Below are positions 1-64,000 of a stretch of 64,000 bases of DNA, one piece after another. The stretch comes from Flavobacteriales bacterium UBA974 (GTDB lineage Bacteria; Bacteroidota; Bacteroidia; Flavobacteriales_D; Sanyastnellaceae). Where the stretch lies: the NCBI GenBank assembly GCA_002292405.1, contig DBBW01000025.1:14272-78271 (forward strand), in the 5' to 3' direction. The notes under the pieces are model-generated. The model saw nothing but the letters and a program-made list of their open reading frames with translations. It made no database searches and was not told where the DNA came from. A program made the translations under genes and the position numbers. How positions within the stretch are numbered: position 1 is the first letter of the stretch; each line of letters begins with the position of its first letter.

Positions 1-138
1 ATTAGTGCATTGATACTAATTGTGACTGTTTATTTTATGGTTAAAATGGCTGGAAAGGTATACAGAACAGGTATATTAATGTATGGAAAGAAGCCAACAT
101 TAAGAGAGATGTTTCGATGGTTGATGTATAAGAATTAA
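1..138 (+). CDS. C-terminal fragment of a membrane protein, probably an ABC transporter permease
   Basis: The reading frame is open from base 1 and ends in TAA at 136-138, giving 45 residues that begin with a hydrophobic segment and end in a basic tail (KPTLREMFRWLMYKN). A tail of this kind after a last membrane span is what I recall from ABC-2/NatB-type permeases of Bacteroidota, but too little remains to be certain. The stop overlaps the next start by one base (TAATG), so it is probably cotranscribed with the phosphatase gene. Confidence 0.55.
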   Translation: MSALILIVTVYFMVKMAGKVYRTGILMYGKKPTLREMFRWLMYKN

Positions 139-1160
139 TGAAAGTGGAGAGTCACATCTTTGATGGAACTTTAAGAAGAGTAGCAGTCATAGATTGTGGT
201 ACAAACACATTTAATCTACGAATAGTTGAGTTTTTAAGGGATGTAGACCCTGGATTCCGTCCTTGGAAAAAGTTGTTTAGCCTTCGATTGCCAGTTAGGA
301 TTGGGAAAGGTGGAATAGGTAAAGGTATTATTAAACCTGATAGAATAGCAAAAGGTCTTGATGCTATTGGGATTATGAAAGAGGCGATTCACAATTATGT
401 AACAGAAGAAGTTTATGTAATTGCGACCAGTGCACTTAGAGATGCTTCTAACAGTTCTGACTTTACCAATGAGGTATTCAATCGATATGGATATAAAGTG
501 ATGATCATATCTGGATCAACTGAGGCGGAGTTGATTCACGAAGGCTCAGCGCTAACATATACGCCTGACGATGGTACAAATGTATTGACCTTGGATATAG
601 GTGGTGGAAGCACGGAGTGTGTTTTATGGAATAACAAAGATATTATTTGGACGAGGAGTTTTGATATTGGAGTAGCTAGGTTGAAAGAGCTTTTTAAAAT
701 GTCAGGTCATTTTGGAGAAGACGCCTATGAGAAGATGGCTCCATATTTAGATGACATGTTCGATCCTTTATTAACGGTTTTAAAGAATGTGAAACCATCT
801 GTACTTCTGGGATCTAGTGGTTCGTTTGATACTTTTTATTATTTAACGAAAGCGGAGAGTAACACTCCCACAAAAAAGATAAAATCTAAAAAAAGAAGTT
901 TTGATAAAGCTGATGCAATTGATATTGATAGATTTCATGACGTATCTAAACTGATCGTTAATAATTCTCTTAGCGATAGATTAAACATGGTAGGTATGCC
1001 TCCTGACAGAGCGGATTTAATACCATATGCAGCAGCTATTGTTTTGTGGGTAGATCGAAATACTGAATTAAAATATTTTTATAGATCTAAATATGCAATT
1101 AGAGAAGGGGTTTTATATCGAATTTTTAAAGGTACCCCAGCTGTGCCAAGTTATATGTAA
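138..1160 (+). CDS. Ppx/GppA family phosphatase (exopolyphosphatase-like)
   Basis: The 340-residue protein has the two phosphate-binding loops of the ASKHA-fold Ppx/GppA family: VAVIDCGTNTFNLRIVE near residue 16 and VLTLDIGGGSTE near residue 148. Family members hydrolyse polyphosphate or guanosine pentaphosphate. At about 300-340 residues this is the short form, with the Ppx core and no C-terminal HD domain. The substrate cannot be decided from sequence. The start overlaps the upstream stop, and a response regulator follows 9 bp downstream. Confidence 0.87.
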   Translation: MKVESHIFDGTLRRVAVIDCGTNTFNLRIVEFLRDVDPGFRPWKKLFSLRLPVRIGKGGIGKGIIKPDRIAKGLDAIGIMKEAIHNYVTEEVYVIATSALRDASNSSDFTNEVFNRYGYKVMIISGSTEAELIHEGSALTYTPDDGTNVLTLDIGGGSTECVLWNNKDIIWTRSFDIGVARLKELFKMSGHFGEDAYEKMAPYLDDMFDPLLTVLKNVKPSVLLGSSGSFDTFYYLTKAESNTPTKKIKSKKRSFDKADAIDIDRFHDVSKLIVNNSLSDRLNMVGMPPDRADLIPYAAAIVLWVDRNTELKYFYRSKYAIREGVLYRIFKGTPAVPSYM

Positions 1161-1169
1161 CTTTGAGTA

Positions 1170-2348
1170 ATGGCTAATATTTTAATTATTGATGATGAAC
1201 AGCCAATCCGTACAAGTCTTCGCGAGATCTTAGAATACGAGGGTCATTCAGTTGATGAGGCACAGGATGGTGTAAATGGTGTAATAGCTGCAAGAAAAAA
1301 ACAATACAGCGTTATTTTTTGCGATATTAAAATGCCGAAAATGGATGGTCTTGATGTTTTAGATATGTTAAAATCAAAGGAGGTAGATACTCCAGTTATA
1401 ATGATATCTGGTCATGGAACGGTTGAGACTGCGGTTCAAGCTCTAAAAAAAGGAGCTTTTGACTTTATTCAAAAACCGTTAGACCTGAACAGGATATTAA
1501 TAACTTTAAAACACGCTACCGAGAAAGAAGAGCTTATTCAAGAAACAAAGCGACTTCATAGAAAGGTTCACAATTCTAAATCACACACAATAATAGGGGA
1601 GTCAAAAGCAATAAAGGAAATTATTCAAATGATTCATACTATTTCACCAACAGATGCTAGGGTTTTAATCAGTGGAGGAAACGGAACTGGGAAGGAGTTG
1701 GTAGCTCGGCAGTTGCATGATTTCAGCCATCGTAAGTCAAAGCCCTTTATTGAGGTTAACTGCGCTGCCATACCTTCTGAATTGATAGAAAGCGAACTGT
1801 TTGGTCATGAAAAAGGTGCTTTTACAAGTGCAGTTAAACAGAGGAAAGGGAAATTTGAACAAGCAAATGGTGGGACACTTTTTTTAGATGAAGTAGGCGA
1901 TATGGGAGCAGATGCTCAGGCTAAAGTTCTGAGGGCTCTTCAAGAAAATAAAATAACTAGAGTGGGGGGGGATAAGGAAATTAAAGTTGATGTCCGAATT
2001 ATTGCTGCTACGAATAAGAACTTAAGGGATGAGATTGTAGAAGGTAATTTCAGGGAAGACTTATTCCACAGGCTCGCGGTGATACCAATTCACGTTCCTT
2101 CATTGAATAATCGTAGAGATGATATTCCTGTTTTAGTTAATCATTTTATCGAAATCTTAGCTGAAGATCATAGGATTGATGTGCCTATTATCGAGAAGAC
2201 AGCTTTGAAAATGATTTGTGAAGCTAACTGGACAGGAAATGTTCGTGAATTGAGAAATGTGATCGAACGATTGTTGATTCTAACTCCATCAGGAGAAAAT
2301 ATTTCTTCTAAAATTGTCAGTAAATACTCTCATTTCACAAAAATATAA
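1170..2348 (+). CDS. NtrC-like sigma-54 activator-type response regulator lacking the DNA-binding domain
   Basis: The 392-residue protein has an N-terminal receiver domain (acidic DDE near residue 8, phosphoacceptor Asp52 in CDIKMPKMDG, conserved Lys in QKP) followed by an AAA+ central domain. The Walker A is GGNGTGKE, where GESGTGKE is usual. The sigma-54 contact loop reads GAFTSA instead of GAFTGA, and Walker B is GGTLFLDEVGD. The protein stops soon after the arginine-finger and sensor regions, and no Fis-type helix-turn-helix is encoded after residue 365. It could act without specific DNA binding or through a partner. No histidine kinase lies next to it. Confidence 0.88.
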   Translation: MANILIIDDEQPIRTSLREILEYEGHSVDEAQDGVNGVIAARKKQYSVIFCDIKMPKMDGLDVLDMLKSKEVDTPVIMISGHGTVETAVQALKKGAFDFIQKPLDLNRILITLKHATEKEELIQETKRLHRKVHNSKSHTIIGESKAIKEIIQMIHTISPTDARVLISGGNGTGKELVARQLHDFSHRKSKPFIEVNCAAIPSELIESELFGHEKGAFTSAVKQRKGKFEQANGGTLFLDEVGDMGADAQAKVLRALQENKITRVGGDKEIKVDVRIIAATNKNLRDEIVEGNFREDLFHRLAVIPIHVPSLNNRRDDIPVLVNHFIEILAEDHRIDVPIIEKTALKMICEANWTGNVRELRNVIERLLILTPSGENISSKIVSKYSHFTKI

Positions 2349-2436
2349 CTATAAGGTATTAGAATCTAACTCGTAAGAGGCAACCCGGCAAGTTTTTATA
2401 CGTCTTAGCTAAAGACACCACAAAAACTACTCCTTC

Positions 2437-2871
2437 ATGGAAACCTTCACGTTACTTGGATTTGAAATTAGCGGGGGCGCTCAACTCGCATCATTGTTTA
2501 TTGGATTAATTGCTATTGTTGGAAATGCAAAGCTTTTTATAAAAGCAGGCCTCCCTTGGTGGGCCGTTTTCGTTCCAGTATATAATATTATGACTGCAAT
2601 GAAATTAATCGGCCGCCCGACTTGGCACGCATTTTTATTTTTCACTCCTGCAGTAGTTTATCTTCTTCCAAGAACTATTTTAGAAGTAGCACAGAGCTTC
2701 GGAAAACACAAAACAATTGATTTTATTCTTGTGTTAATTTTTAATATATTTTACATATTAAATCTAGGACTCTCTTACGAGGAGGAGTATGAAGGACCGG
2801 TATATGGAAATACTTTAGTTCAGTCAAGTAATAAAATAAATTCATCGGGAGGAATAAATATTGCTCATTAA
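2437..2871 (+). CDS. Small multi-pass membrane protein, DUF5684-like
   Basis: The 144-residue protein has about three hydrophobic segments and the pattern KLFIKAGLPWWAVFVPVYN, followed by a second Trp-rich segment. This matches my memory of DUF5684, a small integral membrane domain also seen at the N-terminus of some Bacteroidota signal peptidase I proteins. There is no peptidase domain here. The C-terminal 30 residues are polar. It is convergent with alaS, and its terminator hairpin (2894-2923) lies inside the 3' end of alaS. The function is unknown. Confidence 0.6.
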   Translation: METFTLLGFEISGGAQLASLFIGLIAIVGNAKLFIKAGLPWWAVFVPVYNIMTAMKLIGRPTWHAFLFFTPAVVYLLPRTILEVAQSFGKHKTIDFILVLIFNIFYILNLGLSYEEEYEGPVYGNTLVQSSNKINSSGGINIAH

Positions 2872-2883
2872 AGTAAGAATCTT

Positions 2884-5499
2884 TTATTCAAGTAAGCCTT
2901 CAGCAAAACTGAGGGCTTTTTTTATGCCTTCAGGGTAAGATCCTCCAGCAGAAGCGAACTCAGGTTGTCCACCACCACCACCTCTTATAAACTTTGCTAA
3001 GTCTCTTATTACGTTATTTGCTTTAAGACCTCGATCCACAATCACATCATCACTTACTGCAACTGAGATCCCAACTTTGCCATCTTTTTTAGAAGCAAAA
3101 ACACCTAAAAATGGAGAGTTTTCACTTTTCATTTGGAAGGCAAGGTCTTTGATTGATTTAGAAGCAAGATCCAATTCACAAGCAATAAAGTTCACACCAT
3201 CTTTAAGCACTATTTGTTTAGCTAATTCTGCTTTAATATTGGCTGCTTCCTTACGCATTAGCTGGTCAAGTTCCTTAGTCATGTTAGTTACTTCAACCAA
3301 AAGATCATTTACAGATTTAGGAAGATCTTTAGCTCCTTTAAAGCTGTCCCGAATTTGAAGCAAAGCCTCTCTATCTGCAATTGATGCCTTCAGAGCAGCA
3401 TCTCCCGTAATAGCTTCTATTCTTCTAATACCAGAAGCAACGGATGTTTCTGTTGTTATTCTAAAGGAACCTATAGATCCAGTGGCTGGAACATGTATTC
3501 CTCCACAAAGTTCTTTTGAAGTTCCAAAACCTATCATTCTAACTTTATCAGCATATTTTTCCCCGAAAAGCATCAATGCTCCTTCTGATTTAGCTTCTGC
3601 GATAGGTAGATCTCGCTTTTCGTCAAGATTTAGGTTTTTGATGATTTTTGAATTTACTCTATCTTCAATAGATTGTAATATTTCAGGATTTATTTTCTCA
3701 AAATGAGAGAAGTCAAACCGTAAATTTTCTGGCCTAACAAGTGACCCTTTTTGTTCTACATGCTTTCCTAAGATATCTCTAAGGGCTTCGTGGAGAAGGT
3801 GAGTAACAGAGTGGTTACGAGCTGAGGAAAGTTGCAAATCAGAATTTACTTTTGCTAAAAAAGGTGTTGATGGATCTTTTGGAAGCTCTGTTAAAGTGTG
3901 AATAATAAGTTGATTTTCTTTCTTGGTATCTATTACTTTGATTTTATCAGTTTTAGAAATTAAAACCCCCGAATCTCCTACTTGACCACCCCCTTCAGGG
4001 TAGAAAGGGGTTCTGTCTAGTACTACCTGGAAATATATTTTATTTTTTGATTCTACTTCTCTGTATCTCAAAATTTTACAATCACAAGAAGTATGGTCGT
4101 AGCCAATAAATTCTGTATTTGACGTGGACTTGTTGACTTCAATCCAATCTTTAGTTGAAACTTTCCCATCTTTTCTTGATCTTATTTTTTGATCATTTAG
4201 CTCTGATTTAAAACCAGCTTCGTCAACGAGCATTCCACTTTCAGAAGCCATGAGAGAAGTTAAATCAAATGGGAATCCAAATGTGTCATAAAGTTCAAAT
4301 ACAGTCTTTCCGGATAAAGTATCACCTTTAGACATGCTCTTTAGTTGTACTTGTAAAAGTTCAATTCCATTGTCAAGAGTTTTCAGAAAACTTTCTTCTT
4401 CTTGTTTGATTACTTGAATGATTAATCCTTTTTGTTGTTCAAGCTCTGGGAAAGCTTCCCCAAGTGATTGGATTAAATCTGGAACAAGTTCGAAAATAAA
4501 AGGTTTGTCAAATCCAAGGAAGGAATACCCATATCTAATAGCTCTTCGTAGAATTCTACGAATCACATATCCAGCACCAGTATTTGAGGGTAGTTGGCCA
4601 TCGCAAATGCTAAATGAGACGGCTCTTACATGGTCAGAAATGACTCTAAAAGCGATCGACTCGAGGTCGTCACCTGCAGTATATTTCTTACCACTCAGAA
4701 GTGATAATTTATCTAATAAAGGGCTAAATATATCTGTATCGTAATTGCTCTTTTTCCCTTGAATAGCCATAGCTAATCTTTCAAATCCCATGCCTGTATC
4801 GACATGTTTATCAGGTAAAGGGGTTAATGATCCATTTGCCAATCGGTTGTACTCCATAAACACAAGATTCCAAATCTCAACTAATTGTGGGTGATCTCGA
4901 TTTACTAATTCTGCTCCAGGAACTTTTATTTTCTCCTCTTCTGACCTAAGGTCGATATGTATTTCTGAGCAGGGGCCACAAGGTCCGACTTCCCCCATTT
5001 CCCAGAAATTATCTTTTTTAGAAGCGAGTATAATTCTATCTTCATCTATATGGTTTTTCCAAAGGTTAAAAGCTTCGGAGTCAACTTCGAGCCCATCAGT
5101 TTTATCGCCTTCAAAAACGGTGACATATAGGTCGTTTTTATTTAAGTTATACTTTTCAGTTAGTAATTCCCAAGCCCATGAAATGGAATCTTCTTTGAAA
5201 TAGTCTCCGAAAGACCAGTTTCCAAGCATCTCAAACATAGTGTGATGGTAGGTATCAACACCTACCTCTTCTAAATCGTTATGCTTCCCACTAACCCTGA
5301 GACACTTTTGTGTGTCTGCCACTCGTTTGTGTACTATGGGACTATTCCCAAGAAATAAATCTTTGAATGGATTCATTCCTGCATTCGTAAACATAAGCGT
5401 TGGGTCATCCTTAAGAACCATGGGAGATGAGGGGACAATTTCGTGGTTTTTTTCAGCGAAAAAGTCTAAAAATATTTTGCGTATTTGGCGAGATTCCAT
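2884..5499 (-). CDS. alaS: Alanyl-tRNA synthetase
   Basis: Class II synthetase that charges tRNA-Ala. The protein starts MESRQIRKIFLDFF, the normal AlaRS N-terminus, and carries the motif SSPMVLKDDPTLMFTNAGM, a central domain, and the editing domain with HSVTHLLHEALR and CGGIHV (zinc-binding HxxxH and CxxxH). The C-Ala region ends in a glycine-rich stretch (RGGGGGQPEFA). I place the start at 5499, giving 871 residues. The frame stays open upstream to 5580, but those extra codons match nothing in the family and run into the divergent M23 gene's 5' region. Confidence 0.96.
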   Translation of the reverse strand: MESRQIRKIFLDFFAEKNHEIVPSSPMVLKDDPTLMFTNAGMNPFKDLFLGNSPIVHKRVADTQKCLRVSGKHNDLEEVGVDTYHHTMFEMLGNWSFGDYFKEDSISWAWELLTEKYNLNKNDLYVTVFEGDKTDGLEVDSEAFNLWKNHIDEDRIILASKKDNFWEMGEVGPCGPCSEIHIDLRSEEEKIKVPGAELVNRDHPQLVEIWNLVFMEYNRLANGSLTPLPDKHVDTGMGFERLAMAIQGKKSNYDTDIFSPLLDKLSLLSGKKYTAGDDLESIAFRVISDHVRAVSFSICDGQLPSNTGAGYVIRRILRRAIRYGYSFLGFDKPFIFELVPDLIQSLGEAFPELEQQKGLIIQVIKQEEESFLKTLDNGIELLQVQLKSMSKGDTLSGKTVFELYDTFGFPFDLTSLMASESGMLVDEAGFKSELNDQKIRSRKDGKVSTKDWIEVNKSTSNTEFIGYDHTSCDCKILRYREVESKNKIYFQVVLDRTPFYPEGGGQVGDSGVLISKTDKIKVIDTKKENQLIIHTLTELPKDPSTPFLAKVNSDLQLSSARNHSVTHLLHEALRDILGKHVEQKGSLVRPENLRFDFSHFEKINPEILQSIEDRVNSKIIKNLNLDEKRDLPIAEAKSEGALMLFGEKYADKVRMIGFGTSKELCGGIHVPATGSIGSFRITTETSVASGIRRIEAITGDAALKASIADREALLQIRDSFKGAKDLPKSVNDLLVEVTNMTKELDQLMRKEAANIKAELAKQIVLKDGVNFIACELDLASKSIKDLAFQMKSENSPFLGVFASKKDGKVGISVAVSDDVIVDRGLKANNVIRDLAKFIRGGGGGQPEFASAGGSYPEGIKKALSFAEGLLE
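2894..2923 (+). terminator. Rho-independent terminator for the DUF5684-like gene, inside the alaS 3' end
   Basis: A 10-bp stem (AAGCCTTCAG with CTGAGGGCTT, one G-T pair) encloses the loop CAAAA and is followed on the + strand by five further T. It sits 23 bp past the stop at 2871 and overlaps the last codons of alaS on the other strand, so one piece of DNA serves both as terminator and as coding sequence. Confidence 0.75.
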
Positions 5500-5566
5500 G
5501 TGTCTTATTTGATTTTGTGAATTTAAGGAATACTCATCTGTCAAAAATGTACGAAATTTGTATTTA

Positions 5567-6541
5567 ATGAGCCGATTCAAAAAATCGAAATTTAACCCGG
5601 AAACCCTTCAAATAGAAGTGATCTCGTATTCTGTTAAGGATTATGTATGGTGGTCTTTACGGAACATTGGTTGGATAGTTCTAGTCGGAACGAGCTCTAT
5701 TTTACTGTTTGACTTCGCTTTTGACTCACCGAAAGACAGAGTTCAATCACGGGAGATTGCTTTTTTAGAAAGCCAAATTTCTAGGTTGGAAAATGATATA
5801 GACGAAATGGTGAGCGTATTAGATAATATAGAAGTGAGAGATGATGCGATTTATCGTACCATTTTTGGGACGGACCCATATCCTGAGTACAGAAGAAATC
5901 CAGGTATCGGTGGTGCAGATCGAAATAGAGCCTTAAGAGGATATGATCATACAGATGATATCAGTGATCTAACAGTTAGAGTTGCTGAGGTACAAAGACG
6001 TTTGGTTGCTCAAAGTCGTTCCTTTGATGAAGTCATTGAATTAGCAAACACTCATGAGGAGAGATTAAATTCAATTCCTGCAATTCAGCCGGTAAGGAAT
6101 TATGACTTAAAAAGGGTTGCTAGTGGATGGGGTAATAGGTTTCATCCAATATATAAGGTGATGAAATTTCACTATGGCATGGATTTTTCTGCACCAACAG
6201 GCACAGAAATATTTGCAACCGGAGATGGTGTTGTTGTCAAAGTACGCAGGTCTTACACAGGCTATGGCAGACATATTGTGATACAACATGGTTTTGGATA
6301 CGAAACACTTTATGCGCATATGAGTAAGACCTTAGTGGTAAAAGGACAAAAGGTGATAAGAGGTGAGACGATAGGACTTGTGGGGAATACGGGAACTTCA
6401 GTTGCGCCTCATTTACATTATGAAGTGAGTAAGGACGGGAAAAAGGTGAATCCTGCGCACTATTATTTTAATGATCTAACTCCTGCGCAGTATGAAATAT
6501 TATTGCAAAATGCGGAAGTTGCACATCAATCTTTTGATTAA
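5567..6541 (+). CDS. M23-family metallopeptidase, membrane-anchored (peptidoglycan endopeptidase-like)
   Basis: The 324-residue protein has a basic N-terminus, one membrane segment (about residues 29-50, WWSLRNIGWIVLVGTSSILLF), a coiled-coil stretch and a C-terminal LytM/M23 domain. The zinc ligands are visible as HYGMDF (H-x3-D) and HLHYEV (H-x-H). M23 domains cut peptide crosslinks in cell-wall peptidoglycan. The family is common in Bacteroidota with this anchor plus coiled-coil layout. ATG at 5567 is preferred over the TTG at 5558. It is divergent from alaS. Confidence 0.88.
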   Translation: MSRFKKSKFNPETLQIEVISYSVKDYVWWSLRNIGWIVLVGTSSILLFDFAFDSPKDRVQSREIAFLESQISRLENDIDEMVSVLDNIEVRDDAIYRTIFGTDPYPEYRRNPGIGGADRNRALRGYDHTDDISDLTVRVAEVQRRLVAQSRSFDEVIELANTHEERLNSIPAIQPVRNYDLKRVASGWGNRFHPIYKVMKFHYGMDFSAPTGTEIFATGDGVVVKVRRSYTGYGRHIVIQHGFGYETLYAHMSKTLVVKGQKVIRGETIGLVGNTGTSVAPHLHYEVSKDGKKVNPAHYYFNDLTPAQYEILLQNAEVAHQSFD

Positions 6542-6616
6542 ATCTTCTGATTAATTGTAAGGTATTTTAATTTGTTGTTGCAGAAATTAGTTTATGTTAC
6601 TATCTTGCTGCTCCTC

Positions 6617-7045
6617 ATGTCATTAAACAAACCCATTCAAAAGCAATACTTCAGCATTTCAGAAGTGGCCACTATGGTAGGTGTTAATGCATCACTTTTG
6701 AGGTTTTGGGAAAAGGAGTTTAAGCAGATAAAACCCAAGACAAATGCCCGAGGAAAGAGATCGTATAACAGTAAGGATATAGAAATTGTAAGATCTGTTT
6801 ACGTTTTAGTAAAGGAACAAGGGTTCACACTTGATGGTGCTAGAAAAGCTCTCAAGTCAAGAAAAGGTATGGGGGCAGAAGTAGCTTCAGAAGCCAGGGC
6901 GAAAGCTCACGCTACACAAAAATCAATGAATGAAAACTTAGATTTAAAGCCTAAGTTTTCTGATGATGCAAGGTTAGAAGCTATTAAGCGCCTTAAAAAA
7001 GTCAGAGCTGACTTGCTGACATTTAGAGCAGAGATTAAAGGGTAG
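6617..7045 (+). CDS. MerR-family transcriptional regulator
   Basis: The protein is 142 residues when started at ATG 6617. An N-terminal winged helix-turn-helix typical of MerR (YFSISEVATMVGVNASLLRFWEKEF) runs to about residue 75 and is followed by a short helical, basic tail. There is no recognisable effector-binding domain or metal-binding cysteine. This short MerR type with the RFWEKEF motif is frequent in Bacteroidota. The upstream TTG start would add a hydrophobic stretch foreign to the family. The last 11 bases overlap the convergent hldD gene. Confidence 0.82.
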   Translation: MSLNKPIQKQYFSISEVATMVGVNASLLRFWEKEFKQIKPKTNARGKRSYNSKDIEIVRSVYVLVKEQGFTLDGARKALKSRKGMGAEVASEARAKAHATQKSMNENLDLKPKFSDDARLEAIKRLKKVRADLLTFRAEIKG

Positions 7046-8000
7046 TATTTAAGCTTTCTACTATATATTTCTCAATGCCATTCTCTAAGGAGGTGAATTC
7101 TTTATTGTAACCAGAGGCTCTTAATTTGGTTAAATCAGCTTCAGTGAAATATTGGTAATTATCTCTGATATCTTCAGGTATGTCAATAAATTCAATATTT
7201 AGATCCTTCTTCATTGACTTAAAAGAAGCGGTCACTAAATCTAAAAATGTTCTTGCATTGCCTGAGCCTACGTTGTATAAACCGCTCTCGATGTTTAACC
7301 GCCCATGCATCAGATGCATACAGACATCGCAAACGTCCTCGACGAAAATAAAATCCCGGGTTTGTTGTCCATCTAAATAATCATCCCTGTGAGATTTGAA
7401 TAATTTCATTTTACCAGTCTTATTTACCTGCCTGAAAGTGTGTAAAACAACAGAAGCCATTCTGTTTTTGTGATTTTCATTAGGCCCGTAAACATTGAAG
7501 AATTTAAGGCCTGAAAAGAAGTAAGGCGCGCGTTCTTGCTGGATAGCCCACTTGTCAAAATCGTTTTTCGAATCACCGTAAGGATTAAGCGGCATAAGTT
7601 TTTCTACCAATTCGTGGGAGTCGCTATATCCCAACGTTCCGTCTCCATAAGTAGCTGCCGAGCTTGCGTAAATCAATGCAATACCGTATTCGACGCACAA
7701 GTTCCACACCTCTTTTGAGTAGTTGAGATTTAACTCGTTAAATATCTCAACGCTTTTTTCTGTTGTATCTGTTCTTGCTCCCAAATGGAAGATAAACTGC
7801 ACCTGGTTTTCATTTTTTTTAAGCCAAATAGGAAAATCTTTTCTATCTACCAATTCCGAGTAGATTAATTCAGTGTAGTTAGACAGTTTATCTTTTTTTG
7901 TGAAGTCATCCACAAGGACTAAGTCATTGTATTGGTCTTGGTTAAGTCTATTTACTAACCGACTGCCAATAAATCCAGCTGCACCTGTTACGATTATCAT
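7035..8000 (-). CDS. hldD: ADP-L-glycero-D-manno-heptose-6-epimerase
   Basis: The 321-residue extended short-chain dehydrogenase has the NAD-binding motif GAAGFIGS at residues 6-13 and the catalytic SAATYGD...YGDSK region (Ser/Tyr/Lys). The heptose-epimerase hallmarks FFNVYGPNE and RDFIFVEDV are present. It makes ADP-L-glycero-heptose for the LPS inner core. The other heptose-pathway genes are not in this window. It is divergent from the pterin gene at 8053, and its 3' end overlaps the MerR gene by 11 bp. Confidence 0.9.
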   Translation of the reverse strand: MIIVTGAAGFIGSRLVNRLNQDQYNDLVLVDDFTKKDKLSNYTELIYSELVDRKDFPIWLKKNENQVQFIFHLGARTDTTEKSVEIFNELNLNYSKEVWNLCVEYGIALIYASSAATYGDGTLGYSDSHELVEKLMPLNPYGDSKNDFDKWAIQQERAPYFFSGLKFFNVYGPNENHKNRMASVVLHTFRQVNKTGKMKLFKSHRDDYLDGQQTRDFIFVEDVCDVCMHLMHGRLNIESGLYNVGSGNARTFLDLVTASFKSMKKDLNIEFIDIPEDIRDNYQYFTEADLTKLRASGYNKEFTSLENGIEKYIVESLNTTL

Positions 8001-8020
8001 GTTTGTAAAGGTATAACCTC

Positions 8021-8028
8021 TATCTTTG
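8021..8028 (+). promoter_or_regulatory. Candidate promoter -7 element for the queD-folE-BI-1 genes
   Basis: TATCTTTG matches the Bacteroidota -7 consensus TAnnTTTG exactly and ends 24 bp before the chosen ATG at 8053. A TTTG at 8002-8005 could be the -33 element, but the 15-bp spacer is shorter than usual. If it is correct, transcription begins near 8033, which rules out the TTG start at 8026. Confidence 0.5.
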
Positions 8029-8052
8029 TATGCAGCTATTCATGATACATCT

Positions 8053-8481
8053 ATGAGTGAAAAAACAGTTTATATAACCCGAAGATCTCGATTTAATGCT
8101 GCTCACAAGCTATACAATCCTGATTGGAGCGATGAGAAAAATCAAGAGGTCTTTGGTAAGTGTGCAAATGCAAATTGGCATGGTCATAATTACGAACTCC
8201 ATGTAACGGTAAAGGGTGTGCCAAATTATGATACAGGGTATTGTATGGATATGAAAATGCTGTCGGACCTAATTAAAGAATTTGTAGAAGAACCCTTAGA
8301 TCATAAAAATTTGAACCTTGATGTTCCTTGGATGAAAGGTAAACGGGCTTCCACAGAAAATTTGATTATAGAAATTTGGAATCAGTTAGAAAAGCCTATT
8401 CAAGAATACAATTGCTCTTTACATAAGATTAGATTATACGAAACTGAAAACAATTATGCTGACTATTTTGGAGGCAATTAA
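8053..8481 (+). CDS. queD: 6-carboxytetrahydropterin synthase / PTPS family
   Basis: The 142-residue protein is of the 6-pyruvoyl-tetrahydropterin synthase fold. Zinc-ligand histidines are visible in FNAAHKLYN and in WHGHNYEL, and a conserved Cys lies seven residues before the HGH ([11 protein letters not shown]). A C-terminal Glu-containing motif ([12 protein letters not shown]) is also typical. It converts dihydroneopterin triphosphate, the product of the FolE enzyme encoded 14 bp downstream, toward queuosine or tetrahydropterins. ATG at 8053 is used because the TTG at 8026 lies inside the likely promoter. Confidence 0.88.
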
Positions 8482-8495
8482 AACAATATTTTAGA

Positions 8496-9092
8496 ATGGC
8501 ACTTTATAATCGTATTGACAAGTATGATGAGAAAGCAATCTCAAGTCTTTCAGAGAAATATAAATCTATACTAGAAGAAATAGGTGAGGATACTGAAAGA
8601 GAGGGGCTTTTAAAAACACCTGAACGAGTAGCTAAAGCTCTCGCTTTTTTGACATCAGGCATGGACTCTGTACCATCTGATATTCTTAAGTCAGCTCTTT
8701 TTACAGAGGACAACGACGAAATGGTACTCGTTAGAAATATTGAGGTATTTAGCTTATGCGAACATCACATGCTCCCTTTTTTTGGGAAAGCTCATGTTGC
8801 CTATATCCCAAATGGTAAAATTGTAGGTCTGAGTAAAATACCACGTATTGTAGATGCATTTTCAAGAAGACTTCAAGTCCAAGAACGTCTCACGGAACAA
8901 ATTAGAGATTGTATTCATGAGACACTTGCACCCCGAGGCGTTGCCGTTGTAATTGAAGCCCAACATCTATGTATGCAAATTCGTGGTGTTGAAAAACAAG
9001 GGTGCGTTACCACAACAAGTGCTTTTACTGGTGCGTTCCTTGATGACCCTAAGACAAGAAAAGAATTTATTAGTTTAATAGACAGAAGTTAA
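8496..9092 (+). CDS. folE: GTP cyclohydrolase I
   Basis: The 198-residue protein has the complete FolE signature: the zinc and active-site residues in [10 protein letters not shown], the [23 protein letters not shown] segment, and [13 protein letters not shown] with the third zinc ligand Cys. It converts GTP to 7,8-dihydroneopterin triphosphate. The pairing with the PTPS-family gene just upstream suggests that the product feeds the pterin or queuosine route as well as folate. The next gene starts 5 bp later. Confidence 0.96.
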
Positions 9093-9097
9093 GAATC

Positions 9098-9814
9098 ATG
9101 AACACCAATAAACCGCCTTTACATTTCGATAGCGTATCAGACTCAGCCACTGCTGATATCGCGAAAAACTTTGTGGCGAATGTCTTTTCTTGGATGACGA
9201 TTGGTCTCCTGCTCACAGCATTCGTTGCTGGGTATTCTGCTTCTTCTGGATTGTATCTTCAACTTGTGGGGGCTGGTGGAATTATGAGTTGGGTTATTCT
9301 TCTTGCCCCTTTTGCATTTATCATAGCAATGAATGCAGGCCTACAGAAATACAGTGCTACAACTCTAACTATTTTATTTCTCGCTTTTTCTGCTACAATG
9401 GGGATATCATTAGGCTCAGTTTTTCTATTGTACTCTATTGGGTCTATATCACAAGTATTCGTTATTACGGCAGGAACTTTTGCAGTCATGGCTTTCGTTG
9501 GTTACACTACGACCATGGACCTCAGTAAATTTGGATCTCTGTTATTTATGGCTTTAATCGGTATTATTATAGCCTCGATAGTAAATTGGTTTATGCAAAG
9601 CGGGATGTTGGATTTCATCATTAGCATAGTGGGAGTTCTTGTTTTCACAGGACTTGTTGCTTATGACACACAAAGAATCAAGAGAATAGGAGCAGGTGTT
9701 GAATACGGGTCTGCTGGAGCAACTAAGCTCGCCATTCTTGCGGCAGTATCTCTCTACCTTAATTTCGTCAATTTATTTTTATTTCTTCTACGTTTATTAG
9801 GGGATAGACGCTAA
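9098..9814 (+). CDS. Bax inhibitor-1 / YccA family membrane protein
   Basis: The 238-residue protein has seven predicted membrane helices and BI-1 hallmarks: F...W...GLLLTA at the first helix, conserved small-residue helices, and a C-terminal region with VAYDTQRIKRIG carrying the functional Asp and a final LYLNFVNLFLFLLRLLG. Family members act as pH-sensitive calcium-leak channels or interact with membrane proteases. The gene is probably cotranscribed with folE. Its stop overlaps the convergent deiminase gene's stop by 4 bp. Confidence 0.9.
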   Translation: MNTNKPPLHFDSVSDSATADIAKNFVANVFSWMTIGLLLTAFVAGYSASSGLYLQLVGAGGIMSWVILLAPFAFIIAMNAGLQKYSATTLTILFLAFSATMGISLGSVFLLYSIGSISQVFVITAGTFAVMAFVGYTTTMDLSKFGSLLFMALIGIIIASIVNWFMQSGMLDFIISIVGVLVFTGLVAYDTQRIKRIGAGVEYGSAGATKLAILAAVSLYLNFVNLFLFLLRLLGDRR

Positions 9815-11661
9815 GGAACCATTAATTTTTTGCCCGCAACGTTGACGTTGTTTATTTCGATATTTAAGAGGTAGGCGCCAGACGGGAGAGAGGCGGCGTT
9901 GAAGAATAACTTGGTTTCTCCAGTGGGGAGTAGCCCATCGTGAATCACTTCTATTGTACGACCTAATGCGTCACGCAGAACTACAATTACTGCAAGAGAT
10001 TCAGACATGATCACTGGTACACATGTTATTGCTGAAGCAGGATTGGGATAGACCTCGTCGAATTTTCCAGCCACAATAGGATCCAGTTCGGAAATACCAT
10101 TGGTTGTAATCTCACCTACGTGGAATTTCCACCAACCAAGTGGAGCGGGCATGGGGCGTGAACCAGTTTTTCCTGAGTAAGCTTCACCACTGACGTAATA
10201 GAATACGTCTGTACCTTCTGGCATAGCAGGAATTTCAGCAGTAAAGTCTTCGCCATTCATGTCGGTGGATTCAACCATTGTGACTTCTGTCCAAGGTGAA
10301 TCAAGTGATGTGGAATAGTAAAGTTTGGCATCAGATATACCCGACCGGTGGCTTAAGTATGCATCAATAACATATGCGTCCGTAGTGTTTTCAGTATCTG
10401 ATAGCGGAAGGTGGCTGATTAAAAGCGGGTCTTCAACTCCGACTGAGTGTGTGATGCAATGTATCGCTCCACTTTGAGAAATTATATTATCTTTTCCACT
10501 ATCACAATCTATTCCAACAATTTCATAACCTGGTAATGCTTCTTCCCATATTCTGATTGCAGTAGTATCGTATTGTTCATAGTATGTCGGTAGAAGCACT
10601 TTTTTATTTACAAATACTGCGTTTGAGTAAGTTCTATAATAGCCATCCACTTCATTGTTAAGTTCAGGTTGTTCCCCAGGGTATGCACCGCTTGTACTCG
10701 GAGGGCTTGGAATACGAATCACATTGAATGGAGTGCCCCATTTAGTATTAACGTTTGCAATTACATAATCTATGTTTGCGTTGATTTGAGGGCCATCAGA
10801 TAACCCTTCAGGATACTCGGAAACTAAAAGCGTACTTTCATCCAGTAATTTCATATGCATGTCTATGTGATGAATTCCGTCGAATGGAAGATTTTCCATA
10901 GTTACGAGCTCGTCAATTCCCATAAAATCTTGAAGTATATTCTCTATTTCATTAATATCGTGGTCAGGAAAAGTTGTCCACCAAGTATTTTCTCCGTTAT
11001 TTTCTTGAATGATCAGTTCAGACTCAAAAGCGGTTCCAAATCCATCACTCATGAAATTCCCTCCTGTGTTCATTAAATCATGGGGCTCAGCTGTAGTACT
11101 GTAAACATCAATACCTAAATGTTCGCCAAGTGCATCAGACACTACGTCATCATCTGGTCGAGGCCTGTTATATATCCAATCAACTAAGATTCTATCGTCA
11201 TTCCATGAACCATAAACGGTGTTAGCCCCATAATCTCTAATCCAAATGGTGTTCAAATCTTGTTCGATAATATCCACGTTATCGAGGCTTAAAGTTCCAC
11301 CACAAGAACTACCAGTTAAGTAGTTGATTGTAGAACTAGGGTTTTCTGTGAAAATGATCACTCGACATTCACTGATAGATGCTGAAACTATTTGCTTTAA
11401 GATGCATGGAAATCCTTCCCAGGCAATTGTGAGTGCTTCAATTTCTTCCCATTCAGCTGCAGCCCTGAGGTTACTAAATGGGGGAGGCGTTTCTATTCCT
11501 CGAGATAAAACTGGAGCAAATCCTTTGCTTTCTATGACAGCTCTTTCTTCAGCCCCCACAGCATTAGACCAAACCTTCCCCAATTCTTGCGCACCAACCT
11601 CAACGATTGTCATACACATAAAAAATATCAAAATTCCCTTATTAATGTAGTTGTTAATCAT
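9811..11661 (-). CDS. Secreted agmatine/peptidylarginine deiminase-family protein with T9SS sorting domain (PPAD-like layout)
   Basis: The 616-residue protein has a signal peptide (residues 1-25, ending VGAQ), a PAD_porph/agmatine-deiminase catalytic domain (about 60-405), an Ig-like region (about 425-515) and a type A T9SS sorting domain with the YPNP motif near residue 538. The catalytic residues are visible: RDYG with Asp143, H265-x-D267, and Cys402 in GAIHCIT. The order signal peptide, deiminase, Ig-like domain, T9SS domain is that of Porphyromonas PPAD, which citrullinates proteins. Cytosolic agmatine deiminases lack the flanking parts. Whether the substrate is peptidyl-arginine, free arginine or agmatine is not decidable here. 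It is last in a leftward four-gene set. Confidence 0.88.
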   Translation of the reverse strand: MINNYINKGILIFFMCMTIVEVGAQELGKVWSNAVGAEERAVIESKGFAPVLSRGIETPPPFSNLRAAAEWEEIEALTIAWEGFPCILKQIVSASISECRVIIFTENPSSTINYLTGSSCGGTLSLDNVDIIEQDLNTIWIRDYGANTVYGSWNDDRILVDWIYNRPRPDDDVVSDALGEHLGIDVYSTTAEPHDLMNTGGNFMSDGFGTAFESELIIQENNGENTWWTTFPDHDINEIENILQDFMGIDELVTMENLPFDGIHHIDMHMKLLDESTLLVSEYPEGLSDGPQINANIDYVIANVNTKWGTPFNVIRIPSPPSTSGAYPGEQPELNNEVDGYYRTYSNAVFVNKKVLLPTYYEQYDTTAIRIWEEALPGYEIVGIDCDSGKDNIISQSGAIHCITHSVGVEDPLLISHLPLSDTENTTDAYVIDAYLSHRSGISDAKLYYSTSLDSPWTEVTMVESTDMNGEDFTAEIPAMPEGTDVFYYVSGEAYSGKTGSRPMPAPLGWWKFHVGEITTNGISELDPIVAGKFDEVYPNPASAITCVPVIMSESLAVIVVLRDALGRTIEVIHDGLLPTGETKLFFNAASLPSGAYLLNIEINNVNVAGKKLMVP

Positions 11662-11666
11662 AAATT

Positions 11667-12332
11667 CTAATTGTTTTCTTGTAAGATTTCCTCGATTACA
11701 GCAGAGGATAGCTTGTGAGTCCCATTGGGTTTGTGGCTCATCGCGTTAAATCCCAATTCCCTTAAATCTTTCACCTCTTTTTCATGAATATCAAGAGAGT
11801 AATATTCATCATCCTTAGGTCGTACAATGTGTATTTCACTGATCTGCTTGTCTAAACGTGGCTTCTGCTGCTTCCACTCTACTGGCAATGTGCCGGAAGA
11901 GAAAATCACTTTATTCACTGTCATGCCATCATCTAACCACCTAGCTGCAGTAGCCACTCCTTGCGAGAAGCCGATTAATGTAACAGAAACCGATTCGTCA
12001 ATATCGAGACTACTCCACCATTGATTTAAGTAAGTAAGGTGATCATGAATTTCGCTCGCTCTATCGTCTCGAGTCATCCAAGACGCACCAATCTTTCCAT
12101 CAAATCCCTTCACATAAAATCGACTGAGTCCCTCTGGCGCGCATATCGATCTCCCTTCTCTCTCTAATTCCCTTAGTCCATTAAGCATATACGCTGGGTG
12201 CTGCCCATACCCGTGCAGAAATATGATGATTTCTTTCGCATTTTGTGGAATCTCCCCAATATGAAACCACCTCGCCTTCTTAGCTATCTCAATCGAGTGC
12301 TCTATAATATTTTCAGGTAGTGGATATTTCAA
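11667..12332 (-). CDS. Alpha/beta hydrolase (esterase/phospholipase-like)
   Basis: The 221-residue cytosolic serine hydrolase has the oxyanion-region motif FLHGYGQHP near residue 52 and the nucleophile elbow GFSQG near residue 122. The late Asp and His (RPKDDEYY and GTHKL) complete a triad. It resembles the phospholipase/carboxylesterase group (YpfH/AB_hydrolase_6 type) with an unusually short cap. No signal peptide is visible. It sits 5 bp upstream of the deiminase gene, so the two are probably cotranscribed. Confidence 0.82.
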   Translation of the reverse strand: MKYPLPENIIEHSIEIAKKARWFHIGEIPQNAKEIIIFLHGYGQHPAYMLNGLRELEREGRSICAPEGLSRFYVKGFDGKIGASWMTRDDRASEIHDHLTYLNQWWSSLDIDESVSVTLIGFSQGVATAARWLDDGMTVNKVIFSSGTLPVEWKQQKPRLDKQISEIHIVRPKDDEYYSLDIHEKEVKDLRELGFNAMSHKPNGTHKLSSAVIEEILQENN

Positions 12333-12352
12333 TCTTGTATACAGTTTTACGT

Positions 12353-13006
12353 CTAATAATTAAGTTCTAACACAGTCGTCTCGAATGCTTCACAAAAAAC
12401 AGAATCAACAACCTCAACATCGTCTTCATAAGACTGATTAATAAATAAATATGGCATCCAGTTATCGCCAGGCAGAGAGCAGTTTATTTCATCATTCACG
12501 TTGGGTCCTTCAAAGACGAACCAATCATTTCCACAATCAGTTAGCTGCCCGAAATCTCCTAACATTCTAATTCTAACCTTATCGTTTTTATATGAGGGGA
12601 ATGAGTTTAAAATTTTAATTTTTAATTGTGCTTTAGGTGTCGCCTCCAGATCTAGATGAATTGGAATGTCTGGAGTGAAATCTTCAGGATCGATGTTTTC
12701 AACAATCGCAAACCAACCATCTGATGTTACTTCTAATTTGTATTCTAAAGCATTTTTTCTCGGGAAACTAATTGAAAAAAAACCAGATTCATCTGTTGTA
12801 GTTTCTCCAGCAGTCTCAAAAAATCCATTTAAAACTCCATTTTCTAGAATTTGTTCTTGGAGTTCGATTTCAAACCCTATACATGGCAAATTGGTTGATT
12901 GTTCACTCACTAAACCTTCAATGATGAATGTGTTTGCGCAATCTTCTCTACAACAGCTAGAGATTATAAATAGAACTATTAGAAAAGAGGTGAATCGAGC
13001 ACTCAT
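12353..13006 (-). CDS. Lipoprotein with a carboxypeptidase-regulatory-like domain
   Basis: The 217-residue protein has a hydrophobic N-terminus and a lipobox (IISSC, acylated Cys near residue 17). The mature part opens with a beta-sandwich of the transthyretin/CarboxypepD_reg-like kind (IEGLVSEQSTNLPCIGFEIELQE ... TTDESGFFSISF). It is probably periplasmic or surface-exposed, and I do not recognise a specific function. Its ATG overlaps the helicase stop by 4 bp (ATGA), a sign of translational coupling. Confidence 0.75.
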   Translation of the reverse strand: MSARFTSFLIVLFIISSCCREDCANTFIIEGLVSEQSTNLPCIGFEIELQEQILENGVLNGFFETAGETTTDESGFFSISFPRKNALEYKLEVTSDGWFAIVENIDPEDFTPDIPIHLDLEATPKAQLKIKILNSFPSYKNDKVRIRMLGDFGQLTDCGNDWFVFEGPNVNDEINCSLPGDNWMPYLFINQSYEDDVEVVDSVFCEAFETTVLELNY

Positions 13007-15366
13007 AAAACTTTGAGTTTAGCAAATTTAAGCAGCAACTGCTTTGTGCCCACTGTAGGGAAGAAAATAGTGGCTTTTACATTGGGTGCATCACCTTCTA
13101 TTTTTACAACTTTTCCCTTACCAAATTTAGCGTGCTGAACTGTATTTCCTTCTGAGAGTTGAAGAGGTTCTGCGCTGGCATCATTGCTGGCTTTATCAGA
13201 CTCAATTTTTATTGAGGGCTCGCCAGAATCAGAAACCTTTGTGAGATTTCTCCCTCCTATAGTTGGTTTATACGCATTCTTATCCTTGTTTTTTCCGCTT
13301 AATGTTGGGCTGTGGGTCGTAATTGTTCTGTAAATATTCCCCCCATTGGATAAATTACCATCCCCTTTTGAGCTCCATCCACGTGTTTTATAGTTTCCTA
13401 TACTACCCGAAGGTCGGATAACATATTGCTCATCAATTTCATCGAGGAAACGGCTTGGATCTCCATGGTGCATTTGCCCCCACTTAAAACGAGATGTTGC
13501 ATAAGATAAAACACAACTTTGTTCAGCTCTAGTCAATGCAACATAGAATAGCCTACGCTCCTCCTCCATATCGGCTCTCGACTCCATTGACCTTTGGCTA
13601 GGAAATAGATTTTCTTCAAGCCCAACAATATGTATGTGTTTAAACTCAAGTCCCTTCGATGCATGAATGGTCATAAGGGAAACCTTATTTGTATCGTCAT
13701 CATCGTGGTCTGCATCAGTCAGTAGTGCAACATCAAGTAGAAATTCAGAGAGAGTTCTTATAGCCCCTGGGTTCTCAGCGTCTTCTTGCTCGCTAAATGA
13801 CTGCAATCCATTTAGTAGCTCTTGAATATTGTCATAACGAGCGACCCCCTCAGGAGATTTGTCAGTGTATAGTTGGTGAACCAAACCTGTTCGTTTTGCA
13901 ATTTGTAAACCAAGAGCATGGGCAGTTAAGACAGATAACTCCGTTGTAAACCCAGTCATCATTTCAGTGAAATTCTGAATCTTTGTCCAAGCCGCTTTCT
14001 TGATGGTGTCAGGTTGTTCACCTAATGTCATCAGGTCATAAACCCCCATATCCCTTTTTGCAGCTTCTGCGAATAATCTATCTAATGTAGTATTTCCTAT
14101 TCCTCGTGCAGGGTAATTAATAATGCGTCTAAGAGCTTCGTCATCTCTAGGATTTGCAGTCAGTCTGAAGTATGCAATTAAATCCTTTATTTCTTTTCTC
14201 TGATAAAAGCTCTGACCGCCGTAGATACGGTATGGTATATTAATCTTTCTCAAGTTCTCCTCGAATGATCTTGATTGGGCATTCGTCCTGTATAAAATGG
14301 TAAAATCCCCGTAATCTGAACCGGTTCTTCCACGCATTTCGTAAATGCTATCTGACACGAATCGTCCTTCATAGTTGTCGCTGGCCGCCTTGTGAATTTT
14401 TATTTTCTCTCCTTCGGCGTTAGAAGTCCAAACATTTTTTTTTATTTGGTCTTTGTTAGCTGCTATCACAGAGTTAGCAGCATTTACGATGACCTTAGTC
14501 GATCTGTAATTTTGCTCTAATTTATAGGTCTTAGTATCGGGATAATCTTTCTTGAAATTCAGTATATTTTGAATACTAGCTCCTCTAAAGCCATAAATAG
14601 ACTGCGCATCATCACCCACTACGCAGATATTTTCATGCGCAGCAGCAAGCTGCTTTATGATCAGGTACTGCGCATAATTCGTGTCTTGATACTCATCTAC
14701 TAAGATGTACTTAAATCTATGTTGGTACTTATTTAGTAAATCGGGGAAATCTCGAAGCAACACATTCATTTTATAAAGAAGATCATCAAAATCCATCGCA
14801 CCTGCTCTCATGCAACGATTTTCATAAATCTTAAATATTTTTGATATAAATGGCTTGCCTGATTGTCTATCTTCAGCCTGTATCTCGGCATGATTAGAAT
14901 AATCCTTGGAGTTAAGTAAATTGTTTTTCGCTCCAGAAATACGTTTAGCAACGGATGCGGTTTTATACTCCTTATCATCCAATTTAAGCCCTTTAATAAT
15001 GTCTTTTATTAATGCTCTAGAATCCTGGCTATCGTAAATTGTGAAGTTATGTGGATAATTAATACGATCACTCTCAACCCGCAAAATTCTAGCAAAAACG
15101 CTGTGAAAGGTACCCATCATTAGGTTTCTAGCTTCTTTATGTCCTACAACTCTACCCACCCTTTCCTTCATTTCTTTAGCCGCTTTGTTTGTAAAAGTCA
15201 GTGCCAAAATATAAAATGGATCAACCCCTTTACTCATCAGTTGAGCAATTCGGTAAGTAAGCACACGTGTCTTGCCACTCCCCGCACCTGCTATGACCAT
15301 CATAGGGCCATTAATATGTTCCGCAGCTTCCCTTTGGGGCTTGTTCAATTCGTCTAAAAAATCCAC
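13003..15366 (-). CDS. UvrD/PcrA-type superfamily 1 ATP-dependent DNA helicase
   Basis: The 787-residue 3'-5' helicase has motif Q (LNKPQREAAEH), Walker A GAGSGKT at about 27-33, motif II VDEYQDTNYAQY, motif III GDDAQSIYGFRGA, motif IV QNYRST, motif V MTIHASKGLEFKHI and motif VI VALTRAE. The C-terminus has the PcrA-like HAKFGKGKVVKIEG repeat-binding domain. It acts in nucleotide-excision and mismatch repair and in clearing RecA or RNA polymerase. The promoter at 15371-15400 would start the message almost on the ATG. Three genes follow on the same strand. Confidence 0.95.
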   Translation of the reverse strand: MDFLDELNKPQREAAEHINGPMMVIAGAGSGKTRVLTYRIAQLMSKGVDPFYILALTFTNKAAKEMKERVGRVVGHKEARNLMMGTFHSVFARILRVESDRINYPHNFTIYDSQDSRALIKDIIKGLKLDDKEYKTASVAKRISGAKNNLLNSKDYSNHAEIQAEDRQSGKPFISKIFKIYENRCMRAGAMDFDDLLYKMNVLLRDFPDLLNKYQHRFKYILVDEYQDTNYAQYLIIKQLAAAHENICVVGDDAQSIYGFRGASIQNILNFKKDYPDTKTYKLEQNYRSTKVIVNAANSVIAANKDQIKKNVWTSNAEGEKIKIHKAASDNYEGRFVSDSIYEMRGRTGSDYGDFTILYRTNAQSRSFEENLRKINIPYRIYGGQSFYQRKEIKDLIAYFRLTANPRDDEALRRIINYPARGIGNTTLDRLFAEAAKRDMGVYDLMTLGEQPDTIKKAAWTKIQNFTEMMTGFTTELSVLTAHALGLQIAKRTGLVHQLYTDKSPEGVARYDNIQELLNGLQSFSEQEDAENPGAIRTLSEFLLDVALLTDADHDDDDTNKVSLMTIHASKGLEFKHIHIVGLEENLFPSQRSMESRADMEEERRLFYVALTRAEQSCVLSYATSRFKWGQMHHGDPSRFLDEIDEQYVIRPSGSIGNYKTRGWSSKGDGNLSNGGNIYRTITTHSPTLSGKNKDKNAYKPTIGGRNLTKVSDSGEPSIKIESDKASNDASAEPLQLSEGNTVQHAKFGKGKVVKIEGDAPNVKATIFFPTVGTKQLLLKFAKLKVL

Positions 15367-15370
15367 TAAG

Positions 15371-15400
15371 CAAAGTTAAGACGTTGTGGATTTAGTTCAA
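15371..15400 (-). promoter_or_regulatory. Promoter of the helicase operon, adjacent to the start codon
   Basis: On the - strand, TTG (15400-15398), a 19-bp spacer and TAACTTTG (15378-15371) fit the Bacteroidota consensus. Only 4 bases separate the element from the ATG at 15366, so transcription should begin at or within a base or two of the start codon, giving a leaderless or nearly leaderless message. Confidence 0.7.
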
Positions 15401-15447
15401 TACAAACTCAGGTTTATCATTTTGATGGAAAAAACATCTGATAGTTG

Positions 15448-15477
15448 TTGAGAATTATAAGTAATGTCATACTTTTG
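15448..15477 (+). promoter_or_regulatory. Promoter of the ribosomal protein cluster (rpsL)
   Basis: TTG at 15448-15450, a 19-bp spacer and TACTTTTG at 15470-15477 match the Bacteroidota promoter consensus TTG-N19-TAnnTTTG. Transcription would start near 15482, leaving a leader of about 57 bases before rpsL. The leader contains a short inverted repeat (CCCCA at 15481, TGGGG at 15494) whose role, if any, is unknown. Confidence 0.75.
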
Positions 15478-15538
15478 CACCCCCATTAAAATTTGGGGAT
15501 ATTATTTTTATGCCCATTACAAAACGTTATCAGCTAAT

Positions 15539-15919
15539 ATGCCTACAATACAGCAGCTAATACGCAAGGGCCGGTATACAAAGCCGGTGACAAGCAAGTC
15601 CGCAGCACTTGACTCATGCCCACAAAGACGTGGAGTATGTGTTCGTGTATATACAACTACGCCTAAGAAGCCTAACTCGGCTATGCGGAAGGTTGCGCGT
15701 GTCCGTTTAACTAACGGTAATGAGGTTAATGCTTATATAGGCGGAGAAGGCCATAATCTTCAAGAGCACAGCATTGTGCTTGTTCGTGGAGGTCGAGTAA
15801 AAGATCTTCCTGGTGTTCGTTACCACATTGTACGTGGTGCCCTTGACGCAGCAGGAGTAGATGGACGTACACAAGGACGCTCTAAATACGGTTCTAAACG
15901 AGCTAAAAAGAAGAAATAA
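15539..15919 (+). CDS. rpsL: Small ribosomal subunit protein uS12
   Basis: The 126-residue protein begins [12 protein letters not shown] and holds the decoding-site loops [19 protein letters not shown] and [16 protein letters not shown], where streptomycin-resistance changes fall in other bacteria. The lysine in TPKKPNS is the wild-type residue. uS12 sits at the decoding centre. ATG at 15539 is chosen because codons further upstream lie in the leader and promoter. It heads the cluster, with rpsG 8 bp downstream. Confidence 0.98.
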
Positions 15920-15927
15920 ACTGAACT

Positions 15928-16395
15928 ATGAGAAGGAAAGTAGCCAAAAAGCACCGCGTCCTACCGGATCCAATATTCGGAGATGTTCAAGTAACGATTT
16001 TCGTCAACAGTCTTATGAAGGACGGAAAGAAAAGTACTGCATTTAAGATATTCTACAGCGCAATTGAAAAGGTAGCTGATAAGTCAGGTGAAGATGGATT
16101 AGAGCTGTTCAAGCAAGCATTAGTGAATGTCACTCCAGGAGTTGAGGTTCGTAGTCGACGTGTCGGTGGAGCAACATTCCAAATACCAACACCTATTCGT
16201 GATAGTCGTAAAAACAGTCTAGCTATGAATTGGCTCATTGGTTTTGCTCGCAAACGCAATGAGAAATCAATGTCTCATCGTTTAGCTGCTGAAATTATCG
16301 CAGCTTCTAAAGAAGAAGGAGCTACGTTTAAAAAGAAAGAAGATACTCACCGAATGGCTGAAGCCAACAAAGCATTCGCTCACTTCCGTTTCTAA
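15928..16395 (+). CDS. rpsG: Small ribosomal subunit protein uS7
   Basis: The 155-residue protein nucleates assembly of the 30S head and lines the E/P-site mRNA path. Family motifs are [22 protein letters not shown] at the N-terminus and [11 protein letters not shown] plus the basic [17 protein letters not shown] in the middle. Its length is normal. It lies between rpsL (8 bp upstream) and fusA (7 bp downstream), as in the classical str operon. Confidence 0.98.
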
Positions 16396-16402
16396 AACTA
16401 TC

Positions 16403-18502
16403 ATGGCAAAGAGAGATCTCAACCTAACAAGGAACATTGGCATTATGGCCCACGTTGATGCCGGTAAAACGACATGTACGGAGCGTATATTGTACTATAC
16501 AGGTATTTCCCACAAAATTGGTGAAGTACACGATGGTGCGGCTACTATGGATTGGATGGAGCAAGAGCAAGAGCGTGGTATCACCATCACTTCTGCTGCT
16601 ACAACATGCATGTGGACGTTTAATGATATTGAACACCGTATTAACATTATTGACACACCTGGTCACGTTGATTTTACCGTTGAAGTTGAGCGCTCTTTGA
16701 GAGTGCTTGATGGAGCTGTTGGTCTTTTCTGTGCTGTTTCAGGTGTAGAGCCTCAGTCTGAGACGAATTGGTCTCTTGCTGACAAGTATAACGTTCCTCG
16801 TATTGGTTTCGTGAATAAGATGGACCGCTCTGGTGCTGACTTCTTCAATGTAGTCAATATGATTCGCGAAATGTTAGGTGCTAATCCAGTTCCACTCCAA
16901 GTTCCAATTGGAGCAGAAGAAACTTTCCGCGGAGTTGTAGATTTAGTTCAGAACAAAGCTTTTGTTTGGAATGAAGAGGATATGGGTATGACTTGGGAAG
17001 AGATTCCTATTCCTGAGGATCTACTCGAGATAGTTTCAGAATGGCGTGAAAAACTTATTGAATCTGTTGCAGAACAAGATGACTCTCTTTTAGAGAAGTA
17101 TTTCGAGGATCCAGACAGCTTAACTGAGGAAGAAATTTATGCTGCGATTCGTAAAGCTACAATCGCGATGGACATTACTCCACTTATGTGTGGATCAGCG
17201 TTCAAAAATAAAGGCGTTCAGACTTTATTAGATGGCGTAATGCGTTATCTACCTTCTCCATATGATGTAGGAGCGATTGTTGGAACTGACCCTGATGATG
17301 AAGAGGTTGAGGTCAAGCGTATGCCTGATCCTGATGAGCCTTTCGCCGGACTAGCATTTAAAATTGCAACGGATCCTTTCGTAGGTCGTCTCTGCTTTGT
17401 TCGTGCTTACTCTGGAGCTTTGCCTGCGGGTACTTACGTAAAGAATACTCGTTCTAATAAGAAAGAAAGAATTTCTCGTATCTTCCAGATGCACTCCAAC
17501 AAACAAAACCCGATCGAGCTGTTAGAGGCTGGTGATATCGGCGCTGTAGTTGGTTTTAAAGATATACGTACAGGAGACACTTTATGTGCAATGGATTCAC
17601 CTATAGTGCTTGAGTCAATGTCGTTCCCTGATCCAGTAATTGGTATCGCTATTGAGCCTAAGTCTCAAGCTGATTTAGATAAATTGTCTAACGGTCTAGC
17701 TAAGCTTTCTGAGGAGGATCCTACTTTCACAGTTAAGACAGATGAAGATAGTGGCCAAACCATTATCTCTGGAATGGGTGAGCTTCACTTAGAAGTTCTC
17801 ATTGATCGATTGAAACGTGAATTTCAGGTTGAATGTAATGAAGGTCAACCTCGTGTTGCCTACAAGGAGGCAATATTCTCTGAAACTCAACATCGTGAGA
17901 CTTATAAGAAGCAGTCTGGTGGACGAGGTAAATTTGCTGATATTGTTGTTACAGTTGGTCCAGCAACTGATCAAGAAAAGGAAGGTCTTGAATTTAAAAG
18001 CTCAGTTAAAGGTGGTAACGTTCCTAAGGAATTTATACCTGCTGTAGAGAAAGGATTCAAAACTGCAATGATTAATGGTGTACTAGCTGGATTCCCAATG
18101 GATAGCCTTCGTGTTGAACTTCTGGATGGAAGTTTCCATCCAGTTGACTCTGATGCTTTGTCGTTCGAACAAGCAGCTAAATTTGCGTATCGTAATTCTC
18201 TTAAGCAGTGTTCTCCTAAAATTCTAGAACCGTTGATGCAACTTGAGGTGGTAACACCTGAAGTTAATATGGGTGATTGTATTGGTGACCTAAACAAGCG
18301 TCGTGCTGTTATCGAAGGTACTGATGAACGTTCTGGAAAGACAGTTATTAATGCTAAGGTGCCTCTCTCTGAGATGTTCGGATACGTTACGGACCTTAGA
18401 ACTTTAACGTCTGGACGTGCAACATCTTCGATGTCTTTTAGTCATTACGCTGAGGCACCTAAAAATATTCAAGAAAAAGTTATTGAGGAAGCTCAAGGAT
18501 AA
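16403..18502 (+). CDS. fusA: Elongation factor G
   Basis: The 699-residue translocase GTPase has G1 AHVDAGKTT, switch [11 protein letters not shown]4 NKMDRSGAD, domain II, and C-terminal domains III-V ([15 protein letters not shown] and the [14 protein letters not shown] loop). It moves the tRNAs and mRNA by one codon after peptide transfer. Length and motifs fit canonical EF-G. No tuf gene follows it; the next gene is rpsJ at +12 bp, so the str and S10 operons are joined. Confidence 0.98.
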
Positions 18503-18514
18503 TCTAGCAACACT

Positions 18515-18823
18515 ATGACAACACAAAAAATACGTATCAAACTCAAGTCATATGACCACAATTTAGTGGATAAATCGGCTAAGAAAATAGTTAAAACTGT
18601 GAAGACTACTGGTGCTGTAATTAGTGGACCTATTCCGTTACCTACTCACAACCGTATTTTCACAGTTCTTCGCTCACCTCATGTGAACAAGAAGTCTCGT
18701 GAACAATTTGAGCTTAATAACTATAAGCGTTTGATAGACATCTATAGCTCTTCTTCGAAGACTGTTGATGCTTTGATGCGTTTAGAGTTGCCTAGTGGAG
18801 TTGAAGTAGAAATTAAAGTATAA
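18515..18823 (+). CDS. rpsJ: Small ribosomal subunit protein uS10
   Basis: The 102-residue protein has the typical [21 protein letters not shown] start and the [29 protein letters not shown] loop. uS10 sits in the 30S head and, as NusE, takes part in antitermination with NusB in other bacteria. It is the first gene of the S10 operon but here follows fusA directly with no visible promoter or terminator between them. Confidence 0.98.
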
Positions 18824-18863
18824 CAGCAGACATTCTGTCTAATTGAATAAAAAACAAACTATT

Positions 18864-19496
18864 ATGCATGGATTAATAGGGAAAAAAGTAGGAATGACCA
18901 GCATCTACGGTGCCTCTGGGAAGAATATCCCATGCACAGTGATAGAAGTAGGTCCTTGCGTTGTAACGCAAGTACGTACCCTAGAGAAAGATGGCTATGC
19001 AGCTATTCAACTCGGCTTTGGTGAGCGCACTGAAAAGAGCACATCAAAAGCGATGAAAGGTCACTTTAAACGCGCTGGAGTTTCTCCAAAGCGTAGGCTC
19101 GTTGAATTTAAGAACTCCGATAATGACTTCCAATTGGGAGATACATTAAAAGTGGAAGACGTTTTTAACGAAGGAGAATTTGTAAGTGTAATCGGAACTT
19201 CAAAAGGTAAAGGTTTCCAAGGTGTTGTTAAACGTCATGGTTTTGCTGGAGTTGGTCAGGCTACACATGGTCAGCATAACCGTCTACGTGCGCCTGGTTC
19301 AATTGGAGCAGCTTCTTATCCAGCTCGTGTATTCAAAGGAATGCGAATGGCTGGTCAAATGGGTAATGCTCGTGTAACTATCGAAAATCTTGAAGTTCTT
19401 AAAGTTTTACCAAAACAAGGAGTTCTTGTTGTTAAGGGAGCAGTTCCTGGGCACAAAGGAGCAACTGTTGTAATCCATAAGCCACAAGCATCATGA
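18864..19496 (+). CDS. rplC: Large ribosomal subunit protein uL3
   Basis: The 210-residue early assembly protein is placed with its tip near the peptidyl-transferase centre. It begins [15 protein letters not shown] and contains the central-loop motif [22 protein letters not shown] at 18864 is preferred; the TTG at 18843 would add seven residues not seen in the family. The stop region overlaps the rplD ATG by 4 bp. Confidence 0.97.
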
Positions 19497-20119
19497 AACT
19501 CGACGTATTCACAAGTAAAGGCTCTAAGTCGAAAAAAAGTGCTGAGCTACAAGATTCGGTTTTCGCTATCGAACCTAATGATCACGCGATTTACTTAGAT
19601 GTTAAGCGTTATCAAGCAGCGCAAAGACAAGGAACCCACGACACACTTCACCGAGGTTTAGTTTCTGGATCTACACGTAAGATTAAAAAGCAGAAAGGAA
19701 CAGGTACAGCACGTGCTGGTTCAATTAAGAATCCATTATTTCGTGGTGGAGGTAATACTTTCGGCCCTGAGCCAAGAGATTACACCATTCATCTTAATTC
19801 TAAGCTTCGTAAGCTTGCTCGAAGAAGCGCTCTTAGTTATAAAGCTAAGGCTGACGGAATTATGGTGGTCGATAATATCAAGATGGACGCTCCTAAGACG
19901 AAAGACTTCTTGACTGTAATGACGAATCTTAAACTTGATGATAAGAAGACTTTAATGATTCTTCCATCTCAAGATGATAATGTTTACCGTAGTTGTCGCA
20001 ATCTACCTAAACATCGTGTGATGTTAGCTTCAGATTTAAGCACTTACGATATTATGAACTGTACGAATCTTCTTTTCGTAAATAATGCCCACGAGGTTCT
20101 CGAGGGATTACTAAAGTAA
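19493..20119 (+). CDS. rplD: Large ribosomal subunit protein uL4
   Basis: The 208-residue protein has the exit-tunnel loop segment [31 protein letters not shown], the best-conserved part of uL4, and an ordinary length. In enterobacteria uL4 also represses its own operon; no matching leader can be recognised here. Its ATG overlaps the rplC end (ATGA), suggesting translational coupling. Confidence 0.97.
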
Positions 20120-20127
20120 CATTTGCT

Positions 20128-20421
20128 ATGAAAGAGATTCTAATCAAGCCCCTAATCACTGAGAAAATGTCCGCGGATACTGAGCGAACTAATAGCTACG
20201 GATTTGTTGTTGCTCTTGGTGCTAACAAGATCGAAATTAAAAATGCGATCGAAAAAGAATACAAAGTGACAGTTAGAAATATTCGCACACTACGTGTAGA
20301 TGGAAAAGCTCGTCAACGTTTCACAAAAACCGGAGTCGTCAAAGGCCGTACTAATTCTTATAAAAAAGCATTAGTAACTCTAGCTGAAGGCGAAGCAATC
20401 GATTTATACGATAATATCTAA
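20128..20421 (+). CDS. rplW: Large ribosomal subunit protein uL23
   Basis: The 97-residue protein starts KEILIKPLITEKM, the conserved uL23 opening, followed by YGFVVALGANKIEIKNAIEKEYKV. uL23 lies at the tunnel exit and docks trigger factor and SRP. Its length is typical. It is placed between rplD (8 bp) and rplB (3 bp). Confidence 0.97.
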   Translation: MKEILIKPLITEKMSADTERTNSYGFVVALGANKIEIKNAIEKEYKVTVRNIRTLRVDGKARQRFTKTGVVKGRTNSYKKALVTLAEGEAIDLYDNI

Positions 20422-20424
20422 ACA

Positions 20425-21246
20425 ATGGCATTACGTAAATTCAATCCGATAACGCCAGGTATGCGTCATAGAGTGCTCACGAATTTCTCTGAGCTCACTA
20501 CTGACAAGCCACATAAGCCGTTACTTCAGTCAATAAAAAAATCAGGAGGTCGCAACGATACTGGTAAAATGACAATGCGCTACCGAGGAGGTGGGCATAA
20601 ACGTCGTTACCGTCTCATTGACTTTAAGCGCAATAAGCACGAAGAAGCAACCGTGTTAACATTAGAATACGATCCAAATCGTACTGGCCGTATTTGCCTA
20701 GTTGAGTATAAGGATGGTGAAAAGAGATACATTGTTGCTCCAGCGGGGTTAACTCCTGGGATGAAGATTAACTCTGGGAAGAAAGCTATTCCTGAAGTTG
20801 GACATGCTATGTACCTGTCTGATATTCCACTCGGAACAATCATTCACAATATTGAATTACATCCAGGAAGAGGAGCTTGTATTGCACGTAGTGCAGGTGC
20901 GTATGCACAATTAGCTGCCCGTGATGGTAAGTTCGCAATTATTAAACTACCTAGTGGTGAAACTCGTATGATTTTAATTACTTGCTTAGCTGTTATTGGC
21001 TCTGTGGGTAACTCTGAGCATAACCTACAGGTTAGTGGTAAAGCCGGTCGTTCACGCTGGTTGGGTCGTCGTCCACGCGTTCGTGGAGTTGTGATGAACC
21101 CAGTAGATCACCCAATGGGTGGTGGTGAAGGAAAGTCATCAGGTGGACATCCACGTTCACGTAATGGAATTCCTGCGAAAGGTTACAAAACTCGTAACCC
21201 ACGCAACAAGTCGTCTAAGTATATCATTGAACGCAGGAATAAATAA
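20425..21246 (+). CDS. rplB: Large ribosomal subunit protein uL2
   Basis: The 273-residue protein contributes to the peptidyl-transferase centre and to subunit joining. It has the conserved [22 protein letters not shown] segment and the C-terminal [17 protein letters not shown] signature with the functional histidine. Length and motif order are canonical. rpsS starts 3 bp later. Confidence 0.98.
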
Positions 21247-21249
21247 ACT

Positions 21250-21525
21250 ATGGCACGTTCGCTGAAAAAACCCCCATTTGTCCACTACAAGCTAGTTCAA
21301 CGAGTTGAAACTATGCAAGGTTCTGGAAAGAAATCAGTTATTAAGACTTGGTCTAGAGCAAGTACTATTACACCTGATTTTGTCGGATTGACAATTGCTG
21401 TTCATAATGGCCGCCAGTTTATACCGGTGTTCGTTACTGAGAACATGGTAGGTCATAAACTAGGAGAATTTTCTCCAACTCGATCGTTCCGTGGTCACGC
21501 GGATAAAAAGGATAAGAAGCGCTAA
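21250..21525 (+). CDS. rpsS: Small ribosomal subunit protein uS19
   Basis: The 91-residue head protein has [19 protein letters not shown] at the N-terminus and the conserved core [26 protein letters not shown]. It forms a pair with uS13 near the A-site finger. Its length and position between rplB and rplV are canonical. Confidence 0.97.
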
Positions 21526-21546
21526 GCGCTCGCTAACTAAGGAACT

Positions 21547-21945
21547 ATGGGAGCACGAAAAAGATTAAAAGCTGAGGCACGTAAAGAAGCAATGAAAAAT
21601 ATTGCTATTGCGAAACTCAATAATTGCCCTACTTCGCCTCGAAAGATGCGTTTAGTAGCGGATACCGTTCGAGGTAAGGATGTATTTGAAGCATTAAATA
21701 TTTTGCGCTTTTCAGCACAGGAAGCTTCAGGTAGAATTGAAAAACTTCTTCGTTCAGCAATTGCGAACTGGGAAGCAAAAAATTCTGGAGCAAGTCCAGA
21801 GGACTCTAAACTAACTGTAAGTGAAATATTCGTTGATAGTGCAAGAATGTTAAAGCGTATTCAGCCAGCACCTCAGGGTCGTGCTCACCGCATTAGAAAG
21901 CGTTCGAATCACGTTACCATCATCGTAGATAGCTCAAAGAACTAA
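21547..21945 (+). CDS. rplV: Large ribosomal subunit protein uL22
   Basis: The 132-residue protein has the N-terminal [15 protein letters not shown] motif and the C-terminal beta-hairpin [26 protein letters not shown] that lines the exit tunnel, where macrolide-resistance changes occur in other bacteria. It has an extra basic N-terminal stretch of about 20 residues before the core ([18 protein letters not shown]). The gene ends 1 bp before rpsC. Confidence 0.97.
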
Positions 21946-21946
21946 T

Positions 21947-22681
21947 ATGGGACAGAAAACACATCCAATAGGAAATCGCCTCGGAATTATTCGTGGTTGG
22001 GATTCAAACTGGTACGGAGGAAACGACTATGGGTCTAAACTTGTAGAAGATTATAAGATACGTGAATACCTTACAGCACGTTTGCGCAAAGCAAGTGTTG
22101 CTAATGTTATCATTGAGCGTACTCTTAAACTAGTTACTGTTACTATCAAGTCAGCTCGACCTGGTGTTATTATTGGAAAGGGAGGTTCTGAAGTGGATAA
22201 GCTTAGAGAAGAACTCAAGAAATTAACAGGTAAAGATGTTCAAATTAATATATTTGAAATTAAACGACCTGAATTAGATGCTCGTTTAGTCGCTGAGAGT
22301 GTTGCTCGTCAATTAGAAGCTAGAATTAATCACCGTCGTGCGATTAAAATGTCTATCCAAAGCACGATGCGCTTAGGTGCTGAAGGAATTAAGATAAATA
22401 TTGCTGGTAGAATTAATGGAGCTGAGATTGCGAGATCTGAAGCATACAAAGAAGGTCGTATTCCACTTCATACTTTCAGAGCTGATATTGATTACGCTCA
22501 TGTAGAGGCACACACTACTTATGGTGTACTAGGTATTAAATGTTGGATCTGCCGTGGAGAGATTTATGGTAAGCCTGATTTATCACCACTTCCTCCTCAG
22601 AAGAAGGAACGTGGAGGAGATCGTAAAGGTGGAGAACGTCGAGGTGGCGGAGGAGGTCGTCGTAATAACTCACGTAGATAA
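21947..22681 (+). CDS. rpsC: Small ribosomal subunit protein uS3
   Basis: The 244-residue protein with a type-II KH domain at the mRNA entry channel has [20 protein letters not shown] at the start, KH loop [13 protein letters not shown], and [29 protein letters not shown]. The C-terminal 25 residues are a low-complexity basic, Gly-rich tail ([19 protein letters not shown]), longer than in E. coli and commonly seen in Bacteroidota. Confidence 0.97.
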
Positions 22682-22693
22682 TAGCTGACTGAT

Positions 22694-23116
22694 ATGTTAC
22701 AACCAAAAAGAACTAAGTTTCGTAAAATGCAAAAAGGCCGTGTTAAGGGCCTTGCATACCGTGGAAGCACAGTAGCATACGGATCATTTGCCATTAAAAC
22801 CATGGATATAGGTTTTATATCTTCACGTCAAATTGAGGCAGCTCGTATTGCGATTACACGTTTTATGAAACGTGAAGGTCAAGTATGGATTAGAATATTT
22901 CCAGATAAACCCATGACATCTAAGCCTGCTGAAGTACGTATGGGTAAAGGTAAAGGAGCGCCTTCACATTGGGTAGCCCCGGTTCGTCCTGGACGTATCA
23001 TGTTTGAAGTTGATGGAGTGACACTAGAGACAGCACAAGAGGCTTTACGTCTTGGAGCTCAAAAGCTTCCAGTACGTTGCAAAATTGTTACACGACCAGA
23101 TTATGCAGGGAAATGA
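22694..23116 (+). CDS. rplP: Large ribosomal subunit protein uL16
   Basis: The 140-residue protein at the A-site and the 5S region has [16 protein letters not shown], the [40 protein letters not shown] core with the tip Arg, and GTP-centre-facing basic loops. Its length is canonical. The stop codon overlaps the alternative rpmC start at 23113. Confidence 0.97.
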
Positions 23117-23121
23117 TTGAA

Positions 23122-23310
23122 ATGAAAGAAATTAACCAAATGTCTGATAAGGACTTGGTAGAAAGAATAGACGTTGAACGTGAGGCACTTTCAAAGCTTC
23201 GCTTTAACCATACAATTGCTGGACTTGAAACTCCAACAATTTTGAAAATTCAAAAGCGTGATGTCGCGCGCCTTTTAACTGAGCAAACTGCACGTAATAA
23301 AGCATCATGA
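23122..23310 (+). CDS. rpmC: Large ribosomal subunit protein uL29
   Basis: The protein is 62 residues from [16 protein letters not shown], a helical hairpin at the tunnel exit with the conserved [28 protein letters not shown] second helix. An ATG at 23113 (MIE, overlapping the rplP stop) would add three residues and cannot be excluded; the longer open frame from 23077 is only overlap with rplP. It ends 4 bp into the rpsQ start. Confidence 0.93.
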
Positions 23311-23576
23311 GCACTGAAACAATAACACGTAAACTTAGAAAGGAGCGAGTTGGTATAGTTACATCTAATAAGATGGATAAATCAATTGTAGTTTCTGTAG
23401 AGCGTAAAGAGAAGCATCCTTTCTACGGAAAGTTTGTAACTAAAACAACAAAGCTTGTTGCTCATGATGAGGAACAAACATGTAACATTGGTGATACAGT
23501 CCGTATCATGGAAACACGTCCAATTAGTAAGCGTAAATGCTGGAGGCTGATTGAAGTTGTAGAACGTGTTAAATAA
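23307..23576 (+). CDS. rpsQ: Small ribosomal subunit protein uS17
   Basis: The 89-residue OB-fold 16S-binding protein has [34 protein letters not shown] and the C-terminal [25 protein letters not shown] motif. Its length is typical. Its ATG overlaps the end of rpmC (ATGA). Confidence 0.97.
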
Positions 23577-23595
23577 TTAAGATTATTAGGAAACC

Positions 23596-23964
23596 ATGAT
23601 ACAACAAGAATCTCGTATGAAAGTGGCTGATAACAGCGGTGCTCGTGAAGCACTCTGTATTCGTGTCCTAGGTGGAACTAAAAGACGTTATGCGTCTATT
23701 GGAGATAAGGTGGTTGTAACTGTAAAAAGTGCGACACCTAACGGAAATATTAAGAAAGGTACGGTTGCTAAGGCTGTCGTTGTACGAACTCGTAAAGAGA
23801 TTCGCAGAGCTGATGGATCTTATATCCGTTTTGATGATAATGCTTGCGTTTTGTTAAACGAAACTGGAGATATTCGTGCTACACGTATCTTTGGCCCTGT
23901 TGCTCGCGAGTTACGTGATAAGGACTTTATGAAAATTGTCTCACTAGCACCGGAGGTGCTGTAA
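23596..23964 (+). CDS. rplN: Large ribosomal subunit protein uL14
   Basis: The 122-residue protein is at the intersubunit bridge and beneath the factor-binding site. It has [27 protein letters not shown] and the C-terminal [24 protein letters not shown], both canonical. It forms the start of the spc-type order rplN-rplX-rplE-rpsN-rpsH. Confidence 0.98.
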
Positions 23965-23980
23965 GGAAGACTATGGAAAG

Positions 23981-24301
23981 ATGGAAAAGCGACTAAAAAT
24001 AAAATCTGGTGATTCAGTAAAAGTTCTTTCAGGCGGAAGCCGTGGAAAAACTGGATCTGTACTCTCTGTTGATCGCAAAAAAGATCGTGTGGTTATTGAA
24101 GGTGTAAACATCATCACTAAGCACGTTAAGCCAAGCGCCTCTAACCCTCAGGGGGGAGTCGTTAAAGTAGAAGCAGGTATTCACATTTCTAATGTGATGG
24201 TTGTTGATTCTGCTGGCAATGCAACTCGAGTAGGACGTCGTCGTAATGACGCTGGTAAACTTACTCGTTACTCTAAGAAATCAAACGAAGATCTGAAGTA
24301 A
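23981..24301 (+). CDS. rplX: Large ribosomal subunit protein uL24
   Basis: The 106-residue protein has a KOW motif (KIKSGDSVKVLSGGSRGKTGSVLSVDRKKDRVVIEGVN) and the HVKPSASNPQGGVVKVEAGIHISNVMVVD segment. uL24 initiates 50S assembly and borders the tunnel exit. The ATG at 23973 is out of frame and is rejected. The last base of the stop is the first base of the rplE ATG. Confidence 0.97.
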   Translation: MEKRLKIKSGDSVKVLSGGSRGKTGSVLSVDRKKDRVVIEGVNIITKHVKPSASNPQGGVVKVEAGIHISNVMVVDSAGNATRVGRRRNDAGKLTRYSKKSNEDLK

Positions 24302-24852
24302 TGACATACGTATCTAGACTTCAAGCGCAATACAAAGACGAGATTGTTCCTGCTTTAATAAAAAAGTTTGAATATACAAGTCTTATGCAAGCGCCTTGTA
24401 TCACGAAAATTTGCTTGAACCAAGGAGTTGGTCAAGCAGTAGGTGATCGTAAAATGGTGAATACTGCCGTTGATGAGATGTCAATTATCTCTGGACAAAA
24501 AGCAGTTAAGACGATGTCCACTAAAGATGTTTCTAACTTTAAACTCCGTAAGGATATGCCTATCGGTTGTAAAGTTACATTACGTCGAGATAAAATGTAT
24601 GACTTTTTAGACCGTCTTATTTCTATCACACTACCACGTACTCGTGATTTCCAAGGTATTAAAGCTAAAGGCTTTGATGGTAGAGGGAATTTCACTTTTG
24701 GTATCAAAGAACAGCTCGTCTTCCCTGAGATTAACATCGATGATGTTAAGCATATCAATGGGATGGACATTACTATTGTTACATCTGCAAACACTGATGA
24801 AGAAGCAAAAGCTTTATTATCAGAGTTTGGATTTCCCTTCAAAAACAACTAA
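24301..24852 (+). CDS. rplE: Large ribosomal subunit protein uL5
   Basis: The 183-residue 5S rRNA-binding protein has the family core [39 protein letters not shown], the P-loop-like basic loops, and [29 protein letters not shown] near the C-terminus. It contacts P-site tRNA. Its start codon overlaps the rplX stop by one base. Confidence 0.98.
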
Positions 24853-24854
24853 GC

Positions 24855-25124
24855 ATGGCTAAAGAAAGCATGAAAGCGCGAGAGCGCAAGCGCGCTAGAA
24901 TGGTAGCAAAATATGCTGCTAAGCGCAAAGCCTTGAAGGAGGCTGGTGACTGGGAAGGCTTTCAAAAGCTCCCACCAAATTCGGCAGCTGTGCGTATGCA
25001 CAACCGTTGCCAGATCACAGGACGTCCTCGCGGATATATGCGTCAGTTTGGCGTTTCCCGTGTTCTATTTCGCAAATTGGCCCTATCGGGTCGCATCCCA
25101 GGAGTAAGGAAAGCTAGCTGGTAA
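24855..25124 (+). CDS. rpsN: Small ribosomal subunit protein uS14, long zinc-independent form
   Basis: The 89-residue protein is the longer form without a zinc ribbon: only one cysteine ([21 protein letters not shown]) where zinc-binding uS14 has two CxxC pairs. The C-terminal [15 protein letters not shown] is the invariant end. It sits in the 30S head. The window shows no second, zinc-containing paralogue. Confidence 0.97.
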
Positions 25125-25156
25125 GCGCTTTCTCAATCCATTAATAGAATACTGAT

Positions 25157-25555
25157 ATGCACAGTGATCCTTTAGCAGACCTAATAACGCGCATTCGCAA
25201 TGCGCAAATGGCACAACACAAAGTGGTAAACGTACCTGCTTCTAATTTGAAGAAGGAGGTTACTAAAATCCTCTTTGATCAAGGTTTTATCCTCAACTAT
25301 AAATTTGTTGATGAGAAACCTCAAGGAACCATTAAAATTGCGTTACGTTATGACGATAAGACTCGTAGACCTGCTATTACAGAAGTTAAGCGCTTCTCTA
25401 GACCGGGTTTACGTAAATACGGAGCGGCTTCGGAGTTGCCACGTGTACTTAACGGATTAGGTATAAGTATTATTTCAACCAACAAAGGTTTGATGACTGA
25501 CAAGGAAGCTCGTCGTCTGAATATTGGTGGAGAAATCATTTGTACAGTTTACTGA
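25157..25555 (+). CDS. rpsH: Small ribosomal subunit protein uS8
   Basis: The 132-residue protein binds the central domain of 16S rRNA. It has the N-terminal DPLADLITRIRNAQMAQH and the C-terminal GLGISIISTNKGLMTDKEARRLNIGGEIICTVY signature, both canonical. In enterobacteria uS8 represses the spc operon by binding mRNA near rplE; no equivalent site was identifiable by eye. Confidence 0.98.
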   Translation: MHSDPLADLITRIRNAQMAQHKVVNVPASNLKKEVTKILFDQGFILNYKFVDEKPQGTIKIALRYDDKTRRPAITEVKRFSRPGLRKYGAASELPRVLNGLGISIISTNKGLMTDKEARRLNIGGEIICTVY

Positions 25556-25572
25556 TATTAAGCAATAGAGAA

Positions 25573-26124
25573 ATGTCTCGTATAGGAAAAGCCCCCATAA
25601 CAATCCCCGAAGGAGTTACTGTTTCAATTGAAAACTCAATTGTAACGGTGAAAGGCTCTAAAGGTGAGCTAAGTCAAGAAATTGATTCAGCAATCTCAAT
25701 GATCGTTGAAGACAATGTAATTACATTTACTCGTTCTTCGAATGATAAGGAATTTAGATCTAAGCATGGATTATACCGAGCTCTTATCTTTAATATGATT
25801 GTAGGTGTCACACAAGGTTACACTAAAGAGCTTGAGCTATATGGTGTTGGTTTTAGAGCATCTTCTCAAGGTCAACAATTAACATTAAGTCTTGGTTTTA
25901 GCCATACTATTGTTATGCAATTGCCTGCTGAAGTTTCACTTCAAGCAGAAACAAAAAAAGGTCAGCCACCTATAGTTACGTTAGCGTCACATGATAAACA
26001 ACTCATCGGTACTGTAGCTGCAAAAATCCGTTCACTACGTAAACCAGAACCATATAAGGGTAAAGGTATTCGTTACAAGGGAGAAGTAATTCGTAGAAAA
26101 GCTGGTAAGACGGCTGCAAAATAA
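25573..26124 (+). CDS. rplF: Large ribosomal subunit protein uL6
   Basis: The protein is 183 residues from [17 protein letters not shown], the standard uL6 opening. The C-terminal motif [27 protein letters not shown], which contacts 23S rRNA near the sarcin-ricin loop, is complete. The frame is open from 25540, but the 11 added residues overlap rpsH and are unlike the family. Confidence 0.97.
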
Positions 26125-26135
26125 TTGAAGAAGTA

Positions 26136-26492
26136 ATGTCAACTAGTAAAAAAACATTAGCTCGTTTAAAAGTCAGACGCCGCGTCCGCGGTAAATTGTC
26201 TGGAACATCAGACCGTCCTAGATTGTCTGTATTCCGTAGTAATAAGCAGATTTATGCTCAAATTATAGACGACTTGAGTGGTCGTACTTTAGCTTCAGCA
26301 TCGTCTTTAAGTAAAGATGACACAAAGAATCAACCTAAACTAGAGCAAGCTTCTTCCGTAGGTACTATGATTGCTGAGCAAGCAAAAAATGCAGGAATTA
26401 CTAACGTGGTATTTGATCGCAGTGGTTACTTATTTCACGGTCGTGTTAAACAATTAGCGCAAGCTGCCCGCGATGGGGGTCTCAAATTCTAA
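26136..26492 (+). CDS. rplR: Large ribosomal subunit protein uL18
   Basis: The 118-residue 5S rRNA-binding protein has the basic N-terminal [37 protein letters not shown] motif and the C-terminal [32 protein letters not shown]. Length and order are canonical. rpsE starts 2 bp after its stop. Confidence 0.98.
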
Positions 26493-26494
26493 AT

Positions 26495-27079
26495 ATGATG
26501 AATCAAGGACAAGGACAAAGTCAAGGACAAGGACAAGGACAAGGTAAGCGCAACCAGCGACCAGGTGGAAAACGCGAACAACAAAGTAGGACTGGCGATC
26601 CAGATTTGAAAGAGCGTTTAGTAGGTATAAATCGTGTTGCAAAAACTACCAAAGGTGGTCGTACTTTTAGTTTTAGCGCTATTGTAGTCGTTGGAAATGA
26701 AAAGGGTCAGGTTGGTCATGGCTTAGGTAAAAGCCGTGAAGTAGCTACTGCTATTCAGAAAGGTATCGATATTGGTAAAAAGGATATGATTACTGTACCA
26801 GTAATTAACGGTACGATTCCTCATAGACAAGAAATGAAATATGCGGGTGCTCACATCCTTATTAGACCTGCATCTCCAGGAACTGGTGTAATTGCTGGTG
26901 GAGCAATGCGTGCGGTGCTAGAGAGTGCTGGAATTAAGAATGTACTTGCTAAGTCTTTGGGATCTTCAAACCCACATAATGTTGTTAAAGCTACATTTAA
27001 TGCTTTAAAAGAACTGCGTGACGCTAAAACAATTGCAAATATTCGTGGTATTTCTATGTCAAAAGTATTTCAAGGCTGA
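26495..27079 (+). CDS. rpsE: Small ribosomal subunit protein uS5 with a Gly-Gln repeat N-terminus
   Basis: The 194-residue protein has a canonical double-stranded RNA-binding and S5 core from about residue 37 ([40 protein letters not shown]) to VFQG. uS5 shapes decoding accuracy and the mRNA entry. The first 30 residues are a low-complexity tail of Gly-Gln dipeptides followed by a basic Arg/Lys stretch, encoded by tandem GGACAA-type hexamers at 26507-26543. It overlaps nothing; rpmD follows 8 bp later. Confidence 0.97.
26507..26543 (+). repeat. Hexanucleotide microsatellite in rpsE (GGACAA / TCAAGG type)
   Basis: About six copies of a GGACAA-like hexamer, one imperfect, encode the Gly-Gln run at the uS5 N-terminus. 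A change in copy number would stay in frame, so length variation between strains is likely and tolerable. Confidence 0.85.
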
Positions 27080-27087
27080 ACTTAAGA

Positions 27088-27270
27088 ATGATGAGTAAAG
27101 TTATTATAACACAAGTCCGTAGTGCAATTAATCGCACAAAACGTCAGAAGGCTACAATTCAGGCGTTAGGAATTAAGAAGCTTAACAACCCTGTTGAGCA
27201 TGAAGCAACACCTCAAATAATGGGAATGATTCGTAAAGTGAGTCATCTTGTAAAATTTGAAGAAAAATAA
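27088..27270 (+). CDS. rpmD: Large ribosomal subunit protein uL30
   Basis: The 60-residue protein has VIITQVRSAINRTKRQKATIQALGIKKLNNPVEHEATPQIMGMIRKVSHLVKFEE, the full uL30 fold. The start is either of two adjacent ATG codons (27088 or 27091). It lies between rpsE and rplO, as usual. Confidence 0.96.
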   Translation: MMSKVIITQVRSAINRTKRQKATIQALGIKKLNNPVEHEATPQIMGMIRKVSHLVKFEEK

Positions 27271-27288
27271 TCAAATCCAGAAATAATC

Positions 27289-27750
27289 ATGAATCTAAGC
27301 AATCTTACACCTGCAAAAGGATCTATTAAGAATCGCAAGCGAATTGGTCGTGGAGAGGGTTCTGGACATGGTGGTACATCTACACGTGGGCACAAAGGAG
27401 CGAAGTCACGTTCAGGGTATTCGTCTAAAATCGGATTTGAAGGTGGTCAAATGCCACTTCAACGTCGTGTGCCTAAATTTGGTTTTGTAAGTCCTAATCG
27501 TGTTGAATACAAAGGTATTAACCTTGATGTATTACAAAAACTTTCAGAAAAAATTGGATCTACAACAATTACACCAAAAGAAATTGTGGAAAACAGTCTT
27601 GCAGGCAAGCATGATTTAATAAAGATTTTAGGTAGGGGTGAGGTTACATCTAAGTTAGATGTAACAGCACATCAATATTCTAAAACAGCTTCAGAAGCTT
27701 TAACAGCTGCTGGCGGTTCGGTTACAACTATTGATAGTATAGGCAAATGA
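27289..27750 (+). CDS. rplO: Large ribosomal subunit protein uL15
   Basis: The 153-residue protein has the long basic glycine-rich N-terminal extension ([30 protein letters not shown]) that penetrates 23S rRNA, the [17 protein letters not shown] motif and a C-terminal globular part. Its end overlaps the secY ATG by 4 bp, coupling the two. Confidence 0.97.
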
Positions 27751-29096
27751 GACTGTTTTCTAAACTTGCCGATATTTGGCGTCACGAAGAACTTAGAAAT
27801 AAGATATGGGTAACACTAGGTCTTATTCTAGTATACAGAATCGGCTCATTTATCGTTATTCCTGGTGTAAATGGTGATGTTCTAGCGGAGCAAATGAATG
27901 CGCTTGGAAGTGGCGGTGGTTTAGGAGATATTTTATCTCTATTCACTGGAGGAGCTTTCACAAGAGCTTCTATTTTTGCTTTAGGTATTATGCCTTATAT
28001 ATCCGCTTCAATTATTGTTCAACTTATGAGCATTGCTGTACCTGCAGTACAGAAGCTACAAGCTGAAGGTGAAAGTGGACGTAAGAAAATAACTCAAGGT
28101 ACAAGGTTTCTTACAATTGCAATCTCATTAGTACAAGCTCCAGGATATCTTGCATCGACTGTGGTTTCAGTACCAGGTGCTGTTGTTAACCCAAGTACTT
28201 TTTGGTGGTTTTCTGCTGTGATGATTATAGTTAGTAGTACACTTGTTATTATGTGGTTAGGTGAGCGTATTACTGATAAAGGTGTAGGTAATGGTATTTC
28301 TTTACTTATTATGATTGGAATTATTGCGACATTTCCACAAGCATTAATACAAGAATTTGTTCATCCCGATTCAACTATTTATTTCTTCTTAGTTGAAATT
28401 GCGTTCTTTTTGATTGTAATTGGAGCTAGTGTTGCTCTAGTGCAAGGTATTCGTAAAGTACCAGTACAGATGGCAAAGCTGCAACAAGCGGATAACATGA
28501 TTCCTTCAGGATCTGGAGCCAGAAGTTTTATACCATTAAAAGTTAACTCTTCAGGAGTGATGCCTATCATTTTTGCACAGGCTATTATGTTTGTGCCGTT
28601 ATATATGACACAATCTGAGTCATTACAGGGGAATGCCTTTTTACAAAGTTTAAGTGATTTTAATGGTGTAGGTTACAATGTGTTATTCTTTTTCATGATT
28701 GTAGCTTTCACTTATTTTTATACTGCGATTACTGTAAACCCTAATCAGATGGCTGATGATTTAAAACGCCAAAACAGTTTTGTGCCAGGTATAAAACCAG
28801 GAAGAGCCACTGCAGAATTTTTAGATGATGTTTTATCTAAGATCACTTTGCCAGGAGCTATTTTTCTTGGATTCATTGCGATATTACCAGCAATTGTGTT
28901 TAACCTTGGTTTAACACATTCACAATCATTTTCCATTTTCTTTGGCGGAACATCGCTATTGATTATGGTGGGAGTTATTCTTGACACTCTTCAACAGATT
29001 GAAAGCTATTTGCTTTCTCGTCATTATGACGGATTGATGAAGTCTGGAAAGATGCGTAGTCGTTCACAGTCACCTGTGGGAGGTTTAGGAGGTTAA
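27747..29096 (+). CDS. secY: Protein translocase subunit SecY
   Basis: The 449-residue channel protein of the Sec translocon has ten membrane helices. Visible landmarks are the plug region GGALGDI-like ([38 protein letters not shown]), the cytosolic loop with [13 protein letters not shown] (docking of SecA and the ribosome) and the C-terminal [20 protein letters not shown]. Position in the spc operon after rplO is universal. Confidence 0.98.
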
Positions 29097-29103
29097 TTAC
29101 GAT

Positions 29104-29898
29104 ATGAGTTTAGGACGACGAATCCGTATAAAATCGGAAGAAGAAGTCGAGCTTATTCGTAAAAGTTCATTGCTTGTTGGGAGGACTTTAGCAGAAGTAG
29201 CAGCACTGGTTACACCAGGAGTTACTACTATACAGTTAGACACCATTGCCGAGGAATTTATCCGAGACAATAGAGCGGAGCCGGGTTTTAAAGGATATGG
29301 GGGATTCCCCAATACACTTTGTACTTCGGTGAATGCTGCTGTAGTCCATGGAATACCAAATGATAAACCATTAAATAATGGAGATATTGTTTCGATAGAC
29401 TGTGGTACGCTAATGAATGGATTTTATGGAGATAGCGCTTATACTTTTGAAGTAGGAGAGGTTGATCCTGAGATTCAAAAATTATTAAAAGTCACAAAAG
29501 AATGCCTTACTCTTTCGATAGAACAAGCAATCGTTGGTAAGCGTATTGGCGATATAGGAGCAGCTTGTCAAAAGCATGCAGAATCATTCGGTTATGGTGT
29601 GGTTCGCGAATTAGTTGGTCATGGATTGGGGCGAGAGCTTCATGAAGCACCAGAAGTTCCTAATTATGGTCGCCGTGGAAACGGCCCACGTTTAGTAGAT
29701 GGCATGGTGCTAGCTATTGAACCAATGATCAACCTTGGAAAATGCGATGTTCGTACTGATAAGGATGGTTGGACAATTGTGACTAATGATAATTTGGTTT
29801 CTGCTCATTTCGAACACGATATAGTTGTTAGGAAAGGGAAAGCCGAAATCCTCTCAAGTTTTGTAGAAATAGAAAGAGTTATTAATAAAACGAAATAG
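29104..29898 (+). CDS. map: Methionine aminopeptidase type I
   Basis: The 264-residue enzyme removes N-terminal Met. Substrate and metal-binding residues are visible in [11 protein letters not shown] (His), SIDCGT (Asp), GDSAYTF (Asp), [14 protein letters not shown] (His), AIEPMIN (Glu) and HFEHDIVV (Glu). It lies 7 bp after secY, the common bacterial order secY-map-infA. Confidence 0.97.
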
Positions 29899-29917
29899 AT
29901 CGAAAATAAATAAGCGA

Positions 29918-30139
29918 ATGGCGAAACAAGAATCTATCACACAAGATGGAACAATCTTAGAGGCATTGTCTAATGCAATGTTTAGAGTTGAATTAGAAAA
30001 TGGGCATGTAATTACTGCTCATATCTCTGGAAAAATGAGGATGTATTACATCAAGATTTTGCCTAGTGACCGTGTGAAAGTTGAGATGTCTCCATATGAC
30101 TTGTCTAAAGGCCGAATCACTTTTCGATATAAAAAATAA
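29918..30139 (+). CDS. infA: Translation initiation factor IF-1
   Basis: The 73-residue OB-fold factor has [69 protein letters not shown], complete and canonical. It blocks the A site during initiation. It sits between map and rpmJ. Confidence 0.98.
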
Positions 30140-30150
30140 AAATCAGCCCA

Positions 30151-30267
30151 ATGAAAACACGCGCATCCATAAAGAAGCGAACGGCAGATTGTAAAATCGT
30201 TCGCCGTAAAGGACGACTATTCGTAATTAACAAGAAGAATCCTAAAATGAAGCAACGTCAGGGTTAA
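30151..30267 (+). CDS. rpmJ: Large ribosomal subunit protein bL36, zinc-free form
   Basis: A 38-residue gene starts [20 protein letters not shown] and ends [12 protein letters not shown]. It has only one cysteine and no CxxC pair, so it is the zinc-independent kind of bL36. It lies 11 bp after infA and 28 bp before rpsM, the conserved place for this gene. Confidence 0.96.
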
Positions 30268-30295
30268 TCCTGATTTTGCAAAATTCAATATACTC

Positions 30296-30664
30296 ATGGC
30301 ACGTATAGCTGGTGTAGATATTCCTCGCAACAAGCGCGGAGCAATTTCCTTAACGTACATCTACGGCGTAGGCCGAAGTCGTGCGCTTAAAATTCTTATT
30401 GAGGCTGGTGTAGACTCGAATAAAAATGTAGATGAGTGGAGTGACGATGAAGTCGGTTCAATTCGTAACATTATTGGTTCAAGTTTCAAAGTTGAAGGAG
30501 AATTAAGATCTGAAACACAATCAGATATTAAACGTTTGATGGATATCGGTTGTTACCGTGGTATTCGTCATCGTAACGGTTTACCTTTGCGCGGTCAAAG
30601 AACAAAAAATAATTCTAGAACTCGTAAAGGACGAAGGAAGACTGTAGCAAATAAGAAAGAATAA
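30296..30664 (+). CDS. rpsM: Small ribosomal subunit protein uS13
   Basis: The 122-residue head protein at the A/P-site and bridge B1 has [29 protein letters not shown], the [27 protein letters not shown] motif and a basic tail that reaches the P-site tRNA. It is the first gene of the alpha-type operon; a 60-bp gap with hairpins follows before rpsK. Confidence 0.98.
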
Positions 30665-30667
30665 CAA

Positions 30668-30710
30668 AGAGTTAGCTCTATTAATTTTGTCCGCAAGGAC
30701 TGATCACCTC
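30668..30710 (+). promoter_or_regulatory. Structured spacer between rpsM and rpsK resembling the 3' end of 16S rRNA
   Basis: Two small hairpins are visible: AGAG-TTAG-CTCT (30668-30679) and GTCC-GCAA-GGAC (30689-30700), the latter with a GNRA tetraloop. Directly after it comes TGATCACCTCC (30701-30711). GATCACCTCC is the sequence found at the 3' end of bacterial 16S rRNA after helix 45, which is itself a GNRA-type hairpin. There is no T-run, so it is not a terminator. A role as a regulatory mimic is inference only. Confidence 0.35.
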
Positions 30711-30724
30711 CAATATAAATAATT

Positions 30725-31108
30725 ATGGCAAAAAACGCCAAGAATAAGAAAAATGTAAAAGTTGACTCCGTAGGAGAAGCTCATATACATTCTTCGTTTA
30801 ATAACATCATCATCTCCTTGACTAATATTACAGGCCAGGTGATTTCCTGGTCAAGTGCCGGGAAAATGGGTTTTCGTGGATCTAAAAAGAACACACCATA
30901 TGCTGCACAATGTGCTGCCGAAGATTGCGGAAAAGAAGCAATGGAATTTGGGCTTAAAAAAGTTCGAGTTTTTGTGAAAGGTCCTGGATCTGGTCGCGAG
31001 AGCGCTATTCGTACCCTTCATAACATGGGAATTCAAGTTACAGAGATTGTAGATGTAACCCCACTACCTCATAATGGTTGTCGCCCTCCAAAGCGTCGCC
31101 GAGTTTAA
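30725..31108 (+). CDS. rpsK: Small ribosomal subunit protein uS11
   Basis: The 127-residue platform protein has [46 protein letters not shown] and the C-terminal [12 protein letters not shown], where the conserved Asn-Gly is the isoaspartate site known in E. coli uS11. Its length is canonical. It sits near the mRNA exit and the anti-Shine-Dalgarno region. Confidence 0.98.
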
Positions 31109-31134
31109 TAATTACAAACTAAGAATTTTTAATC

Positions 31135-31740
31135 ATGGCACGTTATCGCGGACCCAAATCAAAAATTGCCCGTCGCTTCAAAGAAGCAATCTTTGGCCCA
31201 GACAAAGCTTTAGAACGTAAAGCTTATGGACCAGGACAGCACGGGAATACTCGTCGAAGAAAGAAGGAGTCTGAGTACTCTGTTCAATTAATTGAAAAGC
31301 AGAAAGCAAAATATACTTATGGAATTTTGGAGAAACAATTCTCAAATCTGTTTAAATCAGCTAGTTCTAAGAAGGGTGTTACTGGTGATTTACTACTTCA
31401 AATGTGCGAAAGTCGTTTGGATAATGTTGTTTACCGTCTCGGAATAAGCACCACAAGAAGAGGTGCAAGGCAATTAGTATCACATAGACACATTACTATT
31501 AATGGTAGTGTTGTTAATATCCCATCTTGCAATGTTCGCCCTGGTGACGTTGTAGGAGTTAGGGAAAAGAGTAAGTCTCTAGAGATTATTTCAATGTCTT
31601 TAGGGTCAAGTACTCAAAATCATGAGTGGCTTAATTGGGATATTCAGGCTATGTCTGGAACTTTAGTTAGCGCCCCAACTCGTGATCAGATCCCTGAAAA
31701 CATCAAGGAATCTTTAATTGTAGAATTGTACTCTAAGTAA
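31135..31740 (+). CDS. rpsD: Small ribosomal subunit protein uS4
   Basis: The 201-residue early 16S-binding protein has the S4 RNA-binding motif at [38 protein letters not shown]. The N-terminal region lacks the CxxC pairs of zinc-binding uS4 (C-minus form). In enterobacteria uS4 represses the alpha operon; here the rpsM-rpsK spacer is the only structured region nearby. Confidence 0.97.
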
Positions 31741-31758
31741 TATAGAACAAGAATATTC

Positions 31759-32751
31759 ATGGCTATTATCGATTTTCAACAACCGGACAAAGTAATTATG
31801 TTAGACTCTTCTGAGTATAATGGACGCTTTGAATTCCGCCCACTAGAACCTGGTTTTGGTATAACTGTAGGAAATGCGCTTCGTCGCATTCTACTTTCAT
31901 CATTAGAAGGTTTTGCGATAACTTCTGTTCGTATCGACGGTGTCGATCATGAATACTCTACTATAAAGGGAGTAATGGAAGATATGACTGAGCTTATACT
32001 TAACCTCAAGCAGGTTAGATTTAAGCGTCAGATTGAAGATACTGATTCTGAAACAGTAACCGTTTCAGTCAAAGGTAAAAAATCACTAACTGCTGGTGAT
32101 CTTGGTAAGTTTACATCTGCCTTTCAGGTGATTAATTCTGACCTAGTTCTCTGTCGCATGGAGAATGATGTAGAGCTAAAGATGGAATTGACCATTGGTA
32201 AAGGACGTGGATACGTTCAAGCCAATGACAATGTTCGTACTGACGCTCCTATAGGAACTATTTCTCTAGATAGTATCTTCACTCCCATCCGAAACGTTAA
32301 GTACAGCATTGAAAACTTTCGTGTTGAACAACGCATTGATTATGAAAAATTAATCATCGAACTTGATTGCGATGGAAGTATAACACCTAAAGATGCGTTA
32401 CAAGAAGCTGCGAAGATTTTAATACATCACTTCATGCTTTTCTCAGATGAACGTATTTCTTTAGGGACAGATGAGCAACAAGAGACTGAAGAATTTGATG
32501 AGTCAAGTCTTCATATGAGGCAACTGCTTAAAACCAAGTTATCTGACATGGACCTAAGTGTTCGTGCTCTTAACTGTCTGAAAGCGGCTGATATTGAGAC
32601 ATTAGGAGACTTAGTTGCATTTAATAAAAATGACCTTTTGAAATTCCGTAACTTTGGTAAGAAGTCTTTAACGGAACTTGAAGAATTGGTTGAGATTAAG
32701 AACCTTGCGTTTGGTATGGACGTAAGTAAGTACAAACTTGATAAGGAGTAA
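31759..32751 (+). CDS. rpoA: RNA polymerase subunit alpha
   Basis: The 330-residue protein has an N-terminal dimerisation domain ([51 protein letters not shown]), an acidic linker near residues 235-250, and the C-terminal helix-hairpin-helix domain ([44 protein letters not shown]) that contacts UP elements and activators. Length and order after rpsD are canonical. Confidence 0.98.
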
Positions 32752-32754
32752 GCT

Positions 32755-33480
32755 ATGCGACACGGAAAGAAATTCAATCATTTAGGTCGTAAGACTGCGC
32801 ATCGTAAAGCGATGCTCACTAACATGTCATGTTCTTTAATTGAGCATAAGCGTATTACGACAACTGTAGCAAAGGCTAAAGCTCTTAAGAAATATTTTGA
32901 GCCACTTGTTAATCGTTCTAAAGACGATTCAACTCACAATCGACGTGTTTGTTTTCGCTATTTAGCGAGTAAGTACGCTGTAACGGAATTATTCCGAGAG
33001 GTAGGACCTAAAGTAGCAAACAGAGATGGAGGGTACACTCGCATTATTCGCACTGGCAATCGTTTAGGTGATAATGCTGAGATGTGTATGATAGAGCTAG
33101 TTGATTTCAACGAAATCTATAACAAGAATGAGAAGAAGAAGACTCGACGATCACGTAGAGGTGGTGCATCTAATGTTTCTAAAACAGAAAGTGCTCCTGC
33201 TACTGTAGCCGCTGAAGTTGCCGCTGATGCTCCTACTGAAGTTGCCGCTGATGCTACTGCTGAAGATGTAGCTGATGCTCCTGCTGATGCTCCTGCTGAA
33301 GATGTAGCTGTTGCTCCTGCTGACGTTGCCGCTGATGCTCCTGCTGAAGATGTAGCTGCTGGTGCTCCTGCTGACGTTGCCGCTGATGCTCCTGCTGATG
33401 ACTCAGCTTCTGAGGATGTTACAGAATCATCAGATGATGACACTGAAACAGACGTATCTGAAGAAAAGAAAGAAGACTAA
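32755..33480 (+). CDS. rplQ: Large ribosomal subunit protein bL17 with a long Ala/Asp/Pro-rich acidic extension
   Basis: The 241-residue protein has a bL17 core in residues 1-120 ([24 protein letters not shown] ... [16 protein letters not shown]). E. coli bL17 is about 127 residues. The remaining ~120 are a basic patch ([11 protein letters not shown]) followed by imperfect repeats of the type ADAPAEDVA and an acidic Ser/Asp/Glu tail. The extension is presumably unfolded and at the ribosome surface. It is the last gene of the cluster, with a hairpin 21 bp later. Confidence 0.95.
33202..33404 (+). repeat. Degenerate tandem repeats in the rplQ extension
   Basis: Imperfect units built from GCTGATGCTCCTGCTGA and GAAGATGTAGCT-type blocks encode [13 protein letters not shown] peptides, repeated about six times. 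Unit order varies ([20 protein letters not shown]), as expected from slippage or unequal crossing-over. The reverse strand is also open here purely because of the repeat composition. Confidence 0.85.
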
Positions 33481-33500
33481 ATATTCTTTATTATATATTT

Positions 33501-33528
33501 CAAAGGGTATCTGAAAAGGTACCCTTTG
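33501..33528 (+). terminator. Hairpin after rplQ, probable terminator of the ribosomal cluster
   Basis: CAAAGGGTA (33501-33509) pairs with TACCCTTTG (33520-33528) around a 10-base loop. It lies 21 bp after the rplQ stop, but only two T follow the stem, so termination may be partial or factor-dependent. Confidence 0.55.
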
Positions 33529-33563
33529 TTCGTGTATAAATTATTATATTTTACTTTGAATAA

Positions 33564-33596
33564 TTGATTAAGATTTCATTAGTAGAATTATCTTTG
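33564..33596 (+). promoter_or_regulatory. Promoter of carA, adjacent to its start codon
   Basis: TTG at 33564-33566, a 22-bp spacer and TATCTTTG at 33589-33596 fit the Bacteroidota consensus with a slightly long spacer. The ATG of carA follows after only 4 bases (33601), the same geometry as the helicase promoter at 15371. Transcription should begin at or next to the A of ATG. Confidence 0.6.
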
Positions 33597-33600
33597 CACC

Positions 33601-36770
<3,170 letters not shown>

Positions 36771-36788
36771 AGGTGCAAGGTACTACGT

Positions 36789-37979
36789 TCAATCGTTTTG
36801 TACCCTTCCATTTCTCCAACTTGTGACCATTCTGTCCCAAGAACTTCTATAGGTAATGCTTCTTTCTAATTTATATCTATTGTTGTCAAGGTCGTGGATT
36901 TTTCTTTTGAATCTAAATGTCAGAGTGTTAGTTGTACCTTCTTCTCCATAAATCCAGGTTTCTGTCCAATAATCTCGTCGAACTCGATAAGGAACACCAT
37001 AAATAATATGTATCATACCTCTATCTGTTCTCCAACCTTCCTGTAATCCGGAAAATGATAGGTTAGCTTCCTCCACTCTCGCATAGTAAGTTTGTATTAA
37101 TTTTCTAGTCTTTTCTGGTGATTTACCACATGAAAGCCAAAATTCATCTAATGCAACTTTCGGATTGGAAGCTTTAAGCAAAGCAGAAAACTCGCTTCGT
37201 GTTGCAATATATCTAACAGATTCGATAAGGTGTCTAACATTTTTAAGTGCAGGGAATTCAGCAGACATTCCATTGATTACCAAGCTCAATTCTTTATCAT
37301 GAGAAGTAAATACTTGAGAACCATCTAAGACTACCCAGTTATCATTAATTGTGCTATGTGGCCTAGCTTTTATTGTGTCTAATGGATTGCGATAACTTGA
37401 ATATGGAGGAGCTGGAAGATTGTTTTCTGGAATAACATGGTCTACATCCCATGTAGTATTAACATCTGTAATTATAGAAATTTGAGATCCAATAGGTATG
37501 AACGCATTATGTATCGGCCAATTCTCCTCCATATTCCAAGCAACAATATTTTCAACTTCTTTTATTGCTGATTGAGAAGAACTACGGTTTAGGTCCTTAA
37601 TAGTGTACTGAAGCCATGAATTATCTAGTTCACTTTCAGATTTTTTCAAGTCAAATCTTTGTCGAATCCATCTGGAGGAATTGTTTGACAAAGTATCAGT
37701 TAAGAGCCATTTTTGAGAATTTAATGTTAATTCCAAATTAGCTGTAAAGGGTGCTTTATCAAACTCTCGTGTATATAAAAGTTCTTCCCTATTGAATTTA
37801 AGAAATACTGATAATGTGTCAAAATAAAAAAAGGGAATTACTTCGACATGAAGAGAAGTTGATTCGTAATCATATGGTCGTCGCGTTGTTGTGGAGTCAT
37901 ACATTAATGAAGTAGAACAAGCTGACGCTATCAAGACAATACCGCAAAGTTTAAACATGAAATAAATACAGTATCTCAT
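36789..37979 (-). CDS. GWxTD domain-containing lipoprotein
   Basis: The 396-residue protein has a lipoprotein signal (IVLIASAC, Cys near residue 21). The C-terminal part carries the GWxTD motif (EGWRTDRGMIHIIYGVP) followed by RRDYWTETWIYGE, the pattern that defines the domain in Bacteroidota. The middle region is beta-rich. It is probably periplasmic; the role is unknown. Its ATG overlaps the rmuC stop (ATGA), so the pair is cotranscribed. An internal ATG at 37958 would also give a good signal peptide. Confidence 0.85.
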   Translation of the reverse strand: MRYCIYFMFKLCGIVLIASACSTSLMYDSTTTRRPYDYESTSLHVEVIPFFYFDTLSVFLKFNREELLYTREFDKAPFTANLELTLNSQKWLLTDTLSNNSSRWIRQRFDLKKSESELDNSWLQYTIKDLNRSSSQSAIKEVENIVAWNMEENWPIHNAFIPIGSQISIITDVNTTWDVDHVIPENNLPAPPYSSYRNPLDTIKARPHSTINDNWVVLDGSQVFTSHDKELSLVINGMSAEFPALKNVRHLIESVRYIATRSEFSALLKASNPKVALDEFWLSCGKSPEKTRKLIQTYYARVEEANLSFSGLQEGWRTDRGMIHIIYGVPYRVRRDYWTETWIYGEEGTTNTLTFRFKRKIHDLDNNRYKLERSITYRSSWDRMVTSWRNGRVQND

Positions 37980-39274
37980 GAATCTTGGTCTGACTCAGAG
38001 TCTGAGATAAACTTTTCAGGTATTTTCTTATTTACGTCAAGCCCCAATTTCCTCAATTTCTCGGCTTGACCAACCAGGTGTCCTGGCCCCTGGCTTAGTT
38101 TACTAACGGCTTCTTGATATGCATTGTCAGCTTTCTTAAGATGATCTCCAATTGAGTCCATTGAATTCGTGAAACCCACAAACTTTTCGTACAGAAGTTT
38201 ACCTCGCGATGAGATTTCAATCACGTTAGTCCTTTGAAGCTCTTGACGCCAGATATAGCTTACCGTCCTCAATGTTGCTAGCATAGTTGTTGTGGAGACC
38301 AATAGAACTCTTGCTGCTAATCCTTCCCTTTGAATAGCTTGAAGTTCTGGTCCAACAGCAAAATAGGCTGGCTCAATAGGAACAAACATTAAAGTGTAAT
38401 CCACGGATTTGTCATAAAGGCTTGCATAATCTTTTTTTGCTAGAGATCGAATGTGATTCCTCATGCTCTGAATATGCTCTTTTAATAAAACTTCTCGCTC
38501 AAGATCATCTTGTGTGTTTACGCATTTCTCATAGGCTGTAAGGCTGACCTTAGAGTCAATGACAAGTACTTTTTCATCAGGAAGTGACACGAGAAAGTCA
38601 GGTCTCAGGTTTTTACCATCGTCAGATTTAACGGACGTCTGAGTTGTGAAATGTATTCCTTTTTTTAAGCCCACGTCCTCTAATAATCTTTCAAGTTGAT
38701 ACTCTCCCCAGTCTCCTTGAATTTTAGACTCTCCCTTTAATGCTTTTACTAAATTATCAGCTTGTTCACTTAGCCCCATATTCATTTTAGCTAAATCATC
38801 CAACTCTTTATTTAACTCGCCTAACCATTTTTTCTCCTCCCCATAGTACTTCTCAACTTGATTCTTAAATCCGAGCATCTGTTCTTTAACCGGGCTAAGT
38901 AGTTGTTTAAGACTTTCAGTATGCGCACCCTCTAATTGGGTTTGAGATCTTTTTGTAGCTGTGTCTAGCACATCTCTGGCTACATCTTCGAGATTCTTGC
39001 GTTGAGTTTTAACTTCTTCATTCCACTTTATTTCAGCATTTTCCTGGTATTCGATAGAATCTTCAACTTTTTGTTCCAGTTTCCCCACTTTTACTTTCAG
39101 GTTTACAATTTCATTTTCCTTTACTTCAAGTGCCTGTTGTAAGTCCTCAAGCTTAACGGACCCTGTGCCATAATTGTTAAACCCAGTTTTGACAGCACCT
39201 CGTCTTGTGGCAATAATCCAAGTAATTGCAGCTACAACAGTTATACTTAGCAATAAAATAATAGTCTCGTTCAA
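37976..39274 (-). CDS. rmuC: DNA recombination protein RmuC
   Basis: The 432-residue protein has one N-terminal membrane helix (IILLLSITVVAAITWIIA), a long coiled coil to about residue 170, and the RmuC nuclease-fold domain (GDWGEYQLERLLEDVGL ... LRPDFLVSLPDEKVLVIDSKVSLTAYEKC, with the D...DxK-like motif). RmuC limits inverted-repeat recombination in E. coli. Codon-level coupling to the GWxTD lipoprotein is unexplained. Confidence 0.93.
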   Translation of the reverse strand: MNETIILLLSITVVAAITWIIATRRGAVKTGFNNYGTGSVKLEDLQQALEVKENEIVNLKVKVGKLEQKVEDSIEYQENAEIKWNEEVKTQRKNLEDVARDVLDTATKRSQTQLEGAHTESLKQLLSPVKEQMLGFKNQVEKYYGEEKKWLGELNKELDDLAKMNMGLSEQADNLVKALKGESKIQGDWGEYQLERLLEDVGLKKGIHFTTQTSVKSDDGKNLRPDFLVSLPDEKVLVIDSKVSLTAYEKCVNTQDDLEREVLLKEHIQSMRNHIRSLAKKDYASLYDKSVDYTLMFVPIEPAYFAVGPELQAIQREGLAARVLLVSTTTMLATLRTVSYIWRQELQRTNVIEISSRGKLLYEKFVGFTNSMDSIGDHLKKADNAYQEAVSKLSQGPGHLVGQAEKLRKLGLDVNKKIPEKFISDSESDQDS

Positions 39275-39353
39275 AGTTTGTGGTTTTTAAGTAAAGATAA
39301 GGGTGAGCTATGTATTATATGAACTCTCTTAGGGAATTTTAATGTACTTGAGG

Positions 39354-39361
39354 TAAATTTG
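39354..39361 (+). promoter_or_regulatory. Possible -7 promoter element upstream of the 262-residue protein gene
   Basis: TAAATTTG matches TAnnTTTG and ends 23 bp before the ATG at 39385. No convincing -33 element lies at the expected distance, so the call rests on one motif in A+T-rich DNA. Confidence 0.3.
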
Positions 39362-39384
39362 TGCAAATGAATTTATTTGGATAA

Positions 39385-40173
39385 ATGAAGTTATTATTCG
39401 CACTATTTTCACTTTTTGTTTGGGTATTACCAAACTCGGTTGCAGCACAAGTGCGAGATGGTATTTCAACGGGTAAAGATTTAGTTTATGGTGAAGATGG
39501 AGTAGATATTTTATATACTCACACTTCCGGTGTTCATCTTATTGCACATTCTCAGGGTGCTGGAATTGGAGCTCATTATGGTTTGTTTTTAAATGCAAAA
39601 TCATCGAGGTCAATTAATACAGATTTACTCTTCTTTAAACACGAAAAAGAAGAGCAAACCTCAAATCCTGTTTATAATGATGGTTTGCCGTATGTTTTTG
39701 GTAAGGTAAATAGTTTTTTAATTTTTAGAATTAATATTGAGAATCGCAAAGAGATTACTCCGAAGCTTAGAAATGGAGCTGTTAAGGTAGAGAGAGTTTT
39801 TCGTTACGGAGTAGGTTTGGGTTTTGAAAAGCCAGTCTATTTAGAGATAGGCTATCCCGAAATCTTTTATGATTATCTGTTAACTGAACGATACAATCCA
39901 GATGAGCATTTTTATAATGATATTTATGGCCGCTCGCCTTGGGTAAATGGACTTGATGAAATGACAGTTATTCCAGGTGGTAATTTAAACTATGGATTGA
40001 ATTTTGAGTATGGAGATGTGCGTGGAAGTACGAGATATATTGAGATGGGAACATCACTCGATGTTTTTGTTAGACCTGTTGAAATAATGGCCGTTCAATT
40101 CGTGGAAAGTCAGTTGTTATTTTTAAGCCTTTACCTCAAAATTGGATTGGGGGTAAATTGGACACAAAAGTGA
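39385..40173 (+). CDS. Secreted or outer-membrane protein of unknown function
   Basis: The 262-residue protein has a clear signal peptide (MKLLFALFSLFVWVLPNSVAAQ). The mature part alternates hydrophobic and aromatic residues in short strands and ends in LFLSLYLKIGLGVNWTQK, typical of an outer-membrane beta barrel. I recognise no specific family. It lies alone between the divergent rmuC and lipA. A role in the envelope is all that can be inferred. Confidence 0.65.
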   Translation: MKLLFALFSLFVWVLPNSVAAQVRDGISTGKDLVYGEDGVDILYTHTSGVHLIAHSQGAGIGAHYGLFLNAKSSRSINTDLLFFKHEKEEQTSNPVYNDGLPYVFGKVNSFLIFRINIENRKEITPKLRNGAVKVERVFRYGVGLGFEKPVYLEIGYPEIFYDYLLTERYNPDEHFYNDIYGRSPWVNGLDEMTVIPGGNLNYGLNFEYGDVRGSTRYIEMGTSLDVFVRPVEIMAVQFVESQLLFLSLYLKIGLGVNWTQK

Positions 40174-40218
40174 TAACTGGAAGTTAAATTATTAAGTTAT
40201 TATAACGACATTTGCATA

Positions 40219-41082
40219 ATGTCAGATACAACGATTTCCAAACGAATACCTAAACCTAGTTGGCTTAGAGTTAAGCTACCTACTGGCGAGACTTATAAAA
40301 AAGTTAGGGAAATAGTATCTGAGCACAAGCTTCACACTATTTGTGAGAGTGGTCATTGTCCCAATATGGGAGAGTGTTGGGGGGAAGGGACTGCAACTTT
40401 TATGATTTTAGGAAATATTTGTACAAGATCTTGTGGTTTTTGTAGTGTAGCAACAGGAAAGCCAGAGCCAGTGGATCCTTTTGAGCCTGTTAAAGTTGCT
40501 CAATCGGTAAAGCTTATGAATGTTAAGCATGCAGTTATAACTTCTGTAGATCGTGATGAATTGAAGGATGGAGGAGCTACAATTTGGGCAGACACAGTAA
40601 GAGCAATAAGACATCAGTCCCCAGGAACAACACTAGAAACGCTTATTCCTGATTTTGCAGGCAAATGGGATAATTTGCAACAAATAATTGATGTTGCGCC
40701 AGAAGTTGTAAGCCACAATATTGAAACTGTAAGACGTCTCACAAAGGGAGTTAGAAAGCAGGCTAAATATGAAAGATCACTAGAAGTATTGAAGCGTTTA
40801 AACGATGCCGGAATACGGACAAAAAGTGGTATGATGCTTGGGTTAGGCGAGTCAAAAGAGGAAGTTGTTGAGTCTATGGATGATTTGATTAATGTAGGGG
40901 TTAAAGTGCTAACATTGGGTCAATATCTTCAGCCTACTCCGAGTCATTTACCAGTCTTTGAGTTCATTCATCCTGATTTATTTGAAGAGTTTAGAGTATT
41001 GGCTTTAGATAAAGGATTTATGTATGTGGAAAGCAGCCCACTTGTTAGGTCTTCTTATCACGCAGAAAAGCATGTGAAATAA
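40219..41082 (+). CDS. lipA: Lipoyl synthase
   Basis: The 287-residue radical-SAM enzyme inserts sulfur into octanoyl groups. The auxiliary cluster motif C-x4-C-x5-C ([12 protein letters not shown]), the radical-SAM CxxxCxxC (CTRSCGFC) and the C-terminal RSSYHAE serine ligand are all present. A GACATTTG element, one mismatch from TAnnTTTG, ends 4 bases before the ATG, recalling carA and the helicase gene, but no -33 element is evident. Confidence 0.97.
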
Positions 41083-41138
41083 TCAGTAATGTTGTAACTT
41101 CCCCCTGCATTTATTAGAATAGTAAAAATTCAATTATA

Positions 41139-44100
41139 ATGGTTTCAAAGTACTTACCCTTCGTCGCAATTGCAGCAATTGCTTTAATTTGGAATGTTTC
41201 TTCAGATAAGAATGAATTAACAGATGTAACATACTCTCCGAGAAATGTAGAGAATGCACTTCAAAGAGAGGCAGATGGTGCTGCTGAAATCACCCGAATG
41301 CTTTTAGCTGATTTAGAAACAGGTGAGATCAACACTCAAGGTCTTAGTGAATTAAGAGAGAATGTCTTAAAAAATGCGGCTTTCCAAGCTCGGTTTAATA
41401 CAAAAGATGCTGATATTGCTTGGCAAGAAATGGGGCCTGATAATGTTGGAGGTCGTACAAGAGCTATCGTAGCTGTTAATGAAGAGCTCATATATGCAGG
41501 GGCTGTTTCAGGTGGACTGTGGAGATCGAATGATGGTGCTAACACTTGGAATCAGATCACTGGTATGCCGTTAATCATGATCGCATCGATTGCTGTGACA
41601 GATAACGGTGATATTTATGTAGGAACCGGATCTAATTTTGATTATTCAGGTGGTGAAGGTAATTCTGGATTCAGAGGCCGCGGTATATGGTGGAGTAATG
41701 ACGGAGGAGAGACATTCAATGTTGTTGATGGCACTGATCCCGGTGAGTTTAATAATGGAAACTGGTCTTCTAACGATGCTTTAGTTAAGCATCCAAACTA
41801 TGACAATAGAGTTTGGTATGGTTCTAATTCATCATTTGGAACAATTGAGAATGGTGTTATAGATATTAACCCAGCAAGTGGTGGCCCTGGTGGTGGGGTT
41901 ACAGATATTACAATTGCACCTGATGGATCATACATGCTTGTGGCTGCTACAAATGGATTGGTATATCGTTCAACCAACGAACAATTTTCAAACTTCGAAT
42001 CTATTACTGCAGGTGGTTCTAATAGTGGGAGTTTACCTCAGGGTGGTATAGGACGTGCGAGAATTGCTATTTCACAAGATGATGCGAATCATGCTTTTGC
42101 ACTATACTCAACGTCTGGTGGTCTTTTTTATGGTTTATATCATTCTGAAAATGCTGGTCAAGAGGGGTCGTGGACAGTCTGCTGGCCTGGAGGAGTAGAT
42201 ACTTCAACACCTCTTCCACGAGCGCAGGGTGTGTATGATTTGGCATTAGGTATTAAAAAAGGACAACCTGATCTTGCTTATGTTGGTGGTATTTCTCTTT
42301 GGCGATCTGGTCCCAATCAACAAGCAGAGCCGGCTGCAGCTTCATTTGATTTGCCAGGATTTCCATATGGAGTTCACGCGGATTTACATGAAATTATTTT
42401 CACTGAGGAAGGGACGATGTTCGTTGCTACTGACGGAGGGATATACAGAAGTGATGATGGAGGTATAAGTTACACGGAGTGTAATAACAACTATAATGTC
42501 ACCCAATTCTATGGCATGGCTCACAGTGCTGGAACTGCTGTTTTAGGTGGGACTCAAGATAATGGATCGTTATTTATTCCGGGAGATGGTTACTTTTTAA
42601 CGGATGAGCATGCCATCGAAGTACATGGAGGAGATGGATTTGATTGTGCGATTAGCCAAGTGACGGAATCTCCAGAACAAACTTATGCCTGGTTTGCAGC
42701 ATCTCAAAATGGAGGCTTAGCTCGTGGAACTGTTTCACCTGGTGCGAGCTCTAACCTAGGTGATTTTTGGGACAATGATATATCTGAATTGATTGATGAT
42801 AACGGAGATTTAGGTCAGTTTTACACCTGCCTTCGTCTGTATGAAGATACTGAAGATGAAGATTCTCAGCAAAACATCATCCTTGTAAATCCTTATGGTG
42901 AAACAGTTACTGACAGCACATTTGTACTATATACTAACAGTCAGAATCTCCCTCTTGAATATACTTTGGCTGATGGAGAGGAGCTGTTATTCTATGATAC
43001 GCTGGTTCGCCCTGAACGTCTAATAAATGAGATTTTAACAGAAGATCCTGATTACTTCTGGCTAGCTCCACAAATTGCTCAAGAACAATTTATTTGTTCA
43101 GATGATACTCTAGGGGTAGATACGATTCAAGTCATTGAGTCTATAACTATTCTATACGACTCTGTATACGCAGAACCAATCGGTGAATGGATAGTATATG
43201 AGCTTGATGCGGATACTATTTTCGGTAGTGATATCCAATTTGACGTTGTGGAGGTATGTGACTCGATGTATTTCTACGCAACTGATACTATCTTTGGTGA
43301 GCCAGGTAGAATACTTGTTAAAGATCCTTATAATACGATGTTGAGCATAGGTTTTGTTGGTTCACAAGGAGTTTGGATGACAAGAGAAGGATTAAACTTT
43401 AATACAACTCCTGACTGGATCCGTTTAGGTTCAGCTCCTGTTGGAGGAGGAACAAAATCAATTGAATACGTTGTAAATGATGAAGATCATGGAGGTGATG
43501 TGATGTTTGTTAGTGGTTGGAATGCTACCCTTGTTAGATTTTCAGGTCTAAAAAATGTATACTCTCAAGATGATGTTGAAGATCATGTTGTTATGGAGAC
43601 ACTTATCTCTCAAGCTGGAGGCGCAATAACTGGAGTCAGTGTAGATCCTAACGATGCCAATCACGTTGTGTTTACTGTTGGTGGATATGGTAACGTAGTT
43701 TCTGGTAAAGTGAGAGAGTCTTGGAATGCTTTATCTGAGTCTCCGACATTTACGAATATATGGTCAGTACCAGGTTTAAGTAAGATGCCTATTTATGATG
43801 TTGTGATTGACTCCCAAGACGAGTCGGGTGAGACAATAATAATCGGTACAGAGTATGGTACGTATATAACAGATAACGCAGGAATTGATTGGACGATTGC
43901 TAATTTAGGAATGGCACTTACATCTGAAGAATTAACAGCGCCAGTTTTTGACTTAAAACAGCAGTGGAGATCAGAGACCAATTGGAGTAATCCCTCAAAC
44001 ACGGGAGCGATATATGCTGGGTCACATGGAAGAGGTATTTTCCGATCTGATTCTTTCCTAGGAGCAGAAGAAGTTGTTTCAACAGTAACTACTTCTTCTG

Positions 44101-44351
44101 AGACCCTTCTTATTTATCCTAACCCTGTAATAGGCTCATCAGTACAAATTAACACTTCAAATTTTGCAGGTAATACTTCAATTGAAGTTTACGACCTTCA
44201 AGGAAGAAAGCTTTCTTCTAAGATACTGGAAAACATAAACTCAAGTGAGAGCGTTTTAGTTGACGTTAGCAATCTAAGTAACGGAACTTATGTAGTTCGT
44301 GTTGCGAGTGATGCGAAGTCACTAGCAACAAAGCTGATCGTTAGAAGGTAA
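41139..44351 (+). CDS. Large secreted BNR/sortilin-like repeat protein with T9SS sorting domain
   Basis: The 1070-residue protein has an N-terminal hydrophobic signal, then beta-propeller-like repeats with BNR/Asp-box blocks (GGLWRSNDGANTW, RGIWWSNDGGETF, GGIYRSDDGGISY, YITDNAGIDWT). The opening WQEMGPDNVGGRTRAI is typical of the VPS10/glycosyl-hydrolase-like family in Bacteroidota. The end is a type A T9SS sorting domain (IYPNPVIGSS ... NGTYVVRV). An Asp/Glu-rich stretch near residues 550-730 interrupts the propeller. It is predicted to be at the cell surface or released; the ligand is unknown. Confidence 0.88.
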   Translation: MVSKYLPFVAIAAIALIWNVSSDKNELTDVTYSPRNVENALQREADGAAEITRMLLADLETGEINTQGLSELRENVLKNAAFQARFNTKDADIAWQEMGPDNVGGRTRAIVAVNEELIYAGAVSGGLWRSNDGANTWNQITGMPLIMIASIAVTDNGDIYVGTGSNFDYSGGEGNSGFRGRGIWWSNDGGETFNVVDGTDPGEFNNGNWSSNDALVKHPNYDNRVWYGSNSSFGTIENGVIDINPASGGPGGGVTDITIAPDGSYMLVAATNGLVYRSTNEQFSNFESITAGGSNSGSLPQGGIGRARIAISQDDANHAFALYSTSGGLFYGLYHSENAGQEGSWTVCWPGGVDTSTPLPRAQGVYDLALGIKKGQPDLAYVGGISLWRSGPNQQAEPAAASFDLPGFPYGVHADLHEIIFTEEGTMFVATDGGIYRSDDGGISYTECNNNYNVTQFYGMAHSAGTAVLGGTQDNGSLFIPGDGYFLTDEHAIEVHGGDGFDCAISQVTESPEQTYAWFAASQNGGLARGTVSPGASSNLGDFWDNDISELIDDNGDLGQFYTCLRLYEDTEDEDSQQNIILVNPYGETVTDSTFVLYTNSQNLPLEYTLADGEELLFYDTLVRPERLINEILTEDPDYFWLAPQIAQEQFICSDDTLGVDTIQVIESITILYDSVYAEPIGEWIVYELDADTIFGSDIQFDVVEVCDSMYFYATDTIFGEPGRILVKDPYNTMLSIGFVGSQGVWMTREGLNFNTTPDWIRLGSAPVGGGTKSIEYVVNDEDHGGDVMFVSGWNATLVRFSGLKNVYSQDDVEDHVVMETLISQAGGAITGVSVDPNDANHVVFTVGGYGNVVSGKVRESWNALSESPTFTNIWSVPGLSKMPIYDVVIDSQDESGETIIIGTEYGTYITDNAGIDWTIANLGMALTSEELTAPVFDLKQQWRSETNWSNPSNTGAIYAGSHGRGIFRSDSFLGAEEVVSTVTTSSETLLIYPNPVIGSSVQINTSNFAGNTSIEVYDLQGRKLSSKILENINSSESVLVDVSNLSNGTYVVRVASDAKSLATKLIVRR

Positions 44352-44390
44352 TCAAATAATGATTGACCAATTGTTTTACAAAAGAGGTTA

Positions 44391-44426
44391 AATAAAAAAG
44401 GGAAGCAATTGCTTCCCTTTTTTATT
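44391..44426. terminator. Bidirectional terminator, perfect 36-bp palindrome
   Basis: AATAAAAAAGGGAAGC (44391-44406) and its exact complement (44411-44426) flank AATT. With A-runs on one side and T-runs on the other, it can end both the T9SS gene (+) and lpxH (-), whose stop codon lies inside it at 44422-44424. Confidence 0.9.
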
Positions 44427-45183
44427 TACTTAACGTTAGTTTTCCTTCAATGAGTTTAGCAGAACTATAATGAGTTATCCAATCTCCAATATTTATATAT
44501 CTCGAGGGTGTTGTTCGCTGGCTATTGTTGGGTAATTCCAGGTCAAGTGGGATGTGTCTGTGTCCAAAAATGAAGCAGTCAATGCTGTAATCAGTTTTTA
44601 AGAAATCCACACAATACAAGAATAAATTTTCTTCTTGATTAGATGTAAAAGCCCCTCCACTTTTACCTCCTGCCGCTCTTGAGTTTTTAGAAAGGAAGTA
44701 AGCAAGTTTTATACCTATATCAGGATGTAGCCAGCGGAATATAAACTGAGCCAAACTATTTTTATAAATCTTCTTCGTGATTTTATATCCGTCATCACCG
44801 GGCCCTATCCCATCTCCATGGCCTACTAAACATTTCAACCCATCCCATTCACATATTACGGGAGTATGGTGCACTGTAACACCGATTTCTGACTCAAGAT
44901 AGCCGAAGTCCCATAAATCATGATTACCTAAATGATAATGAACAGGTATTCCGCTGTCAGTTATTTTTGCGATTGTACCCAGTAGCCTAATTCCACCTTT
45001 AGGCACCACATTCTTGTATTCAAACCAAAATTCGAACAAGTCACCAAGTAAATGAATTTCAGTAGCACCTTCAGCTACTGCATTGTTCAGCCATTCTACA
45101 AATTTTAATTCACGTTTGAGGCTGGAATTGTTGTTTGGAACTCCTAAGTGTAAATCAGATGCGAAAAAAACTCTGTGACTCAA
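44422..45183 (-). CDS. lpxH: UDP-2,3-diacylglucosamine diphosphatase LpxH-type, TTG start
   Basis: The 253-residue calcineurin-like phosphoesterase of lipid A synthesis has the five metal motifs ASDLHLG, LGDLFEFW, LGNHD, GHGDG and FGHRH. It makes lipid X from UDP-diacylglucosamine. The only start ahead of the first motif is a TTG at 45183, because an in-frame TAA lies two codons upstream. It lies 10 bp after the TlpA-like gene and near lpxK, making a small lipid A group. Confidence 0.9.
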   Translation of the reverse strand: MSHRVFFASDLHLGVPNNNSSLKRELKFVEWLNNAVAEGATEIHLLGDLFEFWFEYKNVVPKGGIRLLGTIAKITDSGIPVHYHLGNHDLWDFGYLESEIGVTVHHTPVICEWDGLKCLVGHGDGIGPGDDGYKITKKIYKNSLAQFIFRWLHPDIGIKLAYFLSKNSRAAGGKSGGAFTSNQEENLFLYCVDFLKTDYSIDCFIFGHRHIPLDLELPNNSQRTTPSRYINIGDWITHYSSAKLIEGKLTLSK

Positions 45184-45193
45184 AACTTAAGGC

Positions 45194-46381
45194 TTAATCA
45201 AAGAGTTTCTCCAGCTCTGTTTCTAAAGCAGCTCCTCTTATGTGTGTGCGTATAATAACTCCATCTTTTCCAATAAGTATAGCATGAGGGATGCTTGAAA
45301 TACCGTATGCACGTGAAGCCTCATTTCTCCAACCCTGAAGGTCACATACGTGATTTTCCCAGGCCAATCCATCTTTTTCTATGGCTTTAATCCATTTGTC
45401 CTTATTGCTATCGAGTGATACTGAGAAGACCTCAAATCCTTTAGAATGGTACTTTTCGTAAGCACGTACTAGATTTGGATTTTCCCTTCTACATGGCCCA
45501 CACCAAGAAGCCCAAAAATCAATCAGAACAATTTTCCCTTTTAGATCACTAAGTCGTATCGTTTCTCCAGCTGTATTGTTCATGATGATATCCGGTGCTA
45601 CATCACCAGCGGAGTAAGTGCTGTTTTTACCAGATTTTTTTTTCTTAGGGGGCGGTTGGTTAGGAATTGTACGTTGCGAAATTGACTGATCGTATTTCGT
45701 TTTCAACATCGTATAATAGTGAGAATGAGCGTATGTTTTTGAAAGAGATTTAAGCACTGACTTATAAGCAACAGCGTGTTTTTCGGGAGATAGATTTTCT
45801 AGAGCTGCTAACGTCGCGGGGCTTTCAGCATTCGATTTAATAAATTCTAAACTAAGATTTTCTAGTTCTATAATTAATCTGTTCAAAATTTCAGTAGCAG
45901 CTGTTTTATCTTCACCACTCAGTGTACGAATAGAATTCTGAAGAAGCAGCAGAGAATCCTGTTTGGGCATAAGTGCGCCGTAGTATGTAGCTAACAATTC
46001 ACTTGAAGCAGAACCTGTGATTGTAGAATTTATAATGTAACCTTTACCATCCGGAACAGAAGCTGAAACTATTGGAGCCTCTGTTGAGTCAGTAATAAGT
46101 ACAATTGGCCAACGCTTATCTATTATTATTTGGTGGTAGCCTTGACGAAGCGGTTTTTCCGGAGTGATAGAAAACGATCCATCTACACCAGACATGCATT
46201 GAGCAACCTTAATTAACGAACCATTTTTAAAACTTCTAAGCATGATAGGGGTTTCTTCATCAATACCTATAAAAGTTCCAGAAATCATTCCTGCGTTTTC
46301 AACTTCTGTTGGCGCACACCCTGTCAAAAATGTCAGGAATGATATTGCGCTTATAAAAATCTTTACTTTAGTAGAATTCAT
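45194..46381 (-). CDS. TlpA-like thioredoxin-domain lipoprotein with an N-terminal DUF4369 region
   Basis: The 395-residue protein has a lipobox (FLTGC), a DUF4369 beta domain (about residues 30-130, MISGTFIGIDEETPIMLRSFKNGSLI), a helical middle and a C-terminal thioredoxin domain with active site WCGPC and cis-Pro (ISSIPHAIL). Such proteins reduce or isomerise disulfides in the periplasm. Its ATG overlaps the lpxK stop by 4 bp, so it is translated from the lpxK message, although no link to lipid A is known. Confidence 0.88.
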   Translation of the reverse strand: MNSTKVKIFISAISFLTFLTGCAPTEVENAGMISGTFIGIDEETPIMLRSFKNGSLIKVAQCMSGVDGSFSITPEKPLRQGYHQIIIDKRWPIVLITDSTEAPIVSASVPDGKGYIINSTITGSASSELLATYYGALMPKQDSLLLLQNSIRTLSGEDKTAATEILNRLIIELENLSLEFIKSNAESPATLAALENLSPEKHAVAYKSVLKSLSKTYAHSHYYTMLKTKYDQSISQRTIPNQPPPKKKKSGKNSTYSAGDVAPDIIMNNTAGETIRLSDLKGKIVLIDFWASWCGPCRRENPNLVRAYEKYHSKGFEVFSVSLDSNKDKWIKAIEKDGLAWENHVCDLQGWRNEASRAYGISSIPHAILIGKDGVIIRTHIRGAALETELEKLFD

Positions 46382-47403
46382 TTTGCAAATATCGTAGATT
46401 CAACCCACTCATCAACCAAAGCATTCAAAGCAATTTCATTATGCCATTTTACTTCAATAGGGATGATGATCACTTTAGTCCCTTTTAATGTTTCAGAGAA
46501 TTGCTTTAGACGAACTGCGTCTTTCGCGGTGGTCACGATGCCATCTAAATCATCAGACTTCACATAGTCCGCCCAAGTTTCAATATCTTCTTGTTTAAAT
46601 TCATAGTGATCGGAATAAGAATGTCTCCTTACAACATCCCATTTTAAATCCAAACTCTCCATAAATCGTTCATTATCAGTAATTCCGCTAATTGCTAACA
46701 CTCTCGATTTTCCAGAATTTATTTGGGACTGGGTATCTAACCCTGTTGTAATCATCTCTGATGAGAAGATTGATGTACCGGATTTTATATTGTCACTTGA
46801 TCTACTATAAACTACTGCATCGAATTTTTTAATTCTATATTTCAAATCTCGTAAACTCCCCCCAGGAATCAATGCTTCTGTCTTTATAGGGCGATTTGAA
46901 TCAAGAAGTACAATTGATTTATGAGGTATTAACGCTCGGTGTTGTAATCCGTCATCAAGAATAACGAGTTTTACGTTGGGCATTTCTTTTTTAATTCGTT
47001 CCACTCCTTTCAGCCTATTTTCTGAAACAGCTATTGGATGTTCTGGATGTAGTTGTTTAAGTAGAAAGGGTTCATCTCCGAACTCCTGCCAATCGTCATT
47101 TTCACTTACCCATCTGAATCCTTGTGATTTACGACCATAACCTCTGCTTAACAATGCAACATTTTCAGCTCCACCAAGTCTTTTAGCAAAGATGGATAAA
47201 AGGGATGATGCGTGCGGAGTTTTACCTGTTCCTCCCGCGTGAATATTTCCAATAACCAATGTAGGAATATCTGCATACTGAGATTTCAATAGGCCGATAT
47301 CAAATAAAGCATGGCGAATAATCAACACCAATCCATGAAGTGCTGTAATAGGAGATAAAATCACTCTCCTAATAAGGGTCTTAGTAAGTATCTTAGTCGT
47401 CAT
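46378..47403 (-). CDS. lpxK: Tetraacyldisaccharide 4'-kinase
   Basis: The 341-residue membrane-associated kinase has an N-terminal amphipathic segment and the P-loop NIHAGGTGKTPH. The catalytic motif VILDDGLQHRAL (Asp-Asp-Gly) is present, as is SRGYGRKSQG. It phosphorylates the lipid A precursor. The start codon shares bases with the divergent Nif3-like gene: CATG at 47401-47404 is the start on both strands. A GTG at 47364 is an alternative. Confidence 0.93.
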   Translation of the reverse strand: MTTKILTKTLIRRVILSPITALHGLVLIIRHALFDIGLLKSQYADIPTLVIGNIHAGGTGKTPHASSLLSIFAKRLGGAENVALLSRGYGRKSQGFRWVSENDDWQEFGDEPFLLKQLHPEHPIAVSENRLKGVERIKKEMPNVKLVILDDGLQHRALIPHKSIVLLDSNRPIKTEALIPGGSLRDLKYRIKKFDAVVYSRSSDNIKSGTSIFSSEMITTGLDTQSQINSGKSRVLAISGITDNERFMESLDLKWDVVRRHSYSDHYEFKQEDIETWADYVKSDDLDGIVTTAKDAVRLKQFSETLKGTKVIIIPIEVKWHNEIALNALVDEWVESTIFAK

Positions 47404-48520
47404 GGAATCTCAGAATGCCTTGAAGGTACGCGACATTACGCGAGTGTTAGAAGTTTGGGCTCCGCCTGTATTGCAAGAGTCATATGATAACTCAGGATTA
47501 CTGGTAGGTGACCCGAACGCCAAAGTTACGAAAGTACTTGTATCTCTTGATTGTACAGAGGAAGTTATCGCTGAAGCAGAGCAGGAGGGGGCGGAAATGA
47601 TCGTTAGTCATCACCCAGTTATTTTTTCTGGATTAAAGAGGTTGACTGGAAGAAATCATGTTGAACGAACTGTTTTAAGAGCGATTAAGTCTGGAATTGC
47701 ACTTTACGCGATTCATACAAACTTAGATAATATTGTTACAGGCGTTAATCAAGAACTTGCCACAGCTTTAGGATGTACGCCCGAATCCTTGAAGATTCTC
47801 AGACCTAAAGCTGAGCTTCTCCATCTTGTCACTGTTTATTGTCCTCACAATGAGGCTCAGGTTGTCAGGGATGCAATGTTTAAAGCCGGGGCAGGAAGCA
47901 TCGGTGATTACAATAAGGTCAGTTTTAATATTCAAGGGGAGGGAACATTTACGCCTAATGATGGAGCAAATCCAATTGTAGGTAAACTTGGTGAGGATCA
48001 AATTGAATCTGAAACAAAAATAGAGGTATTGGTTGAGAGTTGGCTATCTAAAGCAGTAGTCTCTGCAGCTATAGCGGTTCACCCATATGAAGAGGTAGCT
48101 TATTTTATTGCTCCATTGACAAATAAAGATAAATCTATAGGTGCTGGAATGATAGGAGAATTGGCGCATCCTGTTAAGTGGGAGGATTTTTTGGATGGAG
48201 CAAAAACAGCACTAAGTGCTTCTCATATTAAACATACTAAAGCCCCTAAAGAAATGGTGTCAAGAATAGCTGTTTGTGGTGGCTCAGGCTCATTTTTACT
48301 AAGAGATGCAATGTCTAAAAACGCAGATGTTTTTGTCACCTCTGATTTTAAATATCACGAGTATTTCGATGCAGATGGTAAGATTTTAATTGCCGATGTG
48401 GGGCATTATGAAAGTGAATGGCGAACTAGTGCCTTAATTGCAAACGTTATCAAGCATAAATTCACTAAATTCGCGGTTCGTTTGGCTTCGGTTAATACGA
48501 ATCCTGTTCAAATCCGTTGA
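47402..48520 (+). CDS. Nif3-like dinuclear metal-centre hexameric protein
   Basis: The 372-residue protein is a Nif3/YqfO family member with the middle PII-like insertion. Metal-binding residues are visible in SHHPVIF, HTNLDN and ADVGHYESE. The core LQESYDNSGLLVGD is conserved. The family is widespread and is often called GTP cyclohydrolase I type 2, but its activity remains uncertain. It is divergent from lpxK with overlapping start codons. The coiled-coil gene follows after 18 bp. Confidence 0.92.
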   Translation: MESQNALKVRDITRVLEVWAPPVLQESYDNSGLLVGDPNAKVTKVLVSLDCTEEVIAEAEQEGAEMIVSHHPVIFSGLKRLTGRNHVERTVLRAIKSGIALYAIHTNLDNIVTGVNQELATALGCTPESLKILRPKAELLHLVTVYCPHNEAQVVRDAMFKAGAGSIGDYNKVSFNIQGEGTFTPNDGANPIVGKLGEDQIESETKIEVLVESWLSKAVVSAAIAVHPYEEVAYFIAPLTNKDKSIGAGMIGELAHPVKWEDFLDGAKTALSASHIKHTKAPKEMVSRIAVCGGSGSFLLRDAMSKNADVFVTSDFKYHEYFDADGKILIADVGHYESEWRTSALIANVIKHKFTKFAVRLASVNTNPVQIR

Positions 48521-48538
48521 TTTACAACATAGTGTACT

Positions 48539-49339
48539 ATGGCAAAAACTAAAAAGCCCCTCACAGCCGAAGATAGACTTCGCGCTTTATACGATCTTCA
48601 GCTCATTGATAGCCGCATCGACCGTATCCGTGTGGTACGTGGTGAACTTCCTCTTGAAGTTGAAGATCTTGAAAACGAAATTGGTGGCCTCAAAACTCGT
48701 CTTGAGAAGATGGAGGAGGAAAACGACAATGTATCTCAGCGCGTCAGTGCTTATGAGATACAAATCAGGGAAAGCCAAACTCTTATTGAAAAGTATGAGG
48801 ATCAAAAGAACAACGTACGTAACAACCGTGAGTTTGAGTCTTTAAATAAAGAAGTGGAATACCAAACCTTAGAGATTGAACTTTGCGAAAAGCGTATACG
48901 TGAGTGCAAAGCTCAGCAAGTTCAAAAAGCTGAAGGGCTTGAGAATTTAAGATCTAAAAACACCCAACGTACTGCGGATCTTACAGCTAAACAGTCTGAG
49001 TTGGATGAGATCATCGCTGAAACTCAAGCTGAAGAAGAAGTCCTTCTTAAGCAGAGCAAAAAGATGGCAAAAACGATAGACGAACGTTTACTTCGTACAT
49101 ACTCTCGAATTCGCAGCGCTGCGAAGAATGGTCTTGCTGTTGTGCCAATTGAACGTCAGGCAAGTGCAGGTACTTTTATTAAAATCCCACCACAACGTCA
49201 GATTGATATTGCTCAAAGAAAGCAAATTATCGTTGATGAGCACAGTGGACGTATCCTCGTTGATAAAGAACTTGCAGAGGAAGAGAAGGCACGCATGGAC
49301 ACGATCATGGATAAAGAGCTTAAGAAGCTTAAGCATTGA
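48539..49339 (+). CDS. Coiled-coil protein of the zinc-ribbon (zf-RING_7) family, cysteines lost
   Basis: The 266-residue protein is mostly a long antiparallel coiled coil (residues 15-190) and then has the family's C-terminal region FIKIPPQRQIDI...IVDEHSGRILVD. In zinc-binding relatives the positions around IPPQRQ carry CGGC and C-x2-CG; here they read SAGT and DEHSG, so all four cysteines are absent. The pairing with a Nif3-like gene upstream is a common bacterial order. The function is unknown. A strong terminator follows. Confidence 0.85.
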   Translation: MAKTKKPLTAEDRLRALYDLQLIDSRIDRIRVVRGELPLEVEDLENEIGGLKTRLEKMEEENDNVSQRVSAYEIQIRESQTLIEKYEDQKNNVRNNREFESLNKEVEYQTLEIELCEKRIRECKAQQVQKAEGLENLRSKNTQRTADLTAKQSELDEIIAETQAEEEVLLKQSKKMAKTIDERLLRTYSRIRSAAKNGLAVVPIERQASAGTFIKIPPQRQIDIAQRKQIIVDEHSGRILVDKELAEEEKARMDTIMDKELKKLKH

Positions 49340-49382
49340 TATAGCGGTACGGAAGATTTGCGCTAAGTAATAAATCAAATTA

Positions 49383-49411
49383 AAAAGGGCTCGCTTCATG
49401 CGAGCCCTTTT
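49383..49411. terminator. Bidirectional terminator
   Basis: A 12-bp perfect stem (AAAAGGGCTCGC with GCGAGCCCTTTT) around the loop TTCAT lies between the coiled-coil gene (+) and the outer-membrane protein gene (-). A/T runs on both sides allow termination in both directions. Confidence 0.9.
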
Positions 49412-49443
49412 AGCGTTTATTATTTTATGAAAACGAAGCAATA

Positions 49444-50961
49444 CTACAACCTATAACCAGCTCCGACTGAAATCATCCCCAGGGTTCTCTCAATGTCTAT
49501 AGGAGACAATTGTACAGCGGGGTCCATCAGATAAAGGTCTTCACTGTACCAGGTTCTAGTCCAGGAAAAACCGGCATACCATTGCTCACTCCTAAATTCA
49601 CCTCCGAGACTCGCTTTATATTTTGAGGGATCTGAAATCACGCCTGATTGGACAGAATAAGGAGAAGTGGAAAAACTGCTCCCCATTCTAACCCGCCAAT
49701 TTTTTGCAACTCGGACTTCTAACCCTAGGCGGGCTTCATGACCTCTGTCGTATGAGTCTATGACAGCTTGGTTCTCAGCCTCAAACTCATAGTCGGATGA
49801 TAACCAACCATCAGTGGATTTAAGTTTTCCGCCTTTGTAGTTTACCGTTTCATAATCTGCTGAAAGGAGGGCTAGTTTACCCATCAAAATTGATGCACTA
49901 AATATCGCCCTTCCTGGAGTGATGATTAAATACTCATACCCACCCTCGGGAGATGTTTCACTATAGCTTTCACCATTTTTCCAGGTACTGCTTATAGAGG
50001 TGTTGTAGCTGTCAATTAAATGTAATCTAGTAGGTGAATGAAGTGACAGGCCCAGTCTCATCCAATCTGATACCTTTGCTATGGCTCCTACCCTTAGATT
50101 AAACCCTGTCCCTTCAATATTTAAGTTTTCGGTAAAGGTCCAAGAGACCAATTCTATTTCTTCTTCTAATGGAATTTCCTCGTGACGAGACTCTTCAATA
50201 AATTGGAGTTTCGTTACACCTAGTGTTGCTCCTAGACTTAACCACTCCTTATATGTACTACCCATTGAATACTGTGTCTCTCCCATATTTCCAGACCTTT
50301 CAATCCAACGATTCACAGTAATTGATTCACTTGTGTTAAATGGAGTTATATAGTCTGTGTTGCTAGATCCGTTAGGATCAAGTAGCCAAGCATACCAAGC
50401 AAGTGATGCGGTGTAAGGAAATGCACTGCCGTTATCTAAATCTGCATTATGGGTTCCGTCAGCAAGTGTTTGAAAGACTCCTAGTAAACTTGAGTTTAGT
50501 TGAGCGTTTTCTAGCACGAGGACTTGGTCAAATATTGCTTGTTTTTGATGCGCAATTCCCAGTGTAATAAATGGCCAATCAGGGTGAACACTTGGTATTG
50601 TTAAAGCAATTCCGAATGACCCGATTGTTGCTGAAATATCGGAACTTAGATTTGAAGTTTCACCAAGTGTTGCTTTTGTTTTACTAGAAAAGAGCCCAGT
50701 TGAAATACTTACGTCTCCTCTTCTATATAGTCCTATTCCAGCTGGATTTATTCCCATTGAAGCTATGTCAGCTCCCAAGGCTCCAAATGCACCACCCATT
50801 CCCATTGTGCGAATCGAACCTGTTGGTTGTTTTATTGAGTATCTGAGTACATCAACTTCATTTTGGGCCAAAGAAGTGTCTTGAAAAAATAAAATCGACA
50901 GTCCAAAGAATACAGTTTTACATGCACGCTCTATTTTGCGCGATGACTGAATAAAAATCAT
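49444..50961 (-). CDS. Outer-membrane beta-barrel protein, FadL/OmpP1-like
   Basis: The protein is 505 residues from MIFIQSSRK, with a signal peptide ending near SLAQNE. The first mature segment SGRTMGMGGAFGALGADIASMGINPAGIGLYRRGDVSIS-like (here GSIRTMGMGGAFGALGAD) matches the N-terminal hatch of FadL/OmpP1 and PorV-like barrels. It ends RTLGMISVGAGYRL, a typical barrel terminus. It probably transports hydrophobic compounds. ATG 50961 is preferred over the GTG at 50988, which overlaps the upstream lipoprotein gene by 17 bp. Confidence 0.78.
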   Translation of the reverse strand: MIFIQSSRKIERACKTVFFGLSILFFQDTSLAQNEVDVLRYSIKQPTGSIRTMGMGGAFGALGADIASMGINPAGIGLYRRGDVSISTGLFSSKTKATLGETSNLSSDISATIGSFGIALTIPSVHPDWPFITLGIAHQKQAIFDQVLVLENAQLNSSLLGVFQTLADGTHNADLDNGSAFPYTASLAWYAWLLDPNGSSNTDYITPFNTSESITVNRWIERSGNMGETQYSMGSTYKEWLSLGATLGVTKLQFIEESRHEEIPLEEEIELVSWTFTENLNIEGTGFNLRVGAIAKVSDWMRLGLSLHSPTRLHLIDSYNTSISSTWKNGESYSETSPEGGYEYLIITPGRAIFSASILMGKLALLSADYETVNYKGGKLKSTDGWLSSDYEFEAENQAVIDSYDRGHEARLGLEVRVAKNWRVRMGSSFSTSPYSVQSGVISDPSKYKASLGGEFRSEQWYAGFSWTRTWYSEDLYLMDPAVQLSPIDIERTLGMISVGAGYRL

Positions 50962-50971
50962 AAGCGGGGAA

Positions 50972-51889
50972 TTATTGTCTACGACCACCGGACTTTCCCG
51001 TCGAGTTGCTGGATCTACCCGTTTTCCCTGATTGGCTTCTGTTGCCGTTAGTTCTAGCGCTGGGTCTTGAATTAGGTCTTGAACTAGATCTTGAATTAGA
51101 AATGTTCGTATCGTCTGTTCGAGTAGCGTTGTTATTTATTGTTGAAGGACTTACAGGATCCCAGTTCCAAATAGATCGCGTTTTATTTACGTTAGAATTT
51201 TCACTACTTACATTCGTTGAGTTTGTTACTCCATTTCCAGTTTCTTGAGTTTTGTTTGTGCCCAATCGATCTCCTCTATAGTTGCTGTTAGTAAGTGTAC
51301 CTGTTAGAAGCGGAGTGCGCGGACCGACTAATACTGAGCTAGTAAAAGATGTTTCGCCTCCTGTGTAGCTACCGAAATAACTCCCGCCATTATATCCTCC
51401 GTATCCATAATTGTTGTAGGGATTGTATCCGTATCCTCCATAGCCTAAATTGTTGCAGGGATTGTATCCGTACCCTCCGTAGCCGTAATTGTTGTAGGGA
51501 TTGTATCCGTATCCTCCATAACCGTAATTGTTGTAGTTGTTGAAACCGCAGTTGTTGTAACCTGCTCCGTACGGAGAGAAATAACTGCTTAGGCCTAATG
51601 AATTATAGGGTAGGTTTGAATTGAAATTGTTGTTTGAATATCCTCGGTTATTGATGTATCCACTGTTTTCGTTGTAGTAGTCCTCTTCCGAATCGAGTGA
51701 TTCCAAGTCTTTTAAAGCAAATGCTAGATACTCCGCGTCAGTAATAAATTCTTCTCCTGAGGCCAGGTAGAGTTCATCGGATTCAAGGGAGGAAGTCAGG
51801 TTTGGGCTAATCCCACAACTGATAAATCCAAACATAGAAACTATGATGAGTGGAAGTTTGAAAAATTGTATAGGTAAATCCATGCGCAT
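50972..51889 (-). CDS. Lipoprotein with Tyr/Gly/Asn-rich tandem repeats and a Ser/Asn/Arg-rich tail
   Basis: The 305-residue protein has a signal with lipobox GFISC (Cys25). Residues 122-167 are three and a third copies of a 13-residue unit YGYGGYGYNPYNN; the last 80 residues are a Ser/Asn/Thr/Arg-rich, probably disordered, basic tail. Similar lipoproteins next to proS are, from memory, common in Flavobacteriia and often labelled vitellogenin-like. The function is unknown. A second ATG at 51883 is possible. Confidence 0.75.
   Translation of the reverse strand: MRMDLPIQFFKLPLIIVSMFGFISCGISPNLTSSLESDELYLASGEEFITDAEYLAFALKDLESLDSEEDYYNENSGYINNRGYSNNNFNSNLPYNSLGLSSYFSPYGAGYNNCGFNNYNNYGYGGYGYNPYNNYGYGGYGYNPCNNLGYGGYGYNPYNNYGYGGYNGGSYFGSYTGGETSFTSSVLVGPRTPLLTGTLTNSNYRGDRLGTNKTQETGNGVTNSTNVSSENSNVNKTRSIWNWDPVSPSTINNNATRTDDTNISNSRSSSRPNSRPSARTNGNRSQSGKTGRSSNSTGKSGGRRQ
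51389..51526 (-). repeat. 39-bp tandem repeat inside the Tyr/Gly/Asn-rich lipoprotein gene
   Basis: About 3.4 copies of a 39-bp unit encode YGYGGYGYNPYNN with few changes (C for Y and L for Y in one copy). Units are head to tail with no spacers and keep frame, so this is a coding repeat and not a CRISPR array. Confidence 0.92.
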
Positions 51890-51891
51890 TA

Positions 51892-51924
51892 TATATTTGC
51901 AAGGTAATCAAATTCGTACTTTCG
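51892..51924 (+). promoter_or_regulatory. Possible promoter region of proS
   Basis: TATATTTG (51892-51899) matches the -7 consensus, and TACTTTCG (51917-51924) differs at one base with a TTTG 17 bp upstream of it. Either could start the proS message. The evidence is motif-only in an A+T-rich gap. Confidence 0.35.
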
Positions 51925-51977
51925 CAGTGCGAGATGTTCCTCATATTCATAATTACACGAATCGTACCAAAGTTTAG

Positions 51978-53450
51978 ATGGCTAAAAAATTAACACCGAG
52001 AAGCGAAGATTACAGCAAGTGGTATAACGAAATTGTTGTTGATGCCGACCTAGCTCAGCACTCTGATGTAAAGGGCTGTATGGTTATTAAGCCATATGGT
52101 TATGCTATATGGGAGAGGATGAAGGATGTTCTTGATGGCATGTTTAAGGAGACTGGACATATGAATGCCTACTTCCCACTTTTCATCCCTAAGAGCTATC
52201 TCTCTAAGGAGGCTGCTCACGTGGAGGGGTTTGCGAAGGAGTGTGCTGTTGTGACTCACTATCGTCTGATGAACGACCCGAATGGGAAAGGACTGATTGT
52301 TGATCCAAAAGCAAAGTTGGAGGAAGAACTTATCGTTCGTCCGACTTCTGAGACGATTATTTGGAATACATACAGGAAATGGATACAGAGCTACCGCGAT
52401 CTTCCACTTCTAATTAACCAATGGGCGAATGTTGTTCGTTGGGAGATGCGTACCCGTCTTTTCCTCAGAACTACTGAGTTTTTATGGCAGGAGGGGCATA
52501 CAGCTCACGCGAATGAGCAGGAGGCTCAGGATGAGACCCGTCGCATGCTTGATATTTATGCCAAATTCACGGAAGGCTGGATGGCCATGCCAGTGATTAA
52601 GGGTGATAAAACTGAAAGCGAGCGTTTCGCAGGTGCTGAAAGTACGCTTTGTATCGAGGCAAGAATGCAGGATGGTAAGGCACTTCAAGCTGGCACATCT
52701 CACTTCTTAGGCCAAAACTTTGCCAAGGCTTTCGATGTTAAATTTGCGACTAAAGATGGTAAGCAGGAACTTGTTTGGGCTACTTCGTGGGGTGTTTCAA
52801 CACGCTTGATGGGAGCTCTTGTCATGACTCACTCAGACGACTCAGGGCTTGTTCTCCCTCCGAAGCTTGCACCTATCGAAGTCGTCATCGTTCCGATCTA
52901 CAAAGGGGAGGAGCAGATGGACGAAATAGTCGGAAAATGTCGCGAACTTGAAACAGAACTACGTGCAGCAGGAATCCGAGTAAAATTAGATGCTGACGAC
53001 TCAAAACGTTCTGGATGGAAATTTGCAGAATACGAACTCAAGGGAGTTCCTCTTAGGCTTGCCATTGGCCCTCGCGATCTCGCTAACAACTCTTGCGAAC
53101 TCGCACGCCGCGATACCCGCACGAAGTCTTTTGAATCTCTTGACGGGATTGCACCTCTTGTGCGAACTCTACTGGACACTATTCAATCAGATTTATTCTC
53201 TACAGCTCAAGATCGCATGGTTAAAAATACGGTCAATGTAGATACATGGGAAGAGTTCCAAGCTGCTATTCATGATGAGATGTTCGTTATGGCTCACTGG
53301 GATGGCACATCAGAAACAGAAGATCTTATTTCTGACGAGACAAAAGCTTCCATTCGTTGCCTCCCATTCGATGGAGATCTTACACCTGGAGTTTGTATAA
53401 AGACTGGAAATCCAAGTGCACGACGAGTTCTATTCGCTAAGTCTTATTAA
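51978..53450 (+). CDS. proS: Prolyl-tRNA synthetase, archaeal/eukaryotic-type
   Basis: The 490-residue class II synthetase has motif 2 [30 protein letters not shown] and motif 3 [28 protein letters not shown]. There is no INS editing domain between motifs 2 and 3. The C-terminal extension and final aromatic residue (FAKSY) are those of the short archaeal/eukaryotic type, which is common in Bacteroidota. It lies just upstream of tRNA-Glu, which has its own promoter. Confidence 0.96.
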
Positions 53451-53475
53451 AATACCATTTTTTTATCTAAGGTGC

Positions 53476-53505
53476 TTGTGAGAATAAAATCTCTAACTAT
53501 CTTTG
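53476..53505 (+). promoter_or_regulatory. Promoter of tRNA-Glu
   Basis: TTG (53476-53478), a 19-bp spacer and TATCTTTG (53498-53505) match the Bacteroidota consensus. The mature tRNA begins 11 bases after the element, leaving a short 5' leader of about 7 bases for RNase P. Confidence 0.8.
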
Positions 53506-53516
53506 CGCACCTATTT

Positions 53517-53591
53517 GGCCCGTTCGTCTAGGGGTTAGGACGCCAGGTTTTCATCCTGGTAGCAGGGGTTCGAATCCCCTACGGGCTACCA
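53517..53591 (+). tRNA. tRNA-Glu (anticodon TTC), CCA encoded; integration target
   Basis: Acceptor GGCCCGT pairs with ACGGGCT (first pair G-T). The D-arm and a five-base anticodon stem CCAGG/CCTGG enclose TTTTCAT (anticodon TTC). The T-arm is GGGG-TTCGAAT-CCCC. Discriminator A53588 and the CCA at 53589-53591 are encoded. The 3' end is the left attachment site of the module pair; the sequence after position 53587 belongs to the inserted element and supplies the last bases and CCA. Confidence 0.97.
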
Positions 53592-53593
53592 AA
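53576..53593 (+). repeat. attL core at the tRNA-Glu 3' end
   Basis: CCCCTACGGGCTACCAAA is identical to 57568-57585 at the distal junction. To its right the element's left-end sequence begins (AACTCACT...). To its left is the T-arm of the tRNA. Integration here keeps the tRNA intact. Confidence 0.9.
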
Positions 53594-53633
53594 CTCACTC
53601 CCTGCATCCTAACAGATGTAGGGTTTTTTCATT
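53587..53633 (+). repeat. Module left end, copy 1 (47 bp)
   Basis: This stretch, starting TACCAAACTCACT and containing the CTGCATC...GATGTAGGG hairpin, matches 56051-56097 at 44 of 47 positions by eye. The three changes are at 53601, 53624 and 53629. Beyond it the two modules are unrelated. Confidence 0.92.
53600..53629 (+). terminator. Terminator carried by the element just after tRNA-Glu
   Basis: CCCTGCATC pairs with GATGTAGGG (one G-T pair) around CTAACA and is followed by six T. It ends the tRNA transcript, replacing the original terminator that now lies at 57584. The copy in module 2 (56064-56087) has lost the full T-run. Confidence 0.9.
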
Positions 53634-53725
53634 CAAGATTTCCTGTAACCCACTAAACGTGGGCATAAAGTGTGAAAAACGTAGTTAGGTTTTTACATGT
53701 TTAGAAAAATGAGGGGACTACTTTC

Positions 53726-53748
53726 GGCACAACAATGGGAACAACAAA
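53726..53748 (+). repeat. Putative recombinase arm site, copy 1
   Basis: GGCACAACAATGGGAACAAC plus AAA: the same 23-base string occurs at 57498-57520 and, with changes, at 55970-55992. It contains the direct pair ACAACAA...ACAACAA, as expected for arm-type binding sites of a tyrosine recombinase. It ends 18 bp before the integrase ATG. There is also a small hairpin CCCAC-TAAAC-GTGGG at 53649-53663. Confidence 0.7.
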
Positions 53749-53766
53749 ACCCATTTTTGATTGCTG

Positions 53767-55101
53767 ATGAACATTTCATTTCAACTTTCACGACCTCAAA
53801 ACCCACAATCCTCTGTTGTTGCCCAGTTCATTTATGATGGCAAGAAGAGAAGGCTTGGAATGGGCTTGAGTGTCCCAAGTGATCGTTGGAATAAAGGCAA
53901 GCAAAGAATCAAAATCCTTAAATCTATCCACCGCAATGAAAGGATGGATTATGAGGTCCTAAACAAGCGTTTAGACACTCAAGAAGACTTGATTCATTCT
54001 ATCATCCATGAACTCACATTAGACCTTGGAAAGGCTCCTACATGGCTTGAGTTCAAAGAAGGATGGAACCGCAAGATGAAAGGCAAACAGAGAGCTTCAT
54101 CAAAGCATCTCACATTCAACCAGTGGGTGAAAGAGTTCATTGATGATGCACACAACAGATTGAATGGAAAGGGCAAGAAAATCAGCCACAGAACAATCCA
54201 GAAATACAAGACTGTTCATGACCAACTTTGTCAATATGCCATCAAGCATGTTGGACATCAAATAAGTTTTGAGAATTGGAATAGAGAGCTTCTGGATGGA
54301 TACAAAAGATTCAGAGCCAAGCAAGGAATAAGCATCAACACTATTGCCAAAGATGTGAAGGTGATTAAGATGTGGTTGAAAGAGTCCTACACAACCAATT
54401 TGCATGACAATAGAGCCCATATGGAGGCCTATTTCAGTCCCAAGCAAGTCAAGACACTCAAGGTGCATTTAACCCTTGAGGATTTAACCCTTTTAGAGGC
54501 TGTTAAACTGCCTTCTAAAGGCAAGTTTGGTCAAACCATCACTGCTCTTGAAACAGTCCGAGACTTGTTTCTTTTGGCCTGTTGGACAGGAGTGCGGATT
54601 TCTGATTTGAAGAAGTTCCCAGAGCTGATTAAAGATGCTTGGGATGACAATGGAGGAAGCTGTCCTGAATACATCACATTCATCCAAACCAAGACCAATT
54701 CACCAGTCAAGGTTCCAGTTCTTGATGCTGCTCAGAGAATCATCAATAAGCACAATGGAAGGCTTCCTGAAGCCATCAATGAGCAGAAGATGAATGCCAC
54801 TATTAAGAAGGTCCTTGAGCTTGCAGGAATCACAAGAATGGTTGAGACTCCATCAACCAGCATGACCGCTTCTAAAGCCCTCAGAAAGCCCATATATGAG
54901 CTTGTGACACTTCATACTGCAAGAAGGACATTTGCCACGAATATGCACTCCCTTGAGGTTCTTTCAGTCAATGAATTGATGTCATTAACTGGACATGAGT
55001 CTGAGAGTACTTTGAAGACCTATTTGAATATTGACAGGTTTGAGACTTCATCTAAAGCCTCAGAGAAGATCAGAAAGGCTTTGAATCAGGTTGCAGCTTA
55101 A
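53767..55101 (+). CDS. Tyrosine recombinase / site-specific integrase
   Basis: The 444-residue integrase has an N-terminal arm-binding region (RRLGMGLSVPSDRWN), a SAM-like core-binding domain (about 115-210) and a C-terminal catalytic domain with all six active-site residues: Arg277 (TGVRISDL), Lys309 (QTKTNS), His383 and Arg386 (HTARRTFATN), His410 (LTGHES) and Tyr419 (TYLNI). This is the Bacteroidota phage/CTn-type integrase layout. ATG 53767 is preferred over TTG 53761. It is presumably responsible for integration at tRNA-Glu of both modules. Confidence 0.95.
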   Translation: MNISFQLSRPQNPQSSVVAQFIYDGKKRRLGMGLSVPSDRWNKGKQRIKILKSIHRNERMDYEVLNKRLDTQEDLIHSIIHELTLDLGKAPTWLEFKEGWNRKMKGKQRASSKHLTFNQWVKEFIDDAHNRLNGKGKKISHRTIQKYKTVHDQLCQYAIKHVGHQISFENWNRELLDGYKRFRAKQGISINTIAKDVKVIKMWLKESYTTNLHDNRAHMEAYFSPKQVKTLKVHLTLEDLTLLEAVKLPSKGKFGQTITALETVRDLFLLACWTGVRISDLKKFPELIKDAWDDNGGSCPEYITFIQTKTNSPVKVPVLDAAQRIINKHNGRLPEAINEQKMNATIKKVLELAGITRMVETPSTSMTASKALRKPIYELVTLHTARRTFATNMHSLEVLSVNELMSLTGHESESTLKTYLNIDRFETSSKASEKIRKALNQVAA

Positions 55102-55161
55102 CATTCAACCGTTCGTTATAACCCTCCTTTTATTCATTTGAATTTTGATGCAAAATTTAAC

Positions 55162-55503
55162 TCAATGAACATAAGCAGTGCCACCGTGAAAATACTCCTT
55201 TTTTCCGTTCCTCCCTTTTGAAACACGGAAATCACCTCCTCGTTCACTTCCTCCAATTTCAAAACAATGTTTTCCATGACCTCCGATTGAGACTGTTTCG
55301 ATCACTTCCTTTTTGTACCAAATAACAATAGAAAAACGCTTGGTGGATCTGTTGTGAACACAAAGTTCTTTCCCATATTGTTTTTCCCCAGTTGTTGTGA
55401 TGGTGTTTTCTTGACTTGTTACATTGGTGTCACCAATTGATAATTCCTGAGCTGAAAGAGAAACAGAAAGCAAACAAGCTAAAGCAGTAAATAGAAGTCT
55501 CAT
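55162..55503 (-). CDS. Small secreted protein of unknown function in module 1
   Basis: The 113-residue protein has a signal peptide (MRLLFTALACLLSVSLSAQ). The mature part is beta-rich and hydrophilic with Gly/His/Lys patches (GGHGKHCFEIGGSERGGDF) and two cysteines. I recognise no family. It is convergent with the integrase gene and is the only cargo-type gene of module 1. It could help the host envelope or another purpose; nothing indicates which. Confidence 0.65.
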   Translation of the reverse strand: MRLLFTALACLLSVSLSAQELSIGDTNVTSQENTITTTGEKQYGKELCVHNRSTKRFSIVIWYKKEVIETVSIGGHGKHCFEIGGSERGGDFRVSKGRNGKKEYFHGGTAYVH

Positions 55504-55589
55504 GGTTGTGATTTTAGACTCACAATTTACATCAAATTAGTGTCATGTGAAATAAGTGCTTAACCAACTTGACGCTGTCAATGTGTTGA

Positions 55590-55800
55590 TACTTGATTGA
55601 GTCCGAACTTTGCTACGCTCAGCATGAGTTCTTCCCCTGACACTGAGAGGGTGAGTCTAAAACGAACCCTCATCACACAGGGAATAGGAACCTCCTTAAT
55701 GACACGCTCGGCCGTCTTAAACGGTCCGAGCTTACACAGGCAAAGGAAAGATGTAACAGGACCCAGACACAAAGTTCAAGTCCAGTGAGCGGCCATCTTT
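55590..55800. other. Unassigned G+C-richer segment with strong hairpin
   Basis: This part of the 610-bp gap between the secreted-protein and esterase genes is visibly richer in G+C than its surroundings. It contains a strong hairpin: GCTCGG CCGT loop CTTAA ACGG T CCGAGC at about 55707-55732. Short frames are open on both strands (64 codons leftward from 55772, 63 codons rightward from 55597), but neither has a recognisable product. It may be a structured RNA or the remnant of a gene. Confidence 0.35.
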
Positions 55801-55836
55801 TTGCTCTAATTTTTGATAGGGGGAAGGGGTGTTAAA

Positions 55837-55880
55837 AATCAAGCTTAATGAGACGTGAGAACGTCGTGTCATTCTTGATT
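55837..55880 (+). other. Conserved imperfect hairpin in right end, copy 1
   Basis: Outer arms AATCAAG and CTTGATT, inner AATGA/TCATT and the apex ACGT-GAGA-ACGT (GNRA-type loop). In copy 2 (57365-57408) two of the three bases in the 5' bulge differ while every paired base is the same, so the structure is kept. It is not followed by a T-run. The role may be in DNA processing or as RNA. Confidence 0.6.
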
Positions 55881-55969
55881 CACACCGTCAGTAATTGAGT
55901 AGGGGAGTTGCTGAATTTATCAACAGCATCAATCCCTTTGATAAGAGACAGAAAAAAGTGGCTGAATTC

Positions 55970-55992
55970 GGCACAACAATAGGAACAAAAAA
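55970..55992 (+). repeat. Putative recombinase arm site, copy 2 (diverged)
   Basis: GGCACAACAAT followed by AGGAACAAAAAA, matching the site at 53726 at 21 of 23 positions. It is located 48 bp before the degenerate core of module 1's right boundary. Confidence 0.6.
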
Positions 55993-56039
55993 TAAAAGTA
56001 ATAGTCAGTAATTTCTGTATTTACTGAGGTGTGTGTAGA

Positions 56040-56057
56040 CCCCAATGGAATACCAAA
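56040..56057 (+). repeat. Internal, degenerate att core between the two modules
   Basis: CCCCAATGGAATACCAAA matches the attL/attR core at 14 of 18 positions. It is the junction where module 1's right end meets module 2's left end. The mismatches lie in the tRNA part, so it would no longer rebuild a tRNA and may be recombination-poor. Confidence 0.85.
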
Positions 56058-56097
56058 CTCACTCTCTGCATCCTAACAGATGTAGGGATTTTGCATT
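56051..56097 (+). repeat. Module left end, copy 2 (47 bp)
   Basis: Matches 53587-53633 at 44 of 47 positions. The hairpin arms are kept, but the T-run after the stem is interrupted (GGGATTTTG), so it is a weaker terminator than copy 1, consistent with not sitting behind the tRNA any longer. Confidence 0.9.
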
Positions 56098-56113
56098 GGT
56101 GATTTAAATAAGA

Positions 56114-57289
56114 TTAAAGCTGCACTGTTAGCCCTTGGTTCTCAACCATGAATTCAAAGCCCAATGACCACAAAGGATCACCGTTGACGTTAATTCCCCA
56201 AATTCCATGACCTCCATCTTCAATTGTGTAAAGAGTACAGATGTTGCCGTTAGCATTGTACGTGCTGTTCAACGAGGTAGCTTCAGAGTATTCGACTGTC
56301 GGGTCTGCAGTACCATGAACGATCATGAGTGAGGCGTCGTTTGAATCGAAACGGACAGCACCGTCCAGAAGCGTCAAAATGTCCACCGAAGCGCGACCAC
56401 CCCAAAAGTCCAACACTGTCTGAATTTGAAATTCTTGCGACAAATTTGTAGACTGTAATGTTGGGTCTTCACTGACGGATAATTCATCAACATAATCATC
56501 AGTGTTTGAAGCACCCATGGCGATTGATATAAATGCACCTGCTGATCCTCCAAGAACTGATATATGATTCTCATTAATTTCATATTCGTCAGCTTGGCTC
56601 ACTACCCAACGCAAAGCTGCCTTGGCATCTCTATTTGCAGGGTACATGGCCAAAACTTGATCTATATTTTGCCCATCTGGCAAGAGGCCGATCGCATTCA
56701 ACCAAGACGTGGGAACAGTACCGTGCTGAGACGCCAATCGGTAGTTGATTGAGAATACTACCCAACCCCTTGATGCGTATTGGTTGGAAAGTTCAACTAG
56801 AGATTCCTGCTCGTTGCTTCCACCAAAGAAACCACCCCCATGAATGATGACAAGTGCTGGTCGGCTCTCCTCTTGGTTGTCTGGCAAATACACATCTAAC
56901 TCCAGAGAAATGGTATCCATGATTGGACCTCCCCATCCATTGTGACTCAAACCCGATCCGTATACCACATTGTCCTCGAACAAAACTTCAAAGGTGGAAT
57001 TGGTCCATACACTTGGATTTGTTTGCTCACAGTTTTGACCGAAGTATCCAAGAACCATCAAAACATCGTTTGTACCCACCGCGCTATCTCCATCCAAATC
57101 GTACTCACCGCAATCTTGATAGCAACCAAAATATGCAAGAAGATTTAAGACATCACTCACCTCAACAAGCCCACTTTCATCAAAATCTCCAGGGCACGAA
57201 GCCCATGTATAATCGATAGTCAGTAAGATGCTGACTGCTCCGATTAGAATTGATTTCTTATCCATGATTGATTTGAAAATGTTTTTCAT
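56114..57289 (-). CDS. Secreted carboxylesterase-type hydrolase with dockerin-like N-terminal repeats (module 2 cargo)
   Basis: The 391-residue protein has a signal peptide (residues 1-31) and a tandem dockerin-I/EF-hand-like pair (CPGDFDESGLVEVSDVLNLLAYFG and YDLDGDSAVGTNDVLMVLGYFG, residues 32-88). An alpha/beta hydrolase domain follows with the oxyanion motif HGGG (150-153), nucleophile Ser249 in GGSAG, Asp329 in HGTADP and His361. The enzyme probably cleaves esters at the surface or outside; no T9SS sorting domain follows. The gene runs opposite to the integrase and fills the module. Confidence 0.85.
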   Translation of the reverse strand: MKNIFKSIMDKKSILIGAVSILLTIDYTWASCPGDFDESGLVEVSDVLNLLAYFGCYQDCGEYDLDGDSAVGTNDVLMVLGYFGQNCEQTNPSVWTNSTFEVLFEDNVVYGSGLSHNGWGGPIMDTISLELDVYLPDNQEESRPALVIIHGGGFFGGSNEQESLVELSNQYASRGWVVFSINYRLASQHGTVPTSWLNAIGLLPDGQNIDQVLAMYPANRDAKAALRWVVSQADEYEINENHISVLGGSAGAFISIAMGASNTDDYVDELSVSEDPTLQSTNLSQEFQIQTVLDFWGGRASVDILTLLDGAVRFDSNDASLMIVHGTADPTVEYSEATSLNSTYNANGNICTLYTIEDGGHGIWGINVNGDPLWSLGFEFMVENQGLTVQL

Positions 57290-57364
57290 GATGTTTAAGA
57301 TTTAGTGTTTTCTCAAATATACAATCTTATCATCTGTTTCTTGATATGGTGAAGGGGTGTTAAA

Positions 57365-57408
57365 AATCAAGATGAATGAGACGTGAGAACGTCGTGTCAT
57401 TCTTGATT
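57365..57408 (+). other. Conserved imperfect hairpin in right end, copy 2
   Basis: Same pairing as at 55837-55880; the only changes are in the unpaired bulge (ATG in place of CTT). Confidence 0.6.
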
Positions 57409-57497
57409 CACACCGTCAGTAATTGAGTAGGGGAGTTGCTGAATTTATCAACAGCATCAATCCCTTTGATAAGAGACAGAAAAAAGTGGCTGAATTT

Positions 57498-57520
57498 GGC
57501 ACAACAATGGGAACAACAAA
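57498..57520 (+). repeat. Putative recombinase arm site, copy 3
   Basis: Identical over 23 bases to the copy just upstream of the integrase (53726-53748), although 3.8 kb away and in a module without an integrase gene. This supports the idea that one recombinase serves both modules. Confidence 0.7.
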
Positions 57521-57562
57521 TGTTAGTAACAGTCTGTAATGCCTGTATTTACTGAGGGGTGT

Positions 57563-57585
57563 GTAGCCCCCTACGGGCTACCAAA
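57563..57585 (+). repeat. attR: core with perfect inverted arms
   Basis: GTAGCCC-CCTAC-GGGCTAC (57563-57581) is a perfect 7-bp inverted repeat with a 5-bp spacer; the right arm plus CCAAA belongs to the core shared with attL (57568-57585). In attL the left arm is instead the tRNA sequence CGAATCC. The inverted-arm form is therefore the element side of the site. Confidence 0.85.
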
Positions 57586-57607
57586 AAAGATCTAAACGGG
57601 TCTTTTT
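57584..57607 (+). terminator. Probable original terminator of tRNA-Glu, displaced by the insertion
   Basis: AAAAAGATC pairs with GGTCTTTTT (one T-G pair) around TAAACG, followed by further T. It starts directly after the distal copy of the tRNA 3' end, where the native terminator would lie before the modules came in. Confidence 0.75.
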
Positions 57608-57668
57608 TTTATGCCCTGAAAGTACTGATTTTACTGGTGTTTAGAGGATTTTGAGAGGTGAAAAGTGC

Positions 57669-57690
57669 GTAGCCCGATAGGGGCTACTTT
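57669..57690 (+). repeat. Second core-like inverted repeat beyond attR
   Basis: GTAGCCC-GATAG-GGGCTAC has the same 7-bp arms and the same 5-bp spacer length as the attR core 106 bp upstream, with a different spacer sequence. It is followed by TTTT and could also terminate transcription. It may be a leftover attachment site of an older element. Confidence 0.6.
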
Positions 57691-57755
57691 TATTTTGTTA
57701 AAGTATTGTTTTATAGATATTTATTGAAATTCCGATGAATATCAAACTTTCAAAA

Positions 57756-57777
57756 ACGACCGTCAAAACCACCGTCA
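57756..57777 (+). repeat. Paired short direct repeat, possible arm site of a lost element
   Basis: GACCGTCA and CACCGTCA are separated by AAAC within ACGACCGTCAAAACCACCGT. Paired direct repeats of this kind precede some Bacteroidota integrase genes. It lies between the orphan core and the inverted tRNA fragment. Weak on its own. Confidence 0.3.
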
Positions 57778-57784
57778 TTTAGAT

Positions 57785-57812
57785 GTAGCCCGCGACAGAT
57801 TCGAACCCCTGC
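57785..57812 (-). repeat. Inverted remnant of the tRNA-Glu 3' end
   Basis: Read on the - strand, these 28 bases match 53562-53589 of tRNA-Glu at 23 positions, including GCAGGGGTTCGAATC and CGGGCTAC; the mismatches are contiguous in the 3' half of the T-stem. The rest of a tRNA is absent and the T-stem cannot pair, so it is not a working gene. Nothing else is seen in 57691-57858. Confidence 0.75.
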
Positions 57813-57858
57813 TTTGTGGTTAGTTTTTGATGTAAATTGTGAGCCAAAAATCACAGAC

Positions 57859-59721
57859 ATGAAACTTCTTTTTACAGTTTTATTTTGCCTACTAATTGAC
57901 AGTTTTTATTGCCAAAATTGGGAACAACTCAGTAGTTATAACGGGGTAGGTCGTCATCATCCTATAACTGTTGCATCTAATAATTTTGGATATATGATTG
58001 CTGGTCAATCTGCTACTTTTAGCAATAACCTAGATGATGTGTATAGATATGACCCAAACATTAATGAATGGATTCAAATTGATCCATTTCCTGGAAGTGC
58101 ACGAGGATACGGTTATGGGGTGTATGATGATAATATTGCATTCTGCGGATTTGGATCGGATAATTTTGGCTATCCAAATGATTGGTGGCGTTTTGATATG
58201 AATAATGAAGAATGGACACAACTTGCATCATTTCCTGGAGAAGGAAGGAACCACCCTGCTATGGTTTTAGAAAGCAATAAAATTTTTGTGGGATTAGGAA
58301 GTAATTTAAACGGAAATTTAGATGATTGGTGGGAGTATGATATTAATTTAAATTCTTGGACTCCACTTCAGTCATTCATGGGTCTTCCAAGACATCACCC
58401 GTATTATTTTGGCATTGATAACAAAATCTATGTTGGCTTTGGTCATGGGAATGACGTCCTATCTCAGTTAAATATATTTAATGACTTATACGTTTGGGAT
58501 ATAGAGCAAAACACGTGGTCTCAGCTAAATAATTTTCCAGGAGAAGGGAGAGTCGCAGGAACTCAATTTTCAGCGAATGGAAAAGGATATATTTTAAGCG
58601 GTGATGGAGAAGACCATATTAATCTAGATTATGGAGAGTTTTGGGAATACAATCCATTAAATGATACATGGTCTGAATTACCACCTCATCCTGGTGGAGC
58701 ACGTTGGGCACCAGGGACATTTATTATTGATTGTCACGTGTATCTTACAAGTGGTTTAATAGGTGCAACAGGTTCGTTTCCTTCTGATCTTTATAGGTAT
58801 TCAATTAATTCTGCATGCGGATGCACAGATGATGCAGCATTTAATTTTTCAGAATTCGCAATTAATAATGATGGATCTTGTTGTTATGTCGAAGGTTGTA
58901 CTGACGAAAATGCTCTAAATTATTTGCCAGAAGCGTGTTTCGAGAATAACTCTTGCATATCAATTGATTTAGGTTGTACAGATCCTAGCTATTCTGATTT
59001 TGATATGAATGCAAATTTAGAGGTGTTCACAGGAGGCCCAACAGATTTGTCTGAATATGGAACGGGAGGATATCACTATAATGATGTATGGGACATGGTG
59101 TTTAGCGTTTCTGAAGACACATTTCTAAGCTCCATTGATGTAAATGCTGAAAATTCAGGAACCATTACTGTAGATCTAACTTCATCAAACGGAACTATAA
59201 TAAATCAACTAGACTTTGACATTAATGGAGGGTGGAATACATTGGAAATGGAAACTTTAATTCCAGAAGGAAATAATTATTTTATAGGCATAACTGGAAA
59301 CAATGAAAATATTGGATTATATCGTAATGACGCTGTTCCGACAGGTGTGTTCCCTATCCAAATTGCAGATCGAATTACAATAACAGGTAATACTACTGAC
59401 AATCCCACATCTTATTACTATTATTTTTATAGTTGGAGTATTGACGAAAGCTGCGTGGGAACTATGTCAAGTAGTGAAATGAAATCGTCAAGCATTTTAG
59501 TTTATCCCAACCCAACATCAAACAACCTAACAGTTGATTTGGGTGATTTGAATGGGGTTAATATAACAATTAAGCTATATGATTCATTAAGCAAGCTGGT
59601 CTTTGAGAAGACATCAACATCAACTCTAATGATTGATGTTTCTGGCTTTCCTAAAGGTATGTATTCACTTGAGCTTTCAAAGGATGAACACGTATTGAGG
59701 AGTCAAGTAATTATTGACTAA
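57859..59721 (+). CDS. Secreted Kelch-repeat protein with T9SS sorting domain
   Basis: The protein is 620 residues from MKLLFTVLFCLLIDSFYCQ (signal peptide). About five or six Kelch-type repeats follow (blocks such as WEQLSSYNGVGRHHP, WTQLASFPGEGRNHP, WSQLNNFPGEGRVAG) predicting a beta propeller, then two Cys-rich CTD-type repeats (GCTDDAAFNFS, GCTDENALNYLPEACFENNSC), a beta domain and a type A T9SS domain (VYPNPTSNNLTV). The frame is open from 57814, but ATG 57859 gives the signal peptide. It lies directly beside att remnants and could be older cargo. Confidence 0.87.
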   Translation: MKLLFTVLFCLLIDSFYCQNWEQLSSYNGVGRHHPITVASNNFGYMIAGQSATFSNNLDDVYRYDPNINEWIQIDPFPGSARGYGYGVYDDNIAFCGFGSDNFGYPNDWWRFDMNNEEWTQLASFPGEGRNHPAMVLESNKIFVGLGSNLNGNLDDWWEYDINLNSWTPLQSFMGLPRHHPYYFGIDNKIYVGFGHGNDVLSQLNIFNDLYVWDIEQNTWSQLNNFPGEGRVAGTQFSANGKGYILSGDGEDHINLDYGEFWEYNPLNDTWSELPPHPGGARWAPGTFIIDCHVYLTSGLIGATGSFPSDLYRYSINSACGCTDDAAFNFSEFAINNDGSCCYVEGCTDENALNYLPEACFENNSCISIDLGCTDPSYSDFDMNANLEVFTGGPTDLSEYGTGGYHYNDVWDMVFSVSEDTFLSSIDVNAENSGTITVDLTSSNGTIINQLDFDINGGWNTLEMETLIPEGNNYFIGITGNNENIGLYRNDAVPTGVFPIQIADRITITGNTTDNPTSYYYYFYSWSIDESCVGTMSSSEMKSSSILVYPNPTSNNLTVDLGDLNGVNITIKLYDSLSKLVFEKTSTSTLMIDVSGFPKGMYSLELSKDEHVLRSQVIID

Positions 59722-59767
59722 TTACTAAGCTTCAATTTGCTTCAAAGCCTCTCTAACCTTCCTATTT

Positions 59768-60355
59768 ATGAAACTATTGTTCATCATTTTAAGTGTCATC
59801 TTTCTCCTCTTCATTGGGAGCCAATTGTTGTTCTTCAAAAGCAGTCACAACATCGAAGAGTATAAGTATGTCGTTATAAAAGAATATCCAGGTTTTGAAA
59901 TTAGAAAATATGAAGCAAGTTTATTTACTTCTGTAGAACTAGATACAGATGATTATAAACAAGCATCTAGCAAGGGTTTTTCAATTTTAGGAGGATATAT
60001 TTTTGGTAAGAATGAAAGTAAAGAACAAATTTCAATGACTTCTCCAGTAGCGATGACTTTAGAAGCAGATGAAACAACAATGATGTTTTTAGTTCCTAAA
60101 AAAAAATCAAAAGAAGGCATGCCAAAACCAGTAAACTCTAACATTAAGTTCATAGAAATTCCTGAAAAGCAAATGGCTGCGATTACTTTTCGTGGATGGG
60201 CAAGCAATCAAAAAATAGAGAAGTACAAGTTAGAATTGGTCAGGCTTTTGGATCAAAAGGGAATTCAACATATGAATAAGTTCTTGGTTTTGGGATACAA
60301 TCCTCCTTATGAAGTTTTATTTCGTAAAAATGAAATTGTTGTAGAGTTGGAATAG
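59768..60355 (+). CDS. SOUL heme-binding family protein
   Basis: The 195-residue protein has an N-terminal membrane anchor (LLFIILSVIFLLFIGSQLLFF). The SOUL/HBP domain follows from residue 35: YKYVVIKEYPGFEIRKYEASLFTSVELD, ISMTSPVAMTL and the C-terminal NPPYEVLFRKNEIVVEL. The family binds heme or porphyrin-like ligands; the role in bacteria is unclear. It lies 46 bp after the Kelch protein gene. Confidence 0.9.
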   Translation: MKLLFIILSVIFLLFIGSQLLFFKSSHNIEEYKYVVIKEYPGFEIRKYEASLFTSVELDTDDYKQASSKGFSILGGYIFGKNESKEQISMTSPVAMTLEADETTMMFLVPKKKSKEGMPKPVNSNIKFIEIPEKQMAAITFRGWASNQKIEKYKLELVRLLDQKGIQHMNKFLVLGYNPPYEVLFRKNEIVVELE

Positions 60356-60428
60356 CGCTATTCAAAATTTGGACAGCTTTACACACGATAACTTACCCTT
60401 TTGCTTTTATTTTACTTAATAGGCGTTT

Positions 60429-60617
60429 TTATTCTTCAGCTATTTCACAATCAGATCCTGGAGGTGAACACTCCATAATAGCATCATCAAGATTATTTGA
60501 ACTAATAACGTATATGTAAGGCTCTCCTCCTTCAATTCCACAAACACAATTATATTCTTTTCTACAGGAACAAAGTGTTAAGGATAATAAAGCTATAATT
60601 AGGAATCGTGATTTCAT
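60429..60617 (-). CDS. Small Cys-rich lipoprotein
   Basis: The protein is 62 residues from MKSRFLIIALLSLTLCSC, a lipoprotein signal (lipobox LTLC). The mature part has a further five cysteines (CRKEYNCVCGIEGG, MECSPPGSDCEIAEE), suggesting disulfides or metal binding. The frame is open to 60680, but those residues are not signal-like. It lies just downstream of the MerC-like gene on the same strand. Confidence 0.55.
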   Translation of the reverse strand: MKSRFLIIALLSLTLCSCRKEYNCVCGIEGGEPYIYVISSNNLDDAIMECSPPGSDCEIAEE

Positions 60618-60652
60618 ACCCGCAATATAACACAGCGAGACTGCGTCATATT

Positions 60653-61063
60653 TTATTTTTCCGTGGAGTGTACACAACACTCTTCTCCTTGTAATCTGCA
60701 GTTTCGAATGTTATAAATATGTAAAAAAACAATTGCTAAGGCAGGAAGATATTTTACGTGATGTGATATAGAGACTAATATCAAACTTTCATTTAATATC
60801 GACAAGGTTAACAAAGCCCAACAAAACCAGAATAGGTATTTCAGACTTGTAGCTTTTTGTTTTTTGTTTGTCTGAAGAATTGCAAAGAATGTGACAACTA
60901 AGAAGATGTAATCTATTGATCTCCACCATAAAGGTGCCTGGCTACAACAGCTTTGAGAACAAATGTGTGCTATAAAGAGTAATGGTGTTATTGCACAATG
61001 AACCATACAAGTTATACTTGCTACTACACCTATTTTATCTGATAAATTTTTTGTTACTTGCAT
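60653..61063 (-). CDS. MerC-domain membrane protein
   Basis: The 136-residue protein has four hydrophobic segments and the MerC motif VASITCMVHCAITPLLF with a Cys-x3-Cys-like pair (C and HC) in the first helix, plus CSQSCCSQ and a C-terminal Cys/His tail (GEECCVHS). MerC moves mercury in classical mer operons, but stand-alone Bacteroidota members next to a Fur-type regulator are more likely to handle another metal such as zinc. It is divergent from the Fur-family gene. Confidence 0.8.
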   Translation of the reverse strand: MQVTKNLSDKIGVVASITCMVHCAITPLLFIAHICSQSCCSQAPLWWRSIDYIFLVVTFFAILQTNKKQKATSLKYLFWFCWALLTLSILNESLILVSISHHVKYLPALAIVFLHIYNIRNCRLQGEECCVHSTEK

Positions 61064-61085
61064 AATTATTTAGTTATACATTCGC

Positions 61086-61110
61086 ATTATCGCAACTAAG
61101 TTGCAATAAT
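61086..61110. promoter_or_regulatory. Operator-like palindrome between the MerC and Fur-family genes
   Basis: ATTATCGCAACT-A-AGTTGCAATAAT is a palindrome over 25 bp with only one mismatched pair (plus the centre base). It lies in the 81-bp gap between divergent starts, with the size and symmetry of a Fur/Zur box. It is the obvious binding site for the adjacent regulator, controlling both genes. Confidence 0.75.
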
Positions 61111-61144
61111 ACGGTAAATATTTTTAGAATCTCACGCATATTTT

Positions 61145-61531
61145 ATGGGAATAATCAGAAAGACTAAACATTTTCAAAAAGTTCTTGATCAATTTTCAAA
61201 ACAGGAAAATGCTATAAGCGCTAATTATCTAGTTTCACATTTTAATGATGAAATGAATAAGTCCACTATATATAGGATACTAGATAAACTTGAAGATGAT
61301 AATATAATTCATTCATTTGTTGGGGTGCATGGATTAAAATGGTATGCTAAATGTTTAGATTGCACAGTCAAAGAGCATAATGATAATCACCCACATTTTC
61401 AATGTGAAAAATGTAATGAAGTGCAGTGTATAAGTCAGACGAACAATGAATCGAAGATAATTGACGCCCAATTTCTCGTCAAAAGTGTTTTTTTGACTGG
61501 AATATGTAATAGATGCTTTTCTACCTGTTAA
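61145..61531 (+). CDS. Fur-family metal-responsive repressor (Zur-like)
   Basis: The 128-residue protein has an N-terminal winged helix (QENAISANYLVSHFNDEMNKSTIYRILDKLEDDNIIHSF) and a C-terminal Fur dimer domain with the histidine site HPHFQCEKC and structural zinc pairs CEKCNEVQC/CNRCFSTC. The protein is a little shorter than typical Fur. The metal cannot be told from sequence; the MerC neighbour suggests zinc or a thiophilic metal. Confidence 0.88.
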   Translation: MGIIRKTKHFQKVLDQFSKQENAISANYLVSHFNDEMNKSTIYRILDKLEDDNIIHSFVGVHGLKWYAKCLDCTVKEHNDNHPHFQCEKCNEVQCISQTNNESKIIDAQFLVKSVFLTGICNRCFSTC

Positions 61532-61608
61532 ATCTAATTACTCAGAGATACTGATGATGTTTCGCCTCACTTACTTTTTATTTAACTCAAAGCTTTGAGT
61601 AAATTTCA

Positions 61609-61896
61609 ATGATGGATAAAAAACTACTGACAGAAAGAGAAATTGATCGAATTGTAGAAATGGCTTGGGAAGATAGAACTCCCTTTGAGGCCATTTTGTT
61701 TCAATTTGGATATCCAGAAAATGAAGTCATTAAGTTAATGCGAAGTACGCTTAAGGAGTCTAGCTTTAAGCGTTGGCGTATGCGCGTGAACAGTGGTGTC
61801 AGTCAGAAACATTTAAACAAGAGAAGCACTGAAATCAAACGGTTTAAATGTTCGCGTCAAAGGACCATTTCAGGAAATAAAATCAGCAAACGCTGA
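61609..61896 (+). CDS. DUF2805 / TIGR03643 family protein
   Basis: The 95-residue protein has the family pattern REIDRIVEMAWEDRTPFEAILFQFGYPENEVIKLMR...SFKRWRMRV. The C-terminal 35 residues are basic (Lys/Arg-rich), so nucleic-acid binding is possible. In Bacteroidota and some proteobacteria it travels with photolyase/cryptochrome genes, as here, where the photolyase starts 62 bp later. The function is unknown. Confidence 0.85.
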   Translation: MMDKKLLTEREIDRIVEMAWEDRTPFEAILFQFGYPENEVIKLMRSTLKESSFKRWRMRVNSGVSQKHLNKRSTEIKRFKCSRQRTISGNKISKR

Positions 61897-61958
61897 CTTC
61901 GATAAAAAAACAAAACATCTATTTTCCTCTCATTGGTTTATACGTTTAATTCGAGGTT

Positions 61959-63440
61959 ATGAAACGAGTGAATATTTTATTTCCGAATCAATTGTTTCAA
62001 GAATCTCCACTTTTTGATAACAAGGATCCTTGGTATGTTGTGGAAGAATTTCTGTTCTTCAAACAATATCCTTTTCACAAGCAAAAAATTGCATTTCACA
62101 GAGCCACAATGAAACGTTATGCAGATTTTCTTCAAAAAGAGAAAAATTTGGAGGTTTACTATGTTGAATCTACCGATAAAATTTCAGACATTAGATTGCT
62201 GATCCCTCACTTGAAACTTCAAGGTGTTGAAAGCTTGCACTATATCGATCCCATCGACAATTGGCTTCAGAAAAGACTCAATCAAGGTTTACTCGATTTA
62301 GGAATTCAAGGTAAGCAGTATGCTTCACCTATGTTTTTAAATTCTAAAGAAGACCTCGCTGTCTTTTTCAGGAGTGACAAAAAAAAATACCACCAAACGA
62401 CTTTTTACATTGAACAGCGTAAAAAGCGGAACATCTTAATGGATTCGGACGGAAAGCCCATGGGAGGGAAGTGGACCTTCGATACTGAGAATAGAAAGAA
62501 ATATCCTGCAAAGAAGATTCCCCCCTCAATTCAGTTTCCCGAGACCGATTCTTACTTTGAAGAAGCAAAATCTTATGTTGACACCAATTTCTCAAATCAC
62601 TTAGGTGAACTCACAGGTTATTCATTGTATCCCACCAGTTTTTCAGAGTCGAGAGATTGGCTCAACCAATTTTTAGAGCAGCGATTTTCTGAGTTTGGGA
62701 TGTATGAAGATGCCATTGTAGCAGAAAACTCTATTTTAAATCACAGCGTTTTAACTCCCATGCTTAACGTGGGATTAATCACCCCCAAAGAGGTCTTACA
62801 TGCTTGCTTGCAGTATGCAGGAATAAACTCTGTGCCTTTAAACTCTACGGAAGGATTTGTAAGACAAATTGTAGGATGGAGAGAATTTATTAGAGGTGTT
62901 TATGAGAGTAGAGGGAGTGAAGAAAGAACCACCAATTTTTGGAAATTTAAGAAGAAAATTCCAGCTTCTTTTTACGATGGGTCAACAGGTATTCTGCCCA
63001 TTGACCAAACGATTAAAAAAGTTTTGAAAACAGGATATTGTAACCACATAGAACGTTTAATGGTGTTGGGGAATTTTATGATGTTGTGTGAATTTGATCC
63101 AGATGAAGTTTACAGGTGGTTTATGGAACTTTTTGTTGATTCCTATGATTGGGTAATGGTGACCAACATCTATGGTATGAGTCAATTTTCTGATGGAGGG
63201 TTAATGGCTACGAAGCCATACATCAGCGGGAGTAACTATATTATGAAAATGAGCAATTATAAAAAGGGTGAATGGCAAGCTATTTGGGATGGTCTTTTTT
63301 GGCGATTTATGGATACCCATCGTGGTTTCTTTTTGTCTAACCCCAGGTTAGGTATGCTTGTGCGTATGTTTGATAAAATGCCTTATGAGAAGCAAAAACA
63401 GCATCTTGAGAATGGCCAACGTTATTTGCAGACACTTTAA
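61959..63440 (+). CDS. Cryptochrome/photolyase-family protein, PhrB/CryB-type, Fe-S loop missing
   Basis: The 493-residue protein has an N-terminal antenna-like Rossmann domain (NILFPNQLFQESPLF) and a C-terminal FAD-binding helical domain with YCNHIERLMVLGNFMMLCEFDPDEVYRWFMELFVDSYDWVM and GMSQFSDGGLMATKPYISGSNYI. This is the prokaryotic (6-4) photolyase group. Relatives have a Cys-x2-Cys loop and a further Cys after that last motif that bind a 4Fe-4S cluster; here the region is short (MSNYKKGEWQAIWDGLFW) and has none. The role is probably light-driven DNA repair. Confidence 0.9.
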   Translation: MKRVNILFPNQLFQESPLFDNKDPWYVVEEFLFFKQYPFHKQKIAFHRATMKRYADFLQKEKNLEVYYVESTDKISDIRLLIPHLKLQGVESLHYIDPIDNWLQKRLNQGLLDLGIQGKQYASPMFLNSKEDLAVFFRSDKKKYHQTTFYIEQRKKRNILMDSDGKPMGGKWTFDTENRKKYPAKKIPPSIQFPETDSYFEEAKSYVDTNFSNHLGELTGYSLYPTSFSESRDWLNQFLEQRFSEFGMYEDAIVAENSILNHSVLTPMLNVGLITPKEVLHACLQYAGINSVPLNSTEGFVRQIVGWREFIRGVYESRGSEERTTNFWKFKKKIPASFYDGSTGILPIDQTIKKVLKTGYCNHIERLMVLGNFMMLCEFDPDEVYRWFMELFVDSYDWVMVTNIYGMSQFSDGGLMATKPYISGSNYIMKMSNYKKGEWQAIWDGLFWRFMDTHRGFFLSNPRLGMLVRMFDKMPYEKQKQHLENGQRYLQTL

Positions 63441-63464
63441 GTCTCTTGATTTAGTAAACAAATA

Positions 63465-64000
63465 ATGATGAACAAGTCAGACGGTAAAATACATATTGTG
63501 GGTGCGGGTGTAAGTGGACTTGTCGCTGCCAAAGTGTTAGAATCTCATGGGTGTCGTTCTGTTGTGATTGAACGTACAGATCGAGTTGGTGGGAGAGTGA
63601 AAACCGATTTCCTAGATGGATTTCAGTTAGACCATGGGTTTCAAGTGCTTCTTACGTCCTATCCAAAAGCTCAGAAGTATCTTGATTACAAGGCTTTAGA
63701 ATTACAGAAGATTTTACCTGGTGCATCGGTTTTTTTGAACAAGAAGCAAAAAATCATTGGAGACCCTTTGAAGGCCATTTCTTTTTTGTTTCCCACCCTG
63801 TTTTCTGGAATTGGGTGTTTTTCAGATAAACTAAGAATCTTACAGCTTAATCATATTTTAAAAAGAAAAAAATTGTCAGAAATTTTCTCTGGAACAGAAA
63901 TATCTACATCTTTATATTTACAACAATTTGGATTTTCAAATGACATTATCAGAGATTTTTTCACGCCGTTTTTTGGTGGAATTTTCCTAGAATCAAAACT
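63465..64000 (+). CDS. FAD-dependent oxidoreductase (amine oxidase / desaturase-like), partial
   Basis: 178 codons are visible before the window ends. The N-terminus has the Rossmann FAD motif IHIVGAGVSGLVAAKVLESHG, the ERTDRVGGRV second motif and GFQLDHGFQVLLTSYP. This fits the protoporphyrinogen-oxidase/phytoene-desaturase-like family often found next to PhrB-type photolyases. It starts 24 bp after the photolyase gene, so is probably in the same transcript. Two adjacent ATG codons (63465, 63468) are possible starts. Confidence 0.85.
   Translation, partial: MMNKSDGKIHIVGAGVSGLVAAKVLESHGCRSVVIERTDRVGGRVKTDFLDGFQLDHGFQVLLTSYPKAQKYLDYKALELQKILPGASVFLNKKQKIIGDPLKAISFLFPTLFSGIGCFSDKLRILQLNHILKRKKLSEIFSGTEISTSLYLQQFGFSNDIIRDFFTPFFGGIFLESK

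Follow-up and report, generated by a model that had tools for sequence, protein, structure and literature searches.

A tRNA-Glu(TTC) gene occupies 53517..53591 (+) of the window, by which we mean the whole 64,000-nt stretch analysed (DBBW01000025.1 positions 14,272 to 78,271, forward strand; MAG assembly GCA_002292405.1). Rfam recognised a tRNA at 53517-53588 with 62.8 bits and nothing else above the gathering score in 53400-58000, confirming the integration target named in an earlier note on this DNA; the tRNA 3' end forms the shared core region. The host, Flavobacteriales bacterium UBA974, is a marine member of the Bacteroidota. Two units follow the tRNA gene, of 2,464 bp and 1,528 bp from core to core (3,992 bp together, with an intact core at either outer end). 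Unit 1 holds a complete ORF for a tyrosine recombinase of 446 aa (53761..55101, +) with Arm-DNA-bind_5 and SAM-like domains and a Phage_integrase match just under the cut-off; from motif offsets, we take R279, K311, H385, R388, H412 and Y421 to be its candidate catalytic set. The cargo of unit 1 is a small secreted-type protein of 113 aa (55162..55503, -) with a signal-peptide-like start and no family match. Unit 2 lacks a recombinase and carries an esterase, an alpha/beta-hydrolase of 391 aa (56114..57289, -) with a BD-FAE match and a signal-peptide-like start. All other listed ORFs in the two units overlap these three genes, except two in unit 1 (55578-55788), which overlap each other and are 64 and 63 aa long. 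Gene content and unit sizes are as the earlier note had given them. The same is true of the lack of transfer, phage-structural and replication genes, which holds, as does the absence of the conjugation or mobilisation genes of an ICE or IME, for the three genes that these two units carry, the array beyond them being annotated in part only.

Ends and cores of units 1 and 2

The tRNA/unit 1 junction carries an intact, attL-like core, CCCCTACGGGCTAC, at 53576..53589 (+). The left end of unit 1 (53590..53760, +) starts with a terminator-like hairpin (53600-53623) and contains a 26-bp arm-like repeat (53723-53748), and its right end (55805..56057, +) comprises a hairpin segment, R1 (55805-55909), and R2 (55910-56057), with the arm-like repeat at 55967-55992. 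Unit 2 begins with a left end at 56050..56105 (+) that also has a terminator-like hairpin (56063-56088) and closes with a right end at 57333..57585 (+) of the same build (R1 57333-57437; R2 57438-57585; arm-like repeat 57495-57520). There the core starts at 57568 within an intact GTAGCCC-CCTAC-GGGCTAC (57563..57581, +), a 7-bp inverted repeat around a 5-nt spacer. The 26-bp repeats may serve as arm sites of the recombinase.

The exact core occurs twice in the 64-kb window, where 0.06 occurrences are expected up to 2 mismatches. The core positions proposed earlier (53576, 56040 and 57568) hold, but the middle one (56040..56053, +), at the unit 1/unit 2 junction, is degenerate with 4/14 mismatches, so the intact cores bound the whole pair rather than unit 2 alone. 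A CIME lacks a recombinase but retains functional attL and attR; unit 2 is without a recombinase, and of its two cores the right one is intact and the left one degenerate. Nor do the two units share their ends exactly, as had been claimed: they agree at 44/47 positions of the 47-bp left end and at 209/227 of the 227-bp right end. The alignable repeats are longer, 66 bp with 85% identity and 253 bp with 91%, and the right ends have an exact run of 122 bp in common.

Folding was computed on one copy, the right end of unit 2, in which R1 gave a z of about -4 and R2 z = -1.33 and -1.17, with 24 and 26 of 200 shuffles folding equally well. R1 was dropped as part of the recombination site, since it is missing beside many core-bearing ends and also stands upstream of a gene, which we take to be leuS-like, in two g18 genomes.

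A longer array with secreted cargo

A longer array begins with units 1 and 2, which are not the stand-alone pair first described. In the window, each unit runs core, left end, cargo, right end, all in one direction; the unit nearest the tRNA encodes the recombinase and the next units are without one. Within the type C left end that opens unit 3 (57582..57813, +), GTAGCCC-N5-GGGCTAC appears a second time, at 57669-57687, and 57785-57813 is a 29-nt tRNA-3'-like fragment in inverted orientation. A search for the source of this fragment in 14 genomes of the genus, allowing one mismatch, returned only the fragment itself. The cargo of unit 3 is Kelch/NanM-like with a Por_Secre_tail (57859..59721, +), and the remainder (59768..64000) holds SOUL, MerC, Fur-like, DUF2805 and photolyase-related protein genes together with a small lipoprotein-like gene and the start of an oxidoreductase-like gene (both judged by eye). 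The next right end lies just beyond the window end, at the equivalent of 64702-64850, with its core intact, and contig C9 of the same genome holds another, truncated copy.

The cargo is the least expected aspect of the array. A leader module, consisting of an upstream region and a signal peptide at 55475..55536 (-), recurs at 57826-57887 (+) in unit 3 and at the cargo genes of relatives. Unrelated secreted genes have this DNA in common and differ in their middles, and often they also share type IX secretion tail DNA, as at 59503-59761 in unit 3. Both modules are present outside these arrays, in other islands. A leader exclusive to these arrays was rejected: for 19/30 leader places in the genus, the contig also has a match to the right end or the arm, and others are located within islands, in some cases close to other tRNA genes.

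Right ends, tRNA loci and recombinase in relatives

The right end was found in 11/14 genomes of the genus, own included, and its core-side half in nine of these 11 (G004 and G005 are without it); a diverged form occurs in a second genus, in five genomes of g5. Of all copies, 37 extend to the core end; 21 of them close with GGGCTAC, the tRNA 3' end (14/24 outside g5, 7/13 within g5), and join differing left ends, and 16 have an altered or truncated core. The earlier note had held that a repeat widespread without cores would speak against its satellite reading; the outcome is mostly in the note's favour, the repeat being widespread in the genus with GGGCTAC retained in the 21 copies, though not in the 16. 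In 697 kb of loci, fetched because they carry the repeat, the inverted-repeat core was counted 14 times, and 10 of these cores coincide exactly with a right end; 20 simulated sequences contained none. A core scan of the named collection is not independent, its five records being G001:C84, G002:C8, G008:C45, G011:C8 and G012:C50. Copies are on one strand in 8/9 contigs with two or more right ends, and two stand head to head on G101C81. Some copies are situated away from a tRNA, for instance near a gene that is presumably MutS2-like, and several relatives' contigs end in or near the repeat.

Relatives hold shuffled versions of the array with junctions at the core, many of these versions bearing genes for secreted proteins, and the occupancy of tRNA-Glu, which the earlier note had proposed to compare, differs among them. 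The distance from tRNA-Glu to the same conserved gene (F62) is 22.3 kb in G000 (including 1,963 N), 28.8 kb in G005 and 8.7 kb in G006, and G008 has a 98% identical recombinase at tRNA-Glu with another cargo, of 928 aa. Units also start at a second gene, tRNA-Arg(CCT), after which G011 carries a 92% identical recombinase and G001 a unit-2-like start; a right end of the unit 1 type, bearing the tRNA-Arg core, lies on a different contig of G011. A cassette of G092 (g5) matches the DNA downstream of tRNA-Glu in G096 (g11) at 94.7% over 1,160 bp. The match begins exactly with the 16 nt that end tRNA-Glu, and the next common stretch is at 74%; G096 has no right end after this common cassette. In G011 and G012, left and right ends are fused without cargo, joined at the arm repeat. 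The varying content, the second tRNA gene and the junctions at the core bear out the accretion or cassette reading put forward earlier.

At E<=1e-40 the recombinase was present in 3/150 genomes, own included, a count limited by incomplete MAGs and by contigs that break at the repeats; many arrays are therefore without a visible helper. Matches among phage records (47/50,697) and plasmids (30/72,556) were all below 60% identity, two viral contigs held relatives at 42% and 36%, and the exact right-end core had no match in viral contigs. Given such distant matches and the absence of the core from viral contigs, a phage or plasmid origin was rejected. A sequence search of solved structures at E<=0.001 gave no match.

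Proposed mechanism and alternative explanations

From these sequence comparisons we consider it probable that small att-bounded cassettes form an array at tRNA-Glu that grew by accretion and is moved by the unit-1 recombinase. The recombinase would bind the arm-like repeats as well as the GGGCTAC half-sites and cut within the 5-nt spacer; units or groups of units would be excised as circles and reinsert either at the 3' end of the tRNA or into a core of matching sequence. Cargo-only units could thus travel in trans, mobilised by the recombinase of unit 1, and arrays would enlarge by accretion, with the terminator-like left ends keeping tRNA transcription punctuated. Because near-identical leader/signal-peptide and T9SS-tail DNA is found in unrelated genes, their middles could be swapped by homologous recombination, which may add a second layer of cargo turnover. 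If the mechanism holds, the array is a compact, testable case of a tRNA-anchored additive island that grows unit by unit, with neither conjugation nor phage genes; the recombinase, its target and the structure of the sites can all be seen, as can units with cargo alone. Genes with a constant leader, a variable middle and a constant tail would then connect the turnover of islands with the set of proteins that marine bacteria export, and the conserved right end can serve as a search tag for cassettes in unannotated genomes and metagenomes. A bolder reading, which we find possible but rather doubtful, is an integron-like system independent of IntI/attC and specialised for the secretome, with one tRNA-targeting recombinase and cassettes whose genes often join a constant leader/signal peptide and a constant type IX tail to an exchangeable middle. 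If this were true, a marine Bacteroidota lineage would keep fitting export modules with new exported domains.

Alternatively, a few ordinary elements (ICE, IME or prophage) may have decayed at the tRNA, leaving CIME-like units moved only by homologous recombination between repeated ends. The altered or truncated cores, an integrase visible in few relatives, and unit 3 with its inverted fragment and second palindrome, like old composite islands, would fit such a history, and CIME accretion is described in the pertinent part of PMC5704250. However, the core-bounded similarity between genera, the recurrence of the unit types at a second tRNA gene and the stop-free recombinase ORFs, 98% identical in two genomes, suggest more recent site-specific movement; this, and the finding that none of the three genes in units 1 and 2 is for transfer, phage structure or replication, make decay unlikely.

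A dispersed host repeat or an assembly artefact, in which a genomic repeat family caused a wrong MAG join, would account for copies away from tRNA genes and for contigs ending at the repeat, and the 122-bp exact run makes misassembly possible. Yet the two right ends differ and adjoin distinct cargo, and other MAGs, both from the genus and from g5, have similar arrays, so that we regard this explanation as very improbable. A strict integron, IntI with attC cassettes, would likewise place one recombinase next to a tandem row of cargo units, and the recombinase has a weak NCBIfam match to site-specific tyrosine recombinase/integron integrase; at 40.9 bits against a cut-off of 220, this best indication of IntI is sub-threshold. 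The target here is instead a tRNA 3' end and the core a 7-bp inverted repeat. As to the single-strand fold of attC, on the one copy computed R2 folds little better than its shuffles, and R1 folds but does not accompany the core consistently. Recombinase model, site structure and folding leave a strict integron scarcely credible.

Comparison with known systems

The accretion of att-bounded cassettes at a tRNA gene is of a known kind, that of additive islands and CIMEs, rather than the undescribed one supposed earlier: both tRNA-anchored cassettes and accretion appear in the relevant portions of PMC7771536, PMC10872708 and PMC5704250. Additive flexible genomic islands of Actinomarinales, Methylophilaceae and Alteromonas hold cassettes at tRNA genes, marked by partial tRNA repeats and varying between strains (excerpts of PMC7771536, PMC10872708 and PMC4119200). 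Here too, tRNA 3'-end direct repeats bound the cassettes, the middle one in the window being degenerate, and one site has differing content among relatives (three tRNA-Glu intervals; the cargo of G008). Relative to these excerpts, our array is set apart by a conserved right end with an arm-like repeat and palindromic core, by a recombinase-bearing first unit whose ends are common to cargo-only units, and by common signal-peptide or tail modules.

In CIMEs and ICE-IME tandem accretion, recombinase-less elements that keep att sites lie beside an integrase-bearing one (PMC5704250, in the part cited above), an arrangement that units 1 and 2 would resemble. Unlike those elements, the units measure 1.5-2.5 kb, and none of their three genes serves conjugation or mobilisation. 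Tycheposons, as originally described, are marine, tRNA-anchored, cargo-carrying elements with a tyrosine recombinase. The array resembles them in these respects but, compared by description, they are large, 4-200 kb (PMC10872708, same excerpt). The dif/pdif modules of Acinetobacter also form rows of gene modules between tyrosine-recombinase sites, and are ascribed to a recombinase whose gene lies elsewhere (PMC12907356, in extract); by that description they use XerC/D sites, unlike the tRNA-3'-end core and first-unit recombinase found here. The array would work much as integrons do, with a recombinase that acts on a landing site and on cassettes in a row that can be exchanged, and differs from them in its target and in the structure of its sites.

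Units 1 and 2 begin a longer array

In the window, tRNA-Glu(TTC) (53517-53591) is followed by unit 1, which holds a tyrosine recombinase ORF of 446 aa (53761-55101), a 113-aa ORF with a signal-peptide-like start (55162-55503, minus strand) and two mutually overlapping ORFs of 63-64 aa (55578-55788), and then by unit 2 with an esterase-like ORF (56114-57289, minus strand). A 253-bp repeat (55805-56057 and 57333-57585, 91%) and a 66-bp repeat (53576-53641 and 56040-56105, 85%) each occur twice, and a 26-bp repeat occurs at 53723, 55967 and 57495. The earlier note described repeated units with exactly shared ends; the feature proved real, with ends that are alike and not equal. The 47-bp left end is identical at 44 of 47 positions and the 227-bp right end at 209 of 227, and the middle core, the tRNA 3'-end sequence at the unit junction, shows 4 mismatches in 14 positions relative to the other two. 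The exact core is present twice in the window versus 0.06 expected (up to 2 mismatches).

Units 1 and 2 are the beginning of a longer array. The window's own genome (G000; 61.6% complete, 28 contigs) has another right end 7 kb further, where the core is intact and no tRNA is present, plus one truncated copy on a different contig. The right flank is conserved between G000 and its relative G006, where three proteins, presumably UmuD, UmuC and RluB judging by their sequences, are 87%, 77% and 82% identical. From tRNA-Glu to this flank the distance is 22.3 kb in G000 (1,963 bases N), 8.7 kb in G006 and 28.8 kb in G005, and directly 3' of tRNA-Glu both G006 and G004 carry sequence different from that of the window.

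A second perfect GTAGCCC-N5-GGGCTAC palindrome with the spacer GATAG lies at 57669-57687, followed by a T-rich run, and may be either a terminator or an alternative core; its equivalent in G011 (spacer GATAA) lies 106 bp past a right end. Within the left end of unit 3, an inverted 29-nt tRNA-3'-like fragment (57785-57813, minus strand) is 83% complementary to the tRNA-Glu end, and its tRNA-like part had no match elsewhere in the 14 genomes of the genus.

Junctions lie at tRNA-derived cores

The right end consists of R1 (57333-57437 in unit 2) and R2 (57438-57585, with the 26-bp arm-like repeat and the core). An R2 profile gave 45 matches in the fetched loci, 37 of which extend to the core end. 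GGGCTAC terminates 21 of these 37 (14/24 outside genus g5 and 7/13 within it), and the others are altered or truncated. The intact core is GTAGCCC-CCTAC-GGGCTAC in the window's genus (g1) and GTAGCTC-TGCCG-GGGCTAC in the tRNA-Arg(CCT) kind. Left ends 3' of the intact core differ between copies; a terminator scan flagged hairpins in the left ends of units 1 and 2, and the others were assessed by eye. The palindrome, in slightly degenerate form, occurs 14 times in 697 kb of loci (10 at an R2 end, 2 at 106 bp past one and 2 elsewhere in G012) and was absent from 20 first-order Markov sequences of equal length, a count that is not a genome-wide rate because the loci were selected for having the repeat. 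R2 copies (E<1e-5) are all on one strand in 8 of the 9 contigs with at least two copies, G101C81 with mixed strands being the sole exception. The exact core TGTAGCCCCCTACGGGCTAC was found in five records of a named genome collection, which add no evidence because all are contigs already counted (G001, G002, G008, G011, G012).

Distribution of the right end and the recombinase

The right-end query matched 11 of the 14 genus genomes, own included, with G004 and G005 matching only outside the core part; G003, G010 and G006 gave no match. Across the family, 18 of 114 genomes matched (11 g1, 5 g5 and 2 g18, the last two by the R1 segment only). At order level, where scoring was limited to two candidates in each genome, 299 sampled genomes included 18 with a match; 16 of these are the same g1 and g5 genomes, and the matches in the remaining two span just 27 and 21 bp.

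A strong hairpin (z about -4) is predicted for R1, which also lies upstream of a gene we take to be leuS-like in two g18 genomes (L092:6771-6851; L093). The window copy had no Rfam match at gathering score, and R1 is possibly an RNA or regulatory repeat. Right ends also occur in the interval before a presumably MutS2-like gene (L050, L067, L070 and L071, from G007, G013, G001 and G002, respectively). Cargo there varies or is absent among the four genomes, and the interval is likely a second, non-tRNA integration spot.

A search of 150 genomes at E<=1e-40 detected the recombinase in 3, the own genome among them. At E<=1e-10, 12 of the 114 family genomes gave a match, the nine beyond those three being 26-38% identical. 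A 5.8-billion-protein collection yielded 120 proteins at E<=1e-20, 13 of them 50-98% identical; the 98% match has no source attached to its entry and is possibly the window's own protein. A further tyrosine recombinase in the own genome (L114, G000:C10:30414-31748) is 27% identical, and the same contig stretch has two copies of the common type IX secretion (T9SS) tail.

Units are shuffled among relatives

G096 (genus g11) and G092 (g5) have 1,160 bp in common at 94.7%, a stretch that in G096 opens with the final 16 nt of tRNA-Glu and in G092 with a right-end core; the following common stretch drops to 74%, and the R2 profile found no right end after the 1,160 bp in G096. At tRNA-Glu of G008, the recombinase is 98% identical to that of unit 1; DNA likeness ends at its stop codon and restarts about 12 codons into the signal peptide of the next gene, which encodes 928 aa versus 113 aa in the window. 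Unit kinds recur at tRNA-Arg(CCT): G011 has a 92% recombinase 3' of it on a contig that ends within the recombinase, and on a different G011 contig a right end of the unit 1 type carries the tRNA-Arg core and probably belongs with that recombinase. A unit-2-like start lies 3' of tRNA-Arg(CCT) in G001 (137 bp at 87.6%, reaching the contig end). G011 and G012 each have a unit without cargo in which left and right ends are fused at the 26-bp repeat. Gene families common to several genomes have partly different neighbours, for example MerC together with Fur-like in four genomes and, likewise in four, a 126-aa protein with an MGS domain in the copies scanned.

Secreted-looking cargo shares leaders and tails

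Cargo was sampled as 83 ORFs, each at least 100 aa long and free of N, in selected ranges of 13 contigs, some of these ORFs not being strictly bounded by two cores. Por_Secre_tail matched 17 of the 83, and by a simple rule devised for this analysis 40/83 look exported versus 8/55 ORFs of window 1-53500 (Fisher p 4.8e-5). The loci analysed at this stage, 12 of them chosen for a leader or tail match, contain 545 ORFs. Among these, one cluster of 32 genes in 10 genomes combines common leader DNA (signal peptide plus upstream region) with at least 18 unrelated bodies, and another of 18 genes in 9 genomes combines common T9SS-tail DNA with at least 6, body families being single-linkage and a few clustered ORFs looking miscalled. 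Bodies are unrelated in 86 of 263 leader-similar and 76 of 275 tail-similar pairs. One and the same mature protein is also found with differing signal peptides, as with LSNESI... in G000, G001 and G003 and NACKDC... in G000 and G011.

Leader and tail are found outside arrays too, some near other tRNA genes, and therefore do not mark the array alone. L116 (G003:C30), L120 (G012:C1), L119 (G001:C83) and L115 (G009:C90) hold further leader and tail modules outside R2-type arrays. These stretches are gene-rich with many secreted-looking genes, which start MRLFITALACLISV or similar and often end DDGSVEKKFIVE or VLRSQVVLE; tRNA-Leu and tRNA-Met lie within that of L120.

Proposed mechanism and comparison with known systems

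Alongside the observed anatomy, core-precise junctions, shuffling and equal unit kinds at two tRNA genes, we propose that the recombinase binds the 26-bp repeats and half-sites and would cut in the 5-nt spacer, acting in trans on cargo-only units. Left ends may serve as terminators, and gene middles may be exchanged by homologous swapping.

No paper on a cassette family of this kind in Flavobacteriales was found among the open-access matches listed, subscription literature being outside scope. Cassettes anchored at tRNA with tRNA-part repeats are described in Actinomarinales (PMC7771536) and in Methylophilaceae (PMC10872708). Other accounts cover additive islands in Alteromonas (PMC4119200, PMC5217437, PMC4033161), accretion with CIMEs (PMC5704250) and dif modules (PMC12907356), and PMC5266723 has surface-protein domain exchange in Porphyromonas as its topic.
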